From a virus: DNA of 20,613 bases. The translations under genes were made by a program, and so were the position numbers. The notes beneath the pieces were generated by a model. It did no database searches, was not told where the DNA came from, and was given only the letters and a program-made list of their open reading frames with translations. Shown in pieces: positions 1 through 20,613 of this stretch. The first letter of the stretch is position 1. Each line of letters begins with the position of its first letter. The DNA lies in IMG/VR virus record IMGVR_UViG_3300047552_000237, positions 1 through 20,613 of that record; one strand, given 5' to 3'.

Positions 1-2
1 AT

Positions 3-344
3 GCAGCACTAAGAATTATCCTTATGCACGCATTTGTGCCACAGAAGAAGTTTATTCTTCCAGAAGGTGAACCACCATACAAGCCATCTGCTGAACCAAT
101 GGGTATGACGCCGACTAACCTGTTCACCGAACTACGTCGTATGTACGTCTTTTTGCGTGAAGATTTGACCCCTCTCAAACGAGAGAGTCTTTTTATCTCC
201 CTTCTAGAAGGTGTCCACCCCGAAGAAGCGAAGATGTTGATCGCCGTAAAAGACCAAGAATTGCACAAATTATACCCGAAAATCAACAGAAAGCTGCTAG
301 AGAAGGCAGGGCTGTTGACTCCGAAGGCTAAAAAAGACGAATAA
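3..344 (+). CDS. DUF6433-like phage protein, 5' end outside window
   Basis: The reading frame is open back to the window edge. Residues upstream of the first internal Met (position 24) read AALRIIL and continue the domain, so the true start is probably outside. The visible part has PPYKPSAEPMG, then a basic Leu-rich segment (LFTELRRMY), then RESLFISLLEGVHPEEAKMLIAVKDQEL. This resembles small DUF6433 proteins of T4-like phages of aquatic bacteria, in which a C-terminal LLEGLHPxEAELL helix pair follows a PPYKPSPEP motif. Family assignment is from memory of the motif; the function is unknown. It ends at TAA 342-344, just before promoter 350-378. Confidence 0.7.
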   Translation, partial: AALRIILMHAFVPQKKFILPEGEPPYKPSAEPMGMTPTNLFTELRRMYVFLREDLTPLKRESLFISLLEGVHPEEAKMLIAVKDQELHKLYPKINRKLLEKAGLLTPKAKKDE

Positions 345-349
345 ATCGC

Positions 350-378
350 TTTACTTTAATTCCAACTTATGGTATAAT
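350..378 (+). promoter_or_regulatory. sigma70-type promoter (-35 TTTACT, -10 TATAAT)
   Basis: TTTACT at 350-355 and TATAAT at 373-378 with a 17-nt spacer. It is the first of nine near-identical promoters in the window that also share TTAATT just after the -35. It would drive the exported-protein operon from about 385. Confidence 0.75.
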
Positions 379-407
379 ATAAGTATGGAAAGTTAAAAAG
401 GATTTGT

Positions 408-704
408 ATGAAACGAGCGATAGTGTTATCCCTGTTTGTTAGTACCAGTGCCATGGCTCTAGACTTTCAAACAGAGTGGGCTAAGTTTGCTGATGACTTT
501 GCTAAACTGAAACCAAAGGTGAATGTTACAGTAGATGTACCGAAAGTCGGTAGCGTCTCTGTTGAAGATGGCGAAGTTAAGAAGGTTGACCCCAAGTCGC
601 CTGATCGACTAGGTTATTCTCTTCAGGATCCCAAACTGCGTGAGCGTGTAACCTCGCTCTACCAAAAACCTGACACTGTCGTTTACTCTACCACAATTCG
701 TTAA
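408..704 (+). CDS. small exported protein of unknown function
   Basis: 98 residues. The N-terminus (MKRAIVLSLFVSTSAMA, then LDF) is a clear Sec signal peptide with a short basic n-region, hydrophobic core and an AMA cleavage site near residue 17. The mature ~80-residue part is hydrophilic and Lys/Asp-rich with no Cys, so it should be soluble in the periplasm. AAGG in the leader is a reasonable ribosome site. It is first of three consecutive exported products transcribed from promoter 350-378. I do not recognise a family. Confidence 0.7.
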   Translation: MKRAIVLSLFVSTSAMALDFQTEWAKFADDFAKLKPKVNVTVDVPKVGSVSVEDGEVKKVDPKSPDRLGYSLQDPKLRERVTSLYQKPDTVVYSTTIR

Positions 705-719
705 TCGGAGATTTATATT

Positions 720-1265
720 ATGAAAAAAGTGATTCTTGTTGCCGCAATGGCTGTTGTTCTTTCAGCTTGCTCTACCACTAAGTCTATTGACCTTGACACA
801 GTATCCAAGGATGCAGTCAAGTACACCCAAGAGTTTGGTAAGGTTGAAGTCACATTCAACGATAAGGGTGAGTGGGAATCTGTGAAGTCCACTGGCACTT
901 CGGCTATTCCTATGAGCGATAACGCTGCTCTTGAGCAAGCAATGAACGTTGCTACAATGCGTGCCAAGCGCAACATTGTAGAGTTTATCCAAACTGATTT
1001 GCAGTCGAGCAAGTCGCATGAAGCGATTACAACTGCTCTGGCAAAAGATGTGGCATCTGATGACGCCAAGTCACGCGAACGTGCTGGTAACATCGCTACA
1101 AAGATTCAGGAAAAGATTACAACCCAAGCCGATGGTTTGCTGAAGGGTGTCTATATCACTGATCGTAAAATCTCTGGTGATAAGACCATGGCTGTTGTAA
1201 CTGTTCAAGTGGATAAGCGTTCAATGCGTGCAGCCCAACAAGTTCGCACTGCCTTCGGTCAATGA
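720..1265 (+). CDS. phage-encoded lipoprotein, LPP20-like
   Basis: 181 residues. A lipoprotein signal is plain: MKKVILVAAMAVV followed by lipobox L14-S15-A16-C17. Ser at +2 favours outer-membrane sorting in Gram-negatives. The mature part contains an Ala-rich helix (ALEQAMNVATMRAKRNIVEFIQ) and a C-terminal strand pattern (VYITDRKISGDKTMAVVTVQVD). That is the layout of LPP20/FlgT-N-like exported domains, whose helix is followed by a G-x-x-V-V-V-Q-V-D strand. GGAG at 707-710 precedes the start. It overlaps the next gene by 4 nt. The role is unknown; a cell-envelope function during infection such as superinfection exclusion is only a guess. Confidence 0.75.
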   Translation: MKKVILVAAMAVVLSACSTTKSIDLDTVSKDAVKYTQEFGKVEVTFNDKGEWESVKSTGTSAIPMSDNAALEQAMNVATMRAKRNIVEFIQTDLQSSKSHEAITTALAKDVASDDAKSRERAGNIATKIQEKITTQADGLLKGVYITDRKISGDKTMAVVTVQVDKRSMRAAQQVRTAFGQ

Positions 1266-2071
1266 GATACCTGTTGCTTCTTGCTGCCTTTGTAGCATTC
1301 AATGCTCAGGCAGAAGTTAAAACTGTTCAAGCCTCTGGCACTGGTGATACCTGTAATCAAGCGTTGACCGCTGCAAAGCGTTCAGCCTTGGAAAAAGCAA
1401 ACGGCTCTTTCCTCCACTCTGTGGAGAAGTCTAAGGATGGTTCGTACCATTCCAAGATTGAAGAGTATAGTGGTGGTGTAATCAAATCGTTCAAGTATCT
1501 TCGTGATGATTGTACGTTTGTGATCATTGAAGCTCAAGTTGATGTGCGCTCGAACATCGTTCAGATCAACGGTACTGACTTGAATAAAGATCAGATCGTT
1601 CACATCAAAGGTATTAGAGAAGAACGCGATCGTAAACAATCCGCTGTTAACCTTTTGGATAATCGTCGTGACGCTGTCTATTTTAGAACAGACAAAATCG
1701 AAGCAAACATCCAAGACAACTCTGAATGGGTTGACGTTGCTATCAACGGTGAGTTTGCTTTCAAGGATAAGTGGAAAGCTGACTGGAAAGATGTCCGTCA
1801 GATGTTTGGTTACTTTAACCTGCCATCGTTCGCTAATGATGCAGAAGTTCTCGTGACTGGATATGATGAAGATGGTAAGAAGGTGTTTGATCGTAAGATT
1901 CAACGCACTTTTACTGCTGGTGGTGAATGGAAGATGTGGTACATTACCAACTATGGTGTAAACCGTACAGTTGAAGTTCGTGTCCATCAAACTGATCCAC
2001 TGAAGGTTAAGTTTCGTGTGCCTCTTGATCAGTTAGAAAAGGTCAAGACATTTAAGGTTGAAGTTGTATGA
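1262..2071 (+). CDS. exported protein with FlgT/LPP20-like N-terminal domain
   Basis: 269 residues with a signal peptide (MRYLLLLAAFVAFNAQA, then EV). Residues ~22-100 carry ASGTGDTCNQALTAAKRSALEKANGSFL, then an Ile/Val-rich strand region ending VIIEAQVDV. This matches the G-x-G ... Ala-rich helix ... E-A-x-V-x-V pattern of FlgT-N/LPP20-type domains. The C-terminal ~140 residues look like a beta-rich domain with repeated Trp (WKADWKDVRQMFGYF, GGEWKMWYITNYG). The start ATG overlaps the lipoprotein stop (ATGA) and its own stop overlaps the next gene, indicating translational coupling. The lipoprotein and this protein share the same fold pattern and may form an envelope complex (inference). Confidence 0.7.
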   Translation: MRYLLLLAAFVAFNAQAEVKTVQASGTGDTCNQALTAAKRSALEKANGSFLHSVEKSKDGSYHSKIEEYSGGVIKSFKYLRDDCTFVIIEAQVDVRSNIVQINGTDLNKDQIVHIKGIREERDRKQSAVNLLDNRRDAVYFRTDKIEANIQDNSEWVDVAINGEFAFKDKWKADWKDVRQMFGYFNLPSFANDAEVLVTGYDEDGKKVFDRKIQRTFTAGGEWKMWYITNYGVNRTVEVRVHQTDPLKVKFRVPLDQLEKVKTFKVEVV

Positions 2072-2511
2072 AGAAAAAGTGGGTTGATGCGTTCATGGAT
2101 ACAGCCGAGCGATTTGCTCAGTTGTCCAGTGCAGTCCGTCTAAAGGTCGGCGCAGTTGTTGTGAAAGACAACCGCATCATCTCTATCGGCTACAATGGTA
2201 TGCCAGCTGGTTGGACAAACGAATGCGAATACGAAGTTGGGTTGAACCCACTCGGCACCGCTGTTGGTGAAAAAGTACTGAAAACGAAAGACGAGGTAAT
2301 CCATGCAGAAGCTAATGCTATCGCCAAACTGGCTCGTGATGGCGAGTCCGGACTTGGTACTGATGTGTTCTGTACTCATGCTCCATGTATTCAGTGTGCT
2401 AAGATAATGTATGGTGCAGGTGTCAAGAAGGTTTATTATCGAAATACATATAGAGACACCAAAGGGTTGGACTTTCTAGAGAAGTGTAATATTGAAATCG
2501 AAAGGGTTTAA
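2068..2511 (+). CDS. deoxycytidylate (dCMP) deaminase
   Basis: 147 residues. Zinc-dependent dCMP deaminase converts dCMP to dUMP and so feeds thymidylate synthesis for phage DNA. Zinc and catalytic motifs are complete: H79-A80-E81 and P106-C107-x-x-C110. The N-terminal substrate region SSAVRLKVGAVVVKDNRIISIGYNGMPAGWTNECE is typical of the family, and the C-terminus KKVYYRNTYRDTKGLDFLEKCNIEIERV is also canonical. Length fits compact T4-like phage forms. It overlaps the upstream exported-protein gene by 4 nt. Other nucleotide-metabolism genes are not in this window. Confidence 0.95.
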   Translation: MKKKWVDAFMDTAERFAQLSSAVRLKVGAVVVKDNRIISIGYNGMPAGWTNECEYEVGLNPLGTAVGEKVLKTKDEVIHAEANAIAKLARDGESGLGTDVFCTHAPCIQCAKIMYGAGVKKVYYRNTYRDTKGLDFLEKCNIEIERV

Positions 2512-2512
2512 A

Positions 2513-2962
2513 ATGTCAGTTACAATTAAAAATCTTGAGTCAGCCTTGGCTGGTGAGTCTATGGCTCATATCAAGTATCGCTATTTTGCAAAGATCGCAC
2601 GTGAAGAAGGCTTTGAAGAAGTTGCTAAACACTTTGAGCATACCGCTGAACAAGAAGTTAAGCATGCTTGGGGTCACCTAGAACTTTTGATTGGTCGCCC
2701 AAATACACGCGAGTGTTTGGAGAAAGCTATTGAAGGTGAGACATATGAGTTTACAACCATGTATCCAACCTTTGAAGCAATCGCTGCTCAGGAAAATCAT
2801 GCAGTCGCTCGTGGTGAATTCCTAGAGCAGATTGATGAATCTAAAGAACATGCTGCACAATTCGCAGCTGTATTGAAGAAAGCCGAAGCACGTTTCAAGG
2901 CACTCAAGGGTGTTGAAGAACGTCATGCTAATGCGTACAAAGAAGTCTTGAAAGGATTGTAA
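2513..2962 (+). CDS. rubrerythrin-family diiron protein (erythrin domain only)
   Basis: 149 residues. I start it at ATG 2513 with AAAGGG at 2501-2506 rather than at the in-frame TTG at 2492. The sequence is a ferritin-like four-helix bundle of the rubrerythrin family: LESALAGESMAHIKYRYFAKIAREEGFEEVAKHFEHTAEQEVKHAWGHLELL, with E15 and E48-x-x-H51 as likely iron ligands. A second helix pair follows (FEAIAAQENHAVARGEF, IDESKEHAAQF). Rubrerythrins reduce hydrogen peroxide. The usual C-terminal rubredoxin domain is missing here but is supplied by the next small gene one nucleotide downstream, so this is a split rubrerythrin. A peroxide-protective role during infection is inferred. Confidence 0.88.
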   Translation: MSVTIKNLESALAGESMAHIKYRYFAKIAREEGFEEVAKHFEHTAEQEVKHAWGHLELLIGRPNTRECLEKAIEGETYEFTTMYPTFEAIAAQENHAVARGEFLEQIDESKEHAAQFAAVLKKAEARFKALKGVEERHANAYKEVLKGL

Positions 2963-2963
2963 A

Positions 2964-3107
2964 ATGTCAGATCAAAAAGAAGTTATCTACGTTTGTGTTG
3001 TCTGTGGTCACACATTGAGCGAAGCCGATTGGTTGAGCCTTCCTGACACTGTAAACTGCCCAGAGTGTGGTGTACACAAAGACGACTACGTCCGTACAGA
3101 GTTGTAA
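2964..3107 (+). CDS. rubredoxin-like mini-protein, partner of the split rubrerythrin
   Basis: 47 residues. It has two knuckles, C11-V-V-C14-G and C32-P-E-C35-G, followed by VHKDDY. This matches the rubredoxin-like Fe(Cys)4 domain normally fused to the C-terminus of rubrerythrin (CxxCG ... CPxCGxxKxxF/Y). It starts one nucleotide after the erythrin-domain stop, so the two are almost certainly co-translated. The expected role is electron delivery to the diiron centre. The alternative is a generic zinc ribbon, but spacing and adjacency favour rubredoxin. Confidence 0.85.
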   Translation: MSDQKEVIYVCVVCGHTLSEADWLSLPDTVNCPECGVHKDDYVRTEL

Positions 3108-3136
3108 AAATATTTGATCAAAAAGTCAAAAAAGAC

Positions 3137-3165
3137 TTGACTTTTAATCAAACCTGTGGTATAAT
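3137..3165 (+). promoter_or_regulatory. sigma70-type promoter (TTGACT/TATAAT, 17-nt spacer)
   Basis: TTGACT at 3137-3142 and TATAAT at 3160-3165. The predicted transcript starts near 3172 and immediately forms a hairpin (TTCTAC/GTAGAA with inner GAGT/ACTC, ~3178-3208). A perfect T4-type late-promoter octamer TATAAATA overlaps just downstream (3169-3176), so early and late transcription may both start here. Confidence 0.75.
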
Positions 3166-3168
3166 TCT

Positions 3169-3176
3169 TATAAATA
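3169..3176 (+). promoter_or_regulatory. possible T4-type late promoter (TATAAATA)
   Basis: An exact match to the T4 gp55 late-promoter -10 octamer. T4-like late promoters need no -35. A single short match in AT-rich DNA, so only moderate support. A one-mismatch version (AATAAATA, 6778-6785) lies before the endonuclease gene. Confidence 0.35.
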
Positions 3177-3222
3177 GTTCTACTGGAGTTGAAAGACTCT
3201 GGTAGAAAATTCTAAAAATCGC

Positions 3223-3251
3223 TTTACTTTAATTAGGAAATAGGGTATAAT
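3223..3251 (+). promoter_or_regulatory. sigma70-type promoter (TTTACT/TATAAT, 17-nt spacer)
   Basis: TTTACT 3223-3228 and TATAAT 3246-3251. It would start the structured RNA at ~3258 that ends at terminator 3427-3456. Confidence 0.75.
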
Positions 3252-3257
3252 TCTTCT

Positions 3258-3456
3258 ATGAACTCGAAATTGTTAAATTCCAGAATGCATAAACAGCTTC
3301 CGCAAGTAGCTGCATGGAATTGCACACGCCCAGAGTTTACAGAAGGCTCAGGATATGCGATTGAAAGCGATACTGGGGGTTTTGGTAAGTTGATGTAACG
3401 ATACGTCTAACTTCTATTTACCAAAACCCCGAAGATGAAAATCTCGGGGTTTTTTG
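3258..3456 (+). ncRNA. candidate ~200-nt small RNA with terminator and competing hairpin
   Basis: A stand-alone transcription unit with promoter 3223-3251 upstream and an intrinsic terminator at its end. Within it, AATTCC near 3274 pairs with GGAATT near 3319, with ATG/CAT and CAGC/GCTG inside, giving a bulged hairpin. A second 13-bp helix is possible between GGGGTTTTGGTAA (~3376-3388) and TTACCAAAACCCC (~3418-3430). That helix uses the CCCC also needed for the terminator stem, so the two are mutually exclusive, as in an attenuator. A 46-codon ORF begins exactly at the predicted +1 (3258) and stops at 3398 between the helix arms. It would have to be a leaderless leader peptide. I cannot assign an RNA family. 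Confidence 0.55.
3427..3456 (+). terminator. intrinsic terminator
   Basis: CCCCG (3427-3431), bulged A, AGAT, GAAA tetraloop, ATCT and CGGGG (3445-3449), followed by a run of six T. It separates the upstream small RNA from the tRNA-array promoter 3478-3506. It is the only convincing rho-independent terminator I found in the window. Confidence 0.85.
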
Positions 3457-3477
3457 TTTTTAGCGATCAAAAATCGC

Positions 3478-3506
3478 TTGACTTAAATTAGGAACTGCGT
3501 TATAAT
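3478..3506 (+). promoter_or_regulatory. promoter of the tRNA array (TTGACT/TATAAT)
   Basis: TTGACT 3478-3483 and TATAAT 3501-3506 with a 17-nt spacer. It follows the terminator directly and precedes a boxA-like leader and tRNA-Gln, so it is the likely main promoter of the array. Confidence 0.8.
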
Positions 3507-3512
3507 ACGTGT

Positions 3513-3633
3513 TCTGATGTTCTTTAAAAATTTGGGACTTTGTTTTAAAACGGCTTGGGTTTGAAAGTCGGGGTAAGTGACTCGGTGTAAACTGATATCG
3601 ACCTCCCTGTTAGTATTGCCTAAGTCGTTCTGT
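3513..3633 (+). ncRNA. tRNA-array leader with rrn-type boxA and closed helix
   Basis: Starts with TGTTCTTTAA (3518-3527), one mismatch from the E. coli rrn boxA core TGCTCTTTAA, a few nucleotides after the predicted start. The rest folds: AACGGCTTGGGT (3549-3560) pairs with GCCTAAGTCGTT (3618-3629) in a 12-bp helix with four G-U pairs, and a GTCG/CGAC hairpin lies inside. boxA suggests Nus-dependent antitermination of the long untranslated array. The closed stem resembles the other end-paired RNAs of the region. Confidence 0.5.
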
Positions 3634-3707
3634 TCCTCCATGGTGTAATGGTAACACAACGGGCTTTGAACTCGTTATCGTTGGTTCGATTCCAACTGGG
3701 GGTGCCA
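3634..3707 (+). tRNA. tRNA-Gln(TTG)
   Basis: Loop CTTTGAA on stem ACGGG/CTCGT; D-arm GTGT..ACAC; T-arm GTTGG-TTCGATT-CCAAC; CCA encoded. Positions 1:72 are T:T, an open first pair, in keeping with the weak 1:72 identity feature of Gln tRNAs. Confidence 0.9.
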
Positions 3708-3808
3708 AACAAAAGCACACTGCAGCTGAGGCTAGGTTGTTATGTGGAGCATAGCTGGATCAATAGTATCTGGTCATCGGTTCAATTCCGATAAGTGTGC
3801 TTTTGTTT
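3707..3808 (+). ncRNA. tRNA-like RNA with 15-bp terminal helix
   Basis: The 5' arm (3707-3721) and 3' arm (3794-3808) are perfectly complementary over 15 bp, with core GCACACT/AGTGTGC. A T-arm follows canonical form (ATCGG-TTCAATT-CCGAT, 3776-3792). There is no CCA, no standard D-arm and no anticodon arm with U33. The middle has CAGCT/AGCTG and TATG/CATA pairings. It belongs to the hyper-extended class with tRNA-His 4053 and tRNA-Asn 4948. Function unknown. Confidence 0.55.
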
Positions 3809-3831
3809 GGTTCAATTAACAGGAGAAAGTA

Positions 3832-3978
3832 ATGAAACGAAAACAAATGGCTGCTCCTCGTGAACGTAATCAGTTCGTGGCTGCAGCCCTATTCCGAAAA
3901 GCGGGTGCCCACTGTAAATCCAACAAGGCAGTCCGTCGTAAACAAAAAATGGATGTCTTAAAAGGGTTTGTAGTTTAA
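3832..3978 (+). CDS. small very basic protein of unknown function
   Basis: 48 residues, starting at ATG 3832 behind a good AGGAGAAAG ribosome site. Lys/Arg make up about a quarter of the residues (MKRKQMAAPRERNQF ... CKSNKAVRRKQKMDVLKGFVV), suggesting a nucleic-acid or ribosome-binding peptide. Its last five codons lie inside tRNA-Lys (3964-4040), so the stop codon is in the tRNA D-arm. tRNA processing would therefore cut the mRNA inside this gene. The strong SD and absence of stops support coding; I recognise no family. Confidence 0.6.
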   Translation: MKRKQMAAPRERNQFVAAALFRKAGAHCKSNKAVRRKQKMDVLKGFVV

Positions 3979-4040
3979 CGGCAAAAACATCTGGCTTTTA
4001 ACCAGTAAGACTCTCGGTTCGAATCCGAGCAGACCCACCA
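3964..4040 (+). tRNA. tRNA-Lys(TTT)
   Basis: GGGTTTG/CAGACCC acceptor, loop CTTTTAA on CTGG/CCAG, T-loop TTCGAAT, CCA encoded. Its 5' 15 nt overlap the end of the basic-protein gene. Confidence 0.93.
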
Positions 4041-4134
4041 AGAATTCTTAGGGGTGGGCATAGTGTAGTGGTAGCACCCAACTCTGTGAAAGTTGTAGTA
4101 TGGGATCGTAACCCATTGTTCACCCCTAAGAATT
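4041..4134 (+). tRNA. tRNA-His(GTG)-like, hyper-extended acceptor, no CCA
   Basis: The tRNA body is 4053-4124: G-1 present, acceptor GTGGGCA/TGTTCAC, D-arm GTGTAGTGGTAGCAC, loop CTGTGAA on CAACT/AGTTG, discriminator C73 as in all tRNA-His. The next bases are CCT, not CCA. The acceptor continues outward as a perfect 14-bp inverted repeat (4043-4056 with 4121-4134), so the tRNA is buried in one long hairpin. The T-loop is ATCGTAA. It is the only His tRNA in the window. It may be trimmed and tailed by host enzymes, or be a non-acylated mimic. Confidence 0.7.
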
Positions 4135-4140
4135 TTTAGT

Positions 4141-4216
4141 GCCCTCGTAGCTCCAATGGTAGAGCAGAGGATTGAAAATCCTTGTGTTGCTGGTTCGAAT
4201 CCAGCCGTGGGCACCA
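4141..4216 (+). tRNA. tRNA-Phe(GAA)
   Basis: Acceptor GCCCTCG/CGTGGGC with a T:T at 5:68, loop TTGAAAA on GAGGA/TCCTT, T-arm GCTGG-TTCGAAT-CCAGC, CCA encoded. Confidence 0.92.
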
Positions 4217-4224
4217 CAAATTAT

Positions 4225-4298
4225 TCCTTCATAGCTCAAAGGTAGAGCAATCGGCTGATAACCGATAGACCGAGGATCGTTACCTCGTGAAGGAACCA
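4225..4298 (+). tRNA. tRNA-Ile(GAT)
   Basis: TCCTTCA/TGAAGGA acceptor, loop CTGATAA on ATCGG/CCGAT, CCA encoded. T-loop ATCGTTA has A54 and T58 instead of T54/A58. Confidence 0.93.
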
Positions 4299-4305
4299 AG
4301 TTTAG

Positions 4306-4434
4306 ACCGTTAGAATCGTTACAGCAATTAAAAATAATCTTTCTGGAAAAAAGAGGGTCTGGGTTCGAATCCCAGCGCTGAGTTGGTCTTCAGTGTGGTG
4401 TAATGGGAGCACGATAAAAGCGATTCTGTTATTG
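4306..4434 (+). ncRNA. end-paired element A: circularly permuted tRNA (Ser-GGA-like loop)
   Basis: P1 helix AGAATCG (4312-4318)/CGATTCT (4421-4427); motif TTACAGCAAT after the 5' strand; CAAT 4325-4328 can pair with ATTG 4431-4434. The insert is a complete tRNA in permuted order: anticodon arm TCTTT-CTGGAAA-AAAGA (4338-4354), T-arm CTGGG-TTCGAAT-CCCAG (4359-4375), acceptor 3' strand CGCTGAG (4376-4382), a 6-nt linker, acceptor 5' strand TTCAGTG (4389-4395, pairs over all 7 positions), D-arm GTG..CAC (4398-4412), then ATAAAAG and P1'. Rejoined across P1, the parts total about 71 nt, normal tRNA length. No CCA, and the short variable loop is unlike a true tRNA-Ser. Confidence 0.7.
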
Positions 4435-4508
4435 GTGATATGGCGTAGATGGATGCGCACTGGCTTCATAAGCCAAGGAGAGTGGATCGATACCACTTAT
4501 CACCACCA
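4435..4508 (+). tRNA. tRNA-Met(CAT) (or Ile2)
   Basis: GGTGATA/TATCACC acceptor, loop TTCATAA on CTGGC/GCCAA, CCA encoded, T-loop ATCGATA (A54). Elongator Met and lysidine-type Ile cannot be separated by eye. Confidence 0.88.
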
Positions 4509-4516
4509 AAGATTTT

Positions 4517-4608
4517 GGAAAGTAATGCAGCTGCGTTGGTGCGGCGACCAGCCTTGAAAACTGGGTTCTCAGAAATGGGATGGGGTTCGACTCCTCTGCT
4601 TTCCGCCA
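4517..4608 (+). tRNA. tRNA-Ser(TGA)
   Basis: GGAAAGT/GCTTTCC acceptor, loop CTTGAAA, long class-II variable arm (~TTCTCAGAAATGGGA), discriminator G, CCA encoded. Confidence 0.9.
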
Positions 4609-4613
4609 AATTT

Positions 4614-4687
4614 GCCCTATTAGTTAAATGGTAGAACATCGGTTTTGTAATCCGAGGACGGGAGTTCGATTCTCTCATGGGGCACCA
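4614..4687 (+). tRNA. tRNA-Thr(TGT)
   Basis: GCCCTAT/ATGGGGC acceptor, loop TTTGTAA on TCGGT/TCCGA (31:39 T:T), T-loop TTCGATT, CCA encoded. Confidence 0.92.
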
Positions 4688-4688
4688 A

Positions 4689-4763
4689 TTTTTAGGATGA
4701 GTTCTGCAACACACAAGAACACCAAACTTTTAATTTGACCTGTTCGTCAAAATCATCCTGTTG
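4689..4763 (+). ncRNA. end-paired element B (anticodon-loop hairpin, Lys-TTT-like)
   Basis: P1 AGGATGA (4694-4700)/TCATCCT (4753-4759), motif TTCTGCAAC, CAAC 4707-4710 pairing with GTTG 4760-4763. The insert is only a hairpin: GAACA/TGTTC outside and CAAA/TTTG inside, closing the 7-nt loop CTTTTAA, identical to the anticodon loop of the phage's own tRNA-Lys(TTT). There is no T-arm, D-arm or acceptor. It sits exactly between tRNA-Thr CCA and tRNA-Glu. Confidence 0.65.
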
Positions 4764-4769
4764 TATTAT

Positions 4770-4844
4770 GTCGCATTAGACTTCTGGTGAGGTCATCACC
4801 CTTTCAAGGTGACCAGACGGGATCGTAACCCGTATGCGACTCCA
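4770..4844 (+). tRNA. tRNA-Glu(TTC) copy 1
   Basis: GTCGCAT/ATGCGAC acceptor, loop CTTTCAA on TCACC/GGTGA, T-loop ATCGTAA (A54/T58), discriminator T, CCA encoded. Confidence 0.9.
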
Positions 4845-4935
4845 GAGCAAAAAGAAGGTGGTACTCATCTTGACTGAGTCACTTCTCAACGTTTGTTAGT
4901 TTATATGGGTGATATCAAAACTAACGCAAAGAAGG
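4845..4935 (+). ncRNA. two-hairpin spacer of unknown function
   Basis: Non-coding. First hairpin: AGAAG (4853-4857) with the TTCT of CACTTCT (4880-4886), and ACTCA/TGAGT inside closing a 7-nt loop TCTTGAC. Second hairpin: GTTAGTTT (4895-4902)/AAACTAAC (4918-4925). It may be the leader of the following Asn-like RNA, whose extended 5' strand could also pair with GAGCAAA..AGAAG at 4845-4857. Confidence 0.4.
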
Positions 4936-5034
4936 AAACTTCTTTGCTCCGTAGAATCCAAGCAAGGTGCAAGGACTTGACTGTTAATCAATGATTAGAC
5001 TGGTTCGATCCCAGTGTACGGAGCAAAGAAGTTT
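4936..5034 (+). tRNA. tRNA-Asn(GTT)-like, 18-bp terminal helix, no CCA
   Basis: The tRNA body is ~4948-5023: T1, loop CTGTTAA on TTGA/TCAA, T-arm ACTGG-TTCGATC-CCAGT, discriminator G followed by CAA rather than CCA. The D-arm is weak (TCC/GGA around AAGCAAGGTGCAA). The acceptor is part of a perfect 18-bp inverted repeat (4936-4953 with 5017-5034). A normal tRNA-Asn(GTT) with CCA exists at 10502, so this copy is probably not needed for decoding. Confidence 0.65.
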
Positions 5035-5036
5035 TT

Positions 5037-5110
5037 CAGGGAATAGGATAGTGGTAGTCGACGAGTCTTGGATACTCGAGGTGGGAGTTCGATTCTCCCT
5101 TCCCTGACCA
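5037..5110 (+). tRNA. tRNA-Pro(TGG) copy 1
   Basis: CAGGGAA/TTCCCTG acceptor, loop CTTGGAT on CGAGT/ACTCG, T-loop TTCGATT, CCA encoded. Confidence 0.93.
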
Positions 5111-5120
5111 CAGAATTATT

Positions 5121-5195
5121 GGGGGCAGTAGTGGGCTACGGCTCTCCCTTGCAAGGAGGGTGTCTAGAAGGATTCGATTTCCTCGGTCTCCACCA
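5121..5195 (+). tRNA. tRNA-Ala(TGC), reduced D-arm
   Basis: Acceptor GGGGGCA/GGTCTCC, loop CTTGCAA on TCTCC/GGAGG, T-arm AAGGA-TTCGATT-TCCTC, CCA encoded. The D region GTAG-TGGG-CTAC has a 4-nt loop and no clear U8, which is unusual. Confidence 0.8.
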
Positions 5196-5201
5196 ATATA
5201 T

Positions 5202-5276
5202 GCGTTGTAAACTTTGATGATGAAGTCTCGGCTCTTAACCGATGAGAAGACAGTTTGAATCTGTCACGACGCACCA
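5202..5276 (+). tRNA. tRNA-Lys(CTT)
   Basis: GCGTTGT/ACGACGC acceptor, loop CTCTTAA on TCGG/CCGA, T-arm GACAG-TTTGAAT-CTGTC, CCA encoded. The CCA abuts element C. Confidence 0.9.
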
Positions 5277-5277
5277 A

Positions 5278-5386
5278 GTTTTAGGTTAGTTACAGCAAAA
5301 ATTAATGCACTGTCAATGGTTGACAATTTTCTTTCTACGAAAACGTTTGTGGGTTCGATCCCCACTGCAAAACAACTAGCCTGTTG
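5278..5386 (+). ncRNA. end-paired element C (Arg-TCT-like tRNA core)
   Basis: P1 AGGTTAG (5283-5289)/CTAGCCT (5376-5382, one G-U), motif TTACAGCAA, GTTG at 5383-5386. The insert holds a tRNA-like core in normal order: D-like hairpin GTC-AATGGTT-GAC, anticodon-type arm TTTTC-TTTCTAC-GAAAA (loop reads TCT), T-arm GTGGG-TTCGATC-CCCAC (5349-5365), then TGCAAAAC. The upstream acceptor strand TAATGCA matches at only five of seven positions and there is no CCA. A proper tRNA-Arg(TCT) exists at 7671. Confidence 0.6.
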
Positions 5387-5392
5387 AATTAT

Positions 5393-5469
5393 GTCCCTTT
5401 AGCATAACTGGATAATGTACCATCCTACGAAGTTGGGGTATGCAGGTTCGAATCCTGTGGGGGACGCCA
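5393..5469 (+). tRNA. tRNA-Arg(ACG)
   Basis: GTCCCTT/GGGGGAC acceptor, loop CTACGAA on CCATC/GTTGG, T-loop TTCG, discriminator G, CCA encoded. A34 is normal for this bacterial tRNA (inosine). Confidence 0.9.
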
Positions 5470-5680
5470 AGTTTTAGGATACTTTCAGCAACATAAAATG
5501 CAATGAAAGCCTCGTGTCGGTGGTGCAAATCCACCCTCCTCCACTAAACTTATTCCTGTCATATTGGTCTATGACTTGAAGAGCGTTAGGACTTAGAGTA
5601 ACCAACTAAGGAGTTCGATGAATAAGTTTAGTGGAGGAGTAGCTCAGTTAGTAGAGCAGAGTTAAAAGCGTATCCTGTTG
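5470..5680 (+). ncRNA. end-paired element D: permuted tRNA with second tRNA-like domain
   Basis: P1 AGGATAC (5476-5482)/GTATCCT (5670-5676), motif TTTCAGCAAC, GTTG 5677-5680. Permuted module: T-arm GGTGG-TGCAAAT-CCACC (5519-5535), acceptor 3' strand CTCCTCC (5536-5542), acceptor 5' strand GGAGGAG (5633-5639, perfect pairing), TA, then a canonical D-arm GCTC..GAGC (5642-5657). The acceptor helix continues as a perfect 20-bp duplex (5536-5555 with 5620-5639) into an inner domain with D-like arm GTCAT-ATTGGTCT-ATGAC and hairpin CTTAG/CTAAG. This gives a dumbbell of two tRNA-like folds sharing one helix. I see no convincing anticodon arm. Confidence 0.7.
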
Positions 5681-5685
5681 ATTAT

Positions 5686-5775
5686 GGAGATATGGTCGAG
5701 TCTGGTTTATGGCACCTGTCTAGAAAACAGGCAACCCGAAAGGGTTCGTGGGTTCAAATCCTACTATCTCCGCCA
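5686..5775 (+). tRNA. tRNA-Ser(AGA)
   Basis: GGAGATA/TATCTCC acceptor, loop CTAGAAA on CCTGT/ACAGG, class-II variable arm (AACCCGAAAGGGTT), discriminator G, CCA encoded. A34 in a Ser tRNA is rare in bacteria. Confidence 0.88.
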
Positions 5776-5780
5776 ATTAT

Positions 5781-5897
5781 GCCGCTGTCGTCTAATGGTT
5801 AGGACACTTAAAAAGGTGAACCTGTCAAGGTTACGTTCAGCATATCAAATTCCATGTCAAGGAAGAGATCTAGGTTCGAATCCTAGCAGTGGCGCCA
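5781..5897 (+). tRNA. tRNA-Asp(GTC) with ~43-nt insertion between D-arm and anticodon arm
   Basis: 117 nt with CCA. GCCGCTG/CAGTGGC acceptor, D-arm 5790-5805, T-arm CTAGG-TTCGAAT-CCTAG. The arm with correct spacing to the T-arm is TTCC-ATGTCAA-GGAA (5850-5864; anticodon GTC). Between D-arm and this arm lie TTAAAAAG, AACCT (5819-5823), GTCA tetraloop, AGGTT (5828-5832), AC, then GTTCAGCATATCAAA. These are the same AAAAG, P1-type helix and UUCAGCA motif as elements A-I, but in unpermuted order with the helix closed by a tetraloop. Removing ~43 nt would leave a 75-nt tRNA with a 5-bp CTTCC/GGAAG anticodon stem. A normal tRNA-Asp exists at 8663. Confidence 0.7.
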
Positions 5898-5898
5898 A

Positions 5899-6000
5899 GT
5901 TTTAGGTTATTTGCAGCAAACAAAATTCATAGGTTCGACTCCTATATTACTCACCAAAATCCGAGTGATTGCATGGCGCAAACAAGATAACCTGTTGTTT
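5899..6000 (+). ncRNA. end-paired element E: permuted tRNA-like RNA with internal CCA
   Basis: P1 AGGTTAT (5904-5910)/ATAACCT (5987-5993), motif TTGCAGCAAAC, GTTGTTT after the 3' strand (AAAC/GTTT pairing possible). Insert order: T-arm ATAGG-TTCGACT-CCTAT (5929-5945), acceptor 3' strand ATTACTC (5946-5952), A73, CCA (5954-5956), six-nt linker, acceptor 5' strand GAGTGAT (5963-5969, all 7 pair with one G-U), small D-like hairpin TGC-ATGGC-GCA, AACAAG, P1'. There is no anticodon arm. The internal A-CCA followed by the 5' acceptor strand is the clearest sign of permutation. Confidence 0.7.
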
Positions 6001-6024
6001 AACTTTAATATGAAAGGGCACGTT

Positions 6025-6579
6025 ATGCCAAGTGTATTCTTAACAAGCGATACGCACTTTGGTCACGTTGGTGTGACGAAGTTCTTGCGTGAAGATGGTA
6101 CCAAGTTACGTCCATGGGACTCCGTTGAAGAAATGGATGAAGCCATGGTTAAGGCTTGGAACGAAACTGTAAAACCAACTGACAAGGTTTACCACTTAGG
6201 TGACGTTGTCATTAACCGTAAAGCATTAAGCATCTTACATCGTTTGAACGGTGATAAGGTCTTGATCAAAGGCAACCACGATATCTTCCGCTTAGAGGAA
6301 TACACTAAGCACTTCAGAGATATTCGTTCAAGCCACGTGATGAATGGAATCATCTTGACTCACATTCCTGTTCACACTTCACAGTTGTATCGTTTTGGTT
6401 GCAACATCCATGGTCACTTACACTCTAACAGAGTAATGACTGATGATGGTTTTGTTGACCCTCGTTACTTCTCTGTCTGCGTTGAACAAACTGATTTCAA
6501 GCCTATATTATTTGAAGACGTTATACAGCGTATCAAAGATCAAGGTGGAACAGTTGGATTCAAGAATGGTAACTATTAA
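6025..6579 (+). CDS. calcineurin-like metallophosphoesterase
   Basis: 184 residues from ATG 6025; GAAAGGG upstream supports this start over ATG 6010. All family metal motifs are present: SDTHFGH (D9, H11, H14), LGDVV, KGNHD, LTHIPVH and NIHGHLH. These build a di-metal phosphohydrolase active site. Small phage members act on nucleotides, nucleic-acid ends or phosphoproteins; the substrate cannot be told. The gene begins just downstream of the P1' strand and GTTG of element E, so the element forms its 5' leader. It is followed immediately by tRNA-Ser(GCT). Confidence 0.9.
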   Translation: MPSVFLTSDTHFGHVGVTKFLREDGTKLRPWDSVEEMDEAMVKAWNETVKPTDKVYHLGDVVINRKALSILHRLNGDKVLIKGNHDIFRLEEYTKHFRDIRSSHVMNGIILTHIPVHTSQLYRFGCNIHGHLHSNRVMTDDGFVDPRYFSVCVEQTDFKPILFEDVIQRIKDQGGTVGFKNGNY

Positions 6580-6580
6580 T

Positions 6581-6670
6581 GGAGAGTGGGCAGGATGGTA
6601 ATGCAGCGGTTTGCTAAACCGTAGATCTCAGGAATGAGGTCAGTGGGTTCGATTCCCACACTCTCCGCCA
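6581..6670 (+). tRNA. tRNA-Ser(GCT)
   Basis: GGAGAGT/ACTCTCC acceptor, loop TTGCTAA on CGGT/ACCG, class-II variable arm (GATCTCAGGAATGAGGTC), discriminator G, CCA encoded. Confidence 0.92.
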
Positions 6671-6680
6671 ATTGTAATGT

Positions 6681-6763
6681 AGAGTCGCTCTCTACCGCAG
6701 ACGTAAGCGAAATGCGTGACAGTCGAGGAGAGACCCGAGCCAAATTCAAAAGCAACCGACTCT
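6681..6763 (+). ncRNA. structured spacer RNA closed by a P1-like helix
   Basis: AGAGTCG (6681-6687) pairs with CGACTCT (6757-6763), matching the AGRNNNN/NNNNYCT pattern. It is preceded by AAAAGCAAC on the 3' side but lacks the TTYAGCAA motif and GTTG tail. CTCTC/GAGAG and CGCA/TGCG helices can form inside; GTAGAG/CTCTAC is an alternative hairpin at the 5' end. It may be a diverged member of the end-paired family. Confidence 0.4.
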
Positions 6764-6803
6764 GAAAATGCGATTTTAATAAATAGTTGCATAGGAGGGT
6801 TTT

Positions 6804-7286
6804 ATGGGTGCTAATCAATATTCTTACGGCAAGAAAATGTCTGACGAAACTAAGAAGAAGTTGTCGGATGCTAGTAAGAAACAAGTTTGGAGTGAAGAGC
6901 GAAAACGCTTACACTCTGAGAGAATGAAAAAAGTGGTCGCTTCTAAACCAGAGTCTTATTCTTCTGGTAATAGAGGCAGGGTTAAACGAATAGAGTATGA
7001 TGGTATCTCATTTCAAGGTAAATGGGAACTATACTTCTACCAATGGTGTAAGGCTAATGATGTTGATATAAAGAAGTGTAATGAATGGTTCGAGTATGAA
7101 TGGAATGGGGTGCGAAAGTATTTCCCAGATTTCTATCTACCAGAACATAATGTATATGTTGAAGTCAAAGGATATAAAACTGAAAGAGATGAGGCTAAAT
7201 GGTCTCAATTTCCGAAGAAGTTATTAGTCGTTGACAAGAAAGATATACCAAAACTTCTTGATAACACATATAAGTTGGGTCTATAG
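6804..7286 (+). CDS. free-standing homing-type endonuclease: NUMOD3 + PD-(D/E)XK
   Basis: 160 residues. Residues ~8-45 (GKKMSDETKKKLSDASKKQVWSEERKRLHSERMKKV) are NUMOD3-like DNA-binding helices as in intron and seg-type homing enzymes. Residues ~68-125 match a PD-(D/E)XK nuclease: FQGKWELYFYQWC, then P108-D109 in YFPDFYLPEH and E120-V-K122-G. This resembles phage homing nucleases that cut and spread into intergenic sites. Ribosome site AGGAGGG is strong. The TAG stop (7284-7286) lies inside tRNA-Met 7277-7351, so the gene is wedged between tRNAs, as expected for a mobile insertion in the array. Confidence 0.82.
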   Translation: MGANQYSYGKKMSDETKKKLSDASKKQVWSEERKRLHSERMKKVVASKPESYSSGNRGRVKRIEYDGISFQGKWELYFYQWCKANDVDIKKCNEWFEYEWNGVRKYFPDFYLPEHNVYVEVKGYKTERDEAKWSQFPKKLLVVDKKDIPKLLDNTYKLGL

Positions 7287-7351
7287 CTCAAGGGTAGAGC
7301 AGCGAACTCATAATTCGTTGGTTACAGGTTCGAACCCTGTTGGACCCACCA
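7277..7351 (+). tRNA. tRNA-Met(CAT) copy 2 (or Ile2)
   Basis: GGGTCTA/TGGACCC acceptor, loop CTCATAA on GCGAA/TTCGT, T-loop TTCGAAC, CCA encoded. Its first 10 nt overlap the endonuclease gene. Confidence 0.9.
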
Positions 7352-7352
7352 T

Positions 7353-7429
7353 GCGGATGTGACGGAATTGGTATACGTGCTAGACTCAAAATCTAGATTC
7401 TGCGAGTTCGAGTCTCGCCATCCGTACCA
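7353..7429 (+). tRNA. tRNA-Leu(CAA), short variable loop
   Basis: GCGGATG/CATCCGT acceptor, Leu-type D-arm (GACGGAATTGGTATACGTGC), loop CTCAAAA on CTAGA/TCTAG, CCA encoded. The variable region is only ~5 nt, not the long class-II arm. Confidence 0.88.
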
Positions 7430-7435
7430 GATAAT

Positions 7436-7509
7436 GTAGGTGGAGCCAGATGGTCGGGCACTGGATTGCAAACCCATGGAAGCAGGTTCGATTCCTGTCA
7501 CCTACTCCA
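7436..7509 (+). tRNA. tRNA-Cys(GCA)
   Basis: GTAGGTG/CACCTAC acceptor, loop TTGCAAA, T-arm GCAGG-TTCGATT-CCTGT, discriminator T (U73, as expected for Cys), CCA encoded. Confidence 0.9.
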
Positions 7510-7539
7510 AAAAATATTTGATAAAAAGTCAAAAATCGC

Positions 7540-7568
7540 TTTACTTTTATTCATGATCGTAGTATAAT
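7540..7568 (+). promoter_or_regulatory. internal promoter of tRNA array (TTTACT/TATAAT)
   Basis: TTTACT 7540-7545, TATAAT 7563-7568, 17-nt spacer, directly upstream of tRNA-Leu(TAA). Confidence 0.75.
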
Positions 7569-7579
7569 TAATGTAATGA

Positions 7580-7664
7580 GCGAGTATGGAGAAATTGGTA
7601 AACTCATCAGACTTAAAATCTGACGTCGAAAGGCTTGACGGTTCGAGTCCGTCTACTCGCACCA
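7580..7664 (+). tRNA. tRNA-Leu(TAA)
   Basis: GCGAGTA/TACTCGC acceptor, loop CTTAAAA on TCAGA/TCTGA, class-II variable arm (CGTCGAAAGGCTT), CCA encoded. Confidence 0.92.
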
Positions 7665-7670
7665 AGTTTT

Positions 7671-7746
7671 GTCCCGTTAGCTCAGTGGATAGAGCATCGG
7701 TCTTCTACACCGTGGGTCGGGAGTTCGAATCTCTCACGGGACGCCA
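7671..7746 (+). tRNA. tRNA-Arg(TCT)
   Basis: GTCCCGT/ACGGGAC acceptor, D-arm GCTCAGTGGATAGAGC, loop CTTCTAC on TCGGT/ACCGT, discriminator G, CCA encoded. Confidence 0.93.
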
Positions 7747-7756
7747 AAAATAAAAC

Positions 7757-7785
7757 TTGACTTTAATTCAAGTTTGTAGTATAAT
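7757..7785 (+). promoter_or_regulatory. promoter (TTGACT/TATAAT)
   Basis: TTGACT 7757-7762, TATAAT 7780-7785, 17-nt spacer. The -35 is embedded in an inverted repeat ACTTGA/TCAAGT, a possible operator. It drives the structured RNA that follows. Confidence 0.75.
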
Positions 7786-7791
7786 TAATGT

Positions 7792-7920
7792 TGTTAAGTT
7801 AGTTCTTAAAGACCTTTCTAAGTCACTACGTGGAGTCGGGTGCATAAGGCAATTTTAGGGGAATCGCTGGAAGAGTGATTCGGTTAGAGTTGCGTTGGGA
7901 TAGTTAGGGGCAGACTCTAC
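7792..7920 (+). ncRNA. promoter-driven structured RNA, function unknown
   Basis: After a TTAAG/CTTAA leader hairpin, GTGGAGTC (7830-7837) pairs with GACTCTAC (7913-7920). Inside, GCAATTTTAG (7849-7858) pairs with TTAGAGTTGC (7884-7893, three G-U), enclosing GAATCGC-TGGAAGA-GTGATTC (7861-7881). This is a single long rod with a 7-nt terminal loop, with no ORF and no tRNA arms. The next gene is tRNA-Glu copy 2, so it could be a leader or an independent RNA. Confidence 0.5.
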
Positions 7921-7925
7921 AATTT

Positions 7926-8001
7926 GCACGATTCGTCTATCGGTTTAGGACACCAGCCTTTCACGTTGGTAAGACGGGTTCGATTCCCGTATCGTGTACC
8001 A
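7926..8001 (+). tRNA. tRNA-Glu(TTC) copy 2
   Basis: GCACGAT/ATCGTGT acceptor (1:72 G-U), loop CTTTCAC on CCAGC/GTTGG, T-arm ACGGG-TTCGATT-CCCGT, CCA encoded. Confidence 0.92.
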
Positions 8002-8089
8002 TATCAAAACGCTAAAGCGTTGGTGGTGTGACGGATTATCAAACGATTGCTTCCCACATGCAGGAGTTGTAGATAATGCGTTTTGATAT
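8001..8089 (+). ncRNA. RNA closed by 12-bp terminal helix
   Basis: ATATCAAAACGC (8001-8012) is perfectly complementary to GCGTTTTGATAT (8078-8089). An alternative local hairpin AACGC-TAAA-GCGTT can form at the 5' end. Inside, ATTATC/GATAAT pairs. It abuts the CCA of tRNA-Glu. No ORF and no T-arm. It belongs to the hyper-extended-helix set. Confidence 0.5.
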
Positions 8090-8141
8090 GGTAAATGTTA
8101 TCTGCAGGTAGCATCCATGCTGGAGAGTAATTAACTTCAGG

Positions 8142-8223
8142 AACTCGTAGTCTTCTAATTTGGTAAGAAAGCCTCGTTATGGAGGTTAATGTTGGTTCGA
8201 TTCCATCCTACAATGAGTTTGCA
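8142..8223 (+). tRNA. degenerate tRNA-like gene, anticodon unclear
   Basis: Acceptor AACTCGT (8142-8148)/ATGAGTT (8213-8219), D-like arm TCTT-CTAATTTGGT-AAGA, arm CCTC-GTTATG-GAGG with a 6-nt loop, T-like TTGG-TTCGATT-CCAT followed by five extra bases, and GCA instead of CCA. No U8. It is probably a decayed tRNA or tRNA mimic. The upstream 8090-8141 contains AGCAT/ATGCT but no gene. Confidence 0.4.
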
Positions 8224-8230
8224 TAATTAG

Positions 8231-8472
8231 ATTTTATACGCATGACACTTCACTGTCAGCAAGAGAAAGTCACGCTACAAAGGTTTCTTCGAAGGACTGA
8301 TGTAGTAGAAGGGGATGGGTTCAACTCCCAACCGATCGGAAGATCGGGGCAGATTGGTTGCTAACTGGACAAGTATCCCAAGTGACGTACCGAGTCCTGG
8401 TCGACCTTGTATAAACAGGTGAATGGTATCAATAACGATGGTGATACAATGAGGTTGTCAGTCGTATAAAAT
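8231..8472 (+). ncRNA. large end-paired RNA J with permuted tRNA module and GNRA-capped acceptor
   Basis: Closed by ATTTTATACG (8231-8240)/CGTATAAAAT (8463-8472), with TGACA/TGTCA just inside. Inner helix TTCACTG (8249-8255)/CAATGAG (8447-8453) is followed by CAGCAA on the 5' side and GTTG on the 3' side, a diverged version of the P1 motif. Permuted module: CTACA/TGTAG arm, T-arm TGGG-TTCAACT-CCCA (8316-8330), CCGATC/GATCGG acceptor-like stem capped by GGAA (8332-8347), D-arm GCA-GATTGGT-TGC (8349-8361). Further hairpins follow (GGAC/GTCC; ACC.TGT/ACAGGT; GTATCA/TGATAC). It recalls the tRNA-like domain of YrlA-type bacterial Y RNAs. Confidence 0.6.
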
Positions 8473-8475
8473 TTT

Positions 8476-8560
8476 GGAGATGTAGGAAAATTGGTAACCC
8501 CAGTGGACTGTAAATCCGCCGCCTCTGGCACTGTGTGTTCGACTCACACCGTCTCCACCA
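8476..8560 (+). tRNA. tRNA-Tyr(GTA)
   Basis: GGAGATG/CGTCTCC acceptor, loop CTGTAAA on GTGGA/TCCGC, long variable arm (CGCCTCTGGCACT), CCA encoded. Confidence 0.92.
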
Positions 8561-8565
8561 ATTTT

Positions 8566-8656
8566 GGACTTGATGTGTCAATTGCCTGCTGCTGGCATGA
8601 AATTCCCTAACAGCATAGGGGAAAGAAGTGGGTTAGATTCCCATTGTTGTCCACCA
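8566..8656 (+). tRNA. degenerate tRNA-like gene ending in CCA
   Basis: Ends are GGAC..GTCC-A-CCA with a T-arm-like GTGGG-TTAGATT-CCCAT, a hairpin TGCC-TGCTGCT-GGCA, and a strong hairpin CCCTA/TAGGG whose loop (ACAGCA) is not a normal anticodon loop. The acceptor pairs at only four positions. Likely a decayed or non-decoding tRNA. Confidence 0.4.
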
Positions 8657-8662
8657 TTCCAT

Positions 8663-8737
8663 GGTCTCAAAGTGTTCATGGACGCACGTAGCACTGTCAC
8701 TGCTAAAGAGGGGGATCGTTACCCCCTGGGACCGCCA
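8663..8737 (+). tRNA. tRNA-Asp(GTC)
   Basis: GGTCTCA/TGGGACC acceptor, D-arm GTG..CAC, loop CTGTCAC on TAGCA/TGCTA, T-arm GGGGG-ATCGTTA-CCCCC (A54/T58), discriminator G, CCA encoded. Position 8 is A rather than U. Confidence 0.88.
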
Positions 8738-8799
8738 GTTTTAGGATTCTTTCAGCAACTTTAAATCTTTTTGGAATAAAGAAAAAGCGAATCCTGTTG
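8738..8799 (+). ncRNA. end-paired element F (minimal, anticodon-type loop GGA)
   Basis: The smallest copy. P1 AGGATTC (8743-8749)/GAATCCT (8789-8795); TTTCAGCAAC follows the 5' strand; AAAAGC precedes the 3' strand; CAAC (8756-8759) can pair with GTTG (8796-8799). The insert is a 17-nt arm TCTTT-TTGGAAT-AAAGA, like the anticodon arm in element A. It lies in the leader of the gene at 8814. Confidence 0.65.
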
Positions 8800-8813
8800 A
8801 TTTTGGAGATACT

Positions 8814-9572
8814 ATGAAAGTTTATATCGGTAAACATGTTGATTGGTTTGGTCCATATCAACTAGCTGAGGCTCTGTGTTTCTGGGCTAAAGATGTTCAG
8901 GATGAATATGGTTTCAAACGCAAACCTGAATGGGTGCATAAGTTTGGTGAGTTTCTTGCTCATGGCTTTGCTCCCGAGGAAGATAATAAACCACGTAGAC
9001 TCCGTAGAAACAAAGATCGTCCTGAGACTTTCTTGTATAAGTTTTTGAATTGGGTTCATTCTAAGAAGAAGCGAATCCATTATGTAAAGATTGATAAATA
9101 CGATTGCTGGAATATTGATAGCACTCTTGCTCCCATTATTCTGCCATTGTTGAAGCAACTTCGTTCGAATCGTATGGGTTCAGCGTATGTTGACCTCGAT
9201 GATGTACCAGAAGATCTTCGTCGTATCAGTCATCAAGATTATGATAGTCAAAAAACATTTGACTTCTACCACGAAGATAAGGTAGAATATGATTTAGTAG
9301 AGAAGCGTTGGAGTTATGTGTTGGATGAAATGATTTTTGCATTCGAACATAAGATTGACGATTCTTGGGAAGATGAATTTCGTAGTGGCGAGTTTGACAC
9401 TTACATGGAACCCTGTGAGTTCGATGATGAAGGTAAACCAAAACTATATAAAATGATGCATGGTCCTGATCATACATATGAGTGTGATTATGAAGGTATG
9501 CGAAAAGTGCATGATAGAATACAAAATGGTTTCAGACTGTTTGGTAAGTATTACCAAAATCTCTGGGACTAA
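8814..9572 (+). CDS. conserved phage protein of unknown function
   Basis: 252 residues. It begins MKVYIGKHVDWFGPYQLAE and has the block YDCWNIDSTLAPIILPLLKQLRSN followed by VDLDDVPEDL and WSYVLDEMIFAF. I recall the same arrangement (WGPYQ; W-x-x-D-x-TLAPIILPMLKQL; DVP; VLDEMIWAF) in uncharacterised proteins of T4-like marine and freshwater phages. The C-terminal half is very acidic (DSWEDEFRSGEFDTYMEPCEFDDEG). There is no signal, membrane segment or catalytic motif I can name. Ribosome site TGGAGAT precedes the start, and element F forms the leader. Confidence 0.8.
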   Translation: MKVYIGKHVDWFGPYQLAEALCFWAKDVQDEYGFKRKPEWVHKFGEFLAHGFAPEEDNKPRRLRRNKDRPETFLYKFLNWVHSKKKRIHYVKIDKYDCWNIDSTLAPIILPLLKQLRSNRMGSAYVDLDDVPEDLRRISHQDYDSQKTFDFYHEDKVEYDLVEKRWSYVLDEMIFAFEHKIDDSWEDEFRSGEFDTYMEPCEFDDEGKPKLYKMMHGPDHTYECDYEGMRKVHDRIQNGFRLFGKYYQNLWD

Positions 9573-9579
9573 AGATAAT

Positions 9580-9654
9580 GCCTCGTTAACTCAGCGGTAG
9601 AGTAGCTCCCTTACAAGGAGACGGTCGGCGGTTCAATCCCGTCACAAGGTACCA
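9580..9654 (+). tRNA. tRNA-Val(TAC)
   Basis: GCCTCGT/ACAAGGT acceptor (5:68 C:A), loop CTTACAA on GCTCC/GGAGA, T-loop TTCAATC, CCA encoded. Confidence 0.9.
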
Positions 9655-9660
9655 AATTAT

Positions 9661-9740
9661 TGCGGGATAGGGGAGTCTGGTCGTCCCCGCTAGTCTCATA
9701 AGCTAGAGATCGTGTGGTTCAAATCCCACTCCCGCAACCA
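9661..9740 (+). tRNA. tRNA-Met(CAT), initiator-like
   Basis: Overall similar to tRNA-fMet, with AGATCGT before the T-arm and TTCAAAT T-loop, ending CCCGCAACCA. However, 1:72 is a T:A pair rather than C x A, and the anticodon stem (CTAGT/GCTAG) lacks the three G-C pairs of initiators. Loop CTCATAA, CCA encoded. It is probably an initiator-derived tRNA that no longer has full initiator identity. Confidence 0.88.
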
Positions 9741-9811
9741 GTTTTAGAATCGGTTCAGCAACACAAAAGCATCAAACTTGTAATTTGAAAACGCAAAAAA
9801 CGATTCTGTTG
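9741..9811 (+). ncRNA. end-paired element G (anticodon-type loop TGT)
   Basis: P1 AGAATCG (9746-9752)/CGATTCT (9801-9807), GTTCAGCAAC, and CAAC 9759-9762 with GTTG 9808-9811. The insert is a perfect 17-nt arm TCAAA-CTTGTAA-TTTGA (9772-9788), a tRNA-Thr(TGT)-type anticodon stem-loop, with no other tRNA part. It forms the leader of the gene at 9830. Confidence 0.65.
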
Positions 9812-9829
9812 TTTTATTAAGGATTAATT

Positions 9830-10051
9830 ATGGATATGGATCAAGCAGCGGTGTTTTTCGCTGGTTCAGTTTTGACGGCACTTGGATTTTTGATCTGGGT
9901 TGGCTTTGTACTTTTGATTAATAACCTTGTACACAAATACTGGAAGAGTTGGGGTTGGACATGGACAAAGATGTATCCAGAACAACAACCAATTAGATTC
10001 ATGACTGATGAAGAGGCTGCTAAAGTTGAGCCTGTATTGAAAAAGAAATAA
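9830..10051 (+). CDS. small single-span membrane protein
   Basis: 73 residues (start 9830, or 9836 at a second Met). One hydrophobic stretch, VFFAGSVLTALGFLIWVGFVLLINNLV (~residues 8-34), is followed by an aromatic, basic juxtamembrane HKYWKSWGWTWTKMY and a charged C-terminal tail. AAGGA upstream supports the start. Function unknown. Confidence 0.65.
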   Translation: MDMDQAAVFFAGSVLTALGFLIWVGFVLLINNLVHKYWKSWGWTWTKMYPEQQPIRFMTDEEAAKVEPVLKKK

Positions 10052-10052
10052 T

Positions 10053-10129
<77 letters not shown>

Positions 10130-10154
10130 AATTCGTACTATATAGAAGTACAAT

Positions 10155-10231
10155 GCGGATGTGATGGAATTGGTATACGTGTTGGTCTTAGAAGCCAAAT
10201 TTTGTGGGTTCGAGTCCCACCATCCGCACCA
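10155..10231 (+). tRNA. tRNA-Leu(TAG), short variable loop
   Basis: GCGGATG/CATCCGC acceptor, Leu-type D-arm, loop CTTAGAA on TTGGT/GCCAA, variable region ~5 nt (ATTTT) as in tRNA-Leu(CAA) 7353, CCA encoded. Confidence 0.88.
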
Positions 10232-10254
10232 ATTAATTTTATGGAGATTTATTA

Positions 10255-10494
10255 ATGCGTAGAGATAAACGACGTAAGTCCTTTGGTTTGACTGTTATCG
10301 TTGAAGATGGTAAATTTGAAAAAGCCATGCGCTTGTTCAAGAAGAAGGTTGATGACACTGGTTTGTTGAAAGAAGTTCGCGACCGTGAAGCCTATGTTAA
10401 ACCGACTATCCGTCGTAAACTTGCCAAAAACGCAGCTCGTCGTCGTTGGCAAAAGTATCTAGAGTCGCAAACTCTCCCGACAAAGAATTATTAA
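10255..10494 (+). CDS. rpsU: ribosomal protein bS21 (phage-encoded)
   Basis: 79 residues. Canonical bS21 core: VIVEDGKFEKAMRLFKKKVDDTGLLKEVRDREAYVKPTIRRKLAKNAARRRW, with the basic C-terminal helix. bS21 sits on the 30S platform near the anti-Shine-Dalgarno and affects initiation. Phage-borne copies are known in large freshwater phages and may bias ribosomes toward phage mRNA. GGAGAT upstream fits the start. Lying between tRNAs and just before a GroES-like gene, it belongs to a translation and folding support cluster. Confidence 0.95.
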   Translation: MRRDKRRKSFGLTVIVEDGKFEKAMRLFKKKVDDTGLLKEVRDREAYVKPTIRRKLAKNAARRRWQKYLESQTLPTKNY

Positions 10495-10501
10495 TCAATA
10501 T

Positions 10502-10576
10502 TCCCCGATAGCTCAGCGGTAGAGCAGTTGACTGTTAATCAATTGGTCGGTGGTTCGATCCCACCTTGGGGAGCCA
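10502..10576 (+). tRNA. tRNA-Asn(GTT)
   Basis: TCCCCGA/TTGGGGA acceptor, loop CTGTTAA on TTGA/TCAA, T-loop TTCGATC, discriminator G, CCA encoded. This is the canonical counterpart of the CCA-less copy at 4948. Confidence 0.93.
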
Positions 10577-10596
10577 AATTTAAATTGAAGGATATT

Positions 10597-10863
10597 ATGT
10601 TTCCATTAGGTACAAACGTTTACATTGCAGAAGTTAAAAAAGAGAAAAAGACAGCATCAGGTATTATCCTTGATGGTGCTAACTCTGTAAGTGAAACTAA
10701 GTTTGCTGAAGTATTGGCAATTGGTTATGATGTTAAGAAGGTTCGTGTTGGTGATCGTATCGTTCTCAACTGGTCGAAGTGTTTCCCAGTTAAGGTAAAT
10801 GATATTGAACGTGCTATCATCGCTGAAGAACATATTCTGGCAGTGGCACCTGTAGAAGAATAA
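10597..10863 (+). CDS. GroES/Cpn10-like co-chaperonin (gp31-type)
   Basis: 88 residues from ATG 10597 (GAAGGAT upstream; earlier in-frame codons lie in the tRNA). It has the Cpn10 beta-barrel pattern: PLGTNVYIAEVKKEKKTASGIILDGANSVSETKFAEVLAIGYDV ... VRVGDRIVLNWSKCFPVKVNDIERAIIAEEHILAVA. The segment KTASGIILDGAN corresponds to the GroEL-binding mobile loop. T4 gp31 replaces GroES so that GroEL can fold the major capsid protein; a similar role is likely here (inference). Confidence 0.88.
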   Translation: MFPLGTNVYIAEVKKEKKTASGIILDGANSVSETKFAEVLAIGYDVKKVRVGDRIVLNWSKCFPVKVNDIERAIIAEEHILAVAPVEE

Positions 10864-10869
10864 AGATTT

Positions 10870-10945
10870 GCCCTTTTAGCTCAGTTGGTAGAGCAGCACA
10901 TTAGTAATGTGAAGGTCGCGTGTTCGAATCATGCAAGGGGCACCA
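10870..10945 (+). tRNA. tRNA-Thr(AGT)
   Basis: GCCCTTT/AAGGGGC acceptor, D-arm GCTCAGTTGGTAGAGC, loop TTAGTAA on GCACA/TGTGA, CCA encoded. A34 in tRNA-Thr is rare in bacteria. Confidence 0.88.
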
Positions 10946-10955
10946 AAGGATAATT

Positions 10956-11174
10956 ATGGTAGCAAAGAATGATATCACTGGAGATTCAATCCAGTCTAGA
11001 GGTAATTCAAAAGCATATCAGGAAAATCTAGATAAGATCTTTGGTGATAAGGCTGAAGAGAAAGAAAGAAAAGCCAGAGAGAAGGCTGAGTATTTTGCTA
11101 GACTCAATGCTGAATATGAAGATAAGTTGACAAGATACAACGAGGAAACTCAAGAGGTCTTGAAAGGTAAATAA
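10956..11174 (+). CDS. small conserved phage protein (NDITGDxI family)
   Basis: 72 residues, start ATG 10956 behind AAAGGA. The N-terminal KNDITGDSIQSRGNSKAYQENLDKIFGDK is a motif I recall in short uncharacterised phage and proteobacterial proteins. The rest is a charged helix, probably coiled-coil (AEEKERKAREKAEYFARLNAEYEDKLTRYNEET). It overlaps the next gene by one nucleotide. Role unknown. Confidence 0.75.
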   Translation: MVAKNDITGDSIQSRGNSKAYQENLDKIFGDKAEEKERKAREKAEYFARLNAEYEDKLTRYNEETQEVLKGK

Positions 11175-11839
11175 TGCTTGCTAAATTGAAAGAGTCTCAT
11201 CAGCTATTCTATACTCCGTTGTGGAAGTATGAATATGTTGATTGGAAACAAGATGAACCATTTCTAGTTGAGTATTTCACTAGAGATGAACATTATCTTT
11301 CAAATCGCGAGAAAAATGGTCTTCAAATCACTAGAGCAAACCTACACAAAGACCCTAAGCTGAAGAAGTTTAATGACTTCATCATAGCTTGTGCAGAAGA
11401 TGCGATGGATAAGATGGGATATGTTCCTAAGTGTGGTATCACCAGCCTTTGGGCAACTCGTCAACGTCAAGGTGGTTTTCATCATAGACACCACCACGTG
11501 AACAGCTTCTTAGGTGGAGCGTTTCACTTATTTGATATTGATGAATGTGCGTCTGGTACAGTCTTTCACAATACAGAGACTGCTAAGTATGTTATACAAC
11601 CAGCTGTACAGGAAGGTAAAGAACAAATGTTCTCGCACTATAAGGTAATGGAGTTCGATCCTGGACACTTACACTTATTCCCTGCGTGGGCAATGCATGA
11701 TACGATGCCGTCACAAAGTCGTTATCGTATTGTAGTAGCAACAAATATCATGCCGATTGGTATGACAAACAAAGACCACTTTGATCGGTATAATTATCCT
11801 GATACACAGGATATGGTATTGAAAGAGTATGAAGGATAA
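11174..11839 (+). CDS. 2-oxoglutarate/Fe(II)-dependent oxygenase, phage type
   Basis: 221 residues. It matches the 2OG-Fe(II) oxygenase family common in T4-like aquatic phages: an H-x-H-rich segment with N-S and G-G-A-F-H-L-F (HHRHHHVNSFLGGAFHLFD), then FDPGHLHLFPAWAMHDTMPSQSRYRIVVATNI with the distal His and the Arg that binds 2OG. Such enzymes hydroxylate proteins, nucleobases or small molecules; the substrate is not deducible. Overlaps the preceding small gene (TAATG) and is followed directly by tRNA-Trp. Confidence 0.88.
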   Translation: MLAKLKESHQLFYTPLWKYEYVDWKQDEPFLVEYFTRDEHYLSNREKNGLQITRANLHKDPKLKKFNDFIIACAEDAMDKMGYVPKCGITSLWATRQRQGGFHHRHHHVNSFLGGAFHLFDIDECASGTVFHNTETAKYVIQPAVQEGKEQMFSHYKVMEFDPGHLHLFPAWAMHDTMPSQSRYRIVVATNIMPIGMTNKDHFDRYNYPDTQDMVLKEYEG

Positions 11840-11840
11840 T

Positions 11841-11917
11841 GAGTCGCTAGTTCCAATTGGCAGAACGATGGTCTCCAAAACCATATGTTGGGGGTTCGAA
11901 TCCCTCGCGGCTCGCCA
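11841..11917 (+). tRNA. tRNA-Trp(CCA)
   Basis: GAGTCGC/GCGGCTC acceptor, loop CTCCAAA on ATGGT/ACCAT, discriminator G, CCA encoded. Confidence 0.93.
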
Positions 11918-11923
11918 AATAAT

Positions 11924-12034
11924 ATGACAGGTTATATTGCATTTTTATTTTTTTGGATTGTTTTTGGATTATTTTATCTCACAAGAGATAAATCCAAAGA
12001 TGAAGAAAACTCAGCGCACTTTTATCATCACTGA
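11924..12034 (+). CDS. 36-residue membrane peptide
   Basis: MTGYIAFLFFWIVFGLFYLTR is one hydrophobic helix, followed by a charged tail (DKSKDEENSAHFYHH). No clear Shine-Dalgarno. Its TGA overlaps the ATG of the next gene, which supports a coupled pair. Too short to assign. Confidence 0.45.
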   Translation: MTGYIAFLFFWIVFGLFYLTRDKSKDEENSAHFYHH

Positions 12035-12360
12035 TGACTGACCATTTTATTACATGTTCCTTATTGAGGAAACAAAAACAAGTTGTGTTTGATTACACAA
12101 AAAATCCATGTAGTATAATCTTCACAGTTTCTGTAATTGTTGATAAAATCAGAACAAAGAAAGTTTGTACTGCTGTTTTTAAAATGAGTAAGAATGATAC
12201 ATGGTATCCTCATCACATAGAAGTGATTGAAGGGTTCAAACGTAAAGGGATTGCTTCTATCATGTATGATATAGTTCAAAGCGAAATTAGCGGGAAACTA
12301 ATTCCAAGCGATGAACAAAGCGATGAAGCAAAAGCGTTTTGGAAAAACAGATTAACATAA
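12034..12360 (+). CDS. GNAT-like acetyltransferase, short
   Basis: 108 residues. The C-terminal half has the GNAT acetyl-CoA motif A pattern: IEVIEGFKRKGIASIMYDIVQ (R/K-x-x-G-I-A), then SDEQSDEAKAFWKNRL, typical of GNAT motif B. The N-terminal half is shorter than a full GNAT domain, so this may be a minimal phage form with uncertain substrate. Coupled to the membrane peptide upstream. Confidence 0.65.
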   Translation: MTDHFITCSLLRKQKQVVFDYTKNPCSIIFTVSVIVDKIRTKKVCTAVFKMSKNDTWYPHHIEVIEGFKRKGIASIMYDIVQSEISGKLIPSDEQSDEAKAFWKNRLT

Positions 12361-12363
12361 TTT

Positions 12364-12540
12364 ATGACTGAAACTCACAAAAGAACAATCGTTAGAGCAG
12401 TATCATATCGCATAGTTGCACTATTAATTACTGCTCTATGGACTGGTCTTGGTGATGCGATAGTCATTCATTTAATACTTACTGCAGTTCACTATTTCTT
12501 TGAGAGATTGTGGCTGCGTGTAAAATGGGGTAAAACCTAA
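12364..12540 (+). CDS. DUF2061-family small membrane protein
   Basis: 58 residues: MTETHKRTIVRAVSYRIVALLITALWTGLGDAIVIHLILTAVHYFFERLWLRVKWGKT. The R-x-x-x-R-A-V-S-Y-R-I opening, the Gly-Asp between two hydrophobic helices and the closing HYFFERLWxRxKWG are the DUF2061 signature. These are two-helix inner-membrane proteins found in bacteria and large phages, function unknown. It starts three nucleotides after the GNAT stop. Confidence 0.85.
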   Translation: MTETHKRTIVRAVSYRIVALLITALWTGLGDAIVIHLILTAVHYFFERLWLRVKWGKT

Positions 12541-12545
12541 ACATT

Positions 12546-12622
12546 GCGTGGATAGTATAGCCTGGTTATTATTCGTGGTTGCCAACCATGAGACAGGGGT
12601 TCGAATCCCCTTCCCCGCACCA
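12546..12622 (+). tRNA. tRNA-Gly(GCC)
   Basis: GCGTGGA/TCCCCGC acceptor (4:69 T:C), loop TTGCCAA on CGTGG/CCATG, T-loop TTCGAAT, CCA encoded. Confidence 0.9.
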
Positions 12623-12655
12623 ATTTTTTAGCAGAGGTAACAGTGAGGTAAAATC

Positions 12656-13138
12656 ATGAGAAAACTAGACATTGACGAAGTTAAAGCGTTCATCGAAGCA
12701 CAAAGTCCCGAAACAAAAATCTACATTGGCGGTGACTCTGAACGATTCCTGATCGGAAATGACTGGTACGCAGATTATACACTTGCTGTTGTAGTTCACA
12801 TTGACGGAAAGCATGGAGCTAAAGTCTTTGGTGAAGTTCAAAGAGAACGTGACTGGGACCAAAAGAAAAACCGTCCACGTATGCGTTTGATGAACGAAGT
12901 TTACAAAATCGCAGAATTATACCAAAAGCTACACGATGTGTTGGAAGACCGTCAAGTAGAAATTCACTTGGACATTAACCCAAATGAAAAGTATGGTTCA
13001 AGCTGCGTTGTTCAAGAAGCTGTTGGTTACATTCGTGGTATGTGCAACGTTGTTCCTATGGTTAAGCCAAAGGCATTCGCTGCTTCTTACTGCGCCGACA
13101 GACTAAAACACATCATGAGCCACCAAAAGGCTGCATGA
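12656..13138 (+). CDS. YkuK/DUF458-like RNase H-fold protein
   Basis: 160 residues. It matches the YkuK (DUF458) family: YIGGDSERF near the start (first Asp of an RNase H-like core), then VEIHLDINPNEKYGSSCVVQEAVGYIRGM and VPMVKPKAFAASYCADRL. These are the family's DINP-x-x-KY-x-SS and VKP-x-x-x-AA-x-x-AD blocks. The fold suggests an Asp-dependent nuclease or nucleic-acid-binding role; activity is not established to my knowledge. It lies immediately upstream of two promoter-driven structured RNAs and the Ro60-like gene, so an RNA-related role is plausible. Confidence 0.85.
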   Translation: MRKLDIDEVKAFIEAQSPETKIYIGGDSERFLIGNDWYADYTLAVVVHIDGKHGAKVFGEVQRERDWDQKKNRPRMRLMNEVYKIAELYQKLHDVLEDRQVEIHLDINPNEKYGSSCVVQEAVGYIRGMCNVVPMVKPKAFAASYCADRLKHIMSHQKAA

Positions 13139-13147
13139 AAATAATAC

Positions 13148-13176
13148 TTGACTTTAATTCAGAAGTCAGGTATAAT
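13148..13176 (+). promoter_or_regulatory. promoter of structured RNA H (TTGACT/TATAAT)
   Basis: TTGACT 13148-13153, TATAAT 13171-13176, 17-nt spacer. Identical to promoter 13481-13509 over the whole -35 to -10 region. GACTT/AAGTC repeats flank the spacer. Confidence 0.85.
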
Positions 13177-13182
13177 TAATGT

Positions 13183-13475
13183 ATGAATTGGGATGAATAC
13201 AGCATAGTAAACTACTATGACTAAAGAGTAGCCCACGCACAGGAGGAAACATCGTAAGGTGTCAATTTTGTGGGCTAGGTTGGTAAAGACTATTGCATGC
13301 TCTTATGCCTTGTGAACCCTATTAGGATTCAGATAGTTACACCCGAATGTGTACCGAGTTGCCGTAACTTGTACGGATATGCCAGCGAACTGGACGATTC
13401 TCGTGGGGTTTACCGAAAGGGGCACGATGGTTTAAGCAACCAAAATTATCAACCCGATCATCCCGTTGTTTAAAT
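13183..13475 (+). ncRNA. structured RNA H, ~290 nt, end-paired
   Basis: P1 GGGATGA (13190-13196)/TCATCCC (13458-13464) lies 7 nt from the predicted 5' end. ATACAGCA follows the 5' strand and GTTG (13465-13468) follows the 3' strand; TAAAC may pair with GTTTA. Inside, many helices form: CATAGTA/TACTATG, TAGCCCAC/GTGGGCTA, ACTAT/ATAGT, GCAT/ATGC, ACAC/GTGT, CCAG-CGAA-CTGG, TCGTG/CACGA and GGTT/AACC. There is no ORF of note and no T-arm. Its own promoter makes it an independent RNA gene. Not recognised as RNase P, tmRNA or another family. Confidence 0.65.
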
Positions 13476-13480
13476 TTTAC

Positions 13481-13509
13481 TTGACTTTAATTCAGAAGTC
13501 AGGTATAAT
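13481..13509 (+). promoter_or_regulatory. promoter of RNA I and the DUF2828 gene (TTGACT/TATAAT)
   Basis: TTGACT 13481-13486, TATAAT 13504-13509, 17-nt spacer; predicted start ~13516. Confidence 0.85.
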
Positions 13510-13515
13510 TAATGT

Positions 13516-13701
13516 ATTGAGTAAGGTTAGGTTCAGCAAACACTCATAGCTAGGCAGAAATGCCACTACGACTGGTCGCTTTCAACCCGATGTATGCTGG
13601 AGCCTGTATGGGCTTTGAAGGTGTATGTCATATGGGCATGCGACGAAGTGAGTTTCGAGTTCTCACTTAAAATAAAAAGAAGGAAACTAACCTGTTGTTT
13701 G
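13516..13701 (+). ncRNA. end-paired structured RNA I, leader of the DUF2828 gene
   Basis: P1 AGGTTAG (13524-13530)/CTAACCT (13687-13693), GTTCAGCAAAC after the 5' strand, and CAAAC (13537-13541) pairing with GTTTG (13697-13701). Internal helices: GGCA-GAAA-TGCC, CGAC/GTCG, AGCC/GGCT and AGTGAG/CTCACT, the last enclosing a T-loop-like TTCGAGT. P1 is 8 nt from the predicted start. The RNA ends ~35 nt before the DUF2828 start codon, so it is either a processed RNA or a cis-regulatory leader of its putative protein partner. Confidence 0.65.
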
Positions 13702-13736
13702 ACTTAGGCTTCGTTGCCTGTAATTGGAGATGTAAT

Positions 13737-15173
13737 ATGAATACTTTTGTTTCAGCCGTTCAAAATCAAGAAGCACGCACTACTAACGGCATGCGTGCCC
13801 GTCAGTCTACTGCCAATGCGTGTGTAGACCTTTTCTTCAAAATCGGAGCTTCACGTGGTAAGGACATTACCAAGGACTTCGTTGCAGCTTATGTTGAGAA
13901 CCGTGAGATCGCTCTGCGTATCGCACAATGGGTTCGCGACGTTCGTGGTGGCGCAGGTGAACGTGAAATCTTCCGTCAAATCCTAAAGTACCTAGACAAG
14001 CACCACCCAACTGATGCAGCTTTGCTGTTGATGAAAGTACCAGAAATTGGTCGTTGGGATGACATCTTTGTTGTAGAAAACAAAGAGAACAAGTATAAGG
14101 CATTCGCCATGCTTGGTGACGCTCTGCGTGCTAAGAACGGTCTGGCTGCTAAGTGGACACCTCGCAAGGGTGATCTAGCTGTTGAGATCCGTAACTTCTT
14201 TGGCATGTCGCCAAAGTTCTATCGTAAGTCCTTGGTTGAATTGACTAAGGTTGTTGAACAAGACATGTGTGCAAAGAACTGGGACACAATCAACTTCAGC
14301 CATGTTCCATCTCTGGCTCACTCTCGTTACAAGAAGGCATTCTTCCGTAACACTCAAGAGTATGCCAAGTATGTTGCCGAACTGACTAAGGATCCAAAGG
14401 ATCGCACAGTTCAAGTCAAAATCAATGCAGGTGCGGTTTATCCATACGATGTGTTGAAGGGTGTTATCGGTACATACCGCAGCAACTTCAATGCAACTGA
14501 ATTGGGTGCGATGCAAGCGCAATGGGATGCTATGGAAAACTTTGTTGGTGACGCTAACGTGTTGCCACTGGTTGACGTATCAGGCTCTATGTCTTGCCGT
14601 GCTGGTGGTGCGAAGTCTAACTCCGCAACTACTTGTATGGATGTTGCAGTTTCTCTTGGTCTGTATATCGCAGACAAGAACAAGGGTAAGTTCAAGGATA
14701 CATTCCTGACTTTCTCTTCTTCTCCAGAACTGTTGCACTTGAAGGGTAACATTGTTCAGAAGTGCCAACAAATGGTTTCTTCTAACTGGGGTATGTCTAC
14801 TGACTTGGTTAAGGCGATGGAGAAAATCCTGAGCACTGCTAAGAATGGTAACGTGCCACAAGAAGAAATGCCAGAAATGTTGTTGATCATGTCTGACATG
14901 CAATTCAACCAATGCGCTCGTTTCGACGACTCCGCAATGCAAATGATTGCACGTAAGTTTGAAGCTGCAGGATACGAACTGCCAAAGATCGTGTTCTGGA
15001 ACCTAAACGCTGCGGACAATGTCCCAGTGAAGTACGATGCTTCTAACGTGGCATTGATCTCTGGCTTCAGCCCACAGATCATGGTATCTGTTCTGGGTGG
15101 TGATACTGAAAAGTTCACTCCAGAAGCTATCATGATGAAGGCTATCGGTGTAGACCGATATGCCCTTGCCTAA
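13737..15173 (+). CDS. DUF2828/vWA protein, Ro60(TROVE)-like architecture
   Basis: 478 residues from ATG 13737 with GGAGAT upstream. The N-terminal ~260 residues are helical (IAQWVRDVRGGAGEREIFRQILKYL; VPSLAHSRYKKAFFRNTQEYAKYV; INAGAVYPYDVLKGVIGTY). The C-terminal part is a von Willebrand A domain with a full MIDAS: D280-x-S282-x-S284, T355 and D387. Blocks such as LPLVDVSGSMS, WGMSTDLVKAM, MSDMQFNQ and KIVFWNLNA match DUF2828/DUF7788. Helical repeats plus vWA is the layout of Ro60/Rsr, the Y-RNA-binding protein. Sequence identity to TROVE proteins is not obvious, so the link is architectural. Structured RNAs flank the gene on both sides. Confidence 0.85.
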   Translation: MNTFVSAVQNQEARTTNGMRARQSTANACVDLFFKIGASRGKDITKDFVAAYVENREIALRIAQWVRDVRGGAGEREIFRQILKYLDKHHPTDAALLLMKVPEIGRWDDIFVVENKENKYKAFAMLGDALRAKNGLAAKWTPRKGDLAVEIRNFFGMSPKFYRKSLVELTKVVEQDMCAKNWDTINFSHVPSLAHSRYKKAFFRNTQEYAKYVAELTKDPKDRTVQVKINAGAVYPYDVLKGVIGTYRSNFNATELGAMQAQWDAMENFVGDANVLPLVDVSGSMSCRAGGAKSNSATTCMDVAVSLGLYIADKNKGKFKDTFLTFSSSPELLHLKGNIVQKCQQMVSSNWGMSTDLVKAMEKILSTAKNGNVPQEEMPEMLLIMSDMQFNQCARFDDSAMQMIARKFEAAGYELPKIVFWNLNAADNVPVKYDASNVALISGFSPQIMVSVLGGDTEKFTPEAIMMKAIGVDRYALA

Positions 15174-15200
15174 TACCTAGTCGCTTAGGGACGGGCGCAT

Positions 15201-15226
15201 TGTCTGGTGTGCGTAATCACCAGACA
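15201..15226 (+). other. 9-bp hairpin after the DUF2828 gene
   Basis: TGTCTGGTG (15201-15209)/CACCAGACA (15218-15226), 8-nt loop. No T-tract follows, so it is not a classical terminator; it may be a processing or 3'-stability hairpin. Confidence 0.5.
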
Positions 15227-15370
15227 CCATAATTCAATATACTTTTCGTCATACTAGCAGGCATAGCCAGCCGCAGCAAGACCTAGTGCGTTAAGGGAGT
15301 CATGACCCATACAAGAGAGAGGTAATGGTTACAGAAGGTGACATCTTCTGGGAGTGTATTGAATTATGGT
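15226..15370 (+). ncRNA. RNA L closed by 14-bp helix
   Basis: ACCATAATTCAATA (15226-15239) is perfectly complementary to TATTGAATTATGGT (15357-15370). Inside are CAGAAG-GTGACAT-CTTCTG and a CAGCAAGACC segment. There is no ORF. It is one of two end-paired RNAs directly downstream of the Ro60-like gene. Confidence 0.5.
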
Positions 15371-15371
15371 A

Positions 15372-15482
15372 ACCATATAGCAGCACACTGAGCTTGGAAG
15401 TCGTACTCCGAGTTGTTTCAGATAAAAATAGTTTGATCTTGTTAGCATGATCAAAATAATTGGCAGTGTGTTCCTATATGGT
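15372..15482 (+). ncRNA. RNA M closed by 9-bp + 7-bp helices
   Basis: ACCATATAG (15372-15380)/CTATATGGT (15474-15482) and CACACTG (15384-15390)/CAGTGTG (15464-15470) form a long terminal stem. Inside are CTTGGA/TCCGAG and TTTGATC/GATCAAA hairpins. The architecture (end stem plus two internal hairpins) is Y-RNA-like. It lies just before tRNA-Gly(TCC). Confidence 0.5.
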
Positions 15483-15487
15483 ATTAT

Positions 15488-15564
15488 GCGGGATTGGTGT
15501 TCAATGGTTAGCATGTGAGTCTTCCAAACTTGAGGTACGAGTTCGAATCTCGTATCCCGCTCCA
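15488..15564 (+). tRNA. tRNA-Gly(TCC)
   Basis: GCGGGAT/ATCCCGC acceptor, loop CTTCCAA on TGAGT/ACTTG (G-U pairs), T-arm ACGAG-TTCGAAT-CTCGT, discriminator T, CCA encoded. Separated from the main array by the DUF2828 locus. Confidence 0.92.
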
Positions 15565-15597
15565 TAGTTTGACTTGTTTTATTTTTAAGGTGATTTG

Positions 15598-16704
15598 ATG
15601 TCTTATTTCATTCGTAATGGTAACAACTTCCGTATCGCTGCTGAAGAAGCACTCGATATTCAAACGGTTCTCCCCGTTGGAAACTACACTGTCAAGTTCA
15701 ATGACATGGGTGGCTTTTTCTTTCTAGAAATGGTTGACCAATTTAAACAAGTCCCAAAGCTGTACGGTGATACAACTAAGAATGCTTCACGCATTATCCG
15801 TACATATCTCGACCGAACTGTATCCACTGGTGTAATGCTCACTGGTGAAAAGGGTTCTGGTAAATCTCTGCTAGCAAAAACTCTTTCAATCGAGGCTGCG
15901 TTGCTAGACATTCCAACCATCATCATTAACGATCCTTGGGTTGGTGACAATTTCAATAAATTCCTGCAAGACATCGAACAACCTTGCGTCATTCTCTTTG
16001 ATGAGTTTGAGAAGGTTTACGATAACGAACACCAAGAGAAAGCACTGACGTTGCTTGATGGCGTGTTCCCTTCACGCAAGCTGTTTGTTATCACATGTAA
16101 CGATAAGTGGCGTGTCAACGAACATATGCGTAACCGTCCTGGTCGCATCTACTACATGCTGGACTTCAAGGGTCTTGACCCACAGTTCATCCGCGAGTAC
16201 TGCGAAGACGCACTGGAAGACAAACAATACATCGACAAGATCGTTGAGATCTCTGCGTTGTTCGAGCAATTCAACTTCGACATGCTGAAGGCATGCGTGG
16301 AAGAAATGAATCGTTACGGTGAGTCTCCACAAGATGCATTGAAGATGCTGAACGCAAAGCCTGAGTTCAACAACAACGGCAAGTTCGAGTGTCAACTGAT
16401 CGTGCACGGTGAACCTGTCAAGGATCAAAACGTGCGCACTGAGTGGCACGGCAACCCTCTGTCTGGTACTATCGGCTTTGACTTCTACTCTAAGAACAAC
16501 TATGGCTTCACTGGTCAGAATGATGACGACTGCGTGGCTCTTGCTGCTGATGAAGACGGTGAGTTCTGGAATGAAATCTACTTCAACCCCAACCACATCG
16601 TGAAGGTTGACGCTCAGGCTGGTAAGTTTACATACCAGAAGGATCATGTGTTCTGTGTCTTGACTCGCAAGAAAGAACAAGGCTACAACTACTTGGCATT
16701 CTAA
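15598..16704 (+). CDS. AAA+ ATPase, phage type
   Basis: 368 residues from ATG 15598, with AAGG upstream; the in-frame TTG just before it is less likely. Walker A G83-EKGSGK-S90, Walker B VILFD135-E136, sensor-1-type Asn in KLFVITCNDKWRVN, and an arginine-finger-like MRNRPGRIYYM. This is a compact AAA+ module followed by a small helical lid and a C-terminal ~100-residue beta-rich extension (CQLIVHGEPVKDQNVRTEWHGNPL ...). Similar ATPases occur in large phages; the partner is unknown. GGAGAT links it to the following membrane-protein gene. Confidence 0.88.
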   Translation: MSYFIRNGNNFRIAAEEALDIQTVLPVGNYTVKFNDMGGFFFLEMVDQFKQVPKLYGDTTKNASRIIRTYLDRTVSTGVMLTGEKGSGKSLLAKTLSIEAALLDIPTIIINDPWVGDNFNKFLQDIEQPCVILFDEFEKVYDNEHQEKALTLLDGVFPSRKLFVITCNDKWRVNEHMRNRPGRIYYMLDFKGLDPQFIREYCEDALEDKQYIDKIVEISALFEQFNFDMLKACVEEMNRYGESPQDALKMLNAKPEFNNNGKFECQLIVHGEPVKDQNVRTEWHGNPLSGTIGFDFYSKNNYGFTGQNDDDCVALAADEDGEFWNEIYFNPNHIVKVDAQAGKFTYQKDHVFCVLTRKKEQGYNYLAF

Positions 16705-16714
16705 GGAGATAGAT

Positions 16715-17158
16715 ATGGACTTAGCATTATTGGTTTATGGTATCTCTTTGTTGAATGGTATCGGTGCCTTCTTCTTCATGACAGCGTTTGCTTCTGGCGC
16801 AGGTTTATTTTTCTTCGCTATGTGGAAGTTCACTGAGACTGATGAGCGAGTCTACCACTCTGACAAAGAAAACAAACGACGTGTAGAAAATGGCGTGATG
16901 TGCATAAAGTGGATGAAGACCTTTTGCATCACAGGTCTTATCTCTGCGTGGTTATTGATTCTGATTCCAACTGAGAAGACTGCATACACTATGGTTGGTG
17001 CATACGCTGCTCAAAAGGTTGCTGAGAACGATAAGGTTCAAGCGATGTCTGGTAAGGTTTTGACTATCATCGAACAAAAGCTGGATGGTTATATTGAAGA
17101 TGGTATCAAGGCTGCTGAAGATAAGGTTGAAAGTGGAAAGAAAAACAAATCGCGATGA
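16715..17158 (+). CDS. two-span membrane protein, conserved in large phages
   Basis: 147 residues. Hydrophobic segments at ~3-37 (LALLVYGISLLNGIGAFFFMTAFASGAGLFFFAMW) and ~71-86 (FCITGLISAWLLILIP) flank a charged loop with VYHSDKENKRR. The C-terminus is a soluble amphipathic helix (TMVGAYAAQKVAENDKVQAMSGKVLTIIEQKLDGYIED) and a basic tail, a pattern I recall from other large-phage membrane proteins. It overlaps the next gene. Unknown function. Confidence 0.75.
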   Translation: MDLALLVYGISLLNGIGAFFFMTAFASGAGLFFFAMWKFTETDERVYHSDKENKRRVENGVMCIKWMKTFCITGLISAWLLILIPTEKTAYTMVGAYAAQKVAENDKVQAMSGKVLTIIEQKLDGYIEDGIKAAEDKVESGKKNKSR

Positions 17159-17624
17159 TTACTTTGTAATCCATTCGACTATGCCCTCTGGCTTTGAATG
17201 TAAGATTCCAGCCAGAGGTTATAATCTAAAGTCATGGCTTGCGTTTGAGGATAAATTGAACGCTACATACTATTATGAGCAAACTACCAAGGCTGTTTAC
17301 GAACACTTGGTGTTTGGTGATCCGAACGCTGTTATTGATACGGAGGATGATGATGAGCCAAGAGCAAGTAAAGGTAAAGCACTCAAAGAGACTCCTACAA
17401 AAAGAAAACCACGTGCGAAAGCAAGCGAAGATTCTGAAGGAGTATCAAAGCCCAAGCGACAAACTGCTAAAAGAACCACATCGACTAGCAAAGCGAAAGG
17501 CAATGAATTGCGGAAACCCGCAGTGCCTAATGTGCGGAAACCCAAGAAAGACGTTCAAGGAACTAACAATCCAAGAACAAAGGCAGCACCAAGAACTAGA
17601 AATAGCAAGAGCAAGACACAGTAA
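17133..17624 (+). CDS. small conserved phage protein with long basic disordered tail
   Basis: The open frame begins further upstream (ATG 17085 or 17100) inside the membrane-protein gene. I favour GTG 17133 because AAGG (17123-17126) is well spaced. Conserved-looking core: DDYFVIHSTMPSGFECKIPARGYNLKSWLAFEDKLNATYYYEQTTKAVYEHL. From ~residue 75 it becomes a Lys/Arg/Thr/Ser-rich low-complexity tail (KRKPRAKASE ... KRQTAKRTTSTSKAKG ... KNPR), probably binding nucleic acid. This tail is overprinted by the gene at 17353 in another frame. Confidence 0.65.
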   Translation: MERKTNRDDYFVIHSTMPSGFECKIPARGYNLKSWLAFEDKLNATYYYEQTTKAVYEHLVFGDPNAVIDTEDDDEPRASKGKALKETPTKRKPRAKASEDSEGVSKPKRQTAKRTTSTSKAKGNELRKPAVPNVRKPKKDVQGTNNPRTKAAPRTRNSKSKTQ

Positions 17625-17676
17625 TGGTACTGTTGTCGATGAGATTGAAGTTTACTTACAAGTGAGGAATGGCTAA
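17353..17676 (+). CDS. CxxCGNPR zinc-knuckle protein, overprinted gene
   Basis: 107 residues in the +1 frame relative to the upstream gene. A strong GGAGG (17342-17346) six nucleotides before ATG 17353 supports initiation there. The C-terminal half reads MNCGNPQCLMCGNPRKTFKELTIQEQRQHQ, matching a small-protein family with the C-x-C/C-x-x-CGNPR-x-x-x-x-x-x-T-x-QE-x-R signature, seen in bacteria and phages. It overlaps the previous gene by ~270 nt and the next by 1 nt. Presumed zinc binding; role unknown. Confidence 0.7.
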   Translation: MSQEQVKVKHSKRLLQKENHVRKQAKILKEYQSPSDKLLKEPHRLAKRKAMNCGNPQCLMCGNPRKTFKELTIQEQRQHQELEIARARHSNGTVVDEIEVYLQVRNG

Positions 17677-17840
17677 TGAGCATGGAACAATGGAAAGCCG
17701 ATCGGCTAATGAAGAAAGCAAAGAAGGGTGCTCGCAAAGCACTTGAGAAACAAGGGCATCACCGTAAGACTGCTGCCAAGTTGGTCAATGCTGCTCTGAA
17801 GCGTATTCATACTCAACAAGAGTCTGATCGCGAAGAATGA
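17676..17840 (+). CDS. small basic helical protein
   Basis: 54 residues, MSMEQWKADRLMKKAKKGARKALEKQGHHRKTAAKLVNAALKRIHTQQESDREE. Highly basic with alternating Ala and Lys, so one or two amphipathic helices, probably nucleic-acid binding. Start and stop overlap neighbours (TAATG, ATGA), typical of this operon. Confidence 0.6.
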   Translation: MSMEQWKADRLMKKAKKGARKALEKQGHHRKTAAKLVNAALKRIHTQQESDREE

Positions 17841-18199
17841 GATACTACTCATACATTATATCAGATGATGATATAGAAATTACCAAACTCGTCTATTCGG
17901 AGAAAGAAATCCTAGACGAGTTTTGGTTACATTGGTCTAACGAAATGAAGGGTAATGGCTTTGCCAACCTGATCAGTTATCAAGCATGTATTGATGATTG
18001 GTGTACTATGCGTTGGGCAACTAGGGAAGATGTGTATAAGTTTAAGAACGGATATGATGGTAAAGACTTTGTCATCAATGAGTTCAACTTTCAAGACCCA
18101 ACGTTCAACCTAGCAACTGTTGTATGCTTGAATGATAGTTCGGTTGTGATTGATAGATATGTTAATTTGAGTTTAGAGATGGAGAGAGCAGATGTTTAA
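17837..18199 (+). CDS. CIDDW-family phage protein, long paralog
   Basis: 120 residues. It shares with the gene at 19916 an opening M-R/K-YY-x-x-I, a S-x-x-x-IL-x-x-x-W-x-x-W-x-x-x-M segment and the block CIDDWCTMRWATRED, with spacing that fits common descent. The extra ~40 C-terminal residues (FNLATVVCLNDSSVVIDRYVNLSLEMERADV) are unique to this copy. I recall similar short orphans in T4-like phages. Function unknown. Confidence 0.7.
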   Translation: MRYYSYIISDDDIEITKLVYSEKEILDEFWLHWSNEMKGNGFANLISYQACIDDWCTMRWATREDVYKFKNGYDGKDFVINEFNFQDPTFNLATVVCLNDSSVVIDRYVNLSLEMERADV

Positions 18200-18527
18200 T
18201 ATTTTCAAAGTTAAGAAGTTAGAAGCACAGATTGAAGCGTTGAAGGCTGACTTGAAGCGAGCACGCGAGTCTGCTAATCGTGACGTAATGCAAGATTGTC
18301 ATGAGTGTGACTTTGTTATTGATTGGACTAACCTAGACGCATTCTCTGTTGAACGTCATGGTGGACCAAAGACCGCATATACCATCATCGGTTACTATGT
18401 ACATCACGCTGATAAAACAAAGTCAGTTGATGAATGGAAGTTCTTCTGCTCTCAAGAACAACATGATAAATTAGCACAGGAATTTAGAGATGCAATTACC
18501 ACAAAGAATAATTCTGCCGTGCGGTAA
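18192..18527 (+). CDS. coiled-coil phage protein of unknown function
   Basis: 111 residues. The N-terminal ~35 residues (KVKKLEAQIEALKADLKRARESANRD) form a heptad coiled coil. The remainder is a small alpha/beta segment with C-x-x-C (CHECDFVIDW). Overlaps neighbours at both ends. No family recognised. Confidence 0.65.
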   Translation: MFNIFKVKKLEAQIEALKADLKRARESANRDVMQDCHECDFVIDWTNLDAFSVERHGGPKTAYTIIGYYVHHADKTKSVDEWKFFCSQEQHDKLAQEFRDAITTKNNSAVR

Positions 18528-18693
18528 TGCGGCAGTTCTAAGCGAAAGAGAGAACGCATACCGTTGTAACTTTTGCTATGAGATGATTGGTTCAGCTGAT
18601 GAACCAGAACAATGTAAATTGAAACGTGAACAGGCAGAGCCTTTCAAAAACGACTATTGGATGAATATAAATGACGACCCAGAACAGCACTGA
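18490..18693 (+). CDS. small zinc-ribbon-like protein
   Basis: 67 residues. LPCGNAAVLSERENAYRCNFCYEMIGS has a Cys pair in YRCNFC and one upstream Cys (PCG), a compact zinc-ribbon-like pattern. It overlaps the previous gene by 38 nt in another frame and the next by 23 nt. Coding status is supported by the Cys motif and gene packing. Confidence 0.55.
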   Translation: MQLPQRIILPCGNAAVLSERENAYRCNFCYEMIGSADEPEQCKLKREQAEPFKNDYWMNINDDPEQH

Positions 18694-18934
18694 AATTAAA
18701 AGCACATTGACTGATGAACAGATTGTAACAATCGCACGTAAGATTGATACATTTATTTTAGAGATCGGTAAAGAGTATCAACCAAATGGAGTAGAGTTCT
18801 CTGCCATTGCTCTTGGTCGTTTGATGGTATTCACTCAACAAGTTGGTTGCTTTAATACCTTTCAAGAGATGATGGGTGAAATCTGTAAGATGAGCGAACC
18901 AGACTTTCTCTCAAAGACAGAAGATGTCCAGTGA
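18671..18934 (+). CDS. small conserved phage protein
   Basis: 87 residues, helical. LTDEQIVTIARKIDTFILEIGKEYQPNGVEFSAIALGRLMVFTQQVGCFNTFQEMMGEI looks like an amphipathic helical bundle. No known motif. Overlaps both neighbours. Confidence 0.65.
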   Translation: MTTQNSTEIKSTLTDEQIVTIARKIDTFILEIGKEYQPNGVEFSAIALGRLMVFTQQVGCFNTFQEMMGEICKMSEPDFLSKTEDVQ

Positions 18935-19127
18935 ACTTAAATGTTACTGTTATAACTGTAACAAAGACCGAATGGTCGGCGAGGCTTGTGGGTTTAAACT
19001 CCCATATGTAATGACTCGAATGATTGTATGTCCAACTTGTGGTAACAAACGCTGCCCTCATTCTACCGACCATAATTTAGCATGTACTGGTTCTAACGAG
19101 CCAGGACAACCAGGAAGTAGATACTAA
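18924..19127 (+). CDS. zinc-binding phage protein (CGNKRCPH...GQPGSRY)
   Basis: 67 residues. CYCYNCNKDRM and CPTCGNKRCPHSTDHNLACTGSNEPGQPGSRY. The second block is a signature I know from many phage and bacterial small proteins, in which a CGNKRCPHAxDHxLxCTxSNxxGQxGSxY segment binds zinc. Function unknown; the C-terminal motif reaches the stop exactly. Overlaps the Acb1 start (ATG at 19127). Confidence 0.8.
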   Translation: MSSELKCYCYNCNKDRMVGEACGFKLPYVMTRMIVCPTCGNKRCPHSTDHNLACTGSNEPGQPGSRY

Positions 19128-19624
19128 TGATTGCAACACTATCACAATACTCGAAGCATAAGGATGGAACCTATGTTTCAATGGACTTAACTCAAGGGTG
19201 CAAAGATATCCTAGACCATTTCGTTGAGACTAATCTAGGTTTGACCGAGCGAGTTGACAAATCAACATACCATATTACTGTAATCTATTCACGTGCACCA
19301 GTACCATCAGCTGAGCAATACGTTGGCACTGAGTCTGCCATCCAAGCACGTGTTACAGGCTATGAAGTATTCCCTACAAAGAACGACGGCAAGTGTTTGG
19401 TGATGCGTTTGGACTTTCCATTCGCCAACCTATTAAACAAGCAATTGACCGCTGAGGGTGCCACCTCTGACTATGATACATACAAGCCACATATGACCAT
19501 TGCGTATGATATCACACAACAGATTGATCCAGAGACTCTACCAACCCCACAATTCCATTTGAACTTTGGTCCTGTGAAGGTTGAGCCGTTAGATCCTGTA
19601 TTCGTTCCAAAGAACAAGGAATAA
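19127..19624 (+). CDS. acb1: Acb1-like anti-CBASS 2H phosphoesterase
   Basis: 165 residues. Two H-x-T motifs, H49-I-T51 in STYHITVIYSR and H122-M-T124 in YKPHMTIAYDI, mark the 2H phosphoesterase fold. The context (SQYSKHKDGTYVSM; YEVFPTKNDGKCLVMRLDFP; LTAEGATSDYDTYKPHMT) matches T4 57B/Acb1, which degrades cyclic oligonucleotide signals of CBASS immunity. Length and 73-residue motif spacing are close to Acb1. The match is from memory. A LigT-like RNA 2',3'-cyclic phosphodiesterase is the alternative. Confidence 0.85.
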   Translation: MIATLSQYSKHKDGTYVSMDLTQGCKDILDHFVETNLGLTERVDKSTYHITVIYSRAPVPSAEQYVGTESAIQARVTGYEVFPTKNDGKCLVMRLDFPFANLLNKQLTAEGATSDYDTYKPHMTIAYDITQQIDPETLPTPQFHLNFGPVKVEPLDPVFVPKNKE

Positions 19625-19625
19625 C

Positions 19626-19919
19626 ATGTACCACGAACCAGATTTTCAAACATACGATTATACGATCGGTGGTAAGCTGGTCGTTGGTAGAGCAGTCCTT
19701 GCTGAATCGTATCAAGATCTAATGATGAGCGACAAAGAAGCTCGTCAACAAGTCAAAGAGAAGCTCATCTCTGATATGGCTCAATACATGTTAGAGAATA
19801 ACCTTGTTGAGTTTATGCAGCAGAAGAACGTGGACATGACAACAACTGTTGTAGTTCGTGCTTATTTGGCACCAAACAACGAGATAAAGATTCTAAGATT
19901 AGCAAATAAGATTGTATGA
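19626..19919 (+). CDS. small conserved phage protein
   Basis: 97 residues: YTIGGKLVVGRAVLAESYQDLMMSDKEARQQVKEKLISDMAQYMLENNLVEFMQQ, then a strand-rich MTTTVVVRAYLAPNNEIKILRLANKIV. An alpha/beta mini-domain with no motif I recognise. Overlaps the next gene by 4 nt. Confidence 0.65.
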   Translation: MYHEPDFQTYDYTIGGKLVVGRAVLAESYQDLMMSDKEARQQVKEKLISDMAQYMLENNLVEFMQQKNVDMTTTVVVRAYLAPNNEIKILRLANKIV

Positions 19920-20155
19920 AGTATTACACCATTGTATTCCCAGGAGAGTACGGGCAACATGTTCAAGAGACATGGAGCACTGATCAGATTCTAAAATCAT
20001 ATTATCCTTATTGGTGTGGTATGATGATACAGAACGTTGCTGCTCCCGATCTATCAGAAGTTAATTGCATTGACGATTGGATCACCGTTCACTGGGCAAT
20101 GGAAACTGATCAATTTGGAAATAAGTTATGTCAGAATACATCCAACAATGCATAA
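19916..20155 (+). CDS. CIDDW-family phage protein, short paralog
   Basis: 79 residues. MKYYTIVFPGEY ... TWSTDQILKSYYPYWCGMMIQ ... EVNCIDDWITVHWAMETDQ aligns with the gene at 17837 over its first ~75 residues. It ends shortly after the HWA motif. The pair shows a small expanded family in this operon. Function unknown. Confidence 0.7.
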   Translation: MKYYTIVFPGEYGQHVQETWSTDQILKSYYPYWCGMMIQNVAAPDLSEVNCIDDWITVHWAMETDQFGNKLCQNTSNNA

Positions 20156-20289
20156 TCGCTGCGGTTTATAACCTTACGATTCTCTTTCTATGTACAACTT
20201 TAGTACTCTTTTTTGGGTTTAGCCCTTGGTGGTATCTGGGAGCCGTCCTACTGTTCGCCAGCTGTAAAAAAGATCAACAAAACGCTTGA
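20128..20289 (+). CDS. 53-residue membrane protein
   Basis: MSEYIQQCIIAAVYNLTILFLCTTLVLFFGFSPWWYLGAVLLFASCKKDQQNA. Two hydrophobic segments (~9-31 and ~33-46) joined by SPWW, with a short charged tail. It overlaps the preceding gene by 28 nt. Its TGA is part of the -35 of promoter 20286-20314, so the operon ends here. Confidence 0.5.
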   Translation: MSEYIQQCIIAAVYNLTILFLCTTLVLFFGFSPWWYLGAVLLFASCKKDQQNA

Positions 20290-20314
20290 CTTTAATTCAG
20301 ATCAGCGGTATAAT
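20286..20314 (+). promoter_or_regulatory. promoter (TTGACT/TATAAT, 17-nt spacer)
   Basis: TTGACT 20286-20291, TATAAT 20309-20314. Predicted start ~20321, just before the AGGAG of the gene at 20339. Confidence 0.8.
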
Positions 20315-20338
20315 TACTGTATTGATTAGGAGAAAAGT

Positions 20339-20542
20339 ATGTCGTTCGAAACTAAGGTTCTTGAAGTTGCCACTCCCCACCTCGCTGCTGGCGAGTCCGC
20401 TTACTTTTTCAACGGGACGTTGTTCATTGATGGCGTTGAGCGTACATCGCGAAAGATCTTCTCTGATATCATGATGAAGATTACACCCATGGTCAAAGTC
20501 TCCAAGACTGGTCCAGAAGAATTTGCTATTGATTTTGTTTGA
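20339..20542 (+). CDS. small orphan protein
   Basis: 67 residues, MSFETKVLEVATPHLAAGESAYFFNGTLFIDGVERTSRKIFSDIMMKITPMVKVSKTGPEEFAIDFV. A good AGGAG site lies just upstream. First gene of a new transcription unit. No family recognised. Confidence 0.65.
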   Translation: MSFETKVLEVATPHLAAGESAYFFNGTLFIDGVERTSRKIFSDIMMKITPMVKVSKTGPEEFAIDFV

Positions 20543-20551
20543 GGTGCTGAT

Positions 20552-20613
20552 ATGAGTTTCAATGGATATGATACCGCTGAAGAAGCTATCCAAGCTGGCA
20601 TCGATGCTGGTGG
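20552..20613 (+). CDS. start of a gene running off the window
   Basis: ATG 20552 behind GAGGTG; the visible residues MSFNGYDTAEEAIQAGIDAG stay open to the edge. It begins with MSF like the preceding gene. Too little to identify. Confidence 0.5.
   Translation, partial: MSFNGYDTAEEAIQAGIDAG

What the first reader, a model, noticed from the sequence alone, without database searches (positions are those of the whole stretch)
13183..15482. Ro60-like DUF2828/vWA gene embedded among structured RNAs: a possible phage Ro60-Y RNA system with many Y RNAs
Established: Ro60/Rsr proteins (helical repeats + vWA) bind the end-paired stem of Y RNAs; bacterial YrlA RNAs carry a tRNA-like domain on the other side and are often encoded beside rsr. 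Here the helical + vWA protein (13737) is flanked by RNAs H and I upstream and L and M downstream. Copies of the same end-stem motif, several with permuted tRNA mimics, lie throughout the tRNA array. The inference is that the conserved P1/CAGCAA/GTTG base is the protein-binding site and the variable insert is the effector module. I do not see the classical Y RNA GNCGAAG-type motif, so the binding site would be new.
Basis: inference. Interest (0 to 1): 0.94.

Follow-up and report, generated by a model that had tools for sequence, protein, structure and literature searches.

The report
Phage Ro60-like protein with tRNA-mimic RNAs
Many phages and bacteria carry a relative of the human Ro60 RNA-binding protein next to families of small RNAs that share one handle, display imitation tRNA parts, and match an RNA class thought to exist only in social amoebae, which points to an overlooked tRNA-protection or repair machine.

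Summary
The 13737-15173 protein (DUF2828/DUF7788) has a predicted Ro60 fold. Nine window elements share one core: a 6-7 bp end stem, CAGCAA, a variable insert, the returning stem, then UGUUG. The core recurs beside DUF2828 in Listeria, Mycobacterium, Enterococcus, Campylobacter, Fusobacterium, Vibrio, Staphylococcus and Felix-O1-like phages. In 80 bacterial or archaeal loci picked by protein alone, 67 carry it on the DUF2828 strand, against 3-4 in controls. Scans started from the RNA instead recover DUF2828. Inserts are tRNA mimics: anticodon stem-loops (49 of 85, against 4 in shuffles) and permuted tRNAs with capped acceptor stems (26 of 146, against 0). Rfam's only near matches are YrlA (a bacterial Y RNA) and the dictyostelid Class I RNA, both below threshold; the latter was reported as unique to social amoebae. 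In bacteria the unit often sits directly before RtcB, an RNA ligase. Best reading: a divergent Ro60-Y-RNA-like RNP in tRNA damage response, with the RNAs as tethers or decoys. The partnership is strongly supported by co-occurrence. Direct binding, and scaffold versus decoy, are untested.

The parts
13737..15173 (+). Ro60-like protein (DUF2828 + DUF7788/vWA), 478 aa plus stop codon; metal-site residues D280, S282, S284, T355 and D387 invariant in relatives
   Evidence: Pfam and PHROG; alignments; AF2 model and PDB comparison
13148..13176 (+). sigma-70 promoter of RNA H (TTGACT-17-TATAAT)
   Evidence: 11 of 12 matches
13190..13469 (+). RNA element H: core GGGATGA/TCATCCC with CAGCA and an insert of about 250 nt
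   Evidence: homologues aligned; fold
13481..13509 (+). sigma-70 promoter of RNA I
   Evidence: 11 of 12 matches
13524..13697 (+). RNA element I: core AGGTTAG/CTAACCT with CAGCAA and an insert of about 147 nt, 40 nt upstream of the protein start
   Evidence: alignment and covariation
4312..4432 (+). RNA element A: P1 handle plus a complete permuted tRNA mimic
   Evidence: minimum-energy fold gives P1 plus four arms
4339..4357 (+). anticodon-arm-like hairpin of element A, loop CTGGAAA (Ser GGA)
4359..4375 (+). T-arm of element A (CTGGG TTCGAAT CCCAG)
4376..4395 (+). 7-bp acceptor stem of element A closed by a 6-nt loop (no free CCA end)
4398..4412 (+). D-arm of element A
4694..4763 (+). RNA element B: stem AGGATGA/TCATCCT, degenerate motif CTGCAA; insert could form an anticodon arm with loop CTTTTAA (Lys UUU), but the minimum-energy fold does not show it
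   Evidence: R2 match E 5e-4; sequence; fold
5283..5386 (+). RNA element C: core plus insert with a T-arm-like hairpin
5476..5681 (+). RNA element D: core plus permuted tRNA-like insert with a 20-bp acceptor-stem extension
   Evidence: homologue in L032
5904..5998 (+). RNA element E: core plus T-arm, 7-bp stem (loop starts ACCA) and short D-arm
   Evidence: R2 match E 1.9e-6; fold
8743..8799 (+). RNA element F, smallest copy (57 nt); best match to Rfam RF01414 Dicty_Class_I_RNA
   Evidence: R2 E 1.2e-8; RF01414 28.4 bits
9746..9811 (+). RNA element G: core plus anticodon stem-loop TCAAA-CTTGTAA-TTTGA (Thr UGU)
   Evidence: R2 E 5e-6; ASL test

Best explanation
DUF2828 is a divergent Ro60/Rsr-type protein: a helical-repeat ring closed by a vWA domain. 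It holds a family of small RNAs by one shared handle, the end stem plus CAGCAA plus UGU(U). Each RNA displays a different tRNA-like module: a lone anticodon stem-loop, a permuted tRNA with a capped acceptor stem, or larger modules such as H and I. The particle works in tRNA damage response. Its modules either tether tRNA-acting enzymes (RtcB in bacteria, phage RNA ligases) to the Ro60-like chaperone, as YrlA and Y RNAs do, or act as uncharged decoys that occupy host anticodon nucleases or tRNA-modifying enzymes. Shown here: the shared core with strong covariation, co-occurrence with DUF2828, the Ro60 fold in prediction, the tRNA-mimic inserts, and RtcB linkage in bacteria. Inferred: that DUF2828 binds the handle, the role in tRNA repair or protection, and scaffold versus decoy (about equally likely).
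For: Core: stem pairs kept in 99.6% of cells with 115 double changes, against 32-44% when slid (the alignment was chosen for pairing); 282 hits on the DUF2828 strand against 6 in controls. Co-occurrence. Fold; HMM hints. tRNA mimicry. YrlA and Dicty Class I are the only non-tRNA families with E below about 0.05 in an unbiased Rfam scan of bacterial loci. RtcB homologue on the same strand in 28 of 56 bacterial loci, 23 of them within 100 nt downstream of DUF2828; WYL regulators and RlaP also recur. In Listeria phage CKA15 the DUF2828 orthologue lies within 2 kb of the three most transcribed, unannotated regions, is found in purified virions, and its HHpred best hit is Rsr (PMC12282133). The Salmonella rsr-yrlBA-rtcBA operon responds to broken tRNAs, and its authors proposed YrlA as a competitive inhibitor of an anticodon nuclease (PMC7790460).
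Against: No binding data exist. No Pfam TROVE match was found and the sequence-profile link to Ro60 is weak. RtcB was not found in this window. Two large contigs with the core lack DUF2828. DUF2828 phages Erwinia Kaldavass and Staphylococcus Alsa_2 gave no clear element near the gene. H and I do not look like tRNAs. Anticodon identities vary, so no single nuclease target stands out.
Confidence: 0.62

Rival explanations
1. Pure decoy system: the RNAs mainly protect phage and host tRNAs by soaking up anticodon nucleases (PrrC-, VapC- or PARIS-like). DUF2828 only stabilises and displays them.
For: Anticodon stem-loops with U33 and A37 in 49 of 85 short inserts against 4.0 in shuffles, still 32 of 65 against 3.0 after removing redundancy. 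Capped acceptor stems cannot be charged. Many different anticodons occur in one genome. The authors of PMC7790460 proposed this role for YrlA.
Against: Large non-tRNA inserts (H, I) and permuted tRNAs without an anticodon arm (element E) do not fit a simple decoy. RtcB linkage in bacteria points to repair as much as to decoy.
Confidence: 0.3
2. Cis-acting autoregulatory elements: the core is a binding site by which DUF2828 controls its own mRNA and nearby transcripts.
For: One copy often lies directly upstream of DUF2828 on the same strand. In Vibrio phage R10Z a copy overlaps the DUF2828 start codon (L083 19965-20005).
Against: Most copies lie kilobases away inside tRNA arrays, or downstream of the gene (Mycobacterium, Staphylococcus). 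H and I have their own strong promoters. tRNA-mimic inserts are not needed for autoregulation.
Confidence: 0.08
3. Permuted tRNA genes: the elements are precursors that mature into working tRNAs by ligation at P1 and opening of the acceptor end.
For: Permuted order with T-arm, acceptor and D-arm; element E has ACCA after the acceptor strand; RtcB, an RNA ligase, is linked in bacteria.
Against: Most acceptor loops are 2-7 nt with no room for CCA. Many elements hold only an anticodon arm. The handle has no obvious splice structure and is the most conserved part.
Confidence: 0.05
4. The likeness to dictyostelid Class I RNA is chance or convergence on a short motif, not kinship. The phage and bacterial RNAs would then be a separate Y-RNA-like family.
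For: RF01414 scores stay below the gathering cut-off (31.8 and 32.4 bits at best, cut-off 41.5), and the same model gives a 24-bit hit in T4, which lacks DUF2828.
Against: Several features agree at once: a 5' AG with an invariant G-C pair, 6-7 bp stem, UUxCAGCAA, variable insert, CUGU end (PMC7919456). RF01414 was matched before any motif selection. Its hits in DUF2828 phages fall mostly on the elements.
Confidence: 0.45

Closest known systems
Ro60/Rsr (TROVE) proteins, including Thermus phage phiLo Ro60 (PDB 9kop, 9l5y)
   Same: Predicted helical-repeat plus vWA fold along the whole length, Z 17.5 and 15.3 to phiLo Ro60, 14.2 to human Ro60, 12.2 to D. radiodurans Rsr; intact metal-site residues; adjacent small RNAs
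   Different: 13-16% structural identity; Pfam places it in DUF2828/DUF7788, not TROVE; RNA handle differs
YrlA bacterial Y RNA (RF02553)
   Same: T-arm, capped acceptor stem and D-arm in the same permuted order; full-length CM matches at 39.8-41.6 bits
   Different: Below the gathering score of 69; the CAGCAA handle replaces the YrlA end stem; an anticodon arm is often present; many copies per genome; other copies carry only an anticodon arm
Dictyostelid Class I RNA (RF01414)
   Same: End stem starting AG/G with invariant G-C, UUxCAGCAA next to the 5' strand, variable middle, CUGU end, many gene copies, about 60 nt for the short ones (PMC7919456)
   Different: Reported as unique to social amoebae; below the gathering score; known partner there is the RRM protein Rnp1A; no Ro60-like partner reported in that paper
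Salmonella rsr-yrlBA-rtcBA RNA repair operon
   Same: Ro60-like protein + tRNA-mimic RNAs + RtcB in one unit
   Different: DUF2828 instead of Rsr, a different RNA handle, WYL-type neighbours, and phage versions without RtcB found nearby
Listeria phage CKA15 'putative Y RNAs' (PMC12282133)
   Same: Same protein family; its authors suggested an Rsr protein with Y RNAs
   Different: They named no RNA structure, motif or family; three elements with the core are identified here in the related phage cka16

Membership tests
Ro60/Rsr (TROVE) | Helical-repeat ring closed by a vWA domain | tested here: met
   AF2 model pLDDT 77; top seven Foldseek hits all Ro60/Rsr, full-length Z up to 17.5 against 9.9 for vWA-only chains
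Ro60/Rsr (TROVE) | Sequence match to the TROVE Pfam model | tested here: not met
   31 of 31 relatives match DUF2828 and DUF7788, none TROVE; profile reaches phiLo TROVE only at E 0.045 over 51 residues
Ro60/Rsr (TROVE) | Intact vWA metal site (DxSxS...T...D) | tested here: met
   D280, S282, S284, T355, D387 invariant in 31 sequences
Ro60/Rsr (TROVE) | Binds Y RNA | not testable with these tools
   needs a binding assay; only co-occurrence is shown
YrlA Y RNA (RF02553) | Permuted tRNA-like domain with capped acceptor stem | tested here: met
   26 of 146 long inserts against 0 in shuffles; full-length CM alignments
YrlA Y RNA (RF02553) | Score at or above Rfam gathering threshold (69 bits) | tested here: not met
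   39.8-41.6 bits
YrlA Y RNA (RF02553) | YrlA-type protein-binding end stem | tested here: inconclusive
   P1 aligns poorly to YrlA P1; the conserved handle is CAGCAA-type
Dictyostelid Class I RNA (RF01414) | 6-bp end stem with invariant first G-C pair, structure kept by compensatory change | tested here: met
   (G-C required in the strict search; 32 of 40 in the wider set)
Dictyostelid Class I RNA (RF01414) | 11-nt motif next to the 5' stem (CCUUACAGCAA), U3 C6 C9 A10 A11 near invariant | tested here: met
   U 95% at the matching place; CAGCAA was the search seed; Rfam alignment made without a seed
Dictyostelid Class I RNA (RF01414) | CUGU 3' end | tested here: met
   window and related phages; Felix-type CUGG and Staphylococcus/Clostridia CUUG variants exist
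Dictyostelid Class I RNA (RF01414) | Score at or above gathering threshold (41.5 bits) | tested here: not met
   best 32.4 bits
Dictyostelid Class I RNA (RF01414) | DUSE promoter about 60 nt upstream | not tested
   H and I have sigma-70 promoters instead
Rsr-Y RNA-RtcB repair operon | Ro60-like gene, Y-like RNA and rtcB in one transcription unit | tested here: met
   bacterial relatives: RtcB on the same strand in 28 of 56 loci, 23 within 100 nt downstream; not seen in this phage window

The most novel reading that the evidence does not exclude
DUF2828 proteins and Class-I-type RNAs form one ancient RNP family that spans phages, bacteria and social amoebae. It is a modular display platform in which a fixed handle carries interchangeable tRNA parts (anticodon loops, capped permuted tRNAs) to decoy or recruit tRNA-cutting, modifying and repairing enzymes. 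The amoeba Class I RNAs linked to multicellular development would then be its eukaryotic branch.
Probability: 0.35. Interest if true: 0.97.

Novelty: new variant of a known kind. Interest (0 to 1): 0.9.

Why it matters
DUF2828 is a 'domain of unknown function' found here in 681 of 50,697 phage records and, by a motif scan, in 466 bacterial or archaeal stretches. Here it gets a likely fold, an RNA partner and a functional setting. The RNA family appears undescribed in prokaryotes: Rfam has only two distant, sub-threshold matches. One of those was reported as unique to dictyostelids and tied to the origin of their multicellularity, so its presence in phages and bacteria would overturn that claim and predicts a Ro60-like partner in amoebae. 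Anticodon stem-loops on a Ro60-like particle make the proposal that Y RNAs shield tRNAs from anticodon nucleases directly testable in a phage.

Tried and rejected
Rfam at gathering thresholds: only tRNAs in the window; YrlA and Dicty Class I appear only below threshold. phmmer of the protein against PDB: nothing. NCBIfam and PADLOC: no match to the protein. Dicty model as a detector across whole phage genomes: too noisy alone, with a chance-level T4 hit, so it is used only as a resemblance. CM R2 under strict filters missed long-insert elements and detected only 9 of 14 DUF2828 phages (0 of 6 without DUF2828); its training set overlaps those genomes, so blind tests were run on bacterial loci. 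Erwinia Kaldavass and Staphylococcus Alsa_2: no convincing element near DUF2828. Papers on YrlA structure, Ro60 in bacteria, and RNA repair systems were not in the library; no paper on phiLo Ro60 was found. An intrinsic-terminator reading of the elements was dropped: no terminator-like site was found in 13000-13760.
Full report
What was checked. The protein at 13737-15173 belongs to Pfam DUF2828/DUF7788 and PHROG 850 'RNA-binding protein'. Elements with one shared core occur upstream of it (H, I) and through the tRNA array (A-G). H and I each follow an 11-of-12 sigma-70 promoter.

The core. Layout: AG + 5-6 more stem bases, about 3 nt (UU/UA-rich), CAGCAA, insert of 20-350 nt, the complementary stem ending in CU (or CC, CA), then GU(U)G. 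In 86 sequences (window plus 85 DUF2828 loci) the strict pattern occurs 282 times on the DUF2828 strand, 13 times on the other strand, and 6 times in reversed plus complemented controls. In a 40-sequence alignment spanning distant phages, 99.6% of stem cells pair, with 115 double changes and a covariation score of 1.10 against at most 0.19 when slid. These sequences were picked for pairing, so the counts against controls are the stronger evidence.

Breadth. The core lies beside DUF2828 in phages of Listeria (three in tandem directly upstream), Mycobacterium, Enterococcus, Campylobacter, Fusobacterium, Staphylococcus, Vibrio, Aeromonas, Sinorhizobium, Synechococcus and the Felix-O1 group. DUF2828 itself is in 681 of 50,697 phage records.

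Blind tests. (a) 80 bacterial or archaeal loci were chosen by protein alone. A stem of 7 or more bp flanking CAGCAA gave 160 hits on the DUF2828 strand, 16 on the other, and 3 and 4 in controls; 67 of 80 loci are positive. The phage-made CM R2 gave 32 matches at E<=0.01 in 536 kb, all on the DUF2828 strand. (b) Starting from the RNA: an exact DNA pattern found 53 viral contigs. Of the 20 that are at least 50 kb, 18 encode DUF2828, against 1.3% of phage records. A second, looser pattern fixed only 4 base pairs. The 4 of 16 contigs whose three further bases also pair are exactly the 4 that encode DUF2828; none of the other 12 do (1 in 1820 by chance, own arithmetic). The reversed pattern matched 2 contigs, neither with DUF2828.

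Fold. The AF2 model (pLDDT 77) matches Ro60/Rsr first among all PDB chains. With the structural aligner: Thermus phage phiLo Ro60 Z 17.5 (4.3 A over 390 residues) and 15.3, human Ro60 14.2, D. radiodurans Rsr 12.2; chains with only a vWA domain reach 9.9. Metal-site residues are invariant. At sequence level there is no TROVE Pfam match, so this is a Ro60-like protein, not a member of the TROVE family by sequence.

Inserts. Short inserts: 49 of 85 distinct ones hold an anticodon-arm-like hairpin (7-nt loop, U33, purine 37), against 4.0 (max 9) in 200 dinucleotide shuffles; 32 of 65 against 3.0 after removing redundancy. Common loops are CTTGTAA (Thr UGU), CTGTTAA (Asn), CTGGAAA (Ser), CTTTTAA (Lys), CTGCAAA (Cys). 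Nearly all have A or U at position 36 followed by A37; in the non-redundant set UAA at 36-38 leads (14 cases), while shuffles favour AAA. Long inserts: 58 of 146 have a T-arm (0.8 in shuffles) and 26 are full permuted tRNAs, T-arm plus 7-bp acceptor stem, usually capped by 2-7 nt, plus D-arm (0 in shuffles). Element A folds exactly as P1 plus anticodon arm, T-arm, capped acceptor and D-arm. Bacterial inserts repeat this: 31 T-arms against 0.5, 7 permuted tRNAs against 0, 42 anticodon arms against 7.8.

Kinship of the RNA. Rfam offers two near matches, both below threshold. RF02553 YrlA aligns full length to permuted inserts (40.0, 39.8, 41.6 bits). RF01414 Dicty_Class_I_RNA aligns to short elements (28.4 bits in the window, 31.8 in a Vibrio phage, 32.4 in a Woesearchaeota contig). 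The defining Class I features given in PMC7919456 (AAG start, invariant G-C, 11-nt motif, CUGU end) are met except the score; that paper reports the class as unique to dictyostelids. Caution: RF01414 also gives 24 bits in T4, which lacks DUF2828. Common descent is plausible but not shown.

Setting. In 28 of 56 bacterial loci an RtcB homologue lies on the same strand as DUF2828, in 23 of them within 100 nt downstream; WYL-domain regulators and RlaP recur nearby. This parallels the Salmonella rsr-yrlBA-rtcBA operon, which responds to tRNA halves (PMC7790460). In Listeria phage CKA15 the orthologue is detected in virions and lies within 2 kb of the three most transcribed, unannotated regions; its authors proposed Rsr and Y RNAs without defining them (PMC12282133).

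Mechanism. Most likely DUF2828 grips the handle as Ro60 grips Y RNA, and the tRNA-like modules face outward to engage tRNA-acting enzymes, as tethers for repair (RtcB, phage ligases) or as decoys for anticodon nucleases or position-37 modifiers. Partnership: strong by co-occurrence. Binding, expression of each copy, and scaffold versus decoy: inferred. From memory only, Pfam describes DUF2828 as found in eukaryotes and viruses; whether dictyostelids have one was not testable here.

Verdict. Real, widespread and largely undescribed: a new variant of the Ro60-Y RNA kind, with an unexpected link to an amoeba-only RNA class.

Noticed in passing
window 4517-4604: Probable tRNA-Ser (TGA anticodon) missed by ARAGORN; Rfam gives only a sub-threshold tRNA-Sec hit.
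   Followed up: no
window 5781-5894: tRNA scored by Rfam (45 bits) but absent from ARAGORN, 114 nt long, apparently with an insertion in the anticodon region.
   Followed up: no
window 7780-7925 and 8100-8460: Further structured-looking non-coding stretches; the first follows a promoter-like TTGACT...TATAAT; no Rfam family. Not assigned to the core family.
   Followed up: no
L086 about 6455-7030 (Listeria phage cka16): About 500-nt non-coding stretch behind a TTGACA/TATAGT promoter, no Rfam match. It would match the 26,236-26,727 region reported as among the most transcribed in CKA15 if coordinates agree.
   Followed up: partly
L083 19965-20005 (Vibrio phage R10Z): A core-like element overlaps the DUF2828 start codon, hinting at autoregulation.
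   Followed up: no
IMG/VR contigs behind L138 and L147 (166 and 141 kb): Carry the exact core pattern but no DUF2828 was found; may be incomplete or use another partner.
   Followed up: no
L090 about 4330-4490 (Campylobacter phage CPX): T-arm-like and other tRNA-like pieces in permuted order outside a recognised core, between tRNA genes.
   Followed up: no
Campylobacter phage CPX 95530-96015: Second, partial DUF2828 N-terminal copy (33% identity, residues 45-205) far from the full gene.
   Followed up: no
loci L193-L207 and L198, L199, L208: WYL-domain proteins recur just upstream of the RNA arrays in Clostridia, a possible regulator of the unit.
   Followed up: partly
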